Positions 1-64,000 of a DNA stretch of 64,000 nt are shown here, in pieces; the first letter of the stretch is position 1; every line of letters begins with the position of its first letter. The notes below the pieces were generated by a model that saw only the letters and a list, made by a program, of their open reading frames with translations, was not told where the DNA came from and searched no databases. The position numbers and the translations under genes were made by a program. Source of the DNA: Brevundimonas sp. (lineage in GTDB: Bacteria; Pseudomonadota; Alphaproteobacteria; Caulobacterales; Caulobacteraceae); NCBI GenBank assembly GCA_027531145.1, contig JAPZRF010000008.1, positions 1 to 64,000 of the forward strand, in the 5' to 3' direction.

Positions 1-114
1 GCCGTGCGGCTGAACCCCGCGGCCGGCCGGCTGCGCAACCTGATCAGCTCCACCGGCCGGCCGCTACCGCCGGCGCTGGAGATCAGCTACCAACCCCCCG
101 GGCTCTCACAATGA
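1..114 (+). CDS. C-terminal end of an unidentified protein (partial)
   Basis: An open frame enters from the left edge and ends at a TGA, giving 37 residues that finish PPALEISYQPPGLSQ. The start lies outside the window. I do not recognise the family. The high-GC codon use and absence of stops make it look like the true tail of a gene, and the next gene follows about 50 bases later on the same strand. It may belong to the same mobile element as the methyltransferase downstream. Confidence 0.4.
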   Translation, partial: AVRLNPAAGRLRNLISSTGRPLPPALEISYQPPGLSQ

Positions 115-162
115 TCGAGGGACCGGCGGGGGGCAGGTCAATCGCAACTCAGAGGACCGACA

Positions 163-459
163 ATGACTCCCAAGGATTCCATCCGCGCCGCGGCGCGCAA
201 GCAGCATTACCTGTCCCGCGACAATCTCGATCTCTTGGAGATCGACGCATTGGGGGTTCGGGAGGAGAGGTTCAGCATCTTCAATAGGAACATTGATATC
301 CAGCCAAGCGGCGCGTTCGTTGGATTGGGCCGGCTGAGGTTCGCGGTGACTGACGGGAGTGGAGTTATGACGGGGCGGTCGTCTTGCGAGGCTCATTTCT
401 CCGGCCGGCTCACGAGCGACGGTGCCGAAATCCATTCGGTCGCGGTCGAGGAGTTCTGA
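163..459 (+). CDS. hypothetical protein
   Basis: A 98-residue frame with a purine-rich AGAGGA about 9 bases upstream of its ATG. The protein is soluble-looking, has no signal peptide or membrane segment, and ends in a beta-rich stretch (FVGLGRLRFAVTDGSG). I do not recognise it. Codon use is less GC3-biased than in the core genes further on, as expected for mobile-element DNA. It sits alone between the partial gene and the methyltransferase. An overlapping antisense frame exists but has no better claim. Confidence 0.4.
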   Translation: MTPKDSIRAAARKQHYLSRDNLDLLEIDALGVREERFSIFNRNIDIQPSGAFVGLGRLRFAVTDGSGVMTGRSSCEAHFSGRLTSDGAEIHSVAVEEF

Positions 460-668
460 ACCTTCGAGTGGTGCGCGCTTCGGTCTGGCCCTGGCGCGCG
501 CGCCCACGCAGAGAGATAATGGTAGGCGCCCCTATTGACGTGTCTATCAGCGGTGTCGCTCCCGACCGGGGCCGGGATGGAACCCGGCTGAAGTCGGTCA
601 AGAGACGGCGCAACGCCCGAAGAGCTCCGTCGGCAAACGCCTGCCGGAAAACCTCTGAGGACACCTCA

Positions 669-2042
669 ATGGAAGACCAAAACTCTACTGCAGCCGCCCG
701 TTCGGGCCTGGCTTCGGCACCGGTCGTGATGATGCGACCGCCGGGCGAACTGAAGCCGGCGAGGCGTAACGCGCGCACGCACTCGCAAAAGCAGATCGCA
801 CAGCTCGCGGCCTCGATCCGAAAGTTCGGGTTTACGAACCCGGTGCTGACCGACAATGCCGGATGTATCGTCGCCGGGCACGGCAGGGTGGAGGCGGCGA
901 AGCTGCTGGGGCTGGCGCTCGTGCCGACGCTGCCGCTGTCGCATCTGTCTGAACTGGATGTCCGGGCCTATGCCCTGGCCGATAACCGACTGGCCGAAAA
1001 TTCCGGCTGGGATGACGAGCTGCTGCGGATCGAGCTTGGCGAACTGGAGGAGATCGTGCCGTTCGATCTCGAACTCACTGGCTTCTCCACTGGAGAAATC
1101 GATGTGCTGCTGGATCCGCCGACGAAGGAGGAGCGGCTGAGCGAAACGCCCGAGCCGAAGCGGGCGACGGCCGGGGTGGAGCGCGGCGATCTGTGGCTGC
1201 TTGGCGAGCACCGAATGCTTTGCGGCGACGCCCGCGAGCCGGCGGACTTCGCGAAGCTGATGGGGGAGGAAAGGGCGCGGATGGTCTTCTCCGATCCACC
1301 GTACAATGTGCCGATCGATGGCTTCGTCGGAGGGCTTGGTGGAGTGAAGCACCAGGAGTTCGCGATGGCGTCGGGTGAGATGAGCCCGCAGCAGTTCACT
1401 GTCTTCCTGGCGACGGCCTTCCGAAACGCCGCCGAGGTCAGTCTGGACGGGGCCGTACACTATCAGTGCATGGACTGGCGGCACATTGAGGAGATGATGG
1501 CGGCCGGACGGCAGGTCTACTCAGGTTTGCTGAACCTCTGCGTCTGGTCGAAGGACTCAGCCGGGATGGGGAGCTTCTACCGGAGCCAGCATGAGCTGGT
1601 GTTCGTGTGGAAGGTCGGGGAGGGCGCGCACCTGAATACCGTCGAGCTCGGAGCGAACGGACGTTATCGGACGAATGTCTGGAACTGCCGCGGTGTGAGG
1701 AAGACCGGCGGCCGGTCGGAGCTCGAATTGCACCCGACTGTGAAGCCGGTGCCTCTTATTCTCGAGGCGATTAAGGACGCCTCGAAGCGCGGAGATCTCG
1801 TGCTCGACTGCTTCGGCGGTTCTGGCTCGACGCTGATTGCGGCTGAGCGCGGGAAGAGGAAGGCCAGGCTGATCGAATACGAACCGAAGTACTGCGAGGT
1901 GACGATCTGGCGGTGGGAAAAGCAGACTGGGAAGAAGGCGGTTCTTGCTGAGACGGGCGAGACCTACGCCGAAGTCCAGGCCCGAAGGAATGCCGAGATG
2001 GACGCGATCGCCGATGCGGCTCTGGAACTGGAGGCGGCGTGA
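669..2042 (+). CDS. ParB-like nuclease domain / DNA methyltransferase fusion
   Basis: The 457-residue product joins an N-terminal ParB/sulfiredoxin-like domain (about residues 20-130, with ARTHSQKQIAQLAASI and ADNRLAENSGWDDELL) to a C-terminal DNA methylase. The catalytic motif IV reads FSDPPYNVP, and the S-adenosylmethionine-binding motif DCFGGSGST lies near the C-terminus, so the order is that of a beta-class amino-methyltransferase. The TPPY-type motif suggests adenine-N6 or cytosine-N4 modification. Such fusions are common in alphaproteobacterial prophages next to terminase genes. I start at the ATG preceded by CTGAGGA; the track's longer version adds 95 unlikely residues. The next gene starts on its stop codon. 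Confidence 0.9.
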   Translation: MEDQNSTAAARSGLASAPVVMMRPPGELKPARRNARTHSQKQIAQLAASIRKFGFTNPVLTDNAGCIVAGHGRVEAAKLLGLALVPTLPLSHLSELDVRAYALADNRLAENSGWDDELLRIELGELEEIVPFDLELTGFSTGEIDVLLDPPTKEERLSETPEPKRATAGVERGDLWLLGEHRMLCGDAREPADFAKLMGEERARMVFSDPPYNVPIDGFVGGLGGVKHQEFAMASGEMSPQQFTVFLATAFRNAAEVSLDGAVHYQCMDWRHIEEMMAAGRQVYSGLLNLCVWSKDSAGMGSFYRSQHELVFVWKVGEGAHLNTVELGANGRYRTNVWNCRGVRKTGGRSELELHPTVKPVPLILEAIKDASKRGDLVLDCFGGSGSTLIAAERGKRKARLIEYEPKYCEVTIWRWEKQTGKKAVLAETGETYAEVQARRNAEMDAIADAALELEAA

Positions 2043-2518
2043 TGGCGGAGCGCAACGAGAAGGGTCAGTTCGAGAAGGGGCAGACCGGTAACCCGCTTGG
2101 ACGGGGCGCGAAGCGGCAGCGACGCCACCGCTTGCCAGTCTCGAACCGTCTGACGGCCTTTGAAGTCGCGGAAATGCCGATCGAGATGAAGGGGCGAGAC
2201 GGCGAGATGGAACTGACCACCTACTACCGAGGCGTTCTGATCGCGATGGCGCGTAAGGGGATGGGGGGGCATGCGCCGTCGCAGCGGGCGTTTCTGGAAC
2301 AGGTGGATCGTGCGGCGGCGGCGTACGGCGACAATCACGCTCTGATCCAGTTCCTCTTCCGGGAGACGGCGCGGCTCGAGACGCTAGTCGATCAGTACGA
2401 GGCGATCGCGGTGACGAGGCGGACGGGGGTACTCGAGGCCTCTCAGGAGGAATGGGATCGGCGAACGGCCGAGCTGAACCGGAAGTGGGAGCAGAGGAAG
2501 CAGATCGGTTTCACCTGA
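2042..2518 (+). CDS. DUF5681 domain protein (phage-associated)
   Basis: A 158-residue protein whose N-terminus (GQFEKGQTGNPLGRGAKR) matches the DUF5681 signature, found in phage proteins next to terminase genes. The rest is charged and helical. The ATG shares one base with the methyltransferase TGA (TGATG), so the two are translationally coupled; a GTG one codon earlier is possible. In prophages the terminase large subunit usually follows, but here the next gene is a converging nuclease-like gene, so the packaging module appears truncated or reused. Confidence 0.75.
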   Translation: MAERNEKGQFEKGQTGNPLGRGAKRQRRHRLPVSNRLTAFEVAEMPIEMKGRDGEMELTTYYRGVLIAMARKGMGGHAPSQRAFLEQVDRAAAAYGDNHALIQFLFRETARLETLVDQYEAIAVTRRTGVLEASQEEWDRRTAELNRKWEQRKQIGFT

Positions 2519-3442
2519 TCAGCCGGTCGGAAGTAATGCTCTGAGGCGTTGGTAGGCCTCGTCGAACCAGAGTTGGTGCTCGGCGCTCAGATCGGTCCCG
2601 GCGAACCTGAGGCGGCGGTGTTCGATGAACATCGCCGCCCACAGGTCCGAGGCCAGCAGGTCCGGAACATCGAGGTTCGGCCTAGGGGCCGCAAGCGCGG
2701 TCTGGATCGCGTAGGGATCGGTCAGGCCCGCCAAGGCGTACCCGTCGACCAGATGGGTGAACTCCCCCATCTCGTCCTCGACCAGCCCCTCGGGCAGGGC
2801 GTCGAACTGGCCAAGCCGCAATAGTCTCGCCCAGGCAGGCGAAGTCGGTGGCGAGGACAGCTGCCCGGCCAGATGCGCGCGAAGCCGGTGGAGATCACGT
2901 GTTCGCTCGTCGCCAAACAGCAGGTCCAGCAGCGCGTCCATCGTCTCGACAGAGCTGAACCGCGACCGGGTAAGCTGTCGCAGTCCCGGCCGCTCGGCCT
3001 TGACGCCCTGGCTGTCGGCCTTGGTGTGGCGCACGGCGCGATCGCCGAGCGGAGGCAGCGGCTCGCCGGGGGAGCCGCCGAACCAGCGGTACCGGGTGGT
3101 GGTGAAGGTCTCCGGATCGATAAGCATCCAGACGACGCAGCCGGACGGCTTGCTCGCCAGTTCGACGTTGATGTCCACATGGGCGCGCTTGCCGCTGGCC
3201 CGCATCGCCTTCAGTTGAACGTGTCGGAGGATGCCGTCGGCCTCAAGGACGAGGTCGTAGCCGGCCCCGTCGTACTCGGCCCGCAGCACCTCGCACCGGC
3301 GGCCCGCCTTCAGAAGTGCACGGGTCAGGTCGCCGAGGAAGAGATGCTCGAACACCTTCTCGCGCAGCACCGAGGCATGCGGCGACCAGGGATCGAAGGC
3401 GGGCAGGGGCATGTGAATACTATTCGTCTCAGGTAGCCCCAT
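2519..3442 (-). CDS. predicted PD-(D/E)XK-type nuclease, possible restriction enzyme
   Basis: The product has about 307 residues from the ATG at 3442 (MGLPETNS); an alternative ATG at 3412 gives 297. The region CEVLRAEYDGAGYDLVLE followed by HVQLKA resembles the core of PD-(D/E)XK nucleases: a conserved Glu, then Asp on one strand and Q-x-K on the next. The C-terminal half is helical and unrecognised. It is divergent from a short XRE regulator 86 bases away, the arrangement of controller-protein restriction systems. It ends one base after the DUF5681 gene on the opposite strand. The nuclease fold is inferred from the motif; no target or function is shown. Confidence 0.55.
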   Translation of the reverse strand: MGLPETNSIHMPLPAFDPWSPHASVLREKVFEHLFLGDLTRALLKAGRRCEVLRAEYDGAGYDLVLEADGILRHVQLKAMRASGKRAHVDINVELASKPSGCVVWMLIDPETFTTTRYRWFGGSPGEPLPPLGDRAVRHTKADSQGVKAERPGLRQLTRSRFSSVETMDALLDLLFGDERTRDLHRLRAHLAGQLSSPPTSPAWARLLRLGQFDALPEGLVEDEMGEFTHLVDGYALAGLTDPYAIQTALAAPRPNLDVPDLLASDLWAAMFIEHRRLRFAGTDLSAEHQLWFDEAYQRLRALLPTG

Positions 3443-3528
3443 CAGCCATCGAACGCCGGCGACATCAACCGAGAATGAGATGAGTGGACTGTAGATGATC
3501 AGGCTGCGTCCGACGCCTTCTCGCCGCG

Positions 3529-3732
3529 ATGGAGATCGCGAACAGACTGGCCGAACGGGTGCGCGCACTGCGCCGCGAGAAGGGCTGGTCGCAGGAGGAG
3601 CTGGCCCATCGGGCAGGCCTGCACCGCACCTTCATCAGTCAGGTGGAGCGGGCGGTGAAGAACACGACCATCGCCGCCACGGAAAAGAACGCCCGCGCCC
3701 TCGAGGTCAAGATGGGCAACCTTCTCGACTAG
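3529..3732 (+). CDS. XRE-family regulator, controller (C) protein-like
   Basis: A 67-residue protein that is almost entirely one helix-turn-helix domain: RVRALRREKGWSQEELAHRAGLHRTFISQVER, then a dimer helix ending in LEVKMGNLLD. Size and sequence fit the small controller proteins of restriction-modification systems as well as general XRE repressors. There is no clear Shine-Dalgarno before the ATG; leaderless transcripts are known for C proteins. It is transcribed away from the nuclease-like gene, so the 86-base gap between them should hold both promoters and its operator. Confidence 0.8.
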   Translation: MEIANRLAERVRALRREKGWSQEELAHRAGLHRTFISQVERAVKNTTIAATEKNARALEVKMGNLLD

Positions 3733-3792
3733 AGTCCCGACGGGCGTGGCTCATCGGCGAGACGCATGGCTTCGTCACGGGACGGAGGTCCC

Positions 3793-4002
3793 ATGATCCA
3801 CCCCGAGGTTGCTGACGAAGCCGTCGGCCTGTTGCTGATGCTGGTCGCCGACCTTGGCGAGGAGGCCGCGTCTCTGGCGGTCACGGCCCCCGTTGATCTC
3901 ACCCAGCGCTTCGCCCGACTGCGTCAACTCGGCGAGGATCAGGCCGTCATCGCCGCGGCCGGCAAGGCTGTGCTCCGCAATCGGCGGCCTCCCGCTGAAT
4001 AA
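3793..4002 (+). CDS. small hypothetical protein
   Basis: A 69-residue, mostly helical protein (MIHPEVADEAVGLLLMLVADLGEE...). I chose the ATG at 3793 because GGAGG lies five bases upstream; the track start at 3766 has no such site. There is no membrane segment or recognised domain. It lies between the XRE regulator and the recombinase operon, all on the plus strand. A gap of 142 bases follows in which I see no gene. Function is unknown. Confidence 0.55.
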   Translation: MIHPEVADEAVGLLLMLVADLGEEAASLAVTAPVDLTQRFARLRQLGEDQAVIAAAGKAVLRNRRPPAE

Positions 4003-4144
4003 CGGGCGATACCGCTGGACTTCACCCTCGAACGGAGTGTGTTGGAGAGGCCGGCGCGGAGGACGCCCGGCCCGCTCCGAAGGCCGCTGGCCGCCGGGGC
4101 TTCAGGTCATGCGGCCGGTCCTGGCCGCAGCTAGGAGCCTCGAC

Positions 4145-4630
4145 ATGACCGACCTCACCCTCTCTTCCGCCCAACGCATCCTGCTGCAGCGCGTGGCCGT
4201 CTCCGGACCCGACGGGTTCGAAATCGCCCCGCGCGCCCGCGCCAGCGCCGCCATCCTCGTCGGGCACGGCCTGCTCGACGGTGCCGACGATCTCTACCAC
4301 GCGACGCCGGCCGGGCGGCAAGCTCTCGGACTGGCTGAGGAGCCGGAGCACCCTACGGCCGCAGAACCCGAGGTGCGAGCCGCCGATCAGCAAGAGCCTC
4401 CCACTAGCCGCGCGCCCCGCGACGGCACCAAGGCCGCCCAGGTCGTGGCGATGCTGAGCCAGCCAGACGGCGTGACGGTCTCCCGGATCTCCGAGGCAAC
4501 CGGCTGGCTGCCTCACTCGGTGCGAGGGTTTCTCGCCGGGGCGCTGAAGAAGACCCACGGGATGGCCGCGGTCTCCGAAGCGGCCGAGGGCGGTCGGGTC
4601 TACCGCCTGGCCGCCGGGGGCACCCGGTGA
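4145..4630 (+). CDS. DUF3489 domain protein
   Basis: The 161-residue protein carries a C-terminal DUF3489 domain (TKAAQVVAMLSQPDGVTVSRISEATGWLPHSVRGFLAGALKKTHG), which looks like a winged-helix DNA-binding fold. The N-terminal half is another short helical region followed by a Pro/Glu-rich linker. The ATG is preceded by TAGGAG. The track's longer frame begins upstream without support. It overlaps the DUF2924 gene by four bases (GTGA) and belongs to the recombinase operon. This gene trio recurs in alphaproteobacterial mobile DNA as far as I recall; a DNA-binding accessory role is inference. Confidence 0.85.
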   Translation: MTDLTLSSAQRILLQRVAVSGPDGFEIAPRARASAAILVGHGLLDGADDLYHATPAGRQALGLAEEPEHPTAAEPEVRAADQQEPPTSRAPRDGTKAAQVVAMLSQPDGVTVSRISEATGWLPHSVRGFLAGALKKTHGMAAVSEAAEGGRVYRLAAGGTR

Positions 4631-5031
4631 CCCCGGACGAAGCCGCAAGGTCGCTGGAAGGCCTGTCGCTGCAGGAGCTGCGCGAGGCCTGGCGCCGCCA
4701 CGGCTTCGGCGCTCCTCCAAAGTTGCGCGCGCCGGACCTTCTCCGCCGCTGCCTGGCCTGGCTGATCCAGACCCGCGCCTATGGCGGCATCTCTCCGGAA
4801 CTTCGCCGCCAGCTGCGCGGCGAGGGGCGCCTGGGCGATGGTCTGGAACCGGGAGCCCGCATCGTGCGCGAATGGGCCGGGGTCCGCCACGAGGTCGAAG
4901 TGATGGAGGGCGGCGGCTATCTCTATGCCGGTCGCAGGTGGAGCTCGCTGTCGCCCATCGCCTTCGAGATTACCGGCACGAAGTGGAACGGCCCGGCCTT
5001 CTTCGGCCTGCGGCGGGCCGGCAAGACATGA
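4627..5031 (+). CDS. DUF2924 domain protein
   Basis: A 134-residue protein matching DUF2924 along its length: LREAWRRHGFGAPPKLRAPDLLRRCLAW, then RIVREWAGVRHEVEVMEGGGYLYAGRRWSSLSPIAFEITGTKWNGPAFFGLR. The final part has the look of a small DNA-binding module of the kind found in recombinase-associated proteins. It begins at a GTG overlapping the DUF3489 stop and ends with an ATGA overlap into the recombinase, so the three proteins are probably made in fixed ratio. Its biochemical function is not established. Confidence 0.85.
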   Translation: MTPDEAARSLEGLSLQELREAWRRHGFGAPPKLRAPDLLRRCLAWLIQTRAYGGISPELRRQLRGEGRLGDGLEPGARIVREWAGVRHEVEVMEGGGYLYAGRRWSSLSPIAFEITGTKWNGPAFFGLRRAGKT

Positions 5032-6614
5032 GCGAGCGGACGCTTCGATGTGCGATCTACACGCGCAAGAGCTCGGAGGAGGGCCTCGACCAGAGCTTCA
5101 ACTCGCTCGACGCCCAGCGCGAGGCCTGTGCCGCCTATATCGCCTCGCAGAAGGGCGAGGGGTGGCTGGGCCTGCCCGGCCGCTACGATGACGGCGGCTA
5201 CTCCGGCGGCAACATGGAGCGGCCGGGTCTGACCCGGCTGCTCTCTGACATTGAGGCGGGTCGTATCGATGTGGTGGTCGTCTACAAGGTCGATCGCCTG
5301 ACCCGGTCGCTGTCGGACTTCGCCCGGATCGTCGATCGCTTCGACAGGCGCGGCGTCAGCTTTGTCTCGGTGACCCAAGCCTTCAACACCACGACGTCGA
5401 TGGGCCGGCTGACGTTGAACGTGCTTCTTTCCTTCGCCCAGTTCGAACGTGAGGTCACCGGCGAGCGCATCCGCGACAAGATCGCGGCCTCCAAGAAGAA
5501 GGGCATGTGGATGGGCGGCAATGCGCCGCTCGGCTACATCGGCCATGAGCGGACGCTGAAGATCATCCCGGAAGAAGCCGCGATCGTCCGCTGGTGCTTC
5601 GCCCGCTACCTGGAGCTCGGCTCGGTCCACGTGCTGCAGCGGGAGATGAAGGACCGGGGCATCGTCTCCCGGGTTCGCACCTCGGCGGCGGGGCGAACCA
5701 CTGGCGGGCAGCCGTTCGGGCGAGGCTCGGTGTTCCACCTGCTCAGGAACCGGCTGTATGTCGGCGAGATCGTCCACGGCGACAAGGTCTGGCCGGGGTT
5801 GCACGAACCTATCGTCGACCGGGAGACGTTCGAGGCGGTGCAGACCCTCCTCACCAAGTCCACTACGCCGCGTCGGGTGCGGGCAAAGCAATCGCCGGCG
5901 TCGCTGACAGGCCTGATCCACGATGCGACTGGCGGGCTGATGAGCCCCGTCACCGCCCGGCACAGCGGAAACACCTGGCGCTACTACGTGTCCTCCAGGC
6001 TGCAGAAGGGCGTGGGCGTCGCCATGCCGCCGGATGGCCTCAAGCGGATAGCTGCGGTTCCGGTCGAGGAACTGGTCGCCGGTGCCCTGCGCGAGCTGAT
6101 CGGAGACCCGACCGCATCATGGGCAGTCCTGCGCGAGCTGATCACCAAAGTTACGGTCCACACCGATCGTATCGCCCTCGCCCTCACCATCGAGGCGCGG
6201 GCACGGGCCGTGCGAGACATCCCGCCCCCGGCTGCGGACGGGTCAACCACGCTGGTCGTATCGGCAAAGCTCCAGAAGCGCGCCGGACGGGTCTGGCTGG
6301 AGGCCGGTGCCTCCGGTCGCACCGAGCGGCGGCGGATCGATCGAACTCTTGTCGCGGGCCTGCGTCGCGCTCACCGGGAGCTCGCGAAGGTCGGGATCCA
6401 GCCTTCGGGACGAACACCCTCCTCGCTCAACTGCCAGGGAATCGATGACCGGCACACGCGAAGGCTCGCGACTCTCGCGTTTCTTGCGCCCGACATTCAG
6501 GTGGCGATCCTGGAGGGGCATCAGCCCGTTGGCGTCACCCTCAAGGATCTGATCGAACGGCCTCTACCCCTGTCGTGGCAAGATCAGCGCATCGCGCTCG
6601 GCATTACGGCCTGA
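5028..6614 (+). CDS. large serine recombinase (integrase/resolvase family)
   Basis: The 528-residue enzyme has an N-terminal resolvase domain (about 1-150) with CAIYTRKSSEEG supplying the catalytic serine region and YKVDRLTRSLSDFARIVD the conserved arginines, then a recombinase domain (about 170-290, LLRNRLYVGEIVHGDKVWPGLHEPIVD). The place where many relatives have a Cys4 zinc ribbon reads SLTGLIHDATGGLMSP and lacks cysteines. The C-terminus (FLAPDIQVAILEGHQP) matches the alphaproteobacterial subfamily. The start ATG overlaps the DUF2924 stop. It should catalyse site-specific integration or excision of the element. No att sites could be assigned by eye. Confidence 0.95.
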   Translation: MSERTLRCAIYTRKSSEEGLDQSFNSLDAQREACAAYIASQKGEGWLGLPGRYDDGGYSGGNMERPGLTRLLSDIEAGRIDVVVVYKVDRLTRSLSDFARIVDRFDRRGVSFVSVTQAFNTTTSMGRLTLNVLLSFAQFEREVTGERIRDKIAASKKKGMWMGGNAPLGYIGHERTLKIIPEEAAIVRWCFARYLELGSVHVLQREMKDRGIVSRVRTSAAGRTTGGQPFGRGSVFHLLRNRLYVGEIVHGDKVWPGLHEPIVDRETFEAVQTLLTKSTTPRRVRAKQSPASLTGLIHDATGGLMSPVTARHSGNTWRYYVSSRLQKGVGVAMPPDGLKRIAAVPVEELVAGALRELIGDPTASWAVLRELITKVTVHTDRIALALTIEARARAVRDIPPPAADGSTTLVVSAKLQKRAGRVWLEAGASGRTERRRIDRTLVAGLRRAHRELAKVGIQPSGRTPSSLNCQGIDDRHTRRLATLAFLAPDIQVAILEGHQPVGVTLKDLIERPLPLSWQDQRIALGITA

Positions 6615-6992
6615 TTGAGGGCGGAACACGTCCAGATCGAGCCGATTACACGTCCTGAAAACGAGCGGATCAGGCCCTGTTACCTGCCTGATAAATTGCG
6701 CACTCGTTCACCCATGTCTGGATCAGGAAGGCAGGCGCGGCGGGCGTTTGAGGACCAATGAGCGTATACGTCGGCTCGACGTCAAGGTCCAAAAATCGTC
6801 GGAACAGGCCGAACAGGCATCTAGCAAACCGGGTGTGGCGCAATGCGACCAGAGAGCGCCATCTGGAATGAGCCCAGATAGGCCTGGATGCGAGGGCGGG
6901 AGGTGACAGTGGTACCGGAAGCAGGGCGCAAGCCCCGCCCCACGCGGCACATTTGCGCGGGTCGGCTGTTCAAGACAGCTAGGCCAAGAAGG
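6615..6992. other. non-coding stretch between recombinase and tRNA-Ser
   Basis: About 380 bases with no convincing gene. Minus-strand frames in the ORF track here run through the tRNA and are artefacts. I see no clear terminator or duplicated tRNA end. This is the likely place for an element boundary, because mobile-type genes stop at 6614 and core genes begin after the tRNA, but I could not define an attachment core. Confidence 0.5.
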
Positions 6993-7082
<90 letters not shown>

Positions 7083-7161
7083 GCGCGCCGACAGGCCCTT
7101 GGGGCGAGTGAGACGCGGTGTGTAGTCAAGCGAGGCGCGCGCCGCAAGGGGTCTGTGCGGC

Positions 7162-8121
7162 TCAGCGCAGGGCGGGCAGGGCAAGGCCCGGGGCGTGCCC
7201 GTCCTCAGGGGCTCCGAGGCGGGCGGTGAACAGCTCGGCGGGCCTGCCGCCGGTGCCGGTGGTGGTTCGCCCGAGGGGGGCGACGAGGCCGGTGCGCTCG
7301 ACACCGCGGCGGAAGTTCTGCTTGTGCAGGCGCAGGCCCGAGACCGCCTCGGCGGCGGCCTGCAGCTGCGACAGGGTGAAGGTCTCGGGTGCCAGGTCGA
7401 ACAGCACCGGTCGGTAGCGCAGCTTGCTGCGCAGCCGGCCGAGGCCGGTGGCGAGGATGCGGCGATGGTCCGACTCCATCGGCTGGCCCAGAAGCGGGGC
7501 GTCGTCAGCGGCCGGCGGCTCCGGCCGGTCACGCGCCGCCTCGGCGACGAGGCCGGCCTCATAGAGCAGCTCGTAGCGGTCGAGCACAGCCGCCTCGTTC
7601 CAGCCGGCATCGTCCTCCAGCGCGAACAGGGCCTCGACGCGGCGGCGGCGGCGCTCGCCGGGCTCGGCGTCGGCCCAGGCGCGCAGGCGCGGGGCGAGGA
7701 ACTCGTCGATCAGGGGCAGCCGGCCGGCGCGCGGCGCCTCCCACGGGAAGAAGCTCTCAACCGGCCGCCAGCGGGCGTCGGCGCTGGGCGGGGCGAGGGC
7801 GTCGCGTGTCAGGGCCAGATAGCCGACCGAGACCTGGCGCGCCGGATCGCCGGCCGGGGCGGCGCGCGGCGTGTCGCGGCCGGCGTCGCCGAAGGTGTAG
7901 AGCTGCTCGACGAAGCCCAGCCGGAAGCCGGTTTGGGCCGTGACGAAGGCGCGCAGGGCCAGCTCGAAGGTGCGGTGCCGGGTCGGATCGAAGGGGCCGA
8001 ATGGCAGGCCGGGGGCGACTTCCTGGGCGTGGGTGGTGAGCACCGACAGCCCGGGCCCGTCGAGGACGAAGATGACGGCGGACAGGCCGATCCTGACCCC
8101 GATGTCGCCGCGCCCCGCCAT
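7162..8121 (-). CDS. NUDIX-domain NAD regulator-like protein
   Basis: The 319-residue protein has an N-terminal NUDIX-like fold (LSAVIFVLDGPGLSVLTT...FDPTRHRTFELALRAFVTAQTGFRLGFVEQLYTFGD) and a C-terminal winged-helix region (FTLSQLQAAAEAVSGLRLHKQNFRRGVERTGLV). That is the NrtR-type layout, in which a NUDIX domain senses NAD metabolites and the C-terminus binds DNA. The NUDIX box is degenerate, so a regulator rather than hydrolase is likely. It lies two bases after an HD hydrolase gene on the same strand, so the two form an operon. A role in NAD control is family inference. Confidence 0.75.
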   Translation of the reverse strand: MAGRGDIGVRIGLSAVIFVLDGPGLSVLTTHAQEVAPGLPFGPFDPTRHRTFELALRAFVTAQTGFRLGFVEQLYTFGDAGRDTPRAAPAGDPARQVSVGYLALTRDALAPPSADARWRPVESFFPWEAPRAGRLPLIDEFLAPRLRAWADAEPGERRRRRVEALFALEDDAGWNEAAVLDRYELLYEAGLVAEAARDRPEPPAADDAPLLGQPMESDHRRILATGLGRLRSKLRYRPVLFDLAPETFTLSQLQAAAEAVSGLRLHKQNFRRGVERTGLVAPLGRTTTGTGGRPAELFTARLGAPEDGHAPGLALPALR

Positions 8122-8123
8122 GG

Positions 8124-8831
8124 CTATTCGGTGTGCCAGGCGTCCGGCCCCGGCAGCAGGCCGCAGGCCTCGGCCAGCACCCGGTAACGCTCGAGGTAGC
8201 GGGCCTGGGCCTGGCTGGCGGGCAGGGGCTCGAGCGCGGTGATGGTCCCCGGCGGGGGCGGGCCGAACAGCCTGATCGCCTCGTCGTGGCCGAAGCCGGC
8301 CAGTTGCGTCGCCTCAAGGAAGGCGCAGGCCCGGTCAGCCTTCTTGATCAGCGTCTTGATCGGCGGCGGGGTCTTCGCCGGCAGGCCGAAACGGACGTGG
8401 ATGGCACCCTCCAGCCGGGTCTCGAAGTCCTTGTAGCTGAGGCCCAGCGCCGCCTTGAATGGCGAAATCATGTCGCCGATGACGTATTCAGAGGCGTCGT
8501 GCAGCAGCGCTGCCAGGCGCCAGCGCGGCTCCAGCCCCGGCTTGAGGTGGTGGGCAATCTCCTCGACGATGACACTGTGCTGGGCCACCGACAGGGGGTG
8601 ATCGCCGACGGTTTGGCCATTCCAGCGGGCCACGCGGGCGAGGCCGTGGGCGATATCCTCGATCTCGATGTCCAGCGGCGAGGGGTCGAGCAGGTCGAGT
8701 CTGCGGCCAGACAACATCCGTTGCCACGCACGCGGCGGCTTTGCGCGGGGCCCCGGCGTGCGCACCGGCTTCGGTGAAGTCTGGGGGGTGGGGCTGGAAG
8801 GGGCGGGGCGAGCGAACACGTCGGGCGACAC
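8124..8831 (-). CDS. HD-domain phosphohydrolase, YfbR-like
   Basis: A 235-residue protein with an HD fold resembling 5'-deoxynucleotidase YfbR: HPLSVAQHSVIVEEI (first His), LLHDASEYVIGDMISP (HD motif), and IKKADRACAFLEA (distal Asp). The first 35 residues are Pro-rich and probably disordered. The start is a GTG at 8831 without a strong Shine-Dalgarno; translation could begin nearer AWQRMLSG. It likely removes phosphate from nucleoside monophosphates. It overlaps no gene but is nearly contiguous with the NUDIX regulator. Confidence 0.8.
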   Translation of the reverse strand: MSPDVFARPAPSSPTPQTSPKPVRTPGPRAKPPRAWQRMLSGRRLDLLDPSPLDIEIEDIAHGLARVARWNGQTVGDHPLSVAQHSVIVEEIAHHLKPGLEPRWRLAALLHDASEYVIGDMISPFKAALGLSYKDFETRLEGAIHVRFGLPAKTPPPIKTLIKKADRACAFLEATQLAGFGHDEAIRLFGPPPPGTITALEPLPASQAQARYLERYRVLAEACGLLPGPDAWHTE

Positions 8832-8883
8832 CGGATGCGGGACGGAGGTGTCAGGTGGCGCATCCGGCGGCGGGGATCAACGA

Positions 8884-9711
8884 CTATTCGCCGACGTTCG
8901 CCGCCACCAGCTGCTCCGCATCGTCGAAAACGGCGTCGGACTGGCGGTCCCGCGTCTGGACCGTCGCCACCACCATTGGCCCGCCATTGGGACCGCGAGC
9001 ATGGTAGCCCACGGCGCGCCAGCCGGCACCGGATGGCTGGGAGTCGCTGAGGATGTAGGTGATGCGGATGGCGTCTGCGCCGGCGTTGACACGCACCTCG
9101 GAGACATCTTCGCGCGATTGCACCTCGACGGCCCCGCTCGTGCCGCCGATGCGGACGGACTGGCCGTCGCCGCCGCTGTGCACCTCGACGCCGGCGACCG
9201 CCACACGGCTGCGATCGTCCCGGGCGCTGATCGAGGTGCCAGGCAGGCGGACCTCGGCGGCGTCGCCCTCGGCATGGACAGTCAGTCCAGGCAGCCGCAC
9301 GTCGGCGGACTCGCCAGGCACGGCGGGCGCTTCGGGCGGAGCCTCGCGGGCCGGCGGCGCAGCCGGCCGGCTGGCGATGCGCGCCGCCGCCTCAGGCATG
9401 AGATTGTGCAGGCGCGTCTCGAACCTCTCCAGCGCCACGGTGGCTTCGGTGCCGGCGAGAGGCACCAGATGCAGAACCACCTCCGCCCCGCGAGGGCCGC
9501 CATAGGTGCAGACCGTCCCGTCCGCCGTGGCCGATCCCTTGCGCGTCAGGGCACCCACGGTTTCCGGGCAGGTCAGGGTGTCGACCACCCTGAGCGCGCC
9601 CGAGGAGACGGCCGGGTCGCTGCGCTTGGTGATGCGCACCGTCGGCTCGCCGCAGGCCGAGATGGCTGTCAGGGCTGTCGCACAGCCGATCGCGATCGCG
9701 GACCGTTTCAT
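8884..9711 (-). CDS. putative lipoprotein
   Basis: A 275-residue protein opening MKRSAIAIGCATALTAISAC, a signal peptide with lipobox ISAC, so Cys20 should be lipidated and the protein anchored in the cell envelope. The middle is Pro/Ala-rich, followed by a region of alternating beta strands with repeating patterns (ADVRLPGLTVHAEGDAAEVRLPGTSISARDD), then a C-terminal domain. I do not recognise the family. It is transcribed away from the window start, between the HD hydrolase and MoxR genes. Confidence 0.7.
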   Translation of the reverse strand: MKRSAIAIGCATALTAISACGEPTVRITKRSDPAVSSGALRVVDTLTCPETVGALTRKGSATADGTVCTYGGPRGAEVVLHLVPLAGTEATVALERFETRLHNLMPEAAARIASRPAAPPAREAPPEAPAVPGESADVRLPGLTVHAEGDAAEVRLPGTSISARDDRSRVAVAGVEVHSGGDGQSVRIGGTSGAVEVQSREDVSEVRVNAGADAIRITYILSDSQPSGAGWRAVGYHARGPNGGPMVVATVQTRDRQSDAVFDDAEQLVAANVGE

Positions 9712-9756
9712 GAGCCTATCCTGCGCCCCCCGCCGCCGAACGCCAGTGAAATCGCG

Positions 9757-10626
9757 TTAACCGCCTGGCCGGGCGCCTTCGCGGCGGCTCAGGAAGGCCA
9801 GGCGCTCGAACAGATGCACGTCCTGCTCGTTCTTGAGCAGCGCGCCATGGAGCGGGGGAATCAGCCGGTTGGGGGAGGTCTCGCGGAGCGCCTCGGGGGC
9901 GACGTCCTCGACCAGCAGCAGCTTCAACCAGTCGAGCAGCTCGGAGGTGGAGGGCTTCTTCTTCAGGCCGGGCGTGTCGCGCAGCTCGTAGAAGGTCTTG
10001 AGCGCTTCGGACACCAGCCGCGGCTTGATGTCGGGAAAGTGCACCCCGACGATCGACCGCATGGTCTCCTCATCCGGGAACCGGATGTAGTGGAAGAAGC
10101 AGCGGCGCAGGAAGGCGTCGGGCAGCTCCTTTTCGTTGTTCGAGGTGATGACCACCACCGGCCGCCGTTCGGCGCGGATGGTCTCCCCGGTCTCCTGGAC
10201 GAAGAACTCCATGCGATCGAGTTCCTGCAGCAGATCGTTGGGGAACTCGATGTCTGCCTTGTCGATCTCGTCGATCAGCAGCACGGGACGAGCCGGGCTC
10301 GTGAAGGCCTCCCACAGCTTGCCGGGCTTGAGGTAGTTGCGCACCTCCTGCACCCGCGGGTCGCCCAGCTGGCTGTCGCGCAGGCGGCTGACCGCGTCGT
10401 ACTCGTAAAGCCCATTCTGCGCCTTGGTGGTCGACTTGACGTGCCAGGTAATGAGCGGGGCATTGAGCGCCGTGGCCAGCTCATAGGCCAGAACCGTCTT
10501 GCCGGTTCCCGGCTCGCCCTTGATCAGCAGCGGCCGTTCCAGCGCCACCGCGGCATTGACAGCGATGCGCAGGTCCGGCGCGGCGATGTAGGCGTCGGTG
10601 CCTTCAAACCGGGCGGTGGTCGACAT
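9757..10626 (-). CDS. MoxR-family AAA+ ATPase
   Basis: The 289-residue ATPase has Walker A GEPGTGKT, Walker B LLIDEIDKAD and sensor-1 VVITSNNEKELPDAFLRRC, followed by a helical lid domain. This is the MoxR type thought to act as a chaperone for metal-cofactor or multi-subunit complexes, usually together with a VWA-domain protein; no VWA gene is adjacent here. The ATG at 10626 is preceded by GAGGGAG and removes six residues from the track version. Confidence 0.9.
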   Translation of the reverse strand: MSTTARFEGTDAYIAAPDLRIAVNAAVALERPLLIKGEPGTGKTVLAYELATALNAPLITWHVKSTTKAQNGLYEYDAVSRLRDSQLGDPRVQEVRNYLKPGKLWEAFTSPARPVLLIDEIDKADIEFPNDLLQELDRMEFFVQETGETIRAERRPVVVITSNNEKELPDAFLRRCFFHYIRFPDEETMRSIVGVHFPDIKPRLVSEALKTFYELRDTPGLKKKPSTSELLDWLKLLLVEDVAPEALRETSPNRLIPPLHGALLKNEQDVHLFERLAFLSRREGARPGG

Positions 10627-10856
10627 GGGCGCTCCCTCTTGCACCCCTCGACCTACCGCACCGCCGCGCCGGTTAACAGCGATCAGTCGTCACGGCTCAG
10701 ATGATTTGCCTGCCGGTCGACGGGTCGCTGGCCGGAAAGGTCTCCTTCACGCGGCGGGGGGACCGGGGTCCCCGGGCTTGATTCTCGCGGGCCGCGATCC
10801 CTGCAGGCCGGAGCAACGCGCCCCGGCCTCCGCCTGTTTCGCCCGGTCCGGCCGCC

Positions 10857-12671
10857 TCAGTCCGTGAAGCCGCCGCGCGCCACCGCCGCCTCGAGGTCCG
10901 CCCGCACCAGGTCGAGCGCCGCCGGCCAGCCGTCGAACCCTGCCAGGGCTATGAATCGCATGCCGGGGTAGAAGGCATAAGTCTCCGTCCCCAGCCGGTG
11001 CCAGTCGTCCGGCGCGTGGATCATCCAGGCTCGGGCCCCGCAGGCTGCGGCGAGGTTGGTGCCGGCGACGCTGGGGCCGATCACAAGGTCAGCCGCGACC
11101 GACAGGGCGGCGACGTCCTCCAGATCGTTCTTGAGATTGATAGGCGGCGTCCAGATTTGCACGCCGGCGGCTTCAGCCTCGGCGAGATCGGCGGCGACGT
11201 CGCCGCACTGCAGGTTGATCATGCGGCAGCCCGGTGTGGTCAGTACCGGCCGCCAGCGTTCGAAGCTGGAGAAGTAGCGGGCGCGGGACCCGGTCATGAC
11301 CAGGCTCTTCCAGTGCAGGCCGATCTTCAGGCCGGGTCCAAGCGCCGCCAGTTCAGAGCGCCAGTAGGCCACCCGGTCGGGGTCGGCGGAGAGATGGCCC
11401 CGGGCGGTGGGGAAGGCGGAGAGATCCGGGCGTAGGGGTGCCATGAGTGAACCCATGGGGATCCAGGCCTCGGGGCCCGCTTCCGGCGCGACGCGCTCGA
11501 GGAAAGGGAACAGGCGGTGCAGCCGGCCCTGATGGCGCACCGAGCGATGTCCGCCGACCACGGCGTCGGGCAGCATGCGCTGGAACATGCCCACCAGCCG
11601 CGGCTCGACCGCGACATACAGGCGGCCGTCCGGGCCAAGCCGCTCGCGCAGGTCGGGCAGCATGGACCCGAACAGCATCTCGTCCGCCAGCCCCTGCTCT
11701 CCGGTGACCAGCAGGCGCAGTCCCTTCGCCGGTTCGATGTCGGGCCGCCAGCGGCGGGCCGGCGTGACGAAGCGCGGGGCCTCCGGCATGGCCGGATCCA
11801 GCCGCGCCTCGTAATCCGGATACCCCTCGGCCAGCCGCCCCAGCGCCAGCAGCTGCATCCCCCTCGCCATGGTCATCATGGCGCGCTCGAAGCCCGGGTC
11901 GGCCCCGGCCAGCGCGTCGGTCAGATCCTCCAGCGCCCCCTCGCGATCTCCCAGTACCTGGCGCGCGTTGCCCCGATTGTACCGGGCCTTGGCGAAGCGC
12001 GGTTCGAGACGGATCGCCTCCTCGAAGAAGACCATGGCCTGGCCGGGCTCGCCCTGGTCGCTCAGCACGGTGCCGAGGGTGTTCCACAGCACGGGCTTGT
12101 CGGGTTCGATCTGCAGCAGGGCGCGCAGCAGGTCGACCGCCTCGCCATAGCGACGCTGATTGCGGTACGCACAGGCGAGATTGTTGGTCGCCTCGACGTG
12201 TCCGGGGTTGGCCGCCAGATAGCGCACCAGCAGCTTTTCGGCGATGCCGGTCTCGCCGAGGCGTTCGGCCAGGCGGGCCAGATCCTGGGCGATGTCAGTC
12301 TCGTTGGGGGCCAGCTTCAGAGCCGCCTCATAGGCCATCAGCGCCGGTCCGAATTGGCCGGACTTCTCCTGGCAGATGGCCAGGATGTGCCAGGCCAGGA
12401 AGTTGCGCTCGTCCAGCTTGAGCGCTTCAAGCGCCCCCTGGGCGCCGGCGGCGAAGTGGTTCTGGCGGACGTGGGCGAGGGCGGCTTTGAGTCTCTCCCG
12501 TAGCCGCTTCTCGCTTGCTCTTGCGCGCAGGCCGCCCTCGGCGAGGGCGCGCGAAAGCCGGCCCAGCGCCGTAGCCGAGGCAGCGTCTCCGTACAGGTCC
12601 TCTGCGCGGGCCTGTACGCCGAACGCGAGGGCGCTGGCGTCGGCGGCGAAGTCGGGCTGGGCAGCGGTCAT
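10857..12671 (-). CDS. TPR protein with glycosyltransferase-like C-terminus, FlbA-like
   Basis: A 604-residue protein with about six to seven tetratricopeptide repeats (roughly residues 60-330, for example NFLAWHILAICQEKSGQFGPALMAYEAALKLAPNE and PVLWNTLGTVLSDQGEPGQAMVFFEEAIRLEP) and a C-terminal region (LRLLVTGEQGLADEMLFGSMLPDL ... DLVIGPSVAGTNLAAACGARAWMI) resembling TPR-linked glycosyltransferases of the Caulobacter FlbA type. It starts at the ATG with GGAG upstream and is divergent from flbT-flaF, which supports a part in flagellin modification or assembly. The specific name FlbA is inference. Confidence 0.75.
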   Translation of the reverse strand: MTAAQPDFAADASALAFGVQARAEDLYGDAASATALGRLSRALAEGGLRARASEKRLRERLKAALAHVRQNHFAAGAQGALEALKLDERNFLAWHILAICQEKSGQFGPALMAYEAALKLAPNETDIAQDLARLAERLGETGIAEKLLVRYLAANPGHVEATNNLACAYRNQRRYGEAVDLLRALLQIEPDKPVLWNTLGTVLSDQGEPGQAMVFFEEAIRLEPRFAKARYNRGNARQVLGDREGALEDLTDALAGADPGFERAMMTMARGMQLLALGRLAEGYPDYEARLDPAMPEAPRFVTPARRWRPDIEPAKGLRLLVTGEQGLADEMLFGSMLPDLRERLGPDGRLYVAVEPRLVGMFQRMLPDAVVGGHRSVRHQGRLHRLFPFLERVAPEAGPEAWIPMGSLMAPLRPDLSAFPTARGHLSADPDRVAYWRSELAALGPGLKIGLHWKSLVMTGSRARYFSSFERWRPVLTTPGCRMINLQCGDVAADLAEAEAAGVQIWTPPINLKNDLEDVAALSVAADLVIGPSVAGTNLAAACGARAWMIHAPDDWHRLGTETYAFYPGMRFIALAGFDGWPAALDLVRADLEAAVARGGFTD

Positions 12672-12801
12672 GGGCACTCCGGGGAATCGTGACCCTCGAA
12701 GCATCCTCGCCCAATCGGAAGGTATGGTTAACCACGTTCCTTCAGACTGTGTCAGTCCTGAGCGGCTAGTCCTCGCTGTCTCGGGCGAGCACGGAGCCGC
12801 C

Positions 12802-13227
12802 ATGCCTCTGAAGCTGTCTCTCAAGCCGGGCGAGAAGTTCGTTCTCAACGGTGCCGTCGTCCAGAACGGCGACCGGCGCAGCGTCCTGATTCTGCAGAAC
12901 AAGGCTTCTGTCTTGCGGGAGAAGGACATCATGCAGGCGCACGAGGTCACCACCCCGGCCCGGCGCGTCTATTTCCCTGTCATGATGATGTATCTGGACG
13001 AGGCTGCGGTGCCGAAGGTCTATGACGAGTTCGTCCGGCGGCTGACCGAGTTCATGGGGGCGACACAGAATCCGGCGGTGCAGGCCGAGTGTGTTTCGGC
13101 CTCCCGGCACGTGCTGGCGCGGGAGTACTACAAGGCGCTGATGTCGGCGCGGAAGCTCATCGATTACGAGGACGAGAGGTTGGGGCATGTCGCTTCAGGC
13201 GTACAAGACCGCGGCGACGCGGGCTGA
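12802..13227 (+). CDS. flbT: flagellar biosynthesis repressor FlbT
   Basis: The 141-residue protein matches Flb[45 protein letters not shown], then [13 protein letters not shown]. In Caulobacter FlbT binds flagellin mRNA leaders and represses translation until hook assembly finishes. The start ATG has ACGGAG upstream; the track's longer frame is antisense to the FlbA-like gene. The last 41 bases overlap flaF in another frame. Its natural target, a flagellin gene, survives nearby only as a remnant. Confidence 0.95.
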
Positions 13228-13564
13228 AAGCCCGCGCGGGGCGGAGTACCGCCTGTTCGGTCAGGTCACGCGGGCTCTGATGCAGGCGGCGGCCGGCGAA
13301 AAGTCGGATTTCAGGGCCCGGATCGACGCCCTCGACTGGAACCGACGTCTGTGGTCCACGCTGGCCACGGATTGCGCCGATCCGCGCAACGCCATGCCCA
13401 TGGAACTGCGCGCCCAGATCATTTCGCTCAGCCTGTTCGTTGACCGGCACAGCTCGGCGATCATGCGGGAGGGGGAGACCTTCGACGTGCTGATCGACAT
13501 CAACCGCTCGATCATGCAGGGTCTCGCTCCGTCCCAGGAGAACGCTTCCGCCCCTGCGGTCTGA
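13187..13564 (+). CDS. flaF: flagellar biosynthesis regulator FlaF
   Basis: A 125-residue protein matching Fla[32 protein letters not shown], then [37 protein letters not shown]. FlaF is needed for flagellin production and acts against FlbT. The ATG overlaps the flbT 3' end by 41 bases and has GAGGTTGGGG upstream, so the pair is one transcript. It is of normal length. Confidence 0.95.
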
Positions 13565-13752
13565 CGCCCGGCAGATTCGCCCTTTGGCCGGGGCTGCCGC
13601 CGTTCCTCACGTCCGGGCTTCGCACAGGGATCTGGTGTTATTGAGCCCGCCCTCGCGCTCGCGATGGCGAGCGTTGGGGCGGCAGCGCGCAAATCGGAGC
13701 CGGTTCGGCGGCCACCAGGCCGCTTGTCAATCCCGATCGGAATGGAAGGACC

Positions 13753-13893
13753 GCCGTCAATACCAACGTGGGCGCGAAGATCGCACCCCGGAACCAAAAT
13801 GCGACCATCGCCGAACTCAACCTCATCCAGAACCGTGTCAACATTCGCAAGAAGGTAGCGATGGCCAGGGATAGCTGTGCCATCCGGGCTATC
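13753..13893 (+). pseudogene. remnant of a flagellin N-terminus
   Basis: One frame reads VNTNVGAKIAPRNQNATIAE, then LNLIQNRVNIRKKVAMARDS and CAIRAIA. This follows the N-terminal D0 helix of Caulobacter-type flagellins (SINTNxGAxIALQNLNATNxxL...QxRINTGKKVASAKDxGAIWAIA) nearly position by position. No start codon, upstream Ala-Leu start or downstream flagellin body is present; the frame ends in low-complexity sequence before a terminator. It sits directly after flbT-flaF, where flagellin genes lie in related genomes. I read it as a decayed flagellin gene. Confidence 0.7.
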
Positions 13894-13915
13894 GCCCCGG
13901 GGCCAGGCGCTGGTC

Positions 13916-13942
13916 CCGGAGCTTCGCCTCCGGCGCTTTTTT
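13916..13942 (+). terminator. rho-independent terminator
   Basis: CCGGAG-CTTCGC-CTCCGG hairpin followed after CGC by six T residues. It ends whatever transcript crosses the flbT-flaF and flagellin-remnant region. Confidence 0.75.
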
Positions 13943-13999
13943 CTCGCCCGGATCACGACTTCGGGAGCTTTGCTTGCAGGCCGCGCGAACCCGTCTAGG

Positions 14000-14032
14000 A
14001 TGAAGGTGTGTCCAACATCTGAAAGGAGGTGA
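14000..14032 (+). CDS. 10-residue leader ORF overlapping the 16S-complementary site
   Basis: ATG AAG GTG ... encodes MKVCPTSERR and stops at the TGA inside AGGAGGTGATCC. The final AGG AGG codons are also the Shine-Dalgarno of the next tiny frame. Translating ribosomes would cover or free this site. It may be a regulatory leader peptide, or chance; no known family. Confidence 0.3.
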   Translation: MKVCPTSERR

Positions 14033-14037
14033 TCCAG
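14021..14037 (+). promoter_or_regulatory. 17-nt perfect complement to the 16S rRNA 3' end
   Basis: GAAAGGAGGTGATCCAG is the exact reverse complement of the bacterial 16S tail CTGGATCACCTCCTTTC. Ordinary Shine-Dalgarno sites match four to seven bases. It is followed at ideal spacing by a GTG that opens a 21-residue frame, and a strong terminator closes the unit about 110 bases later. Confidence 0.7.
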
Positions 14038-14102
14038 TGATCTCATTGTCCCGAACCGCGACGGTGCGGACCTGGACCTCCGCGACGGCGATCGCCGCCT
14101 GA
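14037..14102 (+). CDS. 21-residue small ORF after extended Shine-Dalgarno
   Basis: A GTG seven bases after GGAGG opens a frame for MISLSRTATVRTWTSATAIAA, ending in TGA. It is too short for the ORF track. The extended ribosome-binding site would give very strong initiation if accessible. The peptide resembles nothing I know and the frame could be incidental to an RNA function of the leader. Confidence 0.3.
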   Translation: MISLSRTATVRTWTSATAIAA

Positions 14103-14145
14103 GCGCGTCACAAAGGTCGACCGCCAGGCGGTCATCGACAATGTG

Positions 14146-14179
14146 AAGCCGTCGGGCGCGCCCGACGGCTTCTTCTTTT
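14146..14179 (+). terminator. strong rho-independent terminator
   Basis: A perfect 12-bp-arm palindrome AAGCCGTCGGGC/GCCCGACGGCTT followed by TCTTCTTTT. It closes the short unit that begins near 14000, supporting a discrete small transcript. The converging esterase gene ends five bases later, so it may also act weakly on the other strand. Confidence 0.85.
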
Positions 14180-14183
14180 CCGT

Positions 14184-15062
14184 TCAGGCACCGAGCAGGA
14201 AGGCGAGGGGGATGTCGGCGCGGGCGGCCCACGCCGCCTCGGTGTGCTCCGCCCCCTCGAAGCGGCGGGTGATCCAGTCCACGCCCTGACGCCAGCCGGC
14301 GGCCCGCAGATGGGCGTCCATGCGCGCCTGCAGCGGCGGGTACAGGGCGTCGAGGGTTGTGGTGCCATGGTCGAAGTAGAGCCGGTGCCCGCCGGGCGGC
14401 GGCAGGTGCGCCGCCAGCCAGTCGATCACCACCCCGTCGCCCGCCGGCCAGTGGGTCGAGATGCAGGCGGCACCGCCGAACACCTCCGGATACTCGGCGA
14501 GGGCGTAGGCCGAGATCAGCCCGCCCATGCTGGACCCCATTACGAAGGTATCGTCGCGTCCCGGAAGCGTGCGGTAGCGGGCGTCGATCGCCGGCTTAAG
14601 GACGCCCGTCAGCCAAGCCAGATAGGCGTCGGAAGTGATGTCTTCGGTGCGCAGGGCGTCGGCACCGAGGCCGAGGGTGAAGGTGTCGGCGGTCACCGCC
14701 TTGCGAGGCATGTAGTCGAGGGCGCGGTTGGCACTGTTCCAGACCCCCAGGACGATCGGGGCCCGGACGCGATCGACTGCGATCAGGGCTTCGAGGGTCT
14801 CGTCGATCCGCCATTCCTGGCCGCCGAAGGCGCGGCCGGGCTCGAACACATTCTGTCCGTCCTGCATGTAAAGCACCGGGTGACGCGTCCGGGCACCATC
14901 GTAGCCGGGCGGCAGCCACACATCGACGGCGCGCGGCAGGACGCCGGCCGACGTGGGCGCGTCGAAACGCTCGACCCGTCCGGTCGTCCGGGCGAGCACG
15001 GGCCCTGCGCCGGCGAGGGGCAGGGCGGCAGTGGCGGCGAGCAGGGCGCGACGGTCAAGCAT
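14184..15062 (-). CDS. secreted alpha/beta-hydrolase, putative esterase
   Basis: The 292-residue protein has a twin-arginine-like signal (MLDRRALLAATAALPLAGAGPVLA) and the esterase D/antigen-85-like fold. Motifs are YMQDGQNVF near residue 65, the nucleophile elbow FVMGSSMGGLIS, and a late His in GAEHTEAAW. It should hydrolyse an ester, perhaps of a siderophore or sugar, in the periplasm; the substrate is unknown. It is single-gene, converging on the small terminated unit to its left. Confidence 0.8.
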   Translation of the reverse strand: MLDRRALLAATAALPLAGAGPVLARTTGRVERFDAPTSAGVLPRAVDVWLPPGYDGARTRHPVLYMQDGQNVFEPGRAFGGQEWRIDETLEALIAVDRVRAPIVLGVWNSANRALDYMPRKAVTADTFTLGLGADALRTEDITSDAYLAWLTGVLKPAIDARYRTLPGRDDTFVMGSSMGGLISAYALAEYPEVFGGAACISTHWPAGDGVVIDWLAAHLPPPGGHRLYFDHGTTTLDALYPPLQARMDAHLRAAGWRQGVDWITRRFEGAEHTEAAWAARADIPLAFLLGA

Positions 15063-15102
15063 GACCTTCAGACTAACGTGAGCGGCGACGCGCGCCCAGA
15101 GG

Positions 15103-15738
15103 TCAGATCAGTCCGCTCCAGAAGCCCATGATCGCGTCTATGATCCGCCGCACGAACTCCCAGGCCAGCCAGACGACCGCGGCGAAGCCGGCCGAGCCCA
15201 GCCAGGCGATGATCACCAGCACCCCGTCGCGCTGCAGCAGGCCGAAACCGAAGGCTGCCACGAACAGGGACGGGAAGAGGTTGAAGCCGACCAGCGGCAG
15301 CATGAGTACCGCGGCCCAGATCACGCAGGCGAGGCCGATCAGACTCTCGGCGAGGTCGCTGCTCATGAACTTCAGACGTGGCCGGCTGAAGCGCTCGACG
15401 CGCTTGAGATGCGGCATGACCCGCGCGGCTGCAGCGGAGAATGCCGCCCGGTCGATGCGTTGCTTGAGGATCCAGCTCGGTAGCCACAGTTCGTCGCGGC
15501 GGAACAGCAGCTGGGCACCGAGGATCAGCATGGGCAGGCCGAGCACGGTCGTCGTGCCGGGTATGGCCCCGATCACGGCGCTGATCAGGCCGAGCAACAG
15601 GAGCAGCGCGCCAAAACCGCGCTCGCCGAAGGCGTGGACCAGCTCTTCCAGCGATACCTCCGCCGCCGGCCGCTCACCGATCCGCGTGAGGACTTCGGAG
15701 AAGGGCAGTCCGTCGAAAGGGTGGGGCGCGTCGTTCAT
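15103..15738 (-). CDS. ExoD-family exopolysaccharide synthesis protein
   Basis: A 211-residue inner-membrane protein with about four hydrophobic segments (GALLLLLGLISAVIGAIPGTTTVLGLPMLILGAQLLF; LIGLACVIWAAVLMLPLVGFNLFPSLFVAAFGFGLL; VLVIIAWLGSAGFAAVVWLAW). It matches the ExoD family, known in rhizobia for exopolysaccharide production and alkaline tolerance. The molecular role is unclear. It lies upstream of the esterase on the same strand with a 40-base gap. Confidence 0.85.
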   Translation of the reverse strand: MNDAPHPFDGLPFSEVLTRIGERPAAEVSLEELVHAFGERGFGALLLLLGLISAVIGAIPGTTTVLGLPMLILGAQLLFRRDELWLPSWILKQRIDRAAFSAAAARVMPHLKRVERFSRPRLKFMSSDLAESLIGLACVIWAAVLMLPLVGFNLFPSLFVAAFGFGLLQRDGVLVIIAWLGSAGFAAVVWLAWEFVRRIIDAIMGFWSGLI

Positions 15739-15840
15739 GCGGGCTCGGGGCTGTCCTCAGTCGCTCTAGGCGGCATGGTACGGCAGCGCCAATGAACAAT
15801 TGGCAACGCCGGACCCTGGCGGCAGATGGTCACGGCTCCC

Positions 15841-16035
15841 CTAAGGCCCGTTGTCGCCCTTGCGCTCCGGCTTGCCCTTGCGCGGCGTGGCGGCGAGCTC
15901 TCGCAGCCGGGCCTCGGTCATCGAGTCCGCCATCGACCGGGACGCCCCCTTCAGCCTCGACGTCGGGGTGTCGCCCCGTTTGGCGGCGAGCGCCGCCCCG
16001 GCGGCCTTCTGCTGGGCTTTGGACGTGGCGGGCAT
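15841..16035 (-). CDS. DUF3008 family small basic protein
   Basis: A 64-residue basic protein beginning MPATSKAQQKAAGAALAAKRG and ending RKGKPERKGDNGP, the signature of DUF3008. A clear GGAAGGAG precedes the ATG. The repeated Lys/Ala/Gly content resembles stress-associated small hydrophilic proteins. Function is unknown; it appears monocistronic between ExoD and the amidohydrolase. Confidence 0.85.
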   Translation of the reverse strand: MPATSKAQQKAAGAALAAKRGDTPTSRLKGASRSMADSMTEARLRELAATPRKGKPERKGDNGP

Positions 16036-16111
16036 GGCGCAGCTCCTTCCGCAATGCCAACGGGGGGCCGTGCGGACCGGTTCCGCACAGCCTGCTTCTG
16101 GAGGACCGTGC

Positions 16112-17359
16112 TCAGCGGTCCTCAGGCCCCGGCAGGGCGGCGCCCTGCATCACACGGCCGGCGATGCGCCGGAGGGCGCGGATATCCTGCGTGGGATCTG
16201 CGTCGAGGATCAGGAAATCGGCCTCGCAACCGGGGTCGAGACAGCCGATCCGGCGCTCCGGAAACAGTCGGGCGCCGGTGGACAGGACCATGGTCGCGGC
16301 TTCGGCGGAGGTCATGGCGCCGATCTCCACGAGATGCTCGGCTTCGGTCCAGACAGGCCCGAAGCCGTCGGTGCCCATCAGAACCTTGACGCCGGCGACC
16401 CGAAGCAGTCGCAGGTTCTCGCGCTGGACGGCGGCGACGTTGGCCAGGTCAGCTGACAGCGCGGTTTCGGCGTCATAGGCGTCGCCCCGGATCAGGGCAT
16501 AGGTCGGGATCACCTGCATGCCCGCCGCGGCCACGAGGGTGGCGATCTCCGGCGTCAGTCTGGCCCCCGCCAGTTCCGCCTCGGTGGTCGCAGCGTAGCC
16601 CGGCAGATGTCCGGCCACATCGGCGCCGGCGCGCGTGGCCACCGCAAGGTCATGGGCGGTCTCCACATGGACGACCACGAACAGGCCCCGGGCATGAGCG
16701 GCCGCCACCAGATACGGCATGTTCTCGGGATTAAGCCCCTTGCGACCGTAGGCGTCGGAATCATCCCTGAGTTCCGCGTAGTGTTCGGAGTCCAGCAGGT
16801 AGGCCTTCACGAAGTCGGCCCCCTGACTGACCAGCAGGTCGAGGGCCGCGTCGATCTCGGCCGGTGTGGCGCCGTAGTGGAAGGCGTTGCCGACGAACCA
16901 TTCGCGGGGCCGCCCGCCATAGACAGGGCCGGCGAGAATCTCGACGTACAGCCGTTCGGGATGCCCGCCGGGTTCGGTGATGCCGCCCTGCGACACCCGC
17001 ACGTCATACGCGTCCGGGCGGGCCCAGAACGCCTTCGCATCGGGGCCCAGGACGACCGTGTTCGGGTTCCAGACGTAGAAGACGCCGGCGTCGGTGTAAC
17101 GACGGCTCGCCTCGGGCGTGGCAGGCGTCACATGGGCGTGGGCGTTGCCATAAGCTGGGGTCAGATACCGGCCCGCGACGGAGACCCTGTGGGCGTCCGG
17201 TCGCGCCTGACCCGGCGCGACGATGCGGTCGCCCTCGACCACCACCGCGCCGCGGGTGAAGCCGGAGCCGGTCCAGACCTCGCCGCCCTCGTAGATCGTC
17301 TGGGGGGGAGGCGAGGTGTCGGCAAGTCCGAGCGCGACGGTCATCAGCAGGCCAAGCAT
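16112..17359 (-). CDS. secreted amidohydrolase
   Basis: A metal-dependent hydrolase of about 415 residues. Metal-binding motifs are visible in order: GNAHAHVT (HxH), DFVKAYL (possible carbamylated Lys), VVVHVETAHD, GHLPGY, and LMGTDGFGP (distal Asp). The C-terminal beta sandwich carries GCEADFLILDADP. The ATG at 17359 gives a hydrophobic signal-like start MLGLLMTVALGLA; the track start at 17389 adds ten residues. Members often act as imidazolonepropionase-like dipeptidases or lactonases; the substrate here is unknown. Confidence 0.8.
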   Translation of the reverse strand: MLGLLMTVALGLADTSPPPQTIYEGGEVWTGSGFTRGAVVVEGDRIVAPGQARPDAHRVSVAGRYLTPAYGNAHAHVTPATPEASRRYTDAGVFYVWNPNTVVLGPDAKAFWARPDAYDVRVSQGGITEPGGHPERLYVEILAGPVYGGRPREWFVGNAFHYGATPAEIDAALDLLVSQGADFVKAYLLDSEHYAELRDDSDAYGRKGLNPENMPYLVAAAHARGLFVVVHVETAHDLAVATRAGADVAGHLPGYAATTEAELAGARLTPEIATLVAAAGMQVIPTYALIRGDAYDAETALSADLANVAAVQRENLRLLRVAGVKVLMGTDGFGPVWTEAEHLVEIGAMTSAEAATMVLSTGARLFPERRIGCLDPGCEADFLILDADPTQDIRALRRIAGRVMQGAALPGPEDR

Positions 17360-17471
17360 GGGCAAGCCTTTCGGGGCAGGAGCGTCCATCTGCGCCAGAC
17401 CAGCCTCCGACGCCCGCCGGCCGCAAGGGCGTATCGGTCAATCGACCGCGGCGTTCCGGTGAACGGACCGG

Positions 17472-18281
17472 CTACAACGCCCGGGCGCGAAGCGCGCGTG
17501 CGCCAGCCCGGCTGGCAGCGATCGGCGGCCCCGCCGTCATGTGCAGGATCAGCCGCCCGCCGCCGGCCGGTTCGGCGCGCTGCAGGTGATCGAGGTTGAT
17601 GATCGCCGAGCGGTGCACCCGCACGAACCGCAGGGGATCCAGCAGCGCCTCGAAGACCCCGAGGCGCGTCGCCACCAGCTGGACGCCATCCAGCGTCAGC
17701 AGCTCGCTGTAGTCATCTGCGCCCCGGATGCAGACCAGTCGCGTCAGGGCCAGCGGTGCGAGCGTGTCGCCGTCCCTCACAAGATGCGGCGTGGTGGCGA
17801 CAGGGCCGTCGACCAGAACCACCGTCGCCTCGCGTCTGGGCTGTTCGAGCGCGCAGAGGCAGGCGAGCAGGCCATAGACGAAAAGACCCTGGAAGAACTG
17901 CCAATCCGCGGCCGGACCCTCAAGGAACGGATTGACGACGAAGCGCATCACCGATGACCCGCCGAGCATGGCCCCGGCCAGCGTCAGCAGCCACAGCCAC
18001 AGCAGGCTGAAGACGACGGCGAGGCCGACGTGCAGGACGAGCCCGGGCGCGGGCCTCAGCCGGAGAATCCGCTGGACCCAGGGCCGGGCCACGGCGGCGG
18101 TGATCGCCAGCGGGACCACGTTGCGGGCGGTGGTCTCTAGCAACGTGCCGATGTCCGGCTGACGGGTCGCGGCGAAGAAGGCGAGGTAGGCGGCCGTCAC
18201 GAGCGCGAGCGCCTGGATGTCCCGGCGCGACCCCAGACGTCTCCAGGCAGTCGGAACCGGGGTGCGCCCGTCAGTCGTCAC
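17472..18281 (-). CDS. membrane-bound LytTR transcriptional regulator
   Basis: The 269-residue protein has four predicted membrane helices in residues 20-150 and a C-terminal LytTR DNA-binding domain (LTRLVCIRGADDYSELLTLDG...RFVRVHRSAIINLDHL). It is thus a one-piece membrane-anchored regulator rather than a response regulator. Its start overlaps the GNAT gene stop (ATGA), so it is the last gene of an operon with the acetyltransferase and isovaleryl-CoA dehydrogenase. Its signal and targets are unknown. Confidence 0.85.
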   Translation of the reverse strand: MTTDGRTPVPTAWRRLGSRRDIQALALVTAAYLAFFAATRQPDIGTLLETTARNVVPLAITAAVARPWVQRILRLRPAPGLVLHVGLAVVFSLLWLWLLTLAGAMLGGSSVMRFVVNPFLEGPAADWQFFQGLFVYGLLACLCALEQPRREATVVLVDGPVATTPHLVRDGDTLAPLALTRLVCIRGADDYSELLTLDGVQLVATRLGVFEALLDPLRFVRVHRSAIINLDHLQRAEPAGGGRLILHMTAGPPIAASRAGARALRARAL

Positions 18282-18775
18282 GCGCCGGCCTCTCCGCCGA
18301 ACACCCGCACCATATAGGCCGCCTCGGAGCCATACGCGGCGACCTTGGCGGCGAGGGCGGTGGGCAGGTCGGGGGCGTCGCGCCAGCCGAGGCGCAGCCA
18401 GACGGGGCGGGCCCCGCTGACAGCGATCAGCTCGGAGCGGGCAGGGCGGCAGCGGGCGAGGACATGCTCGACAAGTGCGCGGCCGAGGCCGAGGCCGCGG
18501 CCCTCGGGCGCGACCGACAGATCATGGATGTACCAGCAGGCGTCGCCGACGGGCGTCAGCACCTGGTCCGGCGTCGGCGGGTCGAACGACCGCCACGGGT
18601 GGCTGAGCAGCCAGGCCAGCGGCCGGCCGTCCCGCTCCACCGCCCAGCAGTGGTCCGGGGCGATGTCGATGCGGCTGGCGAAGGCCTCGGGGCCGTCGCG
18701 CAGCGCCTCGGCATAGCCGAGCGCCTGAAGCGCCAGGGCGGCCTCCAGGTCGGCCCGGACGAGCGGCCGGATCAC
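18278..18775 (-). CDS. GNAT-family N-acetyltransferase
   Basis: A 165-residue acetyltransferase with the acetyl-CoA motif [25 protein letters not shown] (R/Q-x-x-G-x-G/A). I start at the GTG that overlaps the ivd stop by four bases; the track frame extends 33 residues into ivd with no support. It also overlaps the LytTR gene by four bases, so the three genes are coupled. The substrate is unknown; the position after an acyl-CoA dehydrogenase does not by itself define one. Confidence 0.85.
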
Positions 18776-19932
18776 CCCAGCAGCTCGCGCCCGATCAAGA
18801 AGCGGCGGATCTCGTTGGTGCCGGCGCCGATGTCGTAGAGCTTGGCGTCGCGGGCCAGCCGCTCGACCGGCCATTCTTTCGTATAGCCGGCGCCGCCGAG
18901 GGCCTGGATGGCCTCCAGCGTCACCTTCACCGCGTTCTCGCTGGCCAGCAGGATGGCCCCGGCGGCGTCGTAGCGGGTGGTCAGGCCGGCGTCGCAGGCG
19001 CGCGCCACGGCGTAGACATAGGCCCGGGCGCTGTTCAGGGCGACGTACATGTCCGCCACCTTGCCCTGCATCAGCTGGAACGAGCCGATGGCCTTGCCGA
19101 ACTGCTTGCGGTCGCGGACGTAGGGCAGGACCACGTCCAGCGCCGCCTGCATGATGCCGAGCGGGCCCGCCGCCAGCACGGCGCGCTCATAGTCGAGGCC
19201 GGACATGAGTACGGCGGCACCGCGGCCCTCGCCGCCCATGACATTCTCTTCCGGGACCTCGCAGTCCTCGAACACCAGCTCCGCCGTGTCCGAGCCGCGC
19301 ATGCCCATCTTGTCGAGCTTCTTCGAGACGCTGAAGCCCTTCATGCCCTTCTCGATCAGGAAGGCGGTGACGCCGCCGTTGCCCTCGCCGGTGCGGGCGT
19401 AGACCACCAGGGTCTCGGCGTGCGGGGCGTTGGTGATCCAGAACTTGGTCCCGTTCAGGACGTAGCGGTCTCCCGTCTTCTCGGCCCGCGTGCGCATCGA
19501 CATGACGTCCGACCCCGATCCGGCCTCGGACATGGCCAGCGAGCCGACATGTTCGCCCGAGATCAGCTTTGGCAGGTAGCGCGCCTTCTGCTCGTCCGTG
19601 CCCCAGCGACGGATCTGGTTGACGCACAGGTTGGAGTGGGCACCGTAGGACAGGCCGATCGAGGCGGAGGCACGGGATACCTCCTCCATGGACACGCAGT
19701 GCTCAAGGTAGCCGAGGCCCAGCCCGCCCCACTGCTCCTCGACGGTGATCCCATGCAGGCCCAGCTCGCCCATCTCGGGCCACAGGTCGCGGGCAAAGGT
19801 GTTGGTGGCGTCGATCTCGGCCGCGCGGGGGGCCAGCCGGTCGGCCGCCCAGCGGGCGGTGGTGTCGCGGATGGCGTCTGCGGTCTCACCGAGGCTGAAT
19901 TCCATGGACTGGGGGGCGAAGGGGATGCTCAT
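18772..19932 (-). CDS. ivd: isovaleryl-CoA dehydrogenase
   Basis: The 386-residue flavoprotein oxidises isovaleryl-CoA to 3-methylcrotonyl-CoA in leucine degradation. Acyl-CoA dehydrogenase signatures are [13 protein letters not shown] (FAD/substrate), [28 protein letters not shown] and the terminal [19 protein letters not shown]. The Glu in [11 protein letters not shown] is at the position used as catalytic base in isovaleryl-type enzymes, which separates it from short-chain relatives. Later pathway genes mccB, a hydratase and mccA lie 20-25 kb away. It is the first gene of an operon with GNAT and LytTR genes. Confidence 0.9.
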
Positions 19933-19977
19933 GGCTGTGGCCTAGCACCCCAGGTCGCGAGGGCAAAGCCGCTGCGG

Positions 19978-21960
19978 TCAGGCGTCGCGGGGGACCGGGT
20001 CGCGGGCGTGGGCTTCACGCCAAAGACGCCATAGGTTGAAGCCCGAGATGCCGCTGCAGCCGGCCCCGATCAGCGCCAGGGCGGCGAACACCAGCAGGGT
20101 TTCGCCGCTCGGGCCCGCGCCCTCGTCGAACAGGGCCTGGGCCGCCGGAACCGCCGCGCCCAGCGACACCAGCCCGACCGCACCCATGCCGGCATAGGCC
20201 CCCAGCTGGCCGAAGTCGAAGCGGCGGCCGGGCGTCTCGATGATCTCGTGGCGCAGGACCGGGCCGAGGCCGATGTCGGCCGCGAGCTCGTCCTCACTGA
20301 ACAGATCCGTCTCCAGCGACCTGGCCTGCGGCTGGCGCTCCTCGGTCGGCCAGACCGGGCGCTGCACATCGGGCTCCATGGATGGCGGCGGCGTGAGCAC
20401 GAGGGGTGCGACCGGAGCCGCCTCCATCTCGATCAGGGGGGGGGTGGCCAAGGCGTCTGCAGACGGCGCGGTCGGCAGGGGTTCGGGTGCCGGCAGGGGG
20501 GCCGCCGCCATGACAGGCTCCGCTTCGGTCGAGGCCTCCGGCAGCAGAAGCGGCCCGGCCAGGACGGCGGTCATCGGCCCGCTGGCGGCGACTGGCGGAC
20601 GCAGCTTCTCGGCGGGCTGGGCTGGCGGCGGGGGTGCGACGGGCGCGGCGGGGCGGGCGAGCTGGGGCAGGGGACCGCCGACCTGGACGGCGAATGGCGA
20701 CATCTGGCGCCGCATCAGCTCGGCCAGTATGGCCTGGCGGTCGACTTCCGGCGCGGCCGGTGGCGACGGGTCGACGGCGGCGACCGCAAGGGCGGGCTCG
20801 GGCCCGGTGTCCGACTCCGGGGACTGCGCCCCAGAGGACTCCGCCCCAGAGGACTCCGCCACGGGGGCCTCCGCCACGGGGGCCTCCGTCGCCAGGGACG
20901 GCGTCACCGGTTCGGTTGTCGGGGTTTCCGGACCCGGGGAAGGCGGATCGAGGGCGGGTGACACCTCAACTGTCGGTTCCGGCGGGGCGGCCCGGGCGGC
21001 GACTGCGGCCAGCTGGGCCCCAGGCGTCGGCGCGACGTTCGTGGGCTCGACCAGTCGCGGCGCAGCGCGCCCCGCGGGCTCGCCCAGCAGATGCGAGACG
21101 GCGGCTGCATAGCGTAGCGAGAAGGCCGGCAGCGTCGGCGATGCCTGCGGGGTGGCAGGTGCCTCATCGGCGATCGGGGCGGCGGGGGTCTCCTCCGCAA
21201 TCGGGCGAAAAAGGACCTCGGGTACGAGACTCTCTGCCGACTCCGGCCTGGCGGCGGGGGCAGGCACCGCGGCCACGTCCGACGCAGCCTCGGCGTCCGG
21301 GACGACCGCATCCGGCGTCGCCGCGGCGGCGTCGGCCGCAGGGATCGCCGCCGGCTGTTCCGCGCCAGCAGCCTCCGCGGGCGGTGTTTCCGCCGGGGGC
21401 GTCGTCTCGACTATGACAGGCGCGACGGCCTCGGGTGCCGCCGACGACAGGAGGGTGGCGACGGTCACGGGGGTGTCGGGATCGGTCCCGAAAAGGGCCC
21501 ACTCAGCGTGGCGGCGCCGGCCGGCGCGGGCCAGGGCCGGATCGATATCGGCGCTGGCGGCAAGGGCGCGCGCCGCGCCTTCGGGGCCCTCGGCATTGAG
21601 GGCGGCCAGCACCTCGGACGTGACGAAGGATTCGACTCCGACGCTGACAGCGAAGCTGGCGAGAGCGTCAAACTGGTGCTGGTTGAGCGGTCGGCTGACG
21701 CGGTCGTTGAGGACTGCAATGATCGGCAGCAGGTCATACTGCAGCAGCAGTTCAGCATCTGCCTCGCTCACCGTCAGGCCTTCCCGGGCCGACCGGGTGT
21801 GGCCGTAGCCGAGGGCCCAGCGGCCGTCGGGCCGGCACCAGGCGCGCGGCTGGAAGCCCTCGAGACTCTTGATGAGGACGAGGCCTTCGCGGGAGACCTT
21901 TCTGCGCGGGGCGACGGGGTCAGACACCGGGGCGTGTTCCAGGTTGGGACGATCGAACAT
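19978..21960 (-). CDS. spmX: SpmX, polar localisation factor with muramidase-like domain
   Basis: The 660-residue protein has a GH24 lysozyme-like domain (about residues 20-160: LIKSLEGFQPRAWCRPDGRWALGYGHT), a very long Pro/Ala/Glu-rich linker (about 180-550), and two C-terminal membrane segments (AGMGAVGLVSLGAAVPAAQAL; TLLVFAALALIGAGCSGISG). That is the SpmX layout: in Caulobacter it localises the kinase DivJ at the stalked pole. The GH24 Glu is kept (E34) but the usual Asp and Thr positions read R43 and A49, in line with a domain used for localisation. The start is the ATG at 21960. Confidence 0.9.
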   Translation of the reverse strand: MFDRPNLEHAPVSDPVAPRRKVSREGLVLIKSLEGFQPRAWCRPDGRWALGYGHTRSAREGLTVSEADAELLLQYDLLPIIAVLNDRVSRPLNQHQFDALASFAVSVGVESFVTSEVLAALNAEGPEGAARALAASADIDPALARAGRRRHAEWALFGTDPDTPVTVATLLSSAAPEAVAPVIVETTPPAETPPAEAAGAEQPAAIPAADAAAATPDAVVPDAEAASDVAAVPAPAARPESAESLVPEVLFRPIAEETPAAPIADEAPATPQASPTLPAFSLRYAAAVSHLLGEPAGRAAPRLVEPTNVAPTPGAQLAAVAARAAPPEPTVEVSPALDPPSPGPETPTTEPVTPSLATEAPVAEAPVAESSGAESSGAQSPESDTGPEPALAVAAVDPSPPAAPEVDRQAILAELMRRQMSPFAVQVGGPLPQLARPAAPVAPPPPAQPAEKLRPPVAASGPMTAVLAGPLLLPEASTEAEPVMAAAPLPAPEPLPTAPSADALATPPLIEMEAAPVAPLVLTPPPSMEPDVQRPVWPTEERQPQARSLETDLFSEDELAADIGLGPVLRHEIIETPGRRFDFGQLGAYAGMGAVGLVSLGAAVPAAQALFDEGAGPSGETLLVFAALALIGAGCSGISGFNLWRLWREAHARDPVPRDA

Positions 21961-22025
21961 GGCTCGTTCCGATCCACGCAAGCTCCGGGCCGCGAACCGG
22001 GTTCCGGTTCGCTACGATGTTCACG

Positions 22026-23438
22026 TCACAGCAGGACGACGGTCGCCAGGCCCAGAAAGATCAGGAAGCCGAACACGTCGGTCGTGGCGGTCACGAACAC
22101 GGATGAGGAGACCGCCGGATCGAATTTCAGGCGCGACAGGGTCAGGGGCGTCAGCACTCCGACGGTGGCGGCGACCAGCAGGTTCAGCACCATGGCGGCC
22201 CCGATGACGAGCCCGATCTCGGCGTCCCGGGCCCAGAGCCCGGCGGCGAGGCCGATCATGGGGGCGAGGATCAGACCATTGGCCAGTCCCACCGCCAGCT
22301 CGCGGAAGAAGGTGCGGACCGCGTTGGACCTGTTCAGCTCGCGTGTGGCCAGCGCCCGCACGGTAACCGTGAGGCCCTGGGTGCCGGCGTTGCCGCCTAG
22401 CGCCGAGACGATCGGCATCAGCACCGCAAGGGCGACGATCTGCTCAATGGTGGCTGAGAACAGCGAGATCACCGCGGCGCCGAGCGCGGCCGTGCCGAGG
22501 TTCAGGGTGAGCCATGGCGCGCGCGAGCGCACCACATTCCACACCCCGTCGCCCCGGCCCTCGTCGGAGACGCCGGCGAGGCGGAGGATGTCCTCACGGT
22601 TCTCTTCCTGGATGATGTTGACGATGTCATCGACGGTGATCTGGCCGACCAGCCGCCCCGCAGCATCGACCACAGGGGCCGAGATCAGGTGGTACTTCTC
22701 GAAGATGTAGGCGACCTCTTCCTGGTCCTGGCTGACGTCGATCTCGGTGGCCGACTCCATCAGCTCGGTCAGGGGGGTGGATCGCGGTGCGCGCAGCAGC
22801 CGGCTGATAGCGACCCCGCCGAGAGGCCGGTTCAGGGGATCCACCACATAGATGTCGAAGAACAGCTCCGGCAGGTCCTCGCCCTGGGCCCGGACGTGGT
22901 CGATGGTGTCGCCGACGTTCCAGAACTGGGGCGCGGCCATGACCTCGCGCTGCATCAGACGGCCGGCGGAGTCCTCGGCATAGCCAAGGGAGTTCTCGAT
23001 GGCCGCCCGGTCGACCTCCGGCATGGCTGCCAGCACCCGCGCACGCTGGTCGTCCTCGAGGTCCTCGACAACGGCCGCGGCGTCGTCCGAGTCCAGCTCC
23101 TGCAGAGCCTCGGCCAGGGTCCCGTGCGGCACCCGCTCCAGCACCTCCTCGCGTATGCCGTCGTCCAGCTCGGGCAGGGTCTCGGCCAGCAGGTCCGGCG
23201 GCAGCCACAATACGACTACGGCGCGGTGCTCGGCCGTGAGAAAGCCCATCAGGTCGGCGACGTCGGCAGGGTGCAGGTCTTCCAGCAAACCGCGCAGGCG
23301 AAGCCCGTCGCCGTCGTCTGCGGCGTCGATGACGCGTGCCACGAAGGCCGGGGTCAGGGCGTAGTCCCCTCCCAGCGCCTCTTGCAGGTCGGCGTCGGGT
23401 GACCCTGTAGACAGGGGGGCGGAGTCGCTGATGCTCAC
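22026..23438 (-). CDS. mgtE: magnesium transporter MgtE
   Basis: A 470-residue protein with the MgtE N domain (helical repeats with LHPADVADLMGFL and ELDSDDAAAVVEDLEDDQR), two CBS domains (about 150-270, LPELFFDIYVVDPLNRPLGG and YHLISAPVVDAAGRLVGQITVDDI) and five membrane helices with the conserved pore sequence PIVSALGGNAGTQG. It imports Mg2+ and is gated by Mg2+ binding in the cytosolic domains. I prefer the GTG at 23438 with GGGAGG upstream over the ATG at 23480. Confidence 0.95.
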   Translation of the reverse strand: MSISDSAPLSTGSPDADLQEALGGDYALTPAFVARVIDAADDGDGLRLRGLLEDLHPADVADLMGFLTAEHRAVVVLWLPPDLLAETLPELDDGIREEVLERVPHGTLAEALQELDSDDAAAVVEDLEDDQRARVLAAMPEVDRAAIENSLGYAEDSAGRLMQREVMAAPQFWNVGDTIDHVRAQGEDLPELFFDIYVVDPLNRPLGGVAISRLLRAPRSTPLTELMESATEIDVSQDQEEVAYIFEKYHLISAPVVDAAGRLVGQITVDDIVNIIQEENREDILRLAGVSDEGRGDGVWNVVRSRAPWLTLNLGTAALGAAVISLFSATIEQIVALAVLMPIVSALGGNAGTQGLTVTVRALATRELNRSNAVRTFFRELAVGLANGLILAPMIGLAAGLWARDAEIGLVIGAAMVLNLLVAATVGVLTPLTLSRLKFDPAVSSSVFVTATTDVFGFLIFLGLATVVLL

Positions 23439-23618
23439 GCGGGCCTCCCTGCCTTGGATCAGCGTCTGGCCGATCGCCATTCCCGGAACAGATCGACGCT
23501 CGCAAGGAGACGACGGCCATCGGGTGTCTCGCGCAGGCGAGGACTCCGGTCAAGACGGCCAGCGTACCCGGCGGCCTCTCAAGGACTTCGTCCTTCGAAG
23601 CCCGCAGCCGAAGCAGGA

Positions 23619-23703
23619 TGGTGCGGTCGAGAAGACTCGAACTTCCACGGGTTACCCCACAGCGACCTCAACGCTGCGCGTCTACCAATTCCGCCACGAC
23701 CGC
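23619..23703 (-). tRNA. tRNA-Leu (anticodon GAG)
   Basis: On the minus strand it starts GCGGTCGTGGCGGAATTGG and ends GACCGCACCA with encoded CCA. The anticodon arm GCAGCGTTGAGGTCGCTG shows GAG, reading CUC/CUU. A long variable arm and GTTCGAGTC T-loop confirm leucine type. mgtE lies downstream on the same strand. Confidence 0.95.
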
Positions 23704-23779
23704 TCGCCCCGGAGCGGGCGGGAATAGCGGAGTGTCGGGCGGAAGGGAAGGGGCTTCCTTGCGCGGCCGCGTTCAGGCT

Positions 23780-24064
23780 TCAGGCTGTGCCGGCCATGAA
23801 GTCGTAAACGTCGGCCTGGCGGGTGACGACGATGATGATGCGGTCGTCGCGCAGCTCGATCTGCCCCCGGGCGACCGGGTGGTTGTTGGCGAGAATCCAG
23901 ACCTCGTCGTTCTCGCTCGCATCGAGCGGAATCACTGCGCCCCGGCCCATGCGCAGAAGCTGGGCCATAGGCAGCACGGAGCGTCCGAGCACGACGCTGA
24001 TCTCGACATTGACGGCTTCAACCTGGGACATGGAACACTCGGGACCGGGAGACGTATCTTGCAT
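23780..24064 (-). CDS. fliN: FliN/SpoA-type flagellar motor switch protein
   Basis: A 94-residue protein made almost wholly of a SpoA domain: VNVEISVVLGRSVLPMAQLLRMGRGAVIPLDASENDEVWILANNHPVARGQIELRDDRIIIVVTRQ. This is the C-terminal fold of FliN, which forms the switch complex at the base of the flagellum. An internal ATG (MSQVEAV) is an alternative start. It is isolated from other flagellar genes, so a second FliN-like paralogue elsewhere is possible. It is divergent from lipB with 30 bases between. Confidence 0.75.
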   Translation of the reverse strand: MQDTSPGPECSMSQVEAVNVEISVVLGRSVLPMAQLLRMGRGAVIPLDASENDEVWILANNHPVARGQIELRDDRIIIVVTRQADVYDFMAGTA

Positions 24065-24094
24065 GGTCGCCCCTGAATCCCACATTCACCGCCC

Positions 24095-24817
24095 ATGATT
24101 GCCGAGCCGTTAACCTCCTCCTCTCAACCCCTCTGGCGGGGTGACCAAAGGCCCGTGGAATGGCGCGTTTCTCCTGGCCTCACGCCCTATGACGACGCGG
24201 TCGCCGCCATGGAGGCGCGGGTCGCGGCCGTCGCCGCCGGCGAGGCGGAGGAACTGGTCTGGCTGCTGGAGCACCCGCCGCTCTACACGGCCGGAATCTC
24301 GGCCCGCGACGAGGACCTGCTGGACCGGCGCTTTCCGGTGCACGCCACCGGGCGGGGCGGCCAGTTCACCTATCACGGGCCGGGCCAGCGGGTGGCCTAT
24401 GTCATGCTCGACCTCGACAAGCGCGGACGGGATGTGCGCGGCTTCGTCCGGGGGCTGGAGCGCTGGCTGATCTCGGCCCTCGGGACCTTCGGCGTCCCGG
24501 CCGATGTGCGCGAGGGCCGGGTGGGGGTCTGGGTCGAGCGTAAAGGTGCGGGCTGGGCCCGCGAGGACAAGATCGCCGCCATCGGCGTGAAGGTGCGCCG
24601 CTGGGTCAGCTTCCATGGCGTCAGCCTGAACGTGGAGCCGGACCTGACCCACTTCGACGGCATCGTCCCGTGCGGCATCCGCGAGCACGGGGTGACCAGT
24701 CTGGTGGACCTCGGAGTTCCGGCGACGATGGACGAGGCGGACGCTGCCCTGAAGTCGGCGTTTCAGGAAGTCTTCGGGCCGGTGAAGGCCGACAATCCTG
24801 CGGGCGGCGCGCCGTAG
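24095..24817 (+). CDS. lipB: octanoyltransferase LipB
   Basis: The 240-residue enzyme moves octanoyl groups from acyl carrier protein onto lipoyl domains, the first step of lipoate synthesis. Conserved parts are [33 protein letters not shown], and the catalytic pair Lys159 ([11 protein letters not shown]) and Cys193 ([13 protein letters not shown]), spaced 34 residues apart as in E. coli. Its end overlaps the DUF805 gene on the opposite strand by 55 bases. Confidence 0.97.
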
Positions 24818-25176
24818 CGGTTGAAGGCCGTCTGGCCGGGCCAGAGGCCAAGTCCGCCGATGACCAGCAGGGCGCCGCCGGCCGTCGCCTCGCCGTCGGA
24901 GAGGGCGTTGAGCGTGAACAGGCCGCCGAGGATCGGCCAGATCCACCAGCCGGCGCGCCCGACATCGTGCAGGCGCTGGGACAGCAGACAGGCGAGGCTG
25001 AATAGCAGGGGCAGCCGCAGCGCCATCGCGACAAGGCCCGTCCCCCCCTCGTCCGGCAGCTGGTCCACGACGAGGGCCAGGCCCGCCAGCAGGCCGATGC
25101 CCAGCAGGAAGGGCAGCCGGCCGATCCGGCCGTCGCCGGTCAGCAGGGTGTCCACAATCTGATGCCGGAGGCTCAT
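24763..25176 (-). CDS. DUF805-like membrane protein
   Basis: A 137-residue protein with about four membrane helices and the DUF805 landmarks [29 protein letters not shown] and a final FNRYGAPP. The ATG overlaps the PIN toxin stop by four bases (ATGA) and has AAGGAG upstream, making it the third gene of a unit with the antitoxin and toxin. Function of the family is unknown. The 3' end runs into lipB from the opposite side. Confidence 0.8.
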
Positions 25177-25592
25177 GTGACACTCCTTGGGGGTATCGCG
25201 CCGACTTGCCGCAGATGACGGATGTCCCCCGGATAGCCGATCACGGCGTCGTCTGACGTCAGCAGGACGCGATCCTCCACGAGCGCCTGGGCCACGATCA
25301 TCCGGTCGAAGGGGTCCTTATGGATCGGCGGGAGCAAGGGCGCGGCGAGCGCATGTTCGCCTGTGACCGGCACCTCCATGTAGCCGGCGCTGATAAGGGC
25401 GTGGCGCAGTGCGGCCGGCTCGACCCTGAAGTCAGGCCGCTCAAGCGCCCTCTTGATGCCAATCTCCCACAGACTCGCCACACTGAAGCCGACGTCAGAG
25501 GCCGGGTCGTCGATCAGGTCCCTCAGCGCCTCGGCTCGCGGATCTCCGGCGACGATCCAGACGAGCAAATGGGTGTCCAGAAGAACCCTCAA
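25173..25592 (-). CDS. PIN-domain toxin, VapC-like
   Basis: A 139-residue PIN-domain ribonuclease with the acidic residues spread as expected: LLDTHLLVWI (first Asp), SVASLWEIGIKRAL (Glu), DPFDRMIVAQAL (Asp) and LLTSDDAVIGY (last Asp). It should cut specific RNAs when not neutralised. It overlaps the antitoxin by four bases upstream and the DUF805 gene by four bases downstream. All catalytic positions look intact. Confidence 0.93.
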   Translation of the reverse strand: MRVLLDTHLLVWIVAGDPRAEALRDLIDDPASDVGFSVASLWEIGIKRALERPDFRVEPAALRHALISAGYMEVPVTGEHALAAPLLPPIHKDPFDRMIVAQALVEDRVLLTSDDAVIGYPGDIRHLRQVGAIPPRSVT

Positions 25593-25831
25593 GGCTCAAG
25601 GCCGAACTGGCGATGGATCTCGTCGCGCCCCATCGTGTCGAAATCATCCGGCGCGGCGATCTGGCCCTTCATTATGCCAAACCGCTTCACCGGGGCGGGC
25701 TCGGTTGTCACCGCCTCGACCTTGACCAGAGGCTTCCCGGCCTTGGCGATGATGAACGGTCGGCCCTCCAGCGCCTGCTGGATCAAGCGCGACAGGTGGG
25801 TCTTGGCCTGATGGATGTTCACCGTTTCCAT
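25589..25831 (-). CDS. Phd/YefM-type antitoxin
   Basis: An 80-residue protein beginning METVNIHQAKTHLSRLIQQALEGRPFIIAKAGKPLVKVE, the Phd/YefM DNA-binding fold, followed by a tail that should wrap the PIN toxin (IHRQFGLEP). Such antitoxins repress their own operon. A 7-bp perfect inverted repeat lies seven bases upstream of the start and is a good candidate operator. Confidence 0.93.
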   Translation of the reverse strand: METVNIHQAKTHLSRLIQQALEGRPFIIAKAGKPLVKVEAVTTEPAPVKRFGIMKGQIAAPDDFDTMGRDEIHRQFGLEP

Positions 25832-25837
25832 TGAACC

Positions 25838-25856
25838 AGACTAACGGACTTAGTCT
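25838..25856. promoter_or_regulatory. inverted repeat, candidate antitoxin operator
   Basis: AGACTAA-CGGAC-TTAGTCT is a perfect palindrome just upstream of the antitoxin ATG. Phd-family antitoxins bind such repeats cooperatively with their toxins. No other palindrome of this quality is in the gap to pccA. Confidence 0.65.
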
Positions 25857-25903
25857 AGTCGCGCCAGTGGCCGTGCGGGGCCTTCGGAGTCCTTGCTACC
25901 TGC

Positions 25904-27898
25904 TCAGGCGAACTCCACCAGCACGTCGTCGGCGGCGACGCTGTCGCCGTCGCGGACCCTGACGGTCTTGACCACCCCGTCGCGTTCGGCGCGCAGGATG
26001 TTCTGCATCTTCATGGCCTCGATGATGGCCACGGGCTCGCCGGACTTGACCTCCTGGCCCGGCTGAACCGGGATGGAGACGACGAGGCCGGGCATCGGCG
26101 ACTGGATCAGCTTCGAGGTGTCCGCCGCCGCCTTCCCGGGCAGGCGGCCGTAGAGCTCCGCGATCGCCGGGGACAGCACCCGGACCCGGGCGCGGGCGGC
26201 GCGCGAGCGAATCTCGAAGCCGTCGGCGACGCGCTTCACCTCGGCGGTGAAGGGCAGGTCGTCGAGCACGGCGCGGAACTGGGCCAGTCCGGGCCGCCAG
26301 TCGATGACCTCGAGCCGAAGCGGCGTGTCGCGGTCCTCGACCTCCAGCACCATGGCCTCGTCGCTATCGTAGCCGAGGCTGACGCCGACGGCGTCGCGGT
26401 CGATCATCACCGTCCAGTCGGTGCGGTTCGAAGGATCGCCGGCCTGTTCTGCCAGAACCTCGTGCATGGCCATGGCCGCGGCGATCATCTGGTCGCGCTG
26501 GCGCGGCGAGGGCGGCAGACCGTGGAAACCGTCCGGGAACTCGTCGGGGATGTAGCTGGTCGACAGGGCACCCGAGCGGAAGCGCGGCTGGTCCATGACC
26601 GCCGACAGGAAGGGCACATTGTGGCCGAGGCCGGCGACGTGGGTGTCTTCCAGCGCCCGGGCCATGCCGTCGATGGCCGCGTCGCGAGTCTCGCCCCAGG
26701 CGCAGAGCTTCGCGATCATGGGGTCGTAGAACATGCTGATCTCGTCGCCCTCGCGGACGCCGGAGTCACTGCGCACGACATAGTCGCCGTCCGTGCCGGA
26801 CTGCGGACCTTCCTCCGGCTGCTCGTAGCGCACGAGGCGGCCGATCGACGGCAGGAAGCCGCGGTAGGGGTCCTCGGCGTAGATGCGGCTTTCGATGGCC
26901 CAGCCGTTGATCGCCAGCTGGTCCTGGGTGAAGGGCAGGGGCTGGCCCGCCGCCGAGCGGATCATCTGCTCCACGAGATCGACGCCCGTGATCAGCTCGG
27001 TCACCGGATGTTCGACCTGAAGTCGGGTGTTCATCTCGAGAAAGTAGAAGGACTTGTCCTGCCCCGCGACGAACTCGACCGTACCGGCCGAGTCGTAACT
27101 CACGGCTCGCGCAAGGGCCACGGCCTGGGCCCCCATGGCGGCGCGGGTCTCGGGGTCCAGCAGGGGCGACGGTGCCTCCTCGATCACCTTCTGGTTCCGG
27201 CGCTGGATCGAGCACTCGCGCTCGAACAGGTGGACGATGTTGCCGTGCCTGTCACCCAGAACCTGGATCTCGATATGGCGCGGATTGACGATGAACCTCT
27301 CGAGGAACACGCGGTCGTCGCCGAAGGCGTTCAGCGCCTCGGCCTTCACCGCAGCGAAGCCTTCGGCCATGTCGGCGTCCGAATGGGCCACCCGGATGCC
27401 CTTGCCGCCGCCGCCCGCGGACGCCTTGATCATGACCGGATAGCCGATGCCTCGGGCGATCTCGACCGCCTGCTCCGGGGTCTCGATCAGGCCCATGTGG
27501 CCCGGCACCGTGCTGACGCCGGCCTCGGCCGCGAACTTCTTGGAGGTGATCTTGTCACCCATCGAGTCGATCGCCTCCGGGTTCGGGCCGATGAAGGCGA
27601 TCTTCTCGTCCCGCAGGCGGCGGGCGAAGCCGGCGTTCTCGGACAGGAAGCCGAAGCCCGGGTGCACCGCTTCGGCACCGGTCTGCCGGACGGCATCGAC
27701 GATCCGGTCAGCCAGGAGATATGACCGGGCCGCCGGCGCCGGACCGAGCAGGACTGCCTCGTCGGCCATCTCGACCGCCAGCGAGCGGGCGTCCGCCTCG
27801 GAATAGACGGCGACGGTACCGATGCCGAGGCGACGGCAAGTCTTGATGATGCGGACGGCGATCTCGCCACGGTTGGCAATCAGGATTTTGGAGAACAT
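25904..27898 (-). CDS. pccA: propionyl-CoA carboxylase alpha subunit
   Basis: The 664-residue biotin enzyme subunit has a biotin carboxylase domain (1-450: KILIANRGEIAVRIIKT, KASAGGGGKGIRV, FLEMNTRLQVEHPVTE), a PccA-type BT linker (about 450-580, containing VMIDRDAVGVSLGYDS) and a C-terminal biotinyl domain with EAMKMQN, whose Lys carries biotin. It carboxylates biotin for transfer to propionyl-CoA, feeding methylmalonyl-CoA. The BT domain distinguishes it from the MCC subunit at 43292. The beta subunit gene is not adjacent. Confidence 0.88.
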   Translation of the reverse strand: MFSKILIANRGEIAVRIIKTCRRLGIGTVAVYSEADARSLAVEMADEAVLLGPAPAARSYLLADRIVDAVRQTGAEAVHPGFGFLSENAGFARRLRDEKIAFIGPNPEAIDSMGDKITSKKFAAEAGVSTVPGHMGLIETPEQAVEIARGIGYPVMIKASAGGGGKGIRVAHSDADMAEGFAAVKAEALNAFGDDRVFLERFIVNPRHIEIQVLGDRHGNIVHLFERECSIQRRNQKVIEEAPSPLLDPETRAAMGAQAVALARAVSYDSAGTVEFVAGQDKSFYFLEMNTRLQVEHPVTELITGVDLVEQMIRSAAGQPLPFTQDQLAINGWAIESRIYAEDPYRGFLPSIGRLVRYEQPEEGPQSGTDGDYVVRSDSGVREGDEISMFYDPMIAKLCAWGETRDAAIDGMARALEDTHVAGLGHNVPFLSAVMDQPRFRSGALSTSYIPDEFPDGFHGLPPSPRQRDQMIAAAMAMHEVLAEQAGDPSNRTDWTVMIDRDAVGVSLGYDSDEAMVLEVEDRDTPLRLEVIDWRPGLAQFRAVLDDLPFTAEVKRVADGFEIRSRAARARVRVLSPAIAELYGRLPGKAAADTSKLIQSPMPGLVVSIPVQPGQEVKSGEPVAIIEAMKMQNILRAERDGVVKTVRVRDGDSVAADDVLVEFA

Positions 27899-28139
27899 GC
27901 TTCCGGGCGGTCCCTGGGGCTGGTGCCTGCGCGGCTCTTTCGGCGTCCGCCCCGCTTAGGCCGGGCGGCGGGCGGAGTAAACGGCCCGGCGACTGCTCGC
28001 CCGGCGGGGGAGCGGGGTAGTCTGGCCTGCGGCGTGAGGGCAGGACTGTCGCGGCCCCGTCGCAGGCGCTTGGCAAGAGCGGGGCCGATAGGGTTTAACA
28101 CCACCTGTCCCCGACCCGACGTCCCTCCGGAGTGTTCCC

Positions 28140-29612
28140 ATGATCCGCGCGCTCGCCGCTTCCGCCGCCTTACTGGCCCTCACCGCCGCCGCGGCTCCGG
28201 CGGTCGCCCAGGACTGGCGGGCGCTCGCCGCCCAGGACCTCGCCGCCGCCCGCGAGGAGCTGAAGGCCAATCACCCCGCAGCGGTGGTCCCCGGGCCCGG
28301 CGACGCTTTCCGCGCGTGGGTTGACGCGGGCCATGACCTGATCGCGGCCGAGCTCGGCCGCGTGCGGGGCGCGCGCGACTATTACTATGTGCTTCAGGGC
28401 TATGCGGGCGGATTCCGCGACAATAACATCCGGCTGAACCCTTCCTACGAGCCGCTTCCGGCCTGGTTCGCCGCGGGCACGCCGAACTTCGCCACGGCCT
28501 GGCGCGATGGCGGCTACGTCGTTTCCTGGGTGAAGCCGGGCGTGCGCGGCCTACCGCCGCTGGGCGCGCGCGTCGTGTCCTGCGACGACACGCCGGTCGA
28601 ACAGCTGGCGCAGAGCCGCCTTGATCGCTGGGAAGGCAACCTGCAACTGGAGTCGGAGCGGGTCCGCACCGCGCCCTATCTCCTGTGGGACCGCGACAAC
28701 AGTTTCTCGCCGGGCCTGCCGCGCCAGTGCCGCTTCCAGGTCGGCCGCGGTCAGCGTAACTTCGTCCTGACGACCGCCTTCACCTCCGAGGAGGATCGTC
28801 GCGCGGCCTGGAGTGCCTCGGTCTTCACTCCGGCCACGCCGCTGTCGGTTGAGACGGTCGACGGCCGCAGCTGGATCCGCGTGCACACGCTGGAGCCGAA
28901 CGCCGACTGGCGTGGCTTCTACGCGACGGTCGAGGCGCAACGTGCGGCGCTGCAGGGCCCGGCGGGTCTGGTCATTGACCTGCGCGGGGCCTCGGGTCTG
29001 GACGCCGAGGCAGCGCGTCGCGGCTATGGCCTGGCCAACCGTCTCTGGACGGTGGACTTCACCGCCCCCCGTCAGCCGGAGGCCGGGTCCATCGTCTATC
29101 GCGCTACCCCGGGTAATCGTGACTGGTACGCTCGCGCACTGGCCCGCATGGAGGCGGACCCGCTGTTCGTGTCGGAGTCGATGCCGGTGATCGAGCAGAC
29201 CCGGGCCATCGTCGCCGCCTTCGACGCCGCGATCGCCGCCGGCCAGGCCAGCTTCACCCTGCCGGGCCGTCCGGCGGTGACCGACTCGGGTGCAGCCAAC
29301 CCGGTGCAGGGGCGCGTGGTGGTGCTGATCGACGGCGGCTGCACCGGCGGCTGCCTCGACGTGCTGGACCTGCTGACCAACCTGCCGAACGTGACGCTGG
29401 CCGGCGCGCCGACCGGGGCGGACTCGATCTTCATCGAGGCCACCGACCTGCGCCTGCCGTCGAACTACGGCGACCTCAGCTATGGGCACAAGGCCTGGGC
29501 CACCCGCGAGCGGGGCCACAACGTCCCCTACACGCCGCAGGCAACCTACAGCGGCTACCCGGCCGACGAGGCTGCCGTCCGGGCCTGGGTCAGCAGCCTG
29601 TTCGCCGGCTGA
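28140..29612 (+). CDS. secreted S41-like protein, probably non-catalytic
   Basis: A 490-residue protein with signal peptide MIRALAASAALLALTAAAAPAVAQ. The C-terminal half resembles the tail-specific protease fold (LVIDLRGASGLDAEAARRGYGLAN ... RVVVLIDGGCTGGCLDVLDLL ... GAPTGADSIF). Where S41 enzymes have the nucleophile Ser after DGG-x-A/S-S-A, it reads DGGCTGGC, so the Ser is missing and two cysteines are present. It may be an inactive relative or use another residue. It is divergent from pccA. Confidence 0.65.
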   Translation: MIRALAASAALLALTAAAAPAVAQDWRALAAQDLAAAREELKANHPAAVVPGPGDAFRAWVDAGHDLIAAELGRVRGARDYYYVLQGYAGGFRDNNIRLNPSYEPLPAWFAAGTPNFATAWRDGGYVVSWVKPGVRGLPPLGARVVSCDDTPVEQLAQSRLDRWEGNLQLESERVRTAPYLLWDRDNSFSPGLPRQCRFQVGRGQRNFVLTTAFTSEEDRRAAWSASVFTPATPLSVETVDGRSWIRVHTLEPNADWRGFYATVEAQRAALQGPAGLVIDLRGASGLDAEAARRGYGLANRLWTVDFTAPRQPEAGSIVYRATPGNRDWYARALARMEADPLFVSESMPVIEQTRAIVAAFDAAIAAGQASFTLPGRPAVTDSGAANPVQGRVVVLIDGGCTGGCLDVLDLLTNLPNVTLAGAPTGADSIFIEATDLRLPSNYGDLSYGHKAWATRERGHNVPYTPQATYSGYPADEAAVRAWVSSLFAG

Positions 29613-29621
29613 CGCGACCGG

Positions 29622-29651
29622 CTCTCCCTCCCCCGCTGCGGGGAGGGAGAG
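29622..29651. repeat. perfect 12-bp inverted repeat
   Basis: CTCTCCCTCCCC and GGGGAGGGAGAG flank a 6-base loop directly after the S41-like gene. There is no T-run, so it looks more like a dispersed intergenic hairpin than a canonical terminator. Confidence 0.7.
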
Positions 29652-29688
29652 GTCTGGCGCAAACGGGGGGAGACCCCACATTCCGGCC

Positions 29689-30171
29689 ATGTCCGACCCC
29701 ACCCTTCGCTCCGCCGCCGGCTATGATCTGACGCCCCCCGGTGAGGGCCAACGCGTGGCGCTGGAGGCGGACCTCGACGCCGAGGAACATCGCGTTCTTC
29801 TGGCCCACGGCACCGAGGCCCCGTTCTGCGGCAGTCTTCTCGACGAGACACGCGCGGGCGTCTTCTGTTGCCGACTTTGCGGCCTGCCCCTTTTCCGGGC
29901 CGGCACCAAGTTCGAGAGCGGTACCGGCTGGCCCAGCTTTCACGCTCCGATTGACGAGGCCCATGTGCGCGCCGTGCGCGACACTTCCTACGGTATGGTG
30001 CGGGTCGAGACGCGCTGCGCCCGCTGCGACAGCCACCAGGGCCATGTCTTCCCCGATGGCCCGCCGCCGACCGGCCTGCGCTATTGCATCAATTCGGTGG
30101 CGCTGAGCTTCACCCCGATGGGACGGCCCCTGCCGGACCCCCTGCAACGGGGCGACGGGCTTGCCCGATGA
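29689..30171 (+). CDS. msrB: peptide-methionine (R)-S-oxide reductase MsrB
   Basis: The 160-residue repair enzyme reduces methionine-R-sulfoxide. Zinc ligands sit in CCRLCGLPLF and RCARCDSHQGHVF, the substrate loop is FESGTGWPSF, and the catalytic Cys133 is in RYCINSVALSF. I start at the ATG at 29689; the track frame reaches back into the preceding gene. It has about 20 extra N-terminal residues and is otherwise of usual length. Confidence 0.93.
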   Translation: MSDPTLRSAAGYDLTPPGEGQRVALEADLDAEEHRVLLAHGTEAPFCGSLLDETRAGVFCCRLCGLPLFRAGTKFESGTGWPSFHAPIDEAHVRAVRDTSYGMVRVETRCARCDSHQGHVFPDGPPPTGLRYCINSVALSFTPMGRPLPDPLQRGDGLAR

Positions 30172-30215
30172 TGGTCGCAATGGCAGGCGAGGGTGATCGG
30201 GTGTAGGAGAGCTGC

Positions 30216-30689
30216 ATGAGCCCGTTGATCGCCGCGCTTGCCCTTCTGGCCGCCGACCCCGACGGGATCGTCGCCACTGCGTCGCCGGACGCGCGGATGG
30301 CCGCAGCCGTGGCCGCCGGCGAGGTGCCGATCGTCATGGACCAGACCCCTTTGCTTCGCGCCGGGACCGAGCTGACCACCGACCAGCAGATCGACCTGTT
30401 CCTCGCCCCCGCCCGAGCGGCCGACGCGGCGCGCGACGAAGAGCGGCGCGACCTGCGGGGGCCTCCGTTCGGATGGGTCGATGACGGGCACACGCGCGGC
30501 GAGGTCAATGTCGCGGTCGGCAGCCACGGCTACACCAGCTACGGCGGCATGATTTCGATGCCGCTGGGAGAGAGCGGCCGCCTGACCCTGCGCTACCAGG
30601 AGAGCGACGGCGGACGGTTCCCTGGCTTATGGGGTTTGCATCCCGGCGTCGGCCGCGCTCCGCTGGGTCTGGCCCCGCCGCTCTACTGA
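30216..30689 (+). CDS. hypothetical protein
   Basis: A 157-residue protein with a short hydrophobic N-terminus (MSPLIAALALLAADPDG) that could be a weak signal peptide. The middle has TTDQQIDLFLAPARAADAARDEERRD and the end is Gly/Pro-rich (GGMISMPLGESGRLTLRYQESDGGRFPG). It follows msrB by 44 bases on the same strand and may share its transcript. I do not recognise the family. Confidence 0.6.
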   Translation: MSPLIAALALLAADPDGIVATASPDARMAAAVAAGEVPIVMDQTPLLRAGTELTTDQQIDLFLAPARAADAARDEERRDLRGPPFGWVDDGHTRGEVNVAVGSHGYTSYGGMISMPLGESGRLTLRYQESDGGRFPGLWGLHPGVGRAPLGLAPPLY

Positions 30690-30793
30690 GCGCGGAACAG
30701 CCGTCCGGCCGCATCGGACGCGCGGGTGCTCCTGTTTTTCGAAGTTCCGACCCGCCCTCGCGGGCTATGGGAAGCGCGAGAGCGGAGCTCAGA

Positions 30794-30868
<75 letters not shown>

Positions 30869-30886
30869 CCGATCTGAGGAAGCGGC

Positions 30887-30915
30887 CGTATAGCCAATGG
30901 AACCGGGCGGGGCAA
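30887..30915 (-). promoter_or_regulatory. candidate promoter of tRNA-Thr
   Basis: On the minus strand TTGCCC and TATACG are separated by 17 bases, and the -10 ends 18 bases before the mature tRNA 5' end. This fits a housekeeping sigma-70 promoter with a short leader. Confidence 0.5.
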
Positions 30916-30986
30916 ACGCAAAAATGAGCCCGGCGCACTTCAATTGCGCGCTTGATCGGTCCGGGCATCCGGGGCTTCTGCCGGAC

Positions 30987-31154
30987 ATGGTCGATGACAC
31001 TTCCTCCAGGGATCAGGCCCGCGACGACGCCTCGCCGGAGGCCCGGGCGAAGGCCGAGCGGGCGGCGCGGCTGGCGGCCACGCTGCGCGCCAACCTCCGC
31101 CGGCGCAAGGCCCCACGGCCATCGCCCGGCGGCGACAGCGACCCGGAAACCTGA
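30987..31154 (+). CDS. small basic hypothetical protein upstream of murA
   Basis: A 55-residue frame from the ATG at 30987 ([14 protein letters not shown]) with a basic helix [26 protein letters not shown]. Small Arg-rich proteins with an RLAAxLRxNLRRRKA stretch recur in alphaproteobacteria, as I recall, though without a known role. The track version starts 30 residues earlier without a ribosome-binding site. It is 86 bases before murA. Confidence 0.55.
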
Positions 31155-31240
31155 AGTCAGCCGCGACCCTTTGGCGCCTGCCCCGCGGCGCGCTAAAGAC
31201 GGTGCCCGTCGCGCCGTCGCGCGGCCCAGACAGAGACTCC

Positions 31241-32510
<1,270 letters not shown>

Positions 32511-32521
<11 letters not shown>

Positions 32522-32999
32522 GGTCGGGACGGTGACTGAGGGGATGCCGAAGGGGGCGTCCGAGCCCCTGCGGCTGCTAGCCCTCGACGCCGACGACCTG
32601 CAGATCATGTCGGCGGCGCTGCAGGACGCCATCGTTCACCCCGCCGACATCATCTGGGATCAGCGCGCCCGCACCCTGACCATCGAGCTCAGTCGCTTCT
32701 GCTGGGAGTGCGGCGGCACCCGGGTGCGCGCCGCCATGCAGTTCGGCGACGTGCAGCGGGTCCAGAGCCGCCGCCTGCCGCGAGGTGAGGGCGTGCCGCT
32801 GGAACTGCTGGCCATGGACTTCATGCCCGGTGCAGCGCCCGGGGGGGAGGTGGTGCTGATGTTCGCGGCTGGCGGCGACCTTCGCGTCGAGGTCGAGTGT
32901 CTCGACGCGGTGGTCAGCGACCTGTCGGCGCGCTGGCCGGCCCGGGCTGCCCCGGTCCATCCGCTTGATGACGCCTCGGGACAGGATGAGGGCGCGTGA
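32511..32999 (+). CDS. DUF2948 family protein
   Basis: A 162-residue protein matching DUF2948 ([47 protein letters not shown]). It overlaps the murA end by 11 bases with GGAGAGG before its ATG, and its own end overlaps the UPF0262 start by four bases. The gene is regularly found next to murA in alphaproteobacteria, as I recall, often followed by hisD, which is absent here. Function unknown. Confidence 0.85.
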
Positions 33000-33466
33000 C
33001 TGTCCAGGCCCACCGCCTCGCCTCGGTCGAGCTGGACGCTGCGACGCTGCCGGCGGCCAGCGCGGAGATCGAGCACGAGCGCCGCGTCGCCATCTTCGAC
33101 CTCGTCGAGAAGAACCACTTCGTCCCGGCAGGCGGCAACGAGGGGCCCTATGCCCTGAAGCTGAGCCTGCAGGACAGCCGGCTGGTGTTCGACCTTACCG
33201 CCCCCGGCTTCAGCCGCGCCCACGCCCTCTCGCTCACGCCCTTGAAGAAGGTGGTGCGGGACTACATCGCCATCTGCGACAGCTACTACGAGGCGCTGCG
33301 CGGTTCATCTCCGAGCCAGATCGAGGCTGTCGACATGGGCCGGCGCGGGCTGCACAACGAGGGGGCCGAACTCCTGCGCGAGCGGCTCGCCGGCAAGATC
33401 GAGGTGGACCACGAGACCGGCCGCCGCCTGTTCACCCTCGTCACCGCGCTCCACCGCCGCGGCTGA
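32996..33466 (+). CDS. UPF0262 family protein
   Basis: A 156-residue protein matching UPF0262: [59 protein letters not shown] and the closing [14 protein letters not shown]. The GTG start overlaps the DUF2948 stop. It is part of the murA-infA block. No biochemical function is known. Confidence 0.88.
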
Positions 33467-33569
33467 TGGGTCGACGACGCCCCTGTTTTGGTGCATAGGG
33501 CCGCCCCTTGGGAGGTCGCGCTTCGCCCGCGCGGCCCGGTCTGTCGTAACCCCGGGCGAGAGAGACCGC

Positions 33570-33788
33570 ATGGCGAAGGAAGAACTGCTCGAGTTTCCCG
33601 GCGTCGTCAGCGAGCTGCTGCCGAACGCGACGTTTCGGGTAACCCTCGAGAACGACCACGAGATTATCGCCCACACCGCCGGCAAGATGCGCAAGAACCG
33701 CATCCGCGTGCTGGCCGGGGACAAGGTCCTGGTCGAGATGACGCCCTACGACCTGACCAAGGGTCGCATCACCTATCGCTTCAAGTAA
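33570..33788 (+). CDS. infA: translation initiation factor IF-1
   Basis: The 72-residue product is a canonical IF-1: [70 protein letters not shown]. It binds the 30S A site during initiation. It has normal length and a GAGAGA site upstream. It follows UPF0262 by about 100 bases and precedes maf by 13. Confidence 0.98.
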
Positions 33789-33801
33789 GGGCGGGCCGCC
33801 C

Positions 33802-34395
33802 ATGACGGGCGACCGCCCCTTTCACCGGCCAGAGCTGATTCTCGCTTCGGCCAGTCCGCGCCGGCGCGGACTGCTGGCCCAGGTCGGGATCGCGCCCGAC
33901 CTCGTCCTCCCGGCCAACATCGACGAGACGCCGCTGGCCGCCGAGCCGCCGGCGAGGCTGGCCGCACGCCTAGCCTCGACCAAGGCGGCTGCGCTGGCCG
34001 TGGACCATCCGGACGCCATCATTCTCGCCGCCGACACCGTGGTGTCGCTGGGCCGACGCCTGCTTGAAAAGCCGGCGGATGCGGAGGAGGCAGCCGCCTT
34101 CCTGCGCCTGTTGTCCGGCCGGAATCACCGGGTGCATACGGCGGTGGCCGTGGCCCGTGGCGAGCGTCGGGCCGGCCGCACGGTAGAGACCCGGGTCAGC
34201 TTCAAGGTCCTTTCGCCCGATGAGATCGCCGCCTATGTCGACAGCGGCGACTGGCGCGGCAAGGCCGGGGGCTATGGCATCCAGGGCCCGGCCGGCGCGT
34301 TCGTGCGCCGAATCGTCGGCAGTCACCCGGCGGTGATGGGCCTGCCGCTTTACGAGACCCTGGCCCTGCTGCGGGGCGTGGGCTGGCGACCGTGA
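33802..34395 (+). CDS. maf: Maf-family nucleotide pyrophosphatase
   Basis: The 197-residue enzyme hydrolyses non-canonical or dTTP/UTP nucleotides. Signatures are LILASASPRRRGLLAQVGI, ILAADTVVSLGRRLLEKPAD, and GDWRGKAGGYGIQGPAGAFVRRIVGSHPAVMGLPLYET. It overlaps the RNase G-like gene by four bases (GTGA). The GKAGGYGIQG segment is the YhdE-type. Confidence 0.93.
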   Translation: MTGDRPFHRPELILASASPRRRGLLAQVGIAPDLVLPANIDETPLAAEPPARLAARLASTKAAALAVDHPDAIILAADTVVSLGRRLLEKPADAEEAAAFLRLLSGRNHRVHTAVAVARGERRAGRTVETRVSFKVLSPDEIAAYVDSGDWRGKAGGYGIQGPAGAFVRRIVGSHPAVMGLPLYETLALLRGVGWRP

Positions 34396-35405
34396 GCCGG
34401 GTTGAGCTGTTCCTCGACGACACCCCGGGCGAGACGCGCGGCGTTATGGTGCGCGACGGGCGGTTCGAGCGGCTGGTGATCCAGCGCGAGGACGATCCGC
34501 CGCACCTGCGGCTCGGCGCCGTCAGCGTTGGCCGGATCAGCGAGGTCAGCCCCGGCCTGCGCGGGGCCTTTGTCGAATTGCCCCAAGGCGCAGTCGGCTT
34601 CCTGCCGCAGGGCGGCGGGGCCTCGCCCCGGGTCGGCGACCGTATCGAGGCCGAGGTGCTGGCGGAACCACGCCGGGGCAAGGGTGTCACCCTGCGGGGC
34701 CGCGGGGCAGGGGAGGGCGTCCCCCGTCTGCTGGTGCCCGGCCCGGACGTCGCCGCGGTTCTGCGGACCTGGGCCTCCGGGGTGCCGATCGAGACTGGCA
34801 AGGCGGCCATCGTGGCCGGCGAAGCGGCGTTGGAGGCGGCGCTGGCGGAGACGGTGCGTCGACCCGACCTTGGGCTGGACATCGCCGTACAGCGCACCCG
34901 CGCGCTGGTCGCCGTCGACATCGACCACGCCCCGCCGCCTGGCCACGATCCCCGCGTCGCCCGGGAACGCGCCAATCGCGACGGTCTCGCCGAGGCGGCG
35001 CGGCTGATCCGGCTGAAGAGCTGGGGCGGCCTTGTGGCCGTCGATCTGGTCGGCGGCCGGCTCAATCCCGCGACGGTCGAGGCGGCGGCACGCGCCGCCT
35101 TTGACGGCGACGGTGCCGTGCCCGGCCCTCTCAGTCGCTTTGGCCTTCTGCAGCTGAGCCTGCCTTGGGGTCGGACCCCGATCGAGGAACGCGCCCAGTC
35201 GGACCTCGCGGCACGGGCGCTGGAGATCGTGCGCCGGCTGCGTCACCGCCTGCTTGAGGATACGGCCACGCCAGTCCACGTCATGGCCTGTGCGCCGGAC
35301 GAGGCGGCGCAGGCCGCGGCGGGCGTGGCGCGGCTCGGCCCGCGAGCGGCGCTGCGCCCTGACCCGGCCATCGCGCCGGGTCAGGCGGGTTTTGAAGAGA
35401 GGTGA
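34392..35405 (+). CDS. short ribonuclease E/G-family protein
   Basis: A 337-residue protein with an S1-like region (VGRISEVSPGLRGAFVELPQGAVGFLPQ) and a shortened RNase E/G catalytic region (ALVAVDIDHAPPP, LIRLKSWGGLVAVDLVGG, LLQLSLPWGRTPIEE). The usual zinc link and some of the DNase-I-like metal ligands are hard to place, so activity is uncertain. The GTG start overlaps maf. It sits before yacG in the conserved infA-maf-rng-yacG order. Confidence 0.8.
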   Translation: MSRVELFLDDTPGETRGVMVRDGRFERLVIQREDDPPHLRLGAVSVGRISEVSPGLRGAFVELPQGAVGFLPQGGGASPRVGDRIEAEVLAEPRRGKGVTLRGRGAGEGVPRLLVPGPDVAAVLRTWASGVPIETGKAAIVAGEAALEAALAETVRRPDLGLDIAVQRTRALVAVDIDHAPPPGHDPRVARERANRDGLAEAARLIRLKSWGGLVAVDLVGGRLNPATVEAAARAAFDGDGAVPGPLSRFGLLQLSLPWGRTPIEERAQSDLAARALEIVRRLRHRLLEDTATPVHVMACAPDEAAQAAAGVARLGPRAALRPDPAIAPGQAGFEER

Positions 35406-35407
35406 CC

Positions 35408-35569
35408 ATGGCGACCTGTCCGATCTGCACTATGGCTCCCGCCAGCCCCGGTTACCGTCCCTTCTGCTCGCGGCGCTGCGCCGATCTGGACCTGCAGCGC
35501 TGGTTTACGGGCGCGTACCGTATCCCTTTACCCGAGGATGAGACGCCCCCCGACGTCGACGACCGGTGA
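35408..35569 (+). CDS. yacG: DNA gyrase inhibitor YacG
   Basis: A 53-residue zinc protein too short for the ORF track: MATCPICTMAPASPGYRPFCSRRCADLDLQRWFTGAYRIP. The four zinc ligands are CPIC and CSRRC, and DLDLQRWF is the family hallmark. It binds GyrB and blocks DNA binding. Its ATG lies two bases after the RNase G-like stop. Confidence 0.95.
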   Translation: MATCPICTMAPASPGYRPFCSRRCADLDLQRWFTGAYRIPLPEDETPPDVDDR

Positions 35570-35619
35570 CGCGAAACGGTCGTCCGGTCGGTGCCTGAAA
35601 CCGATCGGGCGCTAACCGC

Positions 35620-35648
35620 TGGACAGGCCTTTTTGCCTCGCCTATAGA
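35620..35648 (+). promoter_or_regulatory. sigma-70 promoter of tRNA-Phe
   Basis: TGGACA and TATAGA separated by exactly 17 bases, with the tRNA 5' end 26 bases after the -10. Near-consensus for a stable RNA promoter. Confidence 0.7.
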
Positions 35649-35673
35649 CCCGCTCCCGATCGGTCCGGAGCGG

Positions 35674-35749
35674 GCCTGGGTAGCTCAGTTGGTAGAGCAG
35701 CGGATTGAAAATCCGCGTGTCGGTGGTTCGAATCCGCCCCCAGGCACCA
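35674..35749 (+). tRNA. tRNA-Phe (anticodon GAA)
   Basis: GCCTGGGTAGCTCAGTTGG at the 5' end, anticodon arm GCGGATTGAAAATCCGC with GAA, T-loop GGTTCGAATCC, and 3' CCCAGGCACCA with encoded CCA. It is 76 bases long with all arms pairing. Confidence 0.97.
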
Positions 35750-36143
35750 TCCCCCTGCATCCTCGGACTTGTCGTCCGCCGCCGACGGATGTGCATCATC
35801 TATGCATTACGGTGCGTTGTTTTCGACATCCGCACACGACTTTCGTACGGGCCTTCGCTCATGGGGCGAAAAGCGCCTCAACGCCCTTGACGCTCTGTTA
35901 TGGGTTCGCCAAAGGAGCTTGACCGCCAAAGCCCGAAAGGGCGGACGCGCGGTGTCCCGGGGGCCCGTCCCCGGTCCGCAGTCCGGATTGTCCGGTTCCG
36001 CCTCGGCGGGCAACTGGTGTAGGGGTTTGGCGTTTGGTCGTTGGAATCCGCGGGTTCCGGCGGCAGGTTTTCAACAGAGGCCCGAGCCGAATGGCGAAGG
36101 TCTCGGGTCCCACGAGTCAGACCAAAGCAGGAACTGGCGACAC
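35750..36143. other. long intergenic region before exbB
   Basis: Nearly 400 bases with no supported gene; the track frame that crosses it is only the upstream extension of exbB. The base composition is less GC-rich for the first 150 bases. It should contain the promoter of the TonB system operon and perhaps an iron-responsive operator, but I could not identify a confident -35/-10 pair or Fur/RirA box. Confidence 0.5.
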
Positions 36144-37040
36144 ATGCTGATCAGCAAGAAGACGAACCTCCTCCTCGCCATGGCCGGCGCTGCCGTGCTG
36201 ATGGCGGGCTCGCCGGTCCTGGCGCAAGACGCCGCCCCGGTGCCGGCTGCGGCCGAAGCGACCCAGGCCGCCCCGGCCGAAGCCGCTCCCGCCCCTGCCG
36301 CGGGCGAAGACCCGACCTCGCTGAACGAAGCCGTCAGCGGCGGCCACGGCGGTCAGAGCCTGACCCCGATCACCATGTTCTTGATCGCGCACCCGGTCGT
36401 GAAGGTGGTCATGATCGGCCTGGTGCTGGCTTCGGTGTTCTCGTGGACCCTGCTGCTAATTAAGATCCTCGAGTTAGGGGCTCTGAACCGCAAGACCGAC
36501 CGGTTCCTCGAAGCCTTCCGCGGCACCCGCACCATCGCGGACATGCGCCGGGTCGCCACCTCGGAAGAGTTTGACGGCAACCCGCTGGCCGACATGGCCG
36601 CCGCCGCCACCGAGGAAATCGAACTGTCCCGCCAGGCCGGTCTGTCGGTCACCGGAGAGCATCGCGACGCTTCGATCGGTCGCGCCCAGACCGCCGTGTC
36701 CGCTGTCCAGTCATCGGTCGCCCTCCGCCTTTCGGGCGGTCAGCAGTTCCTGGCCTCGGTCGGTTCGGGCGGCCCGTTCATCGGGCTGTTCGGCACCGTG
36801 TACGGGATCATGAACTCGTTCATCGGCATCGCTGAGTCGAACACCACCAACCTCGCCGTCGTCGCCCCGGGTATCGCCGAGGCGCTGCTGGCCACCGGTA
36901 TCGGCCTGTTCGCGGCCATCCCGGCGGTTATCTTCTACAACTACTTCAACACCCGCATCGCGGCGTATGGCGTGCGGGCGGACGGCTTCATCGCCGAACT
37001 GCTGAACGGCATCTCGCGCCAGCTCGACAAGGGGGCGTAA
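36144..37040 (+). CDS. exbB: TonB-system proton channel protein ExbB
   Basis: The 298-residue protein has a cleavable-looking signal (MLISKKTNLLLAMAGAAVLMAGSPVLAQ), an Ala/Pro-rich periplasmic segment, and three membrane helices of the MotA/TolQ/ExbB family (VVKVVMIGLVLASVFSWTLLLIKILE; FLASVGSGGPFIGLFGTVYGIMNSF; LLATGIGLFAAIPAVIFYNYF). It forms the proton-driven motor with ExbD. I start at the ATG at 36144, 125 codons inside the track frame. exbD follows after five bases. Confidence 0.95.
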   Translation: MLISKKTNLLLAMAGAAVLMAGSPVLAQDAAPVPAAAEATQAAPAEAAPAPAAGEDPTSLNEAVSGGHGGQSLTPITMFLIAHPVVKVVMIGLVLASVFSWTLLLIKILELGALNRKTDRFLEAFRGTRTIADMRRVATSEEFDGNPLADMAAAATEEIELSRQAGLSVTGEHRDASIGRAQTAVSAVQSSVALRLSGGQQFLASVGSGGPFIGLFGTVYGIMNSFIGIAESNTTNLAVVAPGIAEALLATGIGLFAAIPAVIFYNYFNTRIAAYGVRADGFIAELLNGISRQLDKGA

Positions 37041-37045
37041 GCCAG

Positions 37046-37480
37046 ATGGGTGCCAAACTCTCCGGTTCGGGGGGTGGCAAGTACGCCATCGAGCAGAACA
37101 GCGAGATCAACGTCACGCCTTTTGTTGACGTCATGCTCGTCCTGCTGATCATCTTCATGGTGGCGGCTCCGCTCGCCACCGTGTCGGTGCCCATCGAACT
37201 CCCGCGGGCGGTCGCGCCGCCCGCCCAGAATCCGCCGAAGCCGGTCTTCATTTCGATCCAGAGTGACGGCGACGTCTACGTCGGCGACTTCCGGACCGAC
37301 GTGTCGACCCTGGGTGAGGACCTGACGGATCAGATTGGTACGCGTAACCCGGAGGAAGAGCGCATCTTCATCCGTGCGGACCGGACGACCCGTTACGGCG
37401 ACTTCATGCAGGTCATGAATGCGCTGCAGGACAACGGCTTCTATTCGGTCGCCCTGGTGGGCGAAGACCAGTCATCTTAG
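37046..37480 (+). CDS. exbD: TonB-system protein ExbD
   Basis: A 144-residue protein with one N-terminal membrane helix containing the proton-carrying Asp (INVTPFVDVMLVLLIIFMVAAPLATVSVPIELP) and a periplasmic domain ending MQVMNALQDNGFYSVALVGED. It works with ExbB to energise TonB. It is the middle gene of the operon, with 5 and 17 base gaps. Confidence 0.96.
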   Translation: MGAKLSGSGGGKYAIEQNSEINVTPFVDVMLVLLIIFMVAAPLATVSVPIELPRAVAPPAQNPPKPVFISIQSDGDVYVGDFRTDVSTLGEDLTDQIGTRNPEEERIFIRADRTTRYGDFMQVMNALQDNGFYSVALVGEDQSS

Positions 37481-37497
37481 GGGGCAGGTGAGAAAGC

Positions 37498-38220
37498 ATG
37501 ACTGCTGAAACACACGCCCGCGATCCGATCCTGGATCCGCCGCGGAAGAAGAAGGGTCTGTCCATGGGTGCCCTCGTGGGCATCACGGTCTCCGCCCTGC
37601 TGCACGTTGCCGCCGGGGTTTGGCTGTACACGTCGCGGTTCGAGCTGAAGCCGTTCGAGTATACCGATGACGCGGTAGATGTGGAACTCATCGAGCCGGC
37701 ACCTCCGCCGCCCCCGCCGCCCCCGCCGCCCCCGCCGGACCAGCCGCCGCCGCCGAAGCTTCAGGTGCGTGAGCCGGTGATCGACACGACGGCCCCGCCG
37801 CCGCCGGTGACCCTCAACATCGAGCCGACGAAGAAGGAAGATCGCGTCGAGTACGCGGGCCCGCCGGTGATCGTTCCCGGCCCGCCTCCGCCGCCGGCTC
37901 CGCCGGCTCCGGTGCGCCCGTCCGTGATCACGAACCCGGACTGGGTCCGTCGCCCGAGCGGTGCCGACCTGGCCCGCTTCTACCCTGAGCGCGCGCTCGA
38001 GCGAGGCATCAGCGGGTCGGCCACGGTCCAGGGTGTCGTGCAGGAGAACGGTCGTGTGACCAACTGCACCATCGTCGAGGAGGATCCGGCTGGGCAGGGC
38101 TTCGGCCGCGCCACGGTCCAGCTCTGCTCGCGGTTCCAGATGAGGCCCCAGACCCGCGACGGTGCCCCCGTCGGCGGGGCCCGGGTCAACATCCCGATCC
38201 GCTGGCAAGTTCCGGAGTAG
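37498..38220 (+). CDS. tonB: energy transducer TonB
   Basis: The 240-residue protein has an N-terminal membrane anchor (LVGITVSALLHVAAGVWLYTSRF), a long proline-rich spacer with a run of about a dozen prolines (residues 64-80), and a C-terminal TonB domain (DLARFYPERALERGISGSATVQGVVQENGRVTNCTIVEEDPAGQGF). It transmits energy to outer-membrane receptors for iron complexes, vitamins or glycans. It closes the operon, with a terminator 23 bases later. Confidence 0.96.
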   Translation: MTAETHARDPILDPPRKKKGLSMGALVGITVSALLHVAAGVWLYTSRFELKPFEYTDDAVDVELIEPAPPPPPPPPPPPPDQPPPPKLQVREPVIDTTAPPPPVTLNIEPTKKEDRVEYAGPPVIVPGPPPPPAPPAPVRPSVITNPDWVRRPSGADLARFYPERALERGISGSATVQGVVQENGRVTNCTIVEEDPAGQGFGRATVQLCSRFQMRPQTRDGAPVGGARVNIPIRWQVPE

Positions 38221-38242
38221 GGGACAGTTGACCGTCTGACTG

Positions 38243-38275
38243 AACGCCCCGCGGGAAACCGTGGGGCGTTTCTTC
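38243..38275 (+). terminator. rho-independent terminator of exbBD-tonB
   Basis: AACGCCCC(G)CGG-GAAA-CCG(T)GGGGCGTT hairpin with a GAAA tetraloop followed by TCTTC. Placed right after tonB. Confidence 0.8.
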
Positions 38276-38344
38276 ACCGGCCGCCTCGCAACCAGGAGCG
38301 CGTCCGGTCGTCGTGTCCGCAGTCACCCGAGGAGCGCCTGATGA

Positions 38345-38452
38345 TCCGTCCCGACCCGTCCCTTCCGCCGTCGCGGCGCGCTGGCCGCCGCCGGCGAGAC
38401 GCTCGGGCGCGACCAGCTGTTGCTGATCGACTCCGCTGAGCGGGCCGGCTGA
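38345..38452 (+). pseudogene. possible coding remnant between tonB and tRNA-His
   Basis: One frame reads RRRGALAAAGETLGRDQLLLIDSAERAG and then TGA, which looks protein-like, but it has no start codon and is preceded by a stop at 38342. An ATG nearby (38341) is in a different frame. It could be the tail of a small decayed gene; the call is weak. Confidence 0.25.
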
Positions 38453-38464
38453 CCCGATTGCGCT

Positions 38465-38492
38465 TTGACTTTTCGCACCGGACGACTAGAGA
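38465..38492 (+). promoter_or_regulatory. candidate promoter of tRNA-His
   Basis: TTGACT and TAGAGA separated by 16 bases, ending 17 bases before the tRNA. The -35 is near-consensus. Confidence 0.5.
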
Positions 38493-38509
38493 AGCGCTCC
38501 CAGCGATGC

Positions 38510-38586
38510 GCCGCCTTAGCTCAGTTGGTTAGAGCGCCAGTTTGTGGCACTGGAGGTCCCCCGTTCGATCCGGGGAGGCGGTACCA
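38510..38586 (+). tRNA. tRNA-His (anticodon GUG), alphaproteobacterial type
   Basis: GCCGCCTTAGCTCAGTTGG at the 5' end, anticodon arm CCAGTTTGTGGCACTGG with GTG, and 3' end AGGCGGTACCA. The discriminator base is A73 rather than the C73 that pairs with G-1 in most bacteria, which is the known alphaproteobacterial departure. Confidence 0.95.
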
Positions 38587-38608
38587 TCTTGGCGGCGCGC
38601 CAGCCGGC

Positions 38609-40417
38609 TCAGGCGACGCCGCGCGCCGTGACCTCATCCGTTTCGGGCATTTCGTTGTCCCGCTCGTCCGGCTCCAGCAGTTGTGACGCCGTGCTGCGCC
38701 GGCGCAGGTGCGTCAGCGGTGCCGGCAGGTCGCGCAGGGCCTCCCGGGCGGCGGCGCGGCCGGACTCGACCGTCTGCGCATAGGCTTTCCAGTCGCGGAT
38801 ATCGACCCCCTCGGGGTTAGGCTGGATCAGCAGATCGGTCTCTTCACGCGCCACCTTGAGCTCGGCGTCTGTCGTGATGGTGGCCGAGCGCATCAGCACC
38901 GCCACCAGCGGGGTGCCCTTCTTCCACTCGCCGGAGGCCAGCCACTTCCACCAGGACGGCGGCCGCTCCAGCGTATGGGCGTCGACGCCGCGGATGCGCG
39001 ACAGGTCGACCCCGATGACCGGGCCCGCGTGCAGGCACCGCATCGTCTTGGTAGGGAAGTTGTCGATCACCGCCCCATCGACCAGCACCTCGCCCTTCGA
39101 CACCACCGGCGGCAGTACGCCAGGAAGCGATATGCTGGCCCGGATCGCCTGTTTCAGCGGGCCGCGCCGGTGCACCTCGATCTCGCCGCGGGTCAGGTTT
39201 GACGAGACGCAGTAGAACGGCAGCAGCATGTCCTCGACCGTCTGGTCGGCATAGGTCGCCTGCAGCAGCTGCTGTACCTTGCGGCCCCGGGTCATGGCGA
39301 TCATGGGAAAGGCGATGTCGGACAGGGGGCTGCCCTCCACGAAGGCCTCCCGAATGCGAAGATCGATCTCGGCGTCATCCCAGCCCAGGGCCACGCCGGC
39401 TCCGATGACCGCCCCCATCGAGGCACCGCCGATGAAGTCGAAGGTCACTCCAGCGGCGCGCAGCACCTGCACGGCGCCCACATGGGCGTAGGCCCGGGCC
39501 CCGCCGCCTGACAGCACCAGCCCGATCGAGGTGCCGGTCAGTACCCGGGCGATGCGCGCGGCGTCTGTCGACTCGCCCTCCTGCACCTGGAACCAGCGTC
39601 CCGGGTTGAGGGCGTCCAGCCAGACCCGGGTGTTGGTCGGGCGGTCCATTCCACGCGGCCGGGTCAGGATGAGGTCGAGCGCGGGACTGCGCAGGCCGAC
39701 CGGGGAGGCGAGGGTCACATCGACGGGCGGGGTCGAGAGACCTTCGCCGATCAGAAACAGGTGATCGACCTGACGCAGGCACAGGCTGGTCCAGGCTGTC
39801 TCTTCCCGCTCGGCGACATAGAGGACGAAGTCATGGGCGCCCTCCAGGCGAGCAAACCACTCGGCGGCCGAGCTCAGCGCGGCCTCGTCGACGACCTGGA
39901 CGGTGAAGCCCAGCTCCACCACGGCGGCGGCGACGCGCTCGACGAAGGCCCGGATCGGCCGCGAGCGTGCCGAGACGAAGCCGAACACCGTCGGGTGGGT
40001 GCCCCCCTCGGAACGATCGCGGGCGCGCCGGATCATCAGCCGTGCCAGCTCGACGAGCAGGTCGGGATCGTGTCGTGCGGCCTTGAAGAAGGCGTCACGG
40101 GGCAGGGCCAGCACCTCGCTGTCCCGCAGGGCCACGACCGTCGCCGTATGGGGGGTTTCCGCCACCAGCGCCATCTCCCCGGCGGGCTCGCCCGGCCGGA
40201 TCACGCCGCGCAGCTCGGGGACGCCCCCGACGCCCTCGCCATAGACGCCCAGCCGGCCCGAGCGCAGCAGATAGAGGGTGTCGGACGGGGACCCTGCAGT
40301 GAACAGTGGCTCGCCGGAGGTCAGGGTGAACCAGCTGGCCCGGTTTGCTCCGGCGTGCTCGAACACCCGGGCCAGGGCGGCCTCGAAGCTATGTCCCCGG
40401 GACGACGAAGGGCTCAT
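38609..40417 (-). CDS. cNMP-binding / patatin-like phospholipase
   Basis: The 602-residue protein joins an N-terminal cyclic-nucleotide-binding-like domain (about 10-130: GEPLFTAGSPSDTLYLLRSGRLGVYG...GEPAGEMALVAETPHTATVVAL) to a patatin domain (about 300-500). The oxyanion motif is SGGGARAYAHVGAVQVL, the nucleophile GGASMG and the Asp VDGAVIDN, so the catalytic dyad is complete. It resembles the NTE/RssA-type lysophospholipases. I start at the ATG with GGAG upstream. It converges on tRNA-His. Confidence 0.9.
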   Translation of the reverse strand: MSPSSSRGHSFEAALARVFEHAGANRASWFTLTSGEPLFTAGSPSDTLYLLRSGRLGVYGEGVGGVPELRGVIRPGEPAGEMALVAETPHTATVVALRDSEVLALPRDAFFKAARHDPDLLVELARLMIRRARDRSEGGTHPTVFGFVSARSRPIRAFVERVAAAVVELGFTVQVVDEAALSSAAEWFARLEGAHDFVLYVAEREETAWTSLCLRQVDHLFLIGEGLSTPPVDVTLASPVGLRSPALDLILTRPRGMDRPTNTRVWLDALNPGRWFQVQEGESTDAARIARVLTGTSIGLVLSGGGARAYAHVGAVQVLRAAGVTFDFIGGASMGAVIGAGVALGWDDAEIDLRIREAFVEGSPLSDIAFPMIAMTRGRKVQQLLQATYADQTVEDMLLPFYCVSSNLTRGEIEVHRRGPLKQAIRASISLPGVLPPVVSKGEVLVDGAVIDNFPTKTMRCLHAGPVIGVDLSRIRGVDAHTLERPPSWWKWLASGEWKKGTPLVAVLMRSATITTDAELKVAREETDLLIQPNPEGVDIRDWKAYAQTVESGRAAAREALRDLPAPLTHLRRRSTASQLLEPDERDNEMPETDEVTARGVA

Positions 40418-40539
40418 CGGTCGGCTCCTGCCATGAGGCCACAATAGGCCACAGGTGCCGTGGTTGGTTAAGATGAAAAGGCTGCGTCCCGTTCACGCCC
40501 GCTTTGCGAGCGCGCCCGGCTTCGCCTAAACCGGCGACC

Positions 40540-42132
40540 ATGCCGAAGCTCTCCTCCGCCATTGACCGTCACAGCCCTGCCTTCAAGGCTCTGGAGACGC
40601 ACAATCGCGCCCTGCGCGACGAGCTGCGAGCCCGGGTGGCCGAGGCGGCCCTCGGCGGCCCGGAAGCTAGCCGCGACCGTCACGTCAAGCGCGGCAAGCT
40701 GCTGCCCCGCGACCGGGTGGAGCGGCTGCTGGACCCTGGCTCACCCTTCCTGGAGGTGGGACAGCTCGCGGCCTTTGGCCTCTACGGCGGCGAGGCCCCC
40801 GGTGCCGGCATGATCTGCGGTGTCGGCCGGGTCTCGGGCCGGGAGGTGATGATCGTCGCCAACGACCCGACGGTGAAGGGCGGCGCCTACTTCCCGATGA
40901 CGGTGAAGAAGCACCTGCGGGCCCAGGAGATCGCCGAGCAGAACCACCTGCCCTGCGTCTATCTGGTGGACTCTGGCGGGGCCAACCTGCCGCACCAGGC
41001 CGAGGTCTTTCCGGACCGCGACCACTTCGGCCGCATCTTCTTCAACCAGGCGCGGATGAGCGCCCGGGAAATCCCGCAAATCGCCTGCGTCATGGGTAGC
41101 TGCACCGCCGGCGGGGCCTATGTGCCGGCCATGTCCGACGAGACGGTGATCGTCAGGAACCAGGGCACGATCTTCCTCGCCGGCCCGCCGCTGGTGAAGG
41201 CCGCCACCGGTGAGGTGATCTCGGCCGAGGACCTGGGCGGGGCCGGGACCCACGGGCGCAAGTCTGGCGTGGTCGACCATGTGGCCGAGAACGACGAGCA
41301 CGCGCTGGAGATCGTGCGCTCGATCGTCGCCAACCTGAACACGGTGAAGCGGGTCGAGCTGGACGTGCGCGAGCCCCGCGCCCCGGCCTTCGACGCCGAG
41401 GAGCTTTACGGACTGATCCCCGAGGACGTCCGCGCGCCCTATGACGTGCGTGAGGTCATCGCCCGGGTGGTCGACGGCTCGGACTTCGACGAGTTCAAGC
41501 GCGACTACGGCACGACCCTGGTCTGCGGCTTTGCCCGCATCTGGGGCTATCCGGTCGCCATCCTCGCCAACAACGGCGTTCTATTCTCGGAAAGCGCGCT
41601 GAAGGGCGCGCACTTCATCCAGCTGGCCTGCAAGCGCAAAACTCCGCTGGTGTTCCTGCAGAACATCTCGGGCTTCATGGTCGGCGGCAGGTACGAGGCC
41701 GAGGGCATCGCCAAGAACGGGGCCAAGCTCGTCACGGCTGTGGCCAGCGCGGAAGTGCCGAGGTTCACCATCCTGATCGGCGGCAGCTTCGGTGCCGGCA
41801 ACTACGGCATGTGTGGCCGGGCCTATTCGCCGCGCTTCCTGTTCACCTGGCCGAACAGCCGCATCTCGGTTATGGGCGGGGAACAGGCCGCCAGCGTGCT
41901 GGCCACGGTGCACCGCGACGCGGACGGCTGGACCCCGGACCAGTCCGAGGCCTTCAAGGCCCCGATCCGCCAGAAGTACGAGGACGAGGGTAACCCCTAC
42001 TACGCCACCGCCCGCCTGTGGGACGACGGGGTCATCGACCCGGCCCAGACCCGGGACGTGCTGGGCCTCGCGATCTCGGCCAGCCTGAACGCCCCGATCC
42101 CCGAGACGCAGTTCGGCGTGTTCAGGATGTGA
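40540..42132 (+). CDS. mccB: methylcrotonoyl-CoA carboxylase beta subunit
   Basis: The 530-residue carboxyltransferase subunit has the two crotonase-like halves: [55 protein letters not shown] and [26 protein letters not shown]. The sequence fits MCC beta rather than propionyl-CoA carboxylase beta. With MccA it carboxylates 3-methylcrotonyl-CoA in leucine breakdown. The start is the ATG at 40540. A perfect 31-bp inverted repeat follows before the hydratase gene. Confidence 0.92.
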
Positions 42133-42141
42133 GCCCAGGGT

Positions 42142-42220
42142 GTGAACAGTGCTAGTGAGCAAGAGGTGAGCAGACCGTCGTACTGCCTTTGCTCACCTCT
42201 TGCTCACTAGCACTGTTCAC
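42142..42220. repeat. perfect 31-bp inverted repeat (long hairpin)
   Basis: Arms of 31 bases, beginning GTGAACAGTGCTAGTGAGCA and mirrored exactly on the far side, flank a 17-base loop. There is no T-run. It lies 10 bases after mccB and about 40 before the next start. The arm core resembles the AGTGGCGAG-type repeats at 43167 and 45784. Confidence 0.9.
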
Positions 42221-42261
42221 TCTCCGGCCCGTCGTGCGTTGATGTCCCGAAGGAGTTTCCG

Positions 42262-43161
42262 ATGACCAAGACCCCCACCGACGCCGACCTCAACGCCCTC
42301 GACATCACGCCCGGCGAGGCAGCCGAGATCAACGCCATCTCGCACCCGCTGCTGGCGGACGCCGCCCCGGACGCCGATTCGTCGCTGGTGCAGATCGACT
42401 CCACGCCCGAGGGGATCGTCTTCATCACGATCAACCGACCGGAGAAGAAGAACGCCTTCGACGCGGCCACCATCGCCGCCCTGCGCGAGGCGTTCGAGAC
42501 CCTGCATGGGGCCGACCATATCCGCGCGGTGTTCCTGCGCGGGGCGGGCGGGACCTTCAGCGCCGGGGCCGACCTGTCGTGGATGCGCGACGCGGTCGAG
42601 TGGTCCGAGAGCGACAACCGCGACGACGCCATGGGTCTGGCGCGCATGCTCAGGGCCCTGCACGACATCCCGGCCCTGACCGTGGCCCTGGTCGAGGGCG
42701 CGGCCATGGGCGGCGGCGCCGGGCTGGTCGCCGCCTGCGACATGGCCGTGGCCGTGGAGGGTAGCCGCTTCGCCTTCTCCGAGGTCAAGCTGGGCCTGAT
42801 CCCCGGCACCATCGCCCCCTACGTCATCGAGGCCGTCGGGGCCCGAAAGGCGCGCCAGCTGTTCCTGAGCGCCAACATCTTCGATGCGGACTACGCCGCC
42901 CACGTCGGCCTGATCGACATGGTGCTGCCCGACGGCTCGGTGGAGGAGTTCATCTCCATGCTGACCGACAGCCTGACCGCCAATGCGCCCGGTGCCATGG
43001 GCGAGGCCAAGCGGCTGGTCCACGACGTCGCCGGCCGTCACCTCGACCACGGGCTGATGGAGGACACCGCCCGCCGCATCGCCCGCGCCCGGGTCTCGGC
43101 GGAGGGCCAGGAGGGTGTCCGCGCCTTCCTCGACAAGCGCCCGCCGCGCTGGGCGGAATGA
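42262..43161 (+). CDS. enoyl-CoA hydratase, probably methylglutaconyl-CoA hydratase
   Basis: A 299-residue crotonase with the acyl-CoA oxyanion segments AGGTFSAGADLSWMRDA and VEGAAMGGGAGLVAACDMAVAVEGSRFAFSEVKLGLIPGTIAPYV; the two catalytic-type Glu positions appear present. About 45 extra N-terminal residues precede the fold. Its place between mccB and mccA suggests it hydrates 3-methylglutaconyl-CoA to HMG-CoA. The specific substrate is inferred from context. Confidence 0.82.
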   Translation: MTKTPTDADLNALDITPGEAAEINAISHPLLADAAPDADSSLVQIDSTPEGIVFITINRPEKKNAFDAATIAALREAFETLHGADHIRAVFLRGAGGTFSAGADLSWMRDAVEWSESDNRDDAMGLARMLRALHDIPALTVALVEGAAMGGGAGLVAACDMAVAVEGSRFAFSEVKLGLIPGTIAPYVIEAVGARKARQLFLSANIFDADYAAHVGLIDMVLPDGSVEEFISMLTDSLTANAPGAMGEAKRLVHDVAGRHLDHGLMEDTARRIARARVSAEGQEGVRAFLDKRPPRWAE

Positions 43162-43166
43162 GGTCC

Positions 43167-43265
43167 GAGTGGCGAGTGGCGAGCAGGTTGCGCCGTCCGC
43201 AGTCGATCCTCGAAACGATGTCATCGCCTCGGCGGCGGAATGCCGCGTCTCGCCACTCGCCACTC
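43167..43265. repeat. 17-bp perfect inverted repeat of AGTGGCG units
   Basis: GAGTGGCGAGTGGCGAG on the left is mirrored exactly by CTCGCCACTCGCCACTC on the right, with 65 bases between. It fills the gap between the hydratase and mccA. Each arm is itself a short tandem of GTGGCGA. Confidence 0.85.
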
Positions 43266-43291
43266 GCCACTCGCCCCTCTAGAACCGCCCC

Positions 43292-45169
43292 ATGTTCACC
43301 TCTGTCCTGGTCGCCAATCGCGGCGAGATCGCCTGTCGTGTGTTCCGCACCGCCCAGCGGATGGGGATCCGCACCGTCGCCGTCTATTCGGACGCCGACG
43401 CCGAAGCGCCCCATGTAAAGATGGCCGATGCGGCGGTGCGGCTGGGGCCGGCCCCGGCGCGGGACTCCTACCTCGATGGCGCAAAGGTGCTGGCCGCGGC
43501 GAAGGACGCTGGGGCCGAGGCCATCCACCCGGGCTATGGCTTTCTGAGTGAGAACGCGGAGTTCGCCGAGGCGGTGATGGCCGCCGGTCTGGTGTGGATC
43601 GGGCCGCCGCCGGCGGCGATCCGCGCCATGGGCCTGAAGGACGCGGCCAAGCGGCTGATGATCCAGGCCGGCGTGCCGGTCACGCCGGGCTACCAGGGCG
43701 AGGACCAGTCGCCCGAGCGCCTCGCCGCAGAGGCGGAGCGGATTGGCTATCCGCTGCTGATCAAGGCGGTCGCCGGCGGCGGCGGCAAGGGCATGAAGCG
43801 CGTCGATGATCCGGCCGACTTCGCGGACGCCCTGGCCAGCGCCCAGCGGGAGGGGCAGTCCTCGTTCGGCGATCCACGCGTGCTGCTGGAGACCTACATC
43901 ACCCGCCCGCGGCACATCGAGGTGCAGGTGTTCGGCGATTCCCGCGGCGAGGTGGTGCACCTGTTCGAGCGTGACTGTTCGCTGCAGCGACGCCACCAGA
44001 AGGTGATCGAGGAGGCCCCGGCCCCGGGCATGGACGACGCCACCCGCGCTGCCGTCACAGCGGCCGCCGTGCGCGCGGCGAAGGCCGTGAACTATGAGGG
44101 TGCCGGCACCATCGAGTTCATCGCCGACGCGTCGGACGGGCTGCGCGGTGACCGAATCTGGTTCATGGAGATGAACACCCGGCTGCAGGTCGAGCATCCG
44201 GTGACCGAGATGGTCACCGGACAGGATCTGGTCGAGTGGCAGTTCCGCGTCGCCGCCGGCGAGCCCCTGCCGCTCAAGCAGAACGAGATTCACCTCAACG
44301 GCTGGGCCATGGAGGCGCGGCTCTACGCCGAGGATCCGGCCTCGGGCTTCCTGCCGAGCATCGGCAAGCTGGAGCACTTCCACCTGCCCGACGACGTGCG
44401 GGTCGATACCGGCGTGGCGGCCGGCGGCGAGGTCAGCCAGTTCTACGACCCCATGATCGCCAAGCTGATCGTCCACGAGCCGACCCGCGAGGCGGCGGCA
44501 GCGCGTCTGGCGACCGCCTGCGGCGAGGTCGAGGTCTGGCCGGTGAAGACCAATGCGGGGTTCCTGAAGCGCTGCCTCGAGCACCCGCGCTTCTTCGCGG
44601 GCGACGTGGACACCGGCCTTATCGCGGCGGAGGGGGAGGGGCTGACGGCGGCCCTCATCACCGAGACGGTCGTGCAGGACTCAAGTGATCTCCTGTGGCG
44701 GTCGCGACAAGTCCAGAGCGACGTCTGGGACTGCGAGTACGGTGCTTTGGGTCTGCGCCTCAACGCGCCAGCGGCGACGCTCCAGACGTTCTTCATAGAT
44801 GGGGTGCGGCAACAGGCAGGCTACCTGAACAACTTTCCCTCTGTGAGCTACGGACCGGAGATCGATGGAGGATTTGTCATCTTCCACGAAGGTGATCGCT
44901 ACGAGGTCTCGCGTCACGCCCCCCGCAGTGGTTCTTCCGCCGTCTCCGACGGGGCCCTTCGCGCCCCCATGCCCGGCCGGATCGTGGCCGCGCCGCTGAA
45001 GGCGGGGGATGCGGTGGCCAAGGGGCAGCCCGTCGTCGTGCTGGAGGCCATGAAGATGGAGCATGCCCTGACCGCGCCGTTCGACGGGGTGGTCGAGGCC
45101 CTGTCCGTCGCGGTGGGGGACCAGGCGACCGAGGGCGCGGTTCTGGCGGTGGTGAAGGCTAACGTCTGA
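43292..45169 (+). CDS. mccA: methylcrotonoyl-CoA carboxylase alpha subunit
   Basis: The 625-residue biotin enzyme subunit has a biotin carboxylase domain (SVLVANRGEIACRVFRTAQ, KAVAGGGGKGMKRV, FMEMNTRLQVEHPVTEM) and a biotinyl domain with EAMKMEH. Between them, about residues 465-545, lies a variable linker whose DNA uses rarer codons than the rest. Together with MccB it makes 3-methylglutaconyl-CoA. It is separated from the hydratase by a repeat and followed by another. Confidence 0.93.
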   Translation: MFTSVLVANRGEIACRVFRTAQRMGIRTVAVYSDADAEAPHVKMADAAVRLGPAPARDSYLDGAKVLAAAKDAGAEAIHPGYGFLSENAEFAEAVMAAGLVWIGPPPAAIRAMGLKDAAKRLMIQAGVPVTPGYQGEDQSPERLAAEAERIGYPLLIKAVAGGGGKGMKRVDDPADFADALASAQREGQSSFGDPRVLLETYITRPRHIEVQVFGDSRGEVVHLFERDCSLQRRHQKVIEEAPAPGMDDATRAAVTAAAVRAAKAVNYEGAGTIEFIADASDGLRGDRIWFMEMNTRLQVEHPVTEMVTGQDLVEWQFRVAAGEPLPLKQNEIHLNGWAMEARLYAEDPASGFLPSIGKLEHFHLPDDVRVDTGVAAGGEVSQFYDPMIAKLIVHEPTREAAAARLATACGEVEVWPVKTNAGFLKRCLEHPRFFAGDVDTGLIAAEGEGLTAALITETVVQDSSDLLWRSRQVQSDVWDCEYGALGLRLNAPAATLQTFFIDGVRQQAGYLNNFPSVSYGPEIDGGFVIFHEGDRYEVSRHAPRSGSSAVSDGALRAPMPGRIVAAPLKAGDAVAKGQPVVVLEAMKMEHALTAPFDGVVEALSVAVGDQATEGAVLAVVKANV

Positions 45170-45172
45170 GTC

Positions 45173-45322
45173 CTCCTCTCCTTCAAGGAGAGGGTGTCAT
45201 GCGGAGCATGACGGATGAGGGGTGTCAGCGCCGAGGATCTGCTGATCCGGCGAGGTCGACGTTGACGCCCCTCATCCGAGCCGCTTCGCGGCCCACCTTC
45301 TCCCACAAGGGGGTAAGGGTCC
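45173..45322. repeat. composite intergenic repeat with nested hairpins
   Basis: Contains CTCTCCTTCAAGGAGAG, GTCATGCGGAGCATGAC, and GGATGAGGGG...CCCCTCATCC as nested inverted repeats, then AGCCGCTTCGCGGC. This resembles mosaic palindromic elements scattered in Caulobacterales genomes. No frame is open through it. Confidence 0.7.
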
Positions 45323-45380
45323 GCGCGTGTGCGACCGCCTGCCACTGGACGACTCCCGGCGGACCGCGCATCAGGCGTCC

Positions 45381-45779
45381 ATGCCCCTGCACATGATCAA
45401 GCTCTGCGTCGGCGTGTCGGACGTCGCCTGGCTTGAGAAGCGCGCCCGCACCGGGCGGCCGCTGGTCATCACCACCCGCATGACACCGAAGCGGGCGGTC
45501 GAGGTCGAGGATGGCGGCTCGCTCTACTGGGTGTTCAAGGGCTCGGTGCAATGCCGCCAGCCGATCCTCGACCTGACGACGCACGGCGAGGGGCGCACCA
45601 GCCACTGCGACATCACCCTGGCCCCCGAGGTGATCCGAACCGCCCCGCTGCCGCGGCGGCCGTTCCAGGGCTGGCGCTATCTGGAGCCCAAGGAGGCCCC
45701 GCCGGACCTGAGCTCCGCCGGCGACACCGACCTGCCGGACGAGCTGGTCAAACAGCTGCGCGAACTGGGGGCGTGGTGA
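45381..45779 (+). CDS. DUF1489 family protein
   Basis: A 132-residue protein matching DUF1489 (MIKLCVGVSDVAWLEKRA, TTRMTPKRAVEVEDGGSLYWVFKGSVQCRQPILDL, PRRPFQGWRYLEPKEAPPDL). The ATG at 45381 is the sensible start; the track adds 18 residues from the repeat. The family is typical of alphaproteobacteria and has no known function. It may be read from the mccA side or on its own. Confidence 0.88.
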   Translation: MPLHMIKLCVGVSDVAWLEKRARTGRPLVITTRMTPKRAVEVEDGGSLYWVFKGSVQCRQPILDLTTHGEGRTSHCDITLAPEVIRTAPLPRRPFQGWRYLEPKEAPPDLSSAGDTDLPDELVKQLRELGAW

Positions 45780-45783
45780 AGGC

Positions 45784-45867
45784 AGTGGCGAGTGGCGGGT
45801 GATTAGTGGCGAGGAACGCTCTATAGCCCGCAGCCGCCTTGCGACTCGTCACTCACCACTCGCCACT
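45784..45867. repeat. imperfect inverted repeat of AGTGGCGAGTGG type
   Basis: AGTGGCGAGTGGCGGGTGA on the left pairs with TCACTCACCACTCGCCACT on the right with few mismatches. It is the third such hairpin in 3.7 kb, placed between DUF1489 and the MATE gene, five bases before the MATE start. Confidence 0.75.
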
Positions 45868-45871
45868 CCCC

Positions 45872-47203
45872 ATGTCCCCCGCCGTTCGCGCCACCACGAG
45901 AGAGCTCCTGACCCTGGCCTGGCCGGTGGTGCTGGCGCGCATCGGCATCATGCTGATGGGCCTGACCGACGCCATCGTGGTCGGCAACTATTCGGCGCAG
46001 GAGCTGGGATACCACGCCATCGCCTGGGCCCCGACCTCGGTGGTGGTGACCACGGCGGTCGGCCTGATGCTGGGCGTGCAGGTGATGACCGCCCGCCTGA
46101 TCGGCGAGGGGCGGCTGAACGAGACCGGGGCGGTGCTGCGCCGCGGCGTCGTCTACGCCCTCCAGGTCGGCGGGGCGGCCATGGTCGGGCTGATCCTGCT
46201 GGGTCCCTGGGCCCTGTCGCAGGCGGGGCTTGAGGACGGTCTGGCCGAGGGCGCGAGCCCGGCCCTGATCGTCTTCGCCCTGTCCATGCCCTTCTATCTG
46301 GTCAGCGTCGCCGGCCAGTTCTTCCTTGAGGCCCTGTCCAGGCCCAAGCCGGGCATGATCGCCATGTGGGCGGCCAACGGGGTCAACCTCGGGCTGAACC
46401 TGATCCTCGTGCCGGACCTGCTGGGCCTCGGCGTCGACGGGGCGGTGGCCTCGGCCTGGTCGACCTTCGGGGCCCGGGCCGGGCTGATGGTCTTTCTCGT
46501 GGTGATCATCCTGCGGCTCCCCGAGGTGCGGGCGCTGGGCCCGTTCCGCAAGCCGGTCCCGGATCCGGTCGCCGCGCGTGAGCAGGTACGGGTCGGCCTC
46601 GGGGCCGGGTCATCCTACTTCATCGAGGTGGGTGCCTTCGCCGCCATGACCTTGATCGCCGGCCGCATCGGCGGGGCCGAGACCGCTGCCTGGGCTATTG
46701 TGATCAATGTTGCCGCCATCATCTTCATGGTCCCCTTGGGCCTGTCCTCGGCCACGGCAGTACTGGTCGGGCGCGCCTATGGGGCGCAGGATCGGGAGGG
46801 CGTCTGGCGCGCCGGAGTGGTCGGGCTGGCGGTGGTCGCGGCCCTGACGCTCGCCATCGCTCTTGTGATCTGGCCGACCGCGCCCTGGGTAGTCAGCGCC
46901 TACAGCCGCGACGCCGCCCTGATCGCCATCGCCGTGCCGGCGCTTGTACTTGCCGCCCTGTTCTTCGTCGCCGACGGCGTCCAGGTCGTGGCCGCCCAGG
47001 CCCTGCGCGCCGCCGGCGACGTCTGGTGGCCCACAGCCATGCACATCGTCAGCTACGGGCTGGTGATGATCCCGCTCGGCTGGATCTTCGCCCTGACGTG
47101 GGGGCTGGGCGTCGATGGCATCGTATGCAGCGTGATCGTCGCCAGTCTAACCTCGGCCGCCCTGCTGGGCGGTCGTTTCCGGCGCGTGGCGCGTCGGATC
47201 TAG
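45872..47203 (+). CDS. MATE-family multidrug exporter
   Basis: The 443-residue membrane protein has about 12 helices and the MATE N- and C-lobes (LAWPVVLARIGIMLMGLTDAIVVGNYS; FIEVGAFAAMTLIAGRIGGAETAAWAIVINVAAIIFMVPLGLSSATAVLVGRAYGAQ). It should expel cationic drugs or metabolites with Na+ or H+. I start at MSPAVRAT at 45872; the longer frame reads into the repeat. It overlaps the converging gene by four bases. Confidence 0.9.
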   Translation: MSPAVRATTRELLTLAWPVVLARIGIMLMGLTDAIVVGNYSAQELGYHAIAWAPTSVVVTTAVGLMLGVQVMTARLIGEGRLNETGAVLRRGVVYALQVGGAAMVGLILLGPWALSQAGLEDGLAEGASPALIVFALSMPFYLVSVAGQFFLEALSRPKPGMIAMWAANGVNLGLNLILVPDLLGLGVDGAVASAWSTFGARAGLMVFLVVIILRLPEVRALGPFRKPVPDPVAAREQVRVGLGAGSSYFIEVGAFAAMTLIAGRIGGAETAAWAIVINVAAIIFMVPLGLSSATAVLVGRAYGAQDREGVWRAGVVGLAVVAALTLAIALVIWPTAPWVVSAYSRDAALIAIAVPALVLAALFFVADGVQVVAAQALRAAGDVWWPTAMHIVSYGLVMIPLGWIFALTWGLGVDGIVCSVIVASLTSAALLGGRFRRVARRI

Positions 47204-48102
47204 ACGCCGAGGATCCAGCCCTCCTCGCTCTCAACGCGGGCGATCAGCGCCTCGTCCGCTCCCTTCGGCGGGCCGAAGGCCGGGCCGAGCAGGCCCTTGT
47301 CGTCCATCTCGGCCAGCGCCATGGCCGTGGCCCGCACCTGGGCCTGGTCCTTGAACTCGCCCGGCTCGGGAGTCGTCGGGAACAGGGATGGCCAGACCTC
47401 GGCCACGACCAGCGACAGGGGCTCGACATCGGCCGAAGTCAGGGCGCGCCAGCCGGTGCCGAACGGCCAGACCGCCCCGGCCACGCCCTGGGCCTCCAGC
47501 AGGCGGCGCACGGCCGGAATGCCGACCAGGGTCTGGCCGCCGACGGCCCCGGCACCGTGCATCTGCCAGACGCTCTTGGGATGCAGCTTGCCCTTGCGCG
47601 CGGCGTCCTCGGTGGCGCGGAACTCGGGAATGTTGTGGGCGGTCGTCGGCTTGGTGGCTGTCAGCCAGCGCTGCGTCTGCTTGGCCGGTGCGCCCCAGAA
47701 CGGCCAGGCCTCATCGGTCATCAGGCGGTTCATCTTCGCCGCCACCTGGTAGCGGTTGTTGGTGTTGTCTGCCTTGTCGACGACATTCTGGGACAGGAAC
47801 CTCCCCGTGGCGCTCCACGCCGGAGTGTCCTTCAAACCCAGCCGCGCCGCCGTCCCGGTCGGGAAGCCGAGGCAAAAGTCGAAACCGGCCAGCACCCTGT
47901 CGCCGCGCTTGCGGTGATCGGCCAGTAACGAGGCCAGCAGCGCCTCACCCTCTGCGCGCGTCGCCGTGTTATGGGTCTCGGCGTACAGACGGAAGCGCAC
48001 GTCGCGCTTGGCCACGCCGAGCCACAGCGACTGGTCGCCAAGCTTTCTCGTCTCGGCGGCGGTCCAGTCGGCGATGATGACGGCGTCAAACAGGCGGGCC
48101 AC
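47200..48102 (-). CDS. uncharacterised protein, possible RNase H-like fold
   Basis: A 300-residue soluble protein beginning MARLFDAVIIADWTAAETRKLGDQSLWLGVAKRD, with an early Asp in a beta strand and LAGFDFCLGFPTG later, reminiscent of RNase H-like DUF429 proteins. Homologues in alphaproteobacteria are sometimes named cobalamin or molybdopterin proteins, a label I would not trust. No signal peptide. Function unknown. Confidence 0.6.
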   Translation of the reverse strand: MARLFDAVIIADWTAAETRKLGDQSLWLGVAKRDVRFRLYAETHNTATRAEGEALLASLLADHRKRGDRVLAGFDFCLGFPTGTAARLGLKDTPAWSATGRFLSQNVVDKADNTNNRYQVAAKMNRLMTDEAWPFWGAPAKQTQRWLTATKPTTAHNIPEFRATEDAARKGKLHPKSVWQMHGAGAVGGQTLVGIPAVRRLLEAQGVAGAVWPFGTGWRALTSADVEPLSLVVAEVWPSLFPTTPEPGEFKDQAQVRATAMALAEMDDKGLLGPAFGPPKGADEALIARVESEEGWILGV

Positions 48103-48196
48103 GACGGGCTCCTCGGGGACAGATCGGCAGGGAAGGGCGGCAAGAATGCGGGGGCGGTTTAGCTCGCCTCCCGGGAGAACGAAAGCGCCGCCGCCG

Positions 48197-48706
48197 CTAT
48201 TTCGTCAGGGCCTCGACGTGGGACAGCCAGCGTCGGCCAAGGCGCAGGGCCTCACCGGGACCGTGTGTCGCGGTCGGCCAGCGCACATCGTGGAGCAGGA
48301 CCTCGAACTCCGGATCGCGCGCGTCGTCGAAAATCAGGCGCAGGGCGACCTGTCCGGCGTCCGGGGCCAGAACGTCGAGGTCGCGTCGCGGCTCGCCGCG
48401 CCGCACCCGGGCGACGACATGGCCGTCGACGATCAACTCTGCCCCCGAGACCTCGTCGAAGGCGTAGACCAGCCCCTTGGTTCCCTGGCCCCAAAGGACC
48501 ACGGCCTGGCCGCTCTCGAAGTCGAGCGCCGCCGCCTTGCCCTCAACCGGGGCGATAGCCTGGGCCTCGCCCTGCCGGCCGAGCAGTCGGTCCAGCGCCC
48601 GCCGGAGACGGCGTTCCGGCTCCATCCACCAGCCCAGTGCCAGCGCCGACGTGGTCAGGGCGGCGGCGGCGACGGCCAGCAGCAGGATCAGCCGGACGGT
48701 CTCCAT
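48197..48706 (-). CDS. hypothetical membrane-anchored protein
   Basis: A 169-residue protein with one N-terminal membrane helix (VRLILLLAVAAAALTTSALALGWWM) and a soluble beta-rich domain (GQAVVLWGQGTKGLVYAFDEVSGAELIVDGHVVARVRRGEPRRDLDVLAP). It overlaps the xthA stop by one base, so it is probably co-transcribed. Family not recognised. Confidence 0.7.
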   Translation of the reverse strand: METVRLILLLAVAAAALTTSALALGWWMEPERRLRRALDRLLGRQGEAQAIAPVEGKAAALDFESGQAVVLWGQGTKGLVYAFDEVSGAELIVDGHVVARVRRGEPRRDLDVLAPDAGQVALRLIFDDARDPEFEVLLHDVRWPTATHGPGEALRLGRRWLSHVEALTK

Positions 48707-49485
48707 CAGTCGGCGATCTCCACCATGACCGGGACATGGTCCGAAGGTTTGTCCATGTCCCGGGCGTTGCGGTGGGTCTGGATGCCCCCGAACCGGTCCG
48801 CGGCCTGGGCCGACATCAGGACATGATCAATGCGGATCCCGTGGTTCCGTGGCCAGGCCCCGGCCTGGTAGTCCCAGAAGGTGTAGGTGCCCGGAGCTTC
48901 GCCGCCGACGTCATGAGCGTCGCTGAAGCCCAGCCACTTCAGGGCGCGGAAGGCGGCCCGGCTCTCGGGCTGGAACAGGGCGTCGTCCTTCCAGGCCACC
49001 GGATCGTGGGTGTCTACCGGCTCGGGGATGACGTTGTAGTCACCACACAGCAGAAGGGCCTCCTCAAGCTGCTGCAGCTCCCGGGCGTGGGCCTGCAGCC
49101 GGTCGAACCAGGCCAGCTTGTAACTGAACTTCCCGGTGCCGACCGGATTGCCGTTGGGCAGGTAGATCGAGGCCACCCGCACGGGGCGCGAGGTCTCGAC
49201 CACAGCCTCGATATAGCGCGCCTGATCGTCGCCCGGGTCGCCAGGCAGGCCGCGCCTCACATCCGACAGGGGGAAGCGCGAGAGCATGGCAACGCCATTG
49301 TAGGTCTTCTGGCCGTGGGTTTCGACGTTGTAACCGAGGTTTTCGAGGGCCTCGCGAGGGAACTTCTCGTCGACGCACTTGAGCTCCTGCAGGCACAGGA
49401 CGTCCGGCCCGGCCATCTCGACCCAGGCCAGCACCGTCGGCAGTCGTGCATTGACCGAGTTCACGTTCCAGGTGGCGATCCGCAT
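48706..49485 (-). CDS. xthA: exodeoxyribonuclease III
   Basis: The 259-residue AP endonuclease/exonuclease repairs abasic sites. Motifs are MRIATWNVNSVNARL, LCLQELKCVDEKFP, ARYIEAVVE, IYLPNGNPVGTGKFSYKLAW, GDYNVIPEPVD and the C-terminal HGIRIDHVLMS...PSDHVPVMVEI. All metal and catalytic residues are present. I start at MRIATWN; the longer frame has 18 unlikely residues. Confidence 0.96.
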   Translation of the reverse strand: MRIATWNVNSVNARLPTVLAWVEMAGPDVLCLQELKCVDEKFPREALENLGYNVETHGQKTYNGVAMLSRFPLSDVRRGLPGDPGDDQARYIEAVVETSRPVRVASIYLPNGNPVGTGKFSYKLAWFDRLQAHARELQQLEEALLLCGDYNVIPEPVDTHDPVAWKDDALFQPESRAAFRALKWLGFSDAHDVGGEAPGTYTFWDYQAGAWPRNHGIRIDHVLMSAQAADRFGGIQTHRNARDMDKPSDHVPVMVEIAD

Positions 49486-49537
49486 CGGGGCTCCGGCTGA
49501 GTCTTTGGTGCAAGCGTAGCAAGCGCGTGCGGCGGTC

Positions 49538-49571
49538 AAAAGAAAAGGGCCCGCCGGAGACCGGCGGGCCC
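49538..49571 (-). terminator. rho-independent terminator
   Basis: GGGCCCGCCGG/CCGGCGGGCCC hairpin with a 3-base loop; on the minus strand it is followed by TTTTCTTTT. It ends the Cys-rich repeat gene before xthA. Confidence 0.85.
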
Positions 49572-49595
49572 TTCGGTCTCGGGGGCGTCAGCCCC

Positions 49596-50909
49596 TTACA
49601 ATTCGCACTCGAAGCCGAAGACCAGGCGGGCGCGGGCGCAGATCATCACGTCGACCGCGGCGCGGCTGCGATCATGCGGGAACTGACCGAACAGTCGGCG
49701 ATCATCCTCGCACTTGATCTCGGTGAAGTCGCCGCGAAGGTCGTCGGTCCGGGCATGCACCATGAACGACTGGATTGCGCAGGGCATGTTCCCGGAGTCC
49801 ATCTGGGCCTGCAGCGCCGACTTGATCTGGGCGGCGGCGGTCATGCGGCACTCGAGGTTGCGCAGTGTGACGGTGATACAGTCCAGCGCCTCGTTGTCCG
49901 CCGGATCGGCGGCCCCTAGGAAGCCGACCACGCCGATAGGCTTGCCGGTGCAACGAAACTCGACGACCTCGCGCTGGGTCGCGCCCTGTTCGCGGCCGAT
50001 CAGTTGGGCCTCGACGGTCTGGCAGTCGGGATAGATGGCCGCGAGGGCGGCGTTGCGGGCGCTGGTTGCCGCCGCCACGGCGGCGCTGGTATCGACCAGG
50101 GTGCAGCCACCGCCGATCGACAGGGCGTCGGCGCACGGGATGGCGCGGTCGAACCTGCCGTCCGCAATCAAAGTCCGGACGAAGTAGCCGCTATCGTTGC
50201 CGCACTTCACTTCATAGAACTTGGCCTGCTGGTTCTGGCCGGCGACGCGGACGTCCGCGGGGATGCAGCCTGCCGGCAGCGAAGGCCCATACCTGGCGGC
50301 GATCCAGGCGACTTGCTCATCCCTGGTGGTGAACCGGCAGGAACGCGAGACACTCGTGATCTCGAGACAGGGCAGAACCTCGTTGGGCGTCGTCGAGGCC
50401 TTGGCCACGTCGATCCAGTAGCCCTCGGAATTGGCGCAGCCGATCTCGTATCGGTCTTCGCCGCTGGGAACCTGGCCGATCCAGGCAGCCTCGTCGATGG
50501 AGCAGCTCAGGTTGGCCGCCTCGACATAGGGCCGCACGGCAGCCAGGACATCGGCGTTCCGGGGCAGGTTGCAGCGGGTGTTGGTCTGGTCGGAGGCCGA
50601 GGCGGCGAGGCCGAGGCAGTTGTAGGCCTGCGGCGTGGCGCCGGCGACGACGATGAAGCCCGGACCGACGCCACAGGCCACCTCAAAGGCGGTCCCGGCG
50701 GGTGTGGCACCCAGGCGATTCGCTTCGACGACCTGGCAGGCCAGGCCGGCCGCGGTAGCTGCAGTCTGGGCTTCGGCCATGACCACGGCTGGATCGACCG
50801 GAGCCTGAGCCTGCTGGCGGCCCCGGTTCTGGGCGTCGGCCGGCGCGGCGGTTAGCGCCAGCGCCACAACGGCGCCGACAGCGGGTGAGAAGGGGAGTTT
50901 GATCGACAT
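49596..50909 (-). CDS. secreted Cys-rich tandem-repeat protein
   Basis: The 437-residue protein has a signal peptide (MSIKLPFSPAVGAVVALALTAAPADAQ). The mature part holds about four repeats of 80-90 residues, each with a CQV/CSI/C-type strand, an E-V-x-C-G-x-GY/F core and a closing Cys pair (AFEVACGVGPGFIVV; RYEIGCANSEGYWIDV; FYEVKCGNDSGYFVRT; VEFRCTGKPIGVVGF). Even Cys spacing suggests disulfides in the periplasm. I know no name for the family. GGAAGG precedes the start. Confidence 0.75.
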   Translation of the reverse strand: MSIKLPFSPAVGAVVALALTAAPADAQNRGRQQAQAPVDPAVVMAEAQTAATAAGLACQVVEANRLGATPAGTAFEVACGVGPGFIVVAGATPQAYNCLGLAASASDQTNTRCNLPRNADVLAAVRPYVEAANLSCSIDEAAWIGQVPSGEDRYEIGCANSEGYWIDVAKASTTPNEVLPCLEITSVSRSCRFTTRDEQVAWIAARYGPSLPAGCIPADVRVAGQNQQAKFYEVKCGNDSGYFVRTLIADGRFDRAIPCADALSIGGGCTLVDTSAAVAAATSARNAALAAIYPDCQTVEAQLIGREQGATQREVVEFRCTGKPIGVVGFLGAADPADNEALDCITVTLRNLECRMTAAAQIKSALQAQMDSGNMPCAIQSFMVHARTDDLRGDFTEIKCEDDRRLFGQFPHDRSRAAVDVMICARARLVFGFECEL

Positions 50910-51044
50910 CGGGCCTTCCTGTTTCGCTTCCCTGTAGACCGCTAGGCGCGGGCCGGGGCAGGGGTCAAGCGCAACCTCGAACAAAACTTTGACGCCCGAA
51001 AGACGACAGGGCAGTCTGGGCGCGTTGCAAATGGAGACGCACCC

Positions 51045-52112
51045 TTGGCAGATGGCGTGGGCGACCCCGAAAACCTGCGAGGGCTGACCTACCCCTGGGT
51101 CGCTCCGGAACCCGGGGGCACGCTCGAGGTAGCGCCGGGCGTGCTGTGGCTGCGGCTGGCGCTGCCGATGGCCTTGAACCATGTGAACGTCTGGGCGCTC
51201 GCCGACGGCGACGGCTGGACGGTAGTCGATACTGGCATCCAGACGCCGGCGACGGTGGCGCACTGGGAGCAGGCACTGGACGGGTCGCTTGGCGGTCGGC
51301 CGGTGTGGCGCGTGGTCTGCACCCACATGCATCCTGACCACATTGGCCTCGCCGGCTGGCTCTGCGACCGCTTCGACGCGCCCTTGTTGATGACCCGTCT
51401 TGAGTATGTCACGGCCCGGATGCTGGTGGCCGACACCGGTCCTGCGCCGGCCTCGGTAGAGATCTTCTGCCGGGCGGCGGGCTGGGAGGCGGGACAGATC
51501 GAGGTAAACCGGCGGCGGTATGGCCAGTTCGGCCGCAGTGTCGCTCCGTTGCCGTCGTCATTTCAACGGTTGGCGGAGGGCGACGTTCTTTCCATCGACG
51601 GCCGCGCTTGGCGCGTCGTGGCAGGCGATGGCCACAGCCCGGAGCACGCCTGTCTATGGCGCGAGGAAGACGGCGTGTTCATCTCGGGGGACCAGATCCT
51701 GCCGCGGATCTCCTCAAACGTCTCGGTCTGGCCGACCGAGCCCGACGCCGATCCACTCGGTGACTGGCTACGCTCGATCGACAAGCTGGCCGGACTGCTG
51801 CCCGACGACCTGCTGGTCCTGCCGTCTCACGGGGAGCCCTTCTGCGGCGTGAAGACCCGTCTGGAGCAACTGCGGCGCGGCCACGATGTGGCCCTGCGAC
51901 GGCTGGAGCGAACGCTGGCCAGGCCCTGTCGCGCCCTTGACGTCTTCCCCGCCCTGTTCGCCCGGCCGGTTGATGATGGCCTGCTGGGCATGGCCACGGG
52001 CGAGGCTGTCGCCCATCTCAACTACCTGCTGCGCCAGGGGCGCGTCGAACGGCGTCGCGACGCCGATGGCGTGGACTGGTGGCGCACCACTGACCACGGA
52101 GCCGATACGTGA
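51045..52112 (+). CDS. metallo-beta-lactamase-fold hydrolase
   Basis: A 355-residue hydrolase with the zinc motif CTHMHPDHIG, a second His in GDGHSPEHACL, and Asp in FISGDQILP, then a helical C-terminal domain as in glyoxalase II-like thioesterases. The start appears to be TTG at 51045 with GGAG eight bases upstream; no ATG in frame is near. It overlaps the enoyl-CoA hydratase by four bases, so a role on acyl-thioesters is possible. Confidence 0.85.
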   Translation: MADGVGDPENLRGLTYPWVAPEPGGTLEVAPGVLWLRLALPMALNHVNVWALADGDGWTVVDTGIQTPATVAHWEQALDGSLGGRPVWRVVCTHMHPDHIGLAGWLCDRFDAPLLMTRLEYVTARMLVADTGPAPASVEIFCRAAGWEAGQIEVNRRRYGQFGRSVAPLPSSFQRLAEGDVLSIDGRAWRVVAGDGHSPEHACLWREEDGVFISGDQILPRISSNVSVWPTEPDADPLGDWLRSIDKLAGLLPDDLLVLPSHGEPFCGVKTRLEQLRRGHDVALRRLERTLARPCRALDVFPALFARPVDDGLLGMATGEAVAHLNYLLRQGRVERRRDADGVDWWRTTDHGADT

Positions 52113-52882
52113 CCGACCATGTCCTGACCCAGCTCGCGAATGGGGTCCTGAGTGTCAGCCTGAACCGGGCCGACAAGAAGAACGCCATCACCCAGGCCAT
52201 GTACGAGGCCCTGGCCGAGGCTGCGGAGCGCGCCCAGACTGACCCTGCCGTGCGCGTGATCCTGTTCCGGGGCGAGGGTGACGCCTTCTCCGCCGGCAAC
52301 GACATCGGTGACTTCATCGCCTTCGGCTCGCAGGGCGCAGGACCTGACGAGATGCCGGTGTTCCGCCTCCTCAAGGCCCTGGCGCATCTTGAGAAGCCCG
52401 CCGTGGCGGCCGTGCGGGGCCACGCCGTCGGGATTGGCCTGACGCTGCTGCTGCACTGTGATCTTGTGGTGGTGGCCGAGGACGCCCTGCTGTCGGCACC
52501 CTTCGTCAATCTGGCGCTGGCCCCCGAAGCCGCCTCCAGTCTGCTGCTGCCGGCCATCGTCGGCCATCCACGCGCCTTCGAGATATTCGCGCTCGGCGAG
52601 CCGATCAGCGGCCTCAAGGCCGAGCAGTGGGGCCTCGCCAATCGCGCCGTCCCGGCGGCCGAGGTCGACGCTGTGGCCCTGGAACTGGCCGGCAAGGTGG
52701 CCGCCCGGGCCCCGAACTCGATCCGCAAGACCAAGGCGCTCATGCGCGACGCCGAGCGGATGTGGGCCCTGATGCTGCGCGAGGGTGAAGCCTTCGGCAG
52801 CCAGATGAGCAGCCCCGAGGCCATGGAGGCCTTCATGGCCTTCAGCCAGAAGCGCGCCCCGGTCTTCGCCCCGGCTGGCTGA
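52109..52882 (+). CDS. enoyl-CoA hydratase/isomerase
   Basis: A 257-residue crotonase with GEGDAFSAGNDIGDF and VRGHAVGIGLTLLLHCDLVVVAEDALLSAPFVNLALAPEAASSLLL. The oxyanion-hole glycines are present; catalytic Glu positions are partly Ala/Asp, so isomerase or another activity is possible. The GTG start overlaps the MBL gene stop, linking the two functionally. Substrate unknown. Confidence 0.85.
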   Translation: MTDHVLTQLANGVLSVSLNRADKKNAITQAMYEALAEAAERAQTDPAVRVILFRGEGDAFSAGNDIGDFIAFGSQGAGPDEMPVFRLLKALAHLEKPAVAAVRGHAVGIGLTLLLHCDLVVVAEDALLSAPFVNLALAPEAASSLLLPAIVGHPRAFEIFALGEPISGLKAEQWGLANRAVPAAEVDAVALELAGKVAARAPNSIRKTKALMRDAERMWALMLREGEAFGSQMSSPEAMEAFMAFSQKRAPVFAPAG

Positions 52883-52937
52883 TCGTCGCGCGAAGCTGAT
52901 TGCGCCACGGTCGTGCAGGCCCTATGGGCGCGCGGCC

Positions 52938-53423
52938 ATGACCGCGCCCGTCGCCTTGCCCTCTGTCCTGATTACGCCCCAGCTGCCTGACGACGCGGCG
53001 ACTGTGGAGGCGCTGGTGGCGGCCGCGTTCGGACCGGGGCGGTTTGCAAAGACGGCCGAACGACTGCGCGAGCGGGCCAGCCCGGCCGGGGGTTTTGTCG
53101 CCCGGCGCGGATCGGGTCTGGTCGGATCGGTGCGCCTGTGGCGGATCGCCGTGGCCGGCCGACCAGCCTACTTCCTCGGTCCGATCGCTGTAGAGGCGGT
53201 GCAGCGCGGCGGTGGGCTCGGTGCGGCCCTCGTAGCAGCGGCCGTGGCCGCGGCACGCGCCGCCGGCGTGTCCGGGGTCCTGCTCGTCGGCGATGCGCCT
53301 TACTTCTCCCGTTTCGGCTTTGCGACTGCCCCGGCAGTGCGGCTCCCTGGCCCGGTCGACCCTCGCCGGGTGCTTTGGCTGTCCCTGGACGGACTCCCCG
53401 CAGAGGGTGAGGCGACGGTCTGA
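52938..53423 (+). CDS. GNAT acetyltransferase, YhbS-like
   Basis: The 161-residue acetyltransferase has LGPIAVEAVQRGGGLGAALVAAAVAAARAAGVSGVLLVGDAPYFSRFGF, the acetyl-CoA motif and the YFSRFGF landmark of YhbS-type N-acetyltransferases. The substrate is unknown. It is downstream of the hydratase by 55 bases and precedes the DUF1285 gene by 70. Confidence 0.85.
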   Translation: MTAPVALPSVLITPQLPDDAATVEALVAAAFGPGRFAKTAERLRERASPAGGFVARRGSGLVGSVRLWRIAVAGRPAYFLGPIAVEAVQRGGGLGAALVAAAVAAARAAGVSGVLLVGDAPYFSRFGFATAPAVRLPGPVDPRRVLWLSLDGLPAEGEATV

Positions 53424-53493
53424 GGCGTCGCCTGTAAGCGTTCCGTGCGTGTCGAGGCTTCAAACCTGACGCAACGCACCCTAGCTTGCCGCC

Positions 53494-54039
53494 ATGGCGC
53501 AGAGCGGGACAGCGGACGGACTGGCGGCGGCGGCCGCGGCGGCCCAGTCTGGGCGAGGCCTGCCGCCGGTGCACCTGTGGCATCCGGCCCACTGCGGCGA
53601 CATCGATATCCGGATCCGCGCCGACGGCGTCTGGATGCATGAAGGCTCGCCGATCGGCCGGGCCGAGCTGGTGCGGCTGTTCTCGACCATCCTGCGCCTC
53701 GATCCGGACGGCTACCATCTGGTCACGCCGGCGGAGAAGTTGCGCATCCGCGTCGAGGACCTCCCGTTCCGGGCCGTGCTGATGCGACGCGAGGACGACC
53801 GTCTGGTGTTCACTACCGACGTGGGCGACGAGGTGACGGCCGGCACCGATCATCCGGTGACCGTGACAATCGACGCGGCGACGGGGGAGCCGCGTCCGGC
53901 CCTGCATGTGCGGGCCGGCCTGCAGGCGCGGGTCACGCGGGCCGTCTTCTACGACCTGGTCGAGGCCGCCGAGCCGGCCGGCGGGCGTCTCCAGTTGCGT
54001 TCCGGCGACGCGATCTTCGATCTGGGAGCGATCGCGTGA
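53494..54039 (+). CDS. DUF1285 family protein
   Basis: A 181-residue protein matching DUF1285 (PVHLWHPAHCGDIDIRIRADGVWMHEGSPIGRAELVRLFSTILRLDPDGYHLVTPAEKLRIRVEDLPF). It overlaps the NUDIX gene by four bases. The DUF1285-NUDIX-cca order is a recurring alphaproteobacterial arrangement. Its structure is known only as an orphan fold; function is not. Confidence 0.9.
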   Translation: MAQSGTADGLAAAAAAAQSGRGLPPVHLWHPAHCGDIDIRIRADGVWMHEGSPIGRAELVRLFSTILRLDPDGYHLVTPAEKLRIRVEDLPFRAVLMRREDDRLVFTTDVGDEVTAGTDHPVTVTIDAATGEPRPALHVRAGLQARVTRAVFYDLVEAAEPAGGRLQLRSGDAIFDLGAIA

Positions 54040-54677
54040 CCGGTGACGCGCTGCGCGAGCGGCTGATCGCGGTGCTGGACCCTGTGGAGAGCTGGAGTCC
54101 CGAGCGCCGCGCCGGGCGCTCCGACTATGACCTTAACCCGGACGCCACCCGTCGCCCGCCCGGCGAGCTCCGTCCGGCGGCGGTGCTGGTGCCGGTGATG
54201 GCTGGGCCGGACGGGCCCACGGTGGTGCTGACGCGCCGGGCTGACGAACTGACCAGCCACGCTGGCCAGGTCGCCTTTCCCGGCGGCCGGATCGAGCCGG
54301 GCGAGACGGCCCTCGAGGCCGCGCTCCGCGAGGCGTGGGAGGAGATCGGGCTTGATCCGGCGACGGTCGAGCCGCTGGGCCTTGGCGACCCCCACGAGAC
54401 TGGCACAGGTTTCCTCGTCACGCCTGTGATTGGCTGGGTGGGCGGTCCTGCGGTCCTGACGCCGCAGCCCGGCGAGGTGGCCGAGATCTTCGCTCCGCCG
54501 TTCGCCTTCCTGCTCGACCGAGCCAATCACCGGCAGGATCACTATGGTGCGCCCGACGGCGCGCGCCGACTCTACTGGGCCATGCCGTGGGAGGGCCGTT
54601 ACATCTGGGGCGCCACGGCCGGCATGCTGCGAGCCCTCACGATCCGCCTCGACAGTCGCGACGAGGCGGTGGCGTGA
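54036..54677 (+). CDS. NUDIX CoA pyrophosphatase, NudL-like
   Basis: The 213-residue hydrolase has the NUDIX box GGRIEPGETALEAALREAWEEIGL and the upstream LTSHAGQVAFPGG of CoA pyrophosphatases (UPF0035). It should cut CoA into phosphopantetheine and 3',5'-ADP. The GTG start and end both overlap neighbours by four bases, so it is coupled to DUF1285 and cca. Confidence 0.92.
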   Translation: MTGDALRERLIAVLDPVESWSPERRAGRSDYDLNPDATRRPPGELRPAAVLVPVMAGPDGPTVVLTRRADELTSHAGQVAFPGGRIEPGETALEAALREAWEEIGLDPATVEPLGLGDPHETGTGFLVTPVIGWVGGPAVLTPQPGEVAEIFAPPFAFLLDRANHRQDHYGAPDGARRLYWAMPWEGRYIWGATAGMLRALTIRLDSRDEAVA

Positions 54678-55879
54678 CCCGCTTCGAGGCCGCGGCGTGG
54701 CTGACCGCTCCATCGACCCTAGCCGTACTCGATGCACTGGAGGCGGCCGGGGGCGCGGGCTGCGTCCGCGTCGTGGGTGGCGCGGTGCGCAACGCCCTGA
54801 TGGGGCGGCCTGTCGAGGACGTAGATCTGGCCACCACCATCTGGCCAGACCAGGTCATTGCGGCGCTCGAGACCGCCGGGCTGAAGGCGGTCCCGACCGG
54901 TCTGGCCCATGGCACGGTCACGGCCGTGTCGGGCGGGCGCGGCTTCGAGGTCACCACTCTCCGCCGCGATGTGGCGACGGACGGGCGCCACGCGGTGGTG
55001 ACCTTCACAGACGACTGGGCCGAGGACGCGGCGCGCCGGGACTTTCGGCTCAACGCGCTCTACGTCGACCGCGAGGGACGAGTGTTCGATCCGACCGGGG
55101 AGGGGGTCGCCGACGCCCTTGCTGGCCGTGTGGTGTTTGTGGGCGACCCGGCCCGCCGGATCACAGAAGACTATTTGCGCATCCTGCGCTTCTTTCGCTT
55201 CAGCGCCTGGCACGGGACGGGCGTCCCCGATCCCGTGGGACTGGCGGCCTGCGCCGCTGGACGAGGGGGCCTGGCGCGGCTGTCGGCGGAGCGGGTATCG
55301 AAGGAGCTGCTGAAGCTGCTGTCAGCCCCCGATCCCCGCGCTGCCGTGTCGGCGATGGACGAGACCGGCGTGCTCGCGCTCGTCTTGCCGGAAGCGGTCG
55401 TCGATCGGAGGTTCATGCGGCTGACAGGCATGTCGGATGACGCCCTGCTGCGGCTGGCCGCCCTGCTGCCGGACGATCCGCAGAGCAGCGCCGCCGTCGC
55501 CGCCCGGCTGCGGCTGTCCAACGCCCAGCGCGACCGGCTGGTCGCGGTCACTGACCTCAGCGTCGCGGTCGGCCCCGAGCTCGTCCCGGCATCGATGCGC
55601 GCGGCGCTCTATCGGCTGGGTCGCGAGACGGTGCGTGATCGCCTGACGCTCGCGGAAGCGACCCTGGGGCCGGTGCCGGCGGAGCTTCAGGCGATGGTCG
55701 AGCACTGGCCGATCCCGCGCCTGCCGGTAGGTGGCGCGGACCTTGCGCGCCTCGGCATTCCGCCCGGCCCGGCGACGGGCGAAATCCTGCGCGCCTTCGA
55801 GGCAGCCTGGATCGCCGATGACTTCCCCGCCGACGGCCATGAGGTCCGGCTGCGCCAGCTGATCGAGGCCGCAAGATGA
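54674..55879 (+). CDS. cca: CCA tRNA nucleotidyltransferase / poly(A) polymerase family
   Basis: The 401-residue enzyme has the nucleotidyltransferase core RVVGGAVRNALMGRPVEDVDLATT (G-G-x-V-R and D-x-D), then RRDFRLNALYVD and the tRNA-binding region RITEDYLRILRFFRFSAWHG. It repairs or adds CCA at tRNA 3' ends. I start at the GTG overlapping the NUDIX stop; the track frame adds 29 residues. Tight overlap continues with the amidotransferase gene. Confidence 0.93.
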   Translation: MTRFEAAAWLTAPSTLAVLDALEAAGGAGCVRVVGGAVRNALMGRPVEDVDLATTIWPDQVIAALETAGLKAVPTGLAHGTVTAVSGGRGFEVTTLRRDVATDGRHAVVTFTDDWAEDAARRDFRLNALYVDREGRVFDPTGEGVADALAGRVVFVGDPARRITEDYLRILRFFRFSAWHGTGVPDPVGLAACAAGRGGLARLSAERVSKELLKLLSAPDPRAAVSAMDETGVLALVLPEAVVDRRFMRLTGMSDDALLRLAALLPDDPQSSAAVAARLRLSNAQRDRLVAVTDLSVAVGPELVPASMRAALYRLGRETVRDRLTLAEATLGPVPAELQAMVEHWPIPRLPVGGADLARLGIPPGPATGEILRAFEAAWIADDFPADGHEVRLRQLIEAAR

Positions 55880-56586
55880 CTCCCCGCATCGCTATCCTCG
55901 AAACTGGCCGCCCGCCCGTTGCGCTGGCCGCGGAACATGGCTGCTACCCGGACATGTTCCGGGCGCTGCTGGGCGACCGCTTCACGTTCGAGACCTTCGA
56001 TGTGACCATCGGAGCCCTGCCGGAGGCGGGCGCTTTTGATGGTGCGGTCATCACCGGCTCGCCCGCAGGGGTCTACGAGGACCATGTCTGGATCCCGCCG
56101 CTGCTGGACTGGATCCGCACCGCCCGGGGCCGGCTGCGCCTCGTCGGCATCTGCTTCGGCCACCAGGCCATGGCGGAGGCGCTCGGCGGCAAGGTGGAGA
56201 GGTCCGAGCGTGGCTGGGGCGTCGGACTGCACGCCTATGAGGTCGCGCTCGACGCGCCATGGGCGCAGCCGGCGGTAACCAGCCTCTCCATTCCGGTCTC
56301 CCACCAGGACCAGGTGGTGGTCGCCCCGCGGGACGCACGGGTCATCGCGTCCAGCGCCTTTACGCCCCATGCCGGGCTCGCGTATGGCGACCAGGCCGTG
56401 AGCTTCCAGTGCCATCCCGAGTTCACACCGGCGTTTGCGGCGGCGCTGGTCGAGGCCCGCCGCGGGCGGATCGCGTCGGAGCTGGTCGATCAGGCGACGG
56501 CCAGCCTTCAGCAGCCAGACGACCGGGGGGTGCTGGGCGCGTGGCTGCGTCGCTTCCTGGGCGGCGACGCCACGGTGCTCAACTGA
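55876..56586 (+). CDS. class I glutamine amidotransferase-like protein
   Basis: A 236-residue protein with the triad in place: Cys in LVGICFGHQAM, and His-x-Glu in FQCHPEF. It resembles stand-alone GMP-synthase-type amidotransferases (YfeJ or gamma-glutamyl hydrolase-like). It overlaps cca by four bases. It converges with the frameshifted ABM gene, with an eight-base overlap. Substrate unknown. Confidence 0.9.
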   Translation: MTPRIAILETGRPPVALAAEHGCYPDMFRALLGDRFTFETFDVTIGALPEAGAFDGAVITGSPAGVYEDHVWIPPLLDWIRTARGRLRLVGICFGHQAMAEALGGKVERSERGWGVGLHAYEVALDAPWAQPAVTSLSIPVSHQDQVVVAPRDARVIASSAFTPHAGLAYGDQAVSFQCHPEFTPAFAAALVEARRGRIASELVDQATASLQQPDDRGVLGAWLRRFLGGDATVLN

Positions 56587-56891
56587 TCACTTCGCCTGGC
56601 TCTTGGAGGTGCGGCTCGAAGGTGGCGAAGGCCATGATCGGCCGCATGTCCTCGACCACGTCCGGATGGCGCGTCATGGCTTTCCAGCCTTCGGCGGCGG
56701 CCCGGACGACATAGTTGCCCCCGGTCCGGCCGTTGACGCCCCGATGCAGGGTCGCCGAGATCAAGCCGGGCAGGCCCCGCTGCACCTGGTTGAGCGTTGT
56801 CAGATGCTCGAGCCACTCGTCCTGTCTGGCCGCGTCGCAATTGAACACATTAGATCAGCACGATCGGCGAAACATCGGCGAAATCGGTCAT
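56579..56891 (-). pseudogene. antibiotic biosynthesis monooxygenase (ABM) gene with +1 frameshift
   Basis: The minus strand from 56891 reads [13 protein letters not shown] and then hits TAA. Removing one base (A at 56852 on the plus strand) restores ...VLINVFNCDAARQDEWLEHLTTLNQVQRGLPGLISATLHRG and so on, a full 103-residue ABM protein. The start overlaps the hemF stop (ATGA) as in an intact operon. The shift is either a real mutation or a sequencing error. As it stands only the 89-residue frame at 56848 could be made, lacking the first beta strand. Confidence 0.85.
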
Positions 56892-57760
56892 GGCCATTTC
56901 ACCTCTGGCGGCATCGAGCTCAGGATCGAGTCGACATTGCCCCCGGTCTTCAGTCCGAAAGTGGTGCCACGATCGTAAAGGAGGTTGAATTCGACGTAAC
57001 GGCCGCGGCGGACCAGCTGCTCATCCCGCTCTTCCGGCGTCCAGGCCTCGGCCATGCGGGCGCGGACGATCTCCGGATAGACCTTGAGGAACGCCTCGCC
57101 GACGTCGCGGGTGAAGGCGAAGTCGCGCTCGCGGTCGCCCGTGTCGTGGTGGTCGTAGAAGATGCCACCGATCCCGCGCGGCTCGTTGCGGTGGGGCAGG
57201 AAGAAGTACTCGTCGCACCACGCCTTGTACCTCGCGTACCAGGTGGCGTCATGGGCATCGCAGGCGGCCCTCATGGCGGCATGGAAACGCACGGAGTCCG
57301 GGGCATCCTCGCGGCGATCGACCATCAGCACCGGCGTCAAGTCCGCCCCGCCGCCGAACCAGCCGCGGGTCGTCGCAATGAAGCGGGTGTTCATATGCAC
57401 CGCCGGCACGCGCGGGCTGCGCGGGTGGACGATCAGGCTGATTCCGGTGGCGAAGAAGCGCGGGTCGTCCTCTGCGCCCGGGACCTGCTTCGCATAGTCC
57501 GGCGGGAAGCTCCCGTGAACGGTCGAGACATGGACGCCGGCCTTCTCGAACAGCCGGCCGTGCAGCATGCCCATGACGCCACCGCCTCCGTCGAGGCGAG
57601 TCCAGGGCGTGCGCACGAAGCGGCCCGGTGCCCCGGGGAACAGAACCGGCGAGGCTTCGTCCTCCAGCGTTTCGAGAGCGGTGTGGATGCGGTCGCGCAG
57701 GGCCTCGAACCAGGCGCGGGCGCGGGTCCGGAGCTCGTCCGTCGGGGCGATGTCAGTCAT
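56888..57760 (-). CDS. hemF: oxygen-dependent coproporphyrinogen III oxidase
   Basis: The 290-residue enzyme converts coproporphyrinogen III to protoporphyrinogen IX in haem synthesis. Conserved blocks are [88 protein letters not shown] and [35 protein letters not shown]. The start is MTDIAPT. It is coupled to the ABM gene downstream. Confidence 0.97.
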
Positions 57761-57861
57761 GCGGCCTTCAAGCACGACCGGACGCGCTGCGCCAATGCGC
57801 TTGCACCCGACGGCGGCGGCGCTCCACTGTCGCGCCGTTCCCCCGCTCGCCGGAGGTCTCC

Positions 57862-57960
57862 ATGATCCGTCCCGTCCTTACCCCATGGCTTCTCCTCTGC
57901 CTTGCGGTGCCTGCTGCGGCCCAAAGCGCCCTAGAGGCGCAGGGCGAGCAGCTACTGTAG
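57862..57960 (+). CDS. 32-residue signal-peptide-like ORF
   Basis: A short frame [32 protein letters not shown] with a strong CGGAGG ribosome site. The first 21 residues are a textbook signal peptide ending AAAQ, but it stops 11 residues later. It may be a secreted microprotein or the stump of a truncated gene; the 160 bases after it hold no clear continuation. No relation known. Confidence 0.4.
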
Positions 57961-58122
57961 CGGACGAGCTCATCGACGGCTGGCCATCTGCCGTGGGCGT
58001 TGCGTCAGGGCCTCCGACCCTCACGCCGTCGATCTCGGTGCCGACCTGTCGGGCGCGACACGTCCGCACGCAGACATTCCCCGCCGTGCGCCGACCTTGG
58101 TGCCCGGGCCTTGAGGCCGCTC

Positions 58123-58563
58123 TCAAGCCGGTCGGGTGCGCGCCGCCCAGCAGGCGATCCCGGCGCTGACGGCGAGATTGAGCGAGCGGGCGTCCGGCTG
58201 GATCGGGATCACCACCCGGGCATCGGCGGCGGCGTGGACATGGTCGGGGGCACCGGACGGCTCGGACCCGAACAGCAGCACATCGTCCGGTTGGAAGCGG
58301 AAGGCGTCGAGCGGCACGGCCCCGTGCGTGGTGAACAGCACCAGCCGGCCGGGCGAGCGTGCGGCCTGAAAGGCGTTCCAGCTCGCGTGCACCGTCATGT
58401 GCCCGAGCGGGCCGTAGTCGAGCGCGGCCCGCTTCAGGGCGCGGTCGTTCAGCGGGAAGGCCGTTGGGCCGATGACGTGGAGGGCGGCCCCGAAACAGGC
58501 CGACAGCCGGATGCACGCGCCGACGTTCTGGGGGATGGCTGGTTGAAAAAGGGCGAGGCGCAT
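58123..58563 (-). CDS. trmL: tRNA (cytidine(34)-2'-O)-methyltransferase TrmL
   Basis: The 146-residue SPOUT enzyme methylates the wobble ribose of tRNA-Leu. It begins MRLALFQPAIPQNVGACIRLSACFGAALHVIGP and carries the knot motifs LLFGSEPSGAPDHV and VVIPIQPDARSLNLAVSAGIACW. The track frame begins 27 residues upstream. It is divergent from the bc1 operon. Confidence 0.93.
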   Translation of the reverse strand: MRLALFQPAIPQNVGACIRLSACFGAALHVIGPTAFPLNDRALKRAALDYGPLGHMTVHASWNAFQAARSPGRLVLFTTHGAVPLDAFRFQPDDVLLFGSEPSGAPDHVHAAADARVVIPIQPDARSLNLAVSAGIACWAARTRPA

Positions 58564-58758
58564 TCTAAGGCCACGTCTACGCGCGGCCGAACCGCCTGTC
58601 GCGGCCAGTAATTGCGAACATTTCTCAAGGTCGTCCGCTTTCAAGCGGCGATCCGTCGCAAAGCCGGGCCGGGCGGGAATTCGCCAGTTGCGCTAAAGGA
58701 TTTTGCGCCGGATCGGGCCTCAATTGCGAGGTCCGGCGCGGCAGGCCAGAGGTGAGAC

Positions 58759-59301
58759 GTGACCGAATCGGTCGTGAATTCAGACGGACAGGGCGGCGAC
58801 GCCACCCGGCGGGACTTCATCCATATCGCGGCCGGCGCCGCAGCGGCGGGGGCGGGCGTGACGATCGCCTGGCCGCTCATCAACCAGATGAACCCGGCGG
58901 CTGACACCCTTGCCCTGTCGGTGATCGACTTCGATCTTTCCAAGGTCCAGGAAGGCCAACAGGTCGTGATAAAATGGCAGGGCAAGCCGGTGTTCGTGCG
59001 CTACCGCACCCCGGCGGAGATCGAGGCGGCGCGGGAAACCCCGATGTCGGCGCTGAAGGATCCCCAGGCCGATGCGGACCGGGTCAAGGAAGGCCGAGAA
59101 CAATACCTCGTGCTGGTCGGCTCCTGCACCCACCTCGGCTGCGTGCCGACCTTCGGCACCGGCGACTACGGCGGCTGGTTCTGCCCCTGTCACGGGTCGC
59201 ACTACGACACCTCCGGCCGCATCCGTAAGGGCCCGGCCCCCACGAACCTCGTGGTGCCGAACTACGAATACGTCTCCGATACCGCGGTGCGGATCGGCTG
59301 A
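58759..59301 (+). CDS. petA: ubiquinol-cytochrome c reductase iron-sulfur subunit (Rieske)
   Basis: The 180-residue protein has a Tat-type start ([27 protein letters not shown]) that doubles as the membrane anchor, and the 2Fe-2S ligands in CTHLGC and CPCHGS. It passes electrons from ubiquinol to cytochrome c1. The GTG start has GAGGTGAG upstream. petB starts 14 bases later. Confidence 0.97.
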
Positions 59302-59315
59302 CGCAGGGCGAGATC

Positions 59316-60644
59316 ATGAGCGAGCATCAATCCACCTACGTGCCCAGGACCGCTTTCGAGCGGTGGATGGACACCCGCCTGCCGATCATTCGCTTCGGCG
59401 CCGACTACATGTCGCTGCCGACGCCGAAGAACCTGAATTACTGGTACACCTTCGGCGCGATTCTCACGATCTGCCTGATGGTTCAGATCATCACGGGCGT
59501 TGTGCTGGCCATGCACTATGTGCCGAACACCGAGATGGCCTTCGCCTCGGTCGAGCGCATCATGCGTGACGTGAACGGCGGCTGGCTGATCCGCTATGTC
59601 CACTCCAACGGCGCGTCGATGTTCTTCATCGCCGTCTACATCCACATGCTCCGCGGCCTCTACTACGGCTCGTACAAGGCTCCGCGCGAGATGATCTGGA
59701 TCGTCGGCTGCGTGATCTTCTTCCTGCTGATCGCCACCGCCTTCCTCGGCTATGTGCTGCCTTGGGGACAGATGTCTTTCCACGGTGCGGTCGTGATCAC
59801 CAATCTGATCGGCTCGATCCCGGTGATCGGCGGTTCGATCCTGACCTGGCTGCAGGGCGGCCCGGCGATCGACAACGCCACGCTGAACCGCTTCTTCTCG
59901 CTGCACTATCTGCTGCCGTTCGTGATCTTTGGCTGCGTCGTGCTGCACGTGTGGGCCCTGCACACTGCCGGCCAGAACAATCCGGTCGGCATCCTGATCC
60001 CCAAGGATCGTGTGGCCAAGGACACGGTGCCGTTCCACCCCTACTACACGGTCAAGGACGGCTTTGCCCTGATCCTGTTCCTGATAATGTTTGCGGCGTT
60101 CGTCTTCTTCATGCCGAACGCCCTGGGCCACGCTGACAACTCGATCCCGGCCAACCCGCTGGTCACCCCGGCGCACATCGTGCCCGAATGGTACCTGCTG
60201 CCGTTCTACGCCATCCTGCGCGCGGTGCCGGACAAGTTCGGCGGCGTGGTGGCCATGTTCGGTTCCATCGCGGTGCTGTTCATCCTGCCCTGGCTGGACA
60301 CCTCGCGCGTCCGCTCGATGCGCTATCGTCCGACCATGCGGGTGTTTTTCTACATCTTCGTTGTCAACGCCTTCGTCCTCGGTCTGTGCGGTGCCATGCT
60401 GCCGGACGCGCCGGTGATCGGCGAGTTCAAGACCTTCATGCTGATCGATGGCGACCTGAACAGCTACCTTTGGCTCGGCCGTCTGGCGACGCTGTATTAC
60501 TTCGCCTTTTTCCTGGTGATCCTGCCGATGGTCGGCCTGCGCGAGACGCCATTGCCGATCCCGCAGTCGATCTCCGAGCCCGTGCTCGGCGGTCCGGCGG
60601 CGATGCCGGCCGGTGCACCGGCCCAGCCCGAGACCCGGGGCTGA
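59316..60644 (+). CDS. petB: cytochrome b of the bc1 complex
   Basis: The 442-residue membrane protein has eight or nine helices. Haem-ligating histidines lie in [25 protein letters not shown] and [24 protein letters not shown]; the quinol-site PEWY motif is in [15 protein letters not shown]. It holds both quinone sites. Length is normal. Confidence 0.98.
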
Positions 60645-60649
60645 TCTCC

Positions 60650-61528
60650 ATGACCCTCTCCTTCGGAAAGACCGCGCCCGTGAAGTCCATCCTGATCCCG
60701 CTGATCGCGGCCGCCGGGCTGGCGCTCGTCGCCCCGGCCGCCCAGGCCGCCGGCGAGGCCAAGAAGCCGCGCGACATCGCCTTCAGCTTCGAGGGGCCGT
60801 TCGGCACATTCGACCAGGGCCAGCTGCAGCGGGGCTACAAGGTCTATCGCGAGGTCTGCGCCGCGTGCCACTCGATGAACCTGCTCAGCTTCCGCAACCT
60901 CGCGGAAGACGGCGGCCCGTTCTGGGATCCGCACGTCTCTAACCCGAACGAGAACCGCTTCGTGCGGGTGCTGGCGGCCGAGTTCGAGATCGCGGACATC
61001 GACTCCGAGACCGGTGAGCCGATCCGTCGTCCGGGCACCCCGGCCGACGCCTTCCCGGATCCCTATCCGAACGCCACGGCGGCGGCGGCGGGGAATGGCG
61101 GTGCCGTGCCGCCGGACCTGTCGGTTATGGCCAAGGCCCGCAAGGGCGGGGCGGACTACATCTACTCGCTGCTTTCGGGCTACCAGCCGGCCCCGGCCGG
61201 TCTGCGCATCGCGCCGGGCCAGCACTACAACCCCTATATGCCGGGCGACCTGACCCCGTTCTGGGAAGGGGACCACGACAAGGTGCCGTACGGCGGCTTC
61301 ATCGCCATGGCCCAGCCGCTGCGCGACGGCCAGGTTACCTATGACGACGACGCTCCCGAGACGATCGACCAGTACTCGCGCGACGTCGCGGCCTTCATCG
61401 CCTGGGCGTCGGACCCGAAGGCGACCGAGCGCAAGCGCACCGGCATCGCTGTGCTGGCCTATCTGGCGATCTTCGCTGGTCTGACCTACGCCAGCTACCG
61501 GCAGATCTGGCGCAATGTGAAGCACTGA
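60650..61528 (+). CDS. petC: cytochrome c1
   Basis: The 292-residue subunit has a signal peptide (SILIPLIAAAGLALVAPAAQA), the haem c motif CAACH, an axial Met region (GGFIAMAQPL) and a C-terminal membrane anchor (RKRTGIAVLAYLAIFAGLTYASYRQIW). It starts at ATG 60650, five bases after petB. A strong terminator follows. Confidence 0.96.
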   Translation: MTLSFGKTAPVKSILIPLIAAAGLALVAPAAQAAGEAKKPRDIAFSFEGPFGTFDQGQLQRGYKVYREVCAACHSMNLLSFRNLAEDGGPFWDPHVSNPNENRFVRVLAAEFEIADIDSETGEPIRRPGTPADAFPDPYPNATAAAAGNGGAVPPDLSVMAKARKGGADYIYSLLSGYQPAPAGLRIAPGQHYNPYMPGDLTPFWEGDHDKVPYGGFIAMAQPLRDGQVTYDDDAPETIDQYSRDVAAFIAWASDPKATERKRTGIAVLAYLAIFAGLTYASYRQIWRNVKH

Positions 61529-61553
61529 CGCCCGTCGTCATCGCCGACATGAC

Positions 61554-61587
61554 AAGGCCCGCCGGAGCGATCCGGCGGGCCTTTTCT
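61554..61587 (+). terminator. rho-independent terminator of petABC
   Basis: AAGGCCCGCCGGA-GCGA-TCCGGCGGGCCTT with a GCGA loop and TTTTCT tail, 25 bases after petC. It also lies between converging petC and pirin genes. Confidence 0.88.
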
Positions 61588-61607
61588 GTTGCCGCAGGAG
61601 GCGTGGC

Positions 61608-62303
61608 TTACAGGCTGTCGACCATCACCAGCTCGGTGTCCGCCTCGGCGGTGATGACCAGCTCGGCCTCGTCGCGAATGGCGGCGCCGTCGCGGGCGTT
61701 CAGCGCCACGCCGTTGACCGCGACCTTGCCGACGGCTGGCACCAGATAGGCCCGACGTCCCTCGGCCAGCGGATAGCGGATCGTCTCGCCGGCGTTGAGC
61801 GTCGCGCCAAGGATCCGCGCGTCGGCATTGATTGGCAGGGCGTCATCGCCCCCCCGGCCCGAGGCGAGCACCTGGAAGCGGCCCGAGCGGTCGGCCCTGG
61901 GGAAGGGGCGGGCGCCCCACGACGGTTGCGCGCCGGGACGGTCGGTCTCGATCCAGATCTGGAAGATGGTCGTCAGCTCGTCTTCCAGATTATACTCGGC
62001 GTGGCGCACGCCGGTGCCGGCGCTCATCACCTGGACGTCGCCGGCGACGGTGCGGCCCTGGTTGCCCATGGAGTCCTGGTGGGTGATGGCTCCGGTGCGG
62101 ACGTAGGTGATGATTTCCATGTCGGCGTGTGGGTGCGGCGGGAAGCCGGACTTCGCAGCGATCTCGTCGTCGTTCCAGACGCGCAGCCGGCCCCAGCCCA
62201 TGCGCGCCGGGTCATGGTAGTTGGCGAACGAGAAATGGTGCCGCGCGCGCAGCCAGCCGTGGTCCGCGCCGCCGAGGGTATTGAAGGGCCTGATGTCGAT
62301 CAT
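61608..62303 (-). CDS. pirin family protein
   Basis: The 231-residue bicupin has the metal-binding N-terminal cupin FPPHPHADMEIITYVRTGAITHQDSMGNQGRTVAGDVQVMSAGTGVRHAEYN with HxH, a later His and Glu. Some relatives (YhhW) are quercetin dioxygenases. It converges on petC and shares its terminator region. Substrate unknown. Confidence 0.93.
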   Translation of the reverse strand: MIDIRPFNTLGGADHGWLRARHHFSFANYHDPARMGWGRLRVWNDDEIAAKSGFPPHPHADMEIITYVRTGAITHQDSMGNQGRTVAGDVQVMSAGTGVRHAEYNLEDELTTIFQIWIETDRPGAQPSWGARPFPRADRSGRFQVLASGRGGDDALPINADARILGATLNAGETIRYPLAEGRRAYLVPAVGKVAVNGVALNARDGAAIRDEAELVITAEADTELVMVDSL

Positions 62304-62506
62304 GTCGCGCTCCGGAGTGTGCGGGAGCGTCCCGCGTTTCGGGTCCGGATATAAGAAACAGTAACGGTTGCGGAAGGGGTCGCCACGGGGAGCCGCAGCG
62401 CCTTTGCGACACCGGCTGGCGCGACACGGCGGCCCCGGAGGATTCGGTTTGACGCCCCCCGTGGTTCGGGCAAGCTTGGCTGTAAAGAGGACGGGGCCAC
62501 ACGATC

Positions 62507-64000
62507 ATGAACGAACCGAAGGCGCGGCCCCGTCGCAAGCGCACGGCGGCGGCGACGACGCCTGACGCCGTCGAGATCGCCATGGATGTCGCCGCCGGGG
62601 CCGCGCCGTCCGAGGCGGCGATGGCGGTCCTCCGCAGCCATGCCAGACTTCTGGATCACCAGGGCGTGCTCGCGCGCAACGAGATCTTCCGGAACCGCAT
62701 CCGCTCGATCCGCGACATCGCCATCGCCGCCATGGTCGTCGCCCTCGTGGTGGCGGTCGGGGCCGTGGTGTGGAGCGCCAGCCGGACGACCGGCCTGGTC
62801 ATCCAGCCGTTTTCGGTGCCGCCAGAGCTGGTCGAGGACGGACTGGACGGCCGCGCCGTCGCCGCCCTGTTCCAGGACGAACTGGTCAGGCTGGACGCAG
62901 CGACCTCCTCACCCCGGCCGGCGGCCAGTTTCCGCAACGACTGGAGCGGGGCCATCTCCGTCGAGGTCGAGGCGGGCGGCCTGTCGCTGACCGGCGCCTA
63001 TACCGCCCTGACCCGCTGGCTGGGCCAGGAGACCTTCATCAGCGGCGGCCTGAGCCGGACCAGGGACGGACTGGAACTGGTCGTCCGTACCAGCGACGGT
63101 AGGGCGATCACCGTGAGGGGGCTTCCTGATCGGCCCGACGCCCTGATGAAGCAGGCGGCAGAACAGGTCTATGAACAGACCCAGCCCTATCGCTATTCAC
63201 AGTATCTCAGGACCTCGGGCCAGGGCCTGCCTGACGGCCCGGAGCAGCGGGCGCTTTACGGTCGCAGCCGGGCCATCCTGACGGCGCTTCTGGACAGTCG
63301 GTCGCAGATCGAACGCCTCTGGGCCTACAATGGCCTGGGCGTGGCCAGAGACACGACGACACGGGATTCCATCCCCATTATGGAGGCCGCCCTCGAGATC
63401 GATCCCGATCATCCCATCGTTCAGGTCAATCTGGCCGACCAGTGCCTGTTCCTCGGCCATGCCGAGGCCGCGCTCGGCCACAGTCAGAGCGTGGCGGTGT
63501 CCTGGTCCAACCCGCGCAATCGGGCCAAAGTCTCCGAAGACAGGCAGCAACGCCTGCCCCTCGTCTTCGCCGCCCGAGTGGCGGAACTTCAAGGGGATTG
63601 GCGGCAGGCACAGGATCTCTGGACTCGCGTCCTGAACAGCGGCCAACCAGGCACCTCGAATCCTCGCGATCTGCGCATGGCGGCCCTGATCGCCCTGCAT
63701 CAGCCCTCAGCGCTTCAGCGCCTGATCGAGGACGATGCCCTCAGGTCGGCGGGCCGTCAGCCCCCCCGGGACCCCCTGCTCCCTCTCCGGGCCGCGGCGG
63801 CCGCGAGCCTGGACCAGTGGCCACAGGCGTTGGCGGCGCTGGAGGCCTTCGAGGCGGAGGTGGCTCCGACCCTCGACCTGCGCGACAGGACGGACCGCAT
63901 GACCTTCCTCTGGCCCCGCCTCGCCTATGCCCGGGCGCGGACCGGTGATCTGGCCGGGGCCCGGACCCTGATCGCGGCCACGCCTCTGGACTGTTACCTG
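62507..64000 (+). CDS. TPR-containing membrane protein (3' end outside window)
   Basis: A frame of 498 codons open to the right edge, missed by the ORF track because it has no stop. It begins MNEPKARPRRKRTAAATTPDAVEIAMDVAAGAAPSEAAMAVL, has one membrane helix (IAIAAMVVALVVAVGAVVW, about 70-88), a periplasmic domain (TTGLVIQPFSVPPELVEDGLDGRAVAALFQDELVRLD) and then TPR-like helices (IPIMEAALEIDPDHPIVQVNLADQCLFLGHAEAAL). Similar proteins occur in Caulobacterales, function unknown. Confidence 0.8.
   Translation, partial: MNEPKARPRRKRTAAATTPDAVEIAMDVAAGAAPSEAAMAVLRSHARLLDHQGVLARNEIFRNRIRSIRDIAIAAMVVALVVAVGAVVWSASRTTGLVIQPFSVPPELVEDGLDGRAVAALFQDELVRLDAATSSPRPAASFRNDWSGAISVEVEAGGLSLTGAYTALTRWLGQETFISGGLSRTRDGLELVVRTSDGRAITVRGLPDRPDALMKQAAEQVYEQTQPYRYSQYLRTSGQGLPDGPEQRALYGRSRAILTALLDSRSQIERLWAYNGLGVARDTTTRDSIPIMEAALEIDPDHPIVQVNLADQCLFLGHAEAALGHSQSVAVSWSNPRNRAKVSEDRQQRLPLVFAARVAELQGDWRQAQDLWTRVLNSGQPGTSNPRDLRMAALIALHQPSALQRLIEDDALRSAGRQPPRDPLLPLRAAAAASLDQWPQALAALEAFEAEVAPTLDLRDRTDRMTFLWPRLAYARARTGDLAGARTLIAATPLDCYL

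Follow-up and report, generated by a model that had tools for sequence, protein, structure and literature searches.

The CC2171 RNA, which is present in Caulobacter crescentus NA1000, is described in the literature searched by catalogue entries, which give no function for it (PMC11701678, PMC5596092), and for one of its relatives, MH_s33 of Mesorhizobium huakuii, an RNA-seq transcript is on record (PMC5596092). Several annotated sRNAs of Alphaproteobacteria were found to be translated by Ribo-seq (PMC10117765). In Staphylococcus aureus, one report describes extended Shine-Dalgarno (SD) sites, in which the pairing with the ribosome goes beyond the usual core at the start codon (PMC13009471). 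The unit presented here is a short stretch of Brevundimonas sp. DNA. It lies in a 64,000-nt sequence (contig JAPZRF010000008.1, positions 1 to 64,000), hereafter called the window.

Organization and Genomic Context

The features of the unit and of its immediate surroundings are the following:

13974-14001, plus strand: predicted promoter, TTGCAG (13974-13979), 16 nt, TAGGAT (13996-14001), placed from its position
14000-14032, plus strand: 10-codon ORF MKVCPTSERR, ATG to TGA, read from the letters only and outside the conserved unit
14010-14179, plus strand: predicted transcript of about 170 nt, its 5' end placed by the conserved GTTCAACA
14021-14037, plus strand: 17-nt complement of the 16S rRNA 3' end, with the core GAAAGGAGGTG at 14021-14031
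14037-14102, plus strand: 21-codon ORF, GTG start, VISLSRTATVRTWTSATAIAA, TGA stop at 14100-14102, read from the letters
14044-14050, plus strand: 5' strand of stem P1, CATTGTC, within the ORF (codons 2-5), pairing with 14137-14143
14137-14143, plus strand: 3' strand of P1, GACAATG, adjoining the terminator and pairing with 14044-14050
14145-14179, plus strand: intrinsic terminator, 12 pairs (14145-14172), loop of 4, tail TTCTTTT

A first-pass annotation of this DNA had reported a 17-nt stretch perfectly complementary to the 16S rRNA 3' end, a 21-codon GTG ORF starting from it and a terminator with perfect arms, all of which were confirmed in the letters. The complement reads GAAAGGAGGTGATCCAG and overlaps the start codon at 14037. 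The 16S 3' end of the window's own genome is absent from its assembly, and that of congeners is ...GGCTGGATCACCTCCTTTCT. The 17-mer is complementary to all but the final base of the single-stranded 16S tail and to the adjoining bases on the inner side of the tail. The further claim that the site goes far beyond a normal ribosome site held as well. At -21.9 kcal/mol, its duplex with the 16S tail is stronger than that of any other site scanned across the 64 kb of the window, and the 16-mer AAAGGAGGTGATCCAG occurs a single time in the whole genome, with a chance expectation well under 0.01.

Upstream of the unit lie flbT and flaF (Pfam assignments), and downstream a convergent esterase gene and exoD, the convergent downstream gene running from 14184 to 15062 on the minus strand. 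A remnant of a flagellin gene is found just upstream on the plus strand (13750-13884), corresponding to the first 45 residues (tblastn E 4e-12, about 60% identity to the flagellins of loci L007 and L009), and in certain relatives the flagellin gene at this place is intact. Throughout the genus the unit comes after flaF or flagellin, with exoD nearby and a convergent gene downstream. Elsewhere the neighbours are different genes (L012-L014) or, in Rhodobacterales, a transporter. No co-oriented downstream gene conserved across the relatives was found. Judged from these arrangements, the unit is a free-standing gene and not the leader of one gene, because its flanking genes differ between bacterial families.

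Relationship to the CC2171 Family

The Rfam model RF01867 (CC2171) matches positions 14013-14171 over its entire length (1-159 of 159) with 70.1 bits and an E-value of 1.5e-14, which places the window 4.9 bits below the gathering cut-off of 75 bits. Most orthologues from the genus score over this cut-off (L004, L005, L007, L008, L009, L011, L015 and L110, at 78-99 bits), two are under it (L003, 68.9; L018, 57.9) and one same-family member reaches 140.6. Orthology with the members over the cut-off was found in their positions, after flaF in L004, L005, L008, L011 and L015 and after a flagellin gene in L007 and L009, with a convergent gene downstream. In terms of sequence, the unit is a divergent homologue of RF01867 rather than an automatic Rfam hit, because of its E-value and of the scores of its genus orthologues. 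The first-pass annotation had not made this assignment. The full-length match includes the SD stretch, P1 and the terminator. What sets the window apart from the family is an extra A after the GTG, by which the frame is shifted and then restored.

Rfam itself assigns four relatives (L118, L119, L091 and L053) to RF01867 CC2171. Of 289 genomes of the class, the model matched 61 at E 0.001 and just 9 over the cut-off, and at the cut-off it had no match in those Sphingomonadales, Rhodobacterales, Rhizobiaceae and Bradyrhizobium loci that carry the same site and start. Two of the loci fetched for CC2171-type units also hold matches to the Rfam whalefall-1 RNA (L164:1742-1808, minus strand, and L101:7753-7804, plus strand), one over and one under the cut-off.

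Conservation and Distribution

The unit was present in many of the 41 relatives covered by a first search, and two further Brevundimonas loci, L110 and L037, carry units very similar to that of the window. Loci selected by the site cannot prove that the site is conserved. For this reason the covariance model used here was made only from the sequence that follows the start codon (SD-free model). With this model the unit was found once in most genomes of the family, where the E-values leave a gap from about 1e-10 to 1e-6. In the genus it was found in 73 of 121 genomes, one copy per genome. In all, about 60% of the genus and family genomes have it. The remaining 40% or so of the genus genomes gave no match to the SD-free model, complete genomes included (e.g., G004, G012, G075), so that the RNA is either dispensable or diverged beyond the model in these bacteria.

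Among the 83 distinct units found without using the site, 82 have GAAAGGAGGTG directly upstream (one of them with A changed to G). The core is followed by A or G (77% A), then T or C, and then an invariant C; a G in the first of these positions would still pair with the 16S rRNA as a wobble. The one unit without the site belongs to a genome (G398) in which a second copy, some 3 kb distant, does have it. On contig C22 of that genome (L276), the SD-free match without the site lies at 49132-49278 and the copy with the site at 52552-52570.

Within the order, 132 of 398 genomes contain the site followed by the start codon, always as a single copy, and the reversed pattern used as a control was found in 0 of 398. 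Nearly all matches to site and start in named genomes belong to Alphaproteobacteria, and an even sample of the class had them in 69 of 337 genomes. The CC2171 family is probably wider than the Rfam cut-off shows, as suggested by a sample of the phylum in which 52 of 86 Alphaproteobacteria carried site and start codon versus 4 of 213 others. In addition, the SD-free model matched five Sphingomonadales units at the expected place (L073, L057, L077, L034 and L054; E 2e-7 to 8e-4), which supports their homology beyond the site. The same is not claimed for the units of Rhodobacterales, Rhizobiaceae and Bradyrhizobium, which share the site, the start and the terminator and for which the matches of the SD-free model were unconvincing.

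Stem P1, Promoter and Exposure of the Site

Over 44 sequences, 98.4% of the P1 cells are paired, with 4 double changes, and sliding the strands by 1-3 columns leaves only 18-58% paired. Covariation within the main clade is modest: 3 of the 7 pairs are the same throughout, and as many doubly changed pairs arise in 85 of 500 shuffles. The pairing there is largely a matter of conserved sequence. When clades are compared, changes in one strand go with changes in the other, and Sphingomonadales are the clearest case (-14.3 kcal/mol for the clade's own strands vs -8.3 for cross-clade combinations), and Rhodobacterales showed no concerted change of the P1 strands in this comparison. The whole unit folds better than shuffled sequences (z about -4 to -5), and in aligned relatives the terminator comes after the 3' strand of P1. 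As for the predicted promoter, TTTGC and CATATT-like boxes are retained among the relatives, spaced from GTTCAACA much as in the window, and a generic sigma-70 scan found no promoter at the unit.

In the predicted folds of 45 relatives, the exposure of GGAGG averaged 0.47 vs 0.27 when the bodies were shuffled, being higher in 42 of the 45. In the window copy, GGAGG is predicted to be fully paired with a CCTCC inside the ORF (unpaired probability 0.002), so the predicted fold of this copy masks the site, which may need to be unfolded first. A conserved masking switch, with CTGGA..CCTCC of the ORF closing over the site, was considered and rejected. Pairing between site and ORF goes only modestly beyond that of shuffles (mean z -0.64), base changes do not track it consistently, and the folds of the family expose the site more than shuffled ones. 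Such a switch is possible for the window copy alone.

In several of the Rhodobacterales units (L032, L039, L042, L049 and L067), the stretch that separates the ORF from the terminator contains CACCTCC, CATCTCC or ACCTCCTTTCG. These motifs can pair with the site, over 11 nt in L042, and a masking switch that uses them is possible in Rhodobacterales.

Reading Frames

The ORF measures 20-24 codons in every one of the 83 family units. Shuffled sequences fall in this range in 8% of cases, and the other two frames, which are unconstrained, in 2% and 22%. The 83 units are related by descent and are not independent samples, such that none of these figures is a probability. The stop codon precedes the 3' region of P1 in 165 of 168 units. 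Moreover, units with the extra A after the GTG (those of the window, L003 and L274) regain the frame within a few codons. The maintenance of frame and length, the position of the stop and the recovery of the frame argue for translation, and the ORF is predicted to be translated.

The 10-codon ORF that the first-pass annotation had placed across the site does exist in the letters, but it was rejected as a part of the unit: a comparable ATG ORF occurs in just 2 of 82 relatives, and the start codon of the 10-codon ORF runs into the predicted -10 box. The annotation had also suggested looking for covariation and codon conservation in other Caulobacterales. In the relatives compared, the site and the length range of the 21-codon ORF are conserved and P1 has double changes, codon selection came out mixed to negative, and the 10-codon ORF is not conserved. 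Sequence comparison establishes the family, the site, the frame, P1, the terminator and the single copy.

Proposed Mode of Action and Alternatives

The best reading of the unit, to which we assign a probability of about one half, is that of an sRNA of the CC2171 kind that is translated and acts by engaging ribosomes rather than through its peptide. Constraint falls on the site, the start, the frame length, the stem and the terminator but not on the peptide, which fits an RNA acting via ribosomes. The promoter, transcription at this locus, ribosome binding, translation and function enter the model as predictions. In this model, a transcript of about 170 nt would carry near its 5' end a sequence complementary to practically all of the single-stranded 16S tail, at a normal distance from a start codon, and a 30S subunit would bind it with near-maximal affinity. 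The bound ribosome would translate a short ORF of fixed length, the amino-acid sequence of which would matter little. With codons 2-5 forming the 5' strand of P1, the initiating ribosome would open this stem, and with the stop codon located before the 3' strand, the terminating ribosome would leave that strand and the terminator alone. Occupancy would then set the fold and the stability of the RNA, which could in this way report or buffer initiation; the use made of ribosome occupancy is a conjecture. A bolder version, in which CC2171 would exert global translation control throughout the Alphaproteobacteria by capturing 30S subunits through pairing with practically all of the single-stranded 16S tail, with the mandatory short ORF timing their release, seems improbable.

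The RNA could instead serve as a decoy or reservoir that keeps 30S subunits off other messages by pairing with the full 16S tail, its translation being incidental. In its favour, the complement takes in practically all of the single-stranded tail, does not vary over 11 nt and is exposed in the predicted folds of the relatives. However, the normally spaced start codon and the tightly fixed ORF point to initiation and not to binding alone, and the window's site is predicted to be masked, so we hold this explanation to be rather unlikely.

The first-pass annotation had raised the possibility of a very strongly translated microprotein, that is, a gene whose functional product is the peptide of about 21 residues, with the strong site ensuring its high expression. 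The open frame and its length, kept in every one of the 83 units, and the frame recovered after the extra A are in line with this, as are the peptide words TWTS and EVRA that recur among the units and the groups n20 and n24 (after codon 6), which score above permuted columns. Against it, third codon positions show no excess of change, positions 1 and 2 changing as often as 3. The amino-acid similarity of frame 0 in the large sets was no better than that of permuted columns (287 and 226 of 400 permutations reach it), and in the Sphingomonadales type 253 of 300 permutations reach it, the codon-selection test losing power wherever the frame coincides with RNA structure. The peptides have little in common from one order to another, and the recurrent words may reflect RNA pairing. 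Column permutation was mixed to negative on codon selection. A selected microprotein is not favoured, and we consider it unlikely.

A sponge for anti-SD sRNAs, such as the SisA-D (alpha-R8) RNAs of Caulobacter, has still less to commend it. The SD of the unit is invariant, and a 10-mer bearing an anti-SD signature is common to SisA-D (PMC12559287). Against this, the stretch that does not vary extends past the usual core and complements the 16S tail at every base, and a sponge would have no need of a start codon and an ORF. The leader reporting the state of translation, also put forward by the annotation, is very improbable: a short ORF, a stem and a terminator do resemble an attenuator, but the downstream gene is convergent in the window and in the genus, and the neighbours vary between families. 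Finally, a chance match or an rRNA gene fragment, the outcome that the annotation had named as refuting it, deserves practically no credence. Nothing was found in its favour, and against it stand a unit conserved across the class with its start, stem and terminator, a reversed-pattern control without matches, and a sequence that is the complement of 16S rRNA and not a copy of it.

Comparison with Known Systems

Under the ribosome-engagement reading, CC2171, which has no function in Rfam, gains a concrete and testable hypothesis, built on its most strongly conserved element, a complement of the 16S tail placed ahead of a short ORF of fixed length. If it is true, Caulobacter and other model organisms, as well as many soil and plant bacteria, would possess an sRNA aimed at the ribosome's own tail. 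Within the literature searched, what is new is the invariance of the site, the fixed length of the ORF and the Sphingomonadales relatives missed by the Rfam cut-off, and the primary paper, Landt 2008, may hold some of this.

Among described systems, uORFC-8-2, a ribosome-mediated attenuator located before cysS (PMC8632094), resembles the unit in combining a short ORF, stems and a terminator in Alphaproteobacteria, whereas the unit controls no downstream gene and has no conserved run of regulatory codons. The dual-function sRNA rnTrpL of Sinorhizobium meliloti is likewise a small terminated RNA with a translated short ORF (translation being predicted for the unit). However, rnTrpL is leaderless and derives from the trpE attenuator, while the present unit stands by itself, has an extreme SD and lacks a conserved peptide. 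The extended SD sites of S. aureus are tied in that report to initiation in general (PMC13009471), whereas the present site belongs to one RNA per genome, the exact combination of site and start occurring once in the genomes searched.
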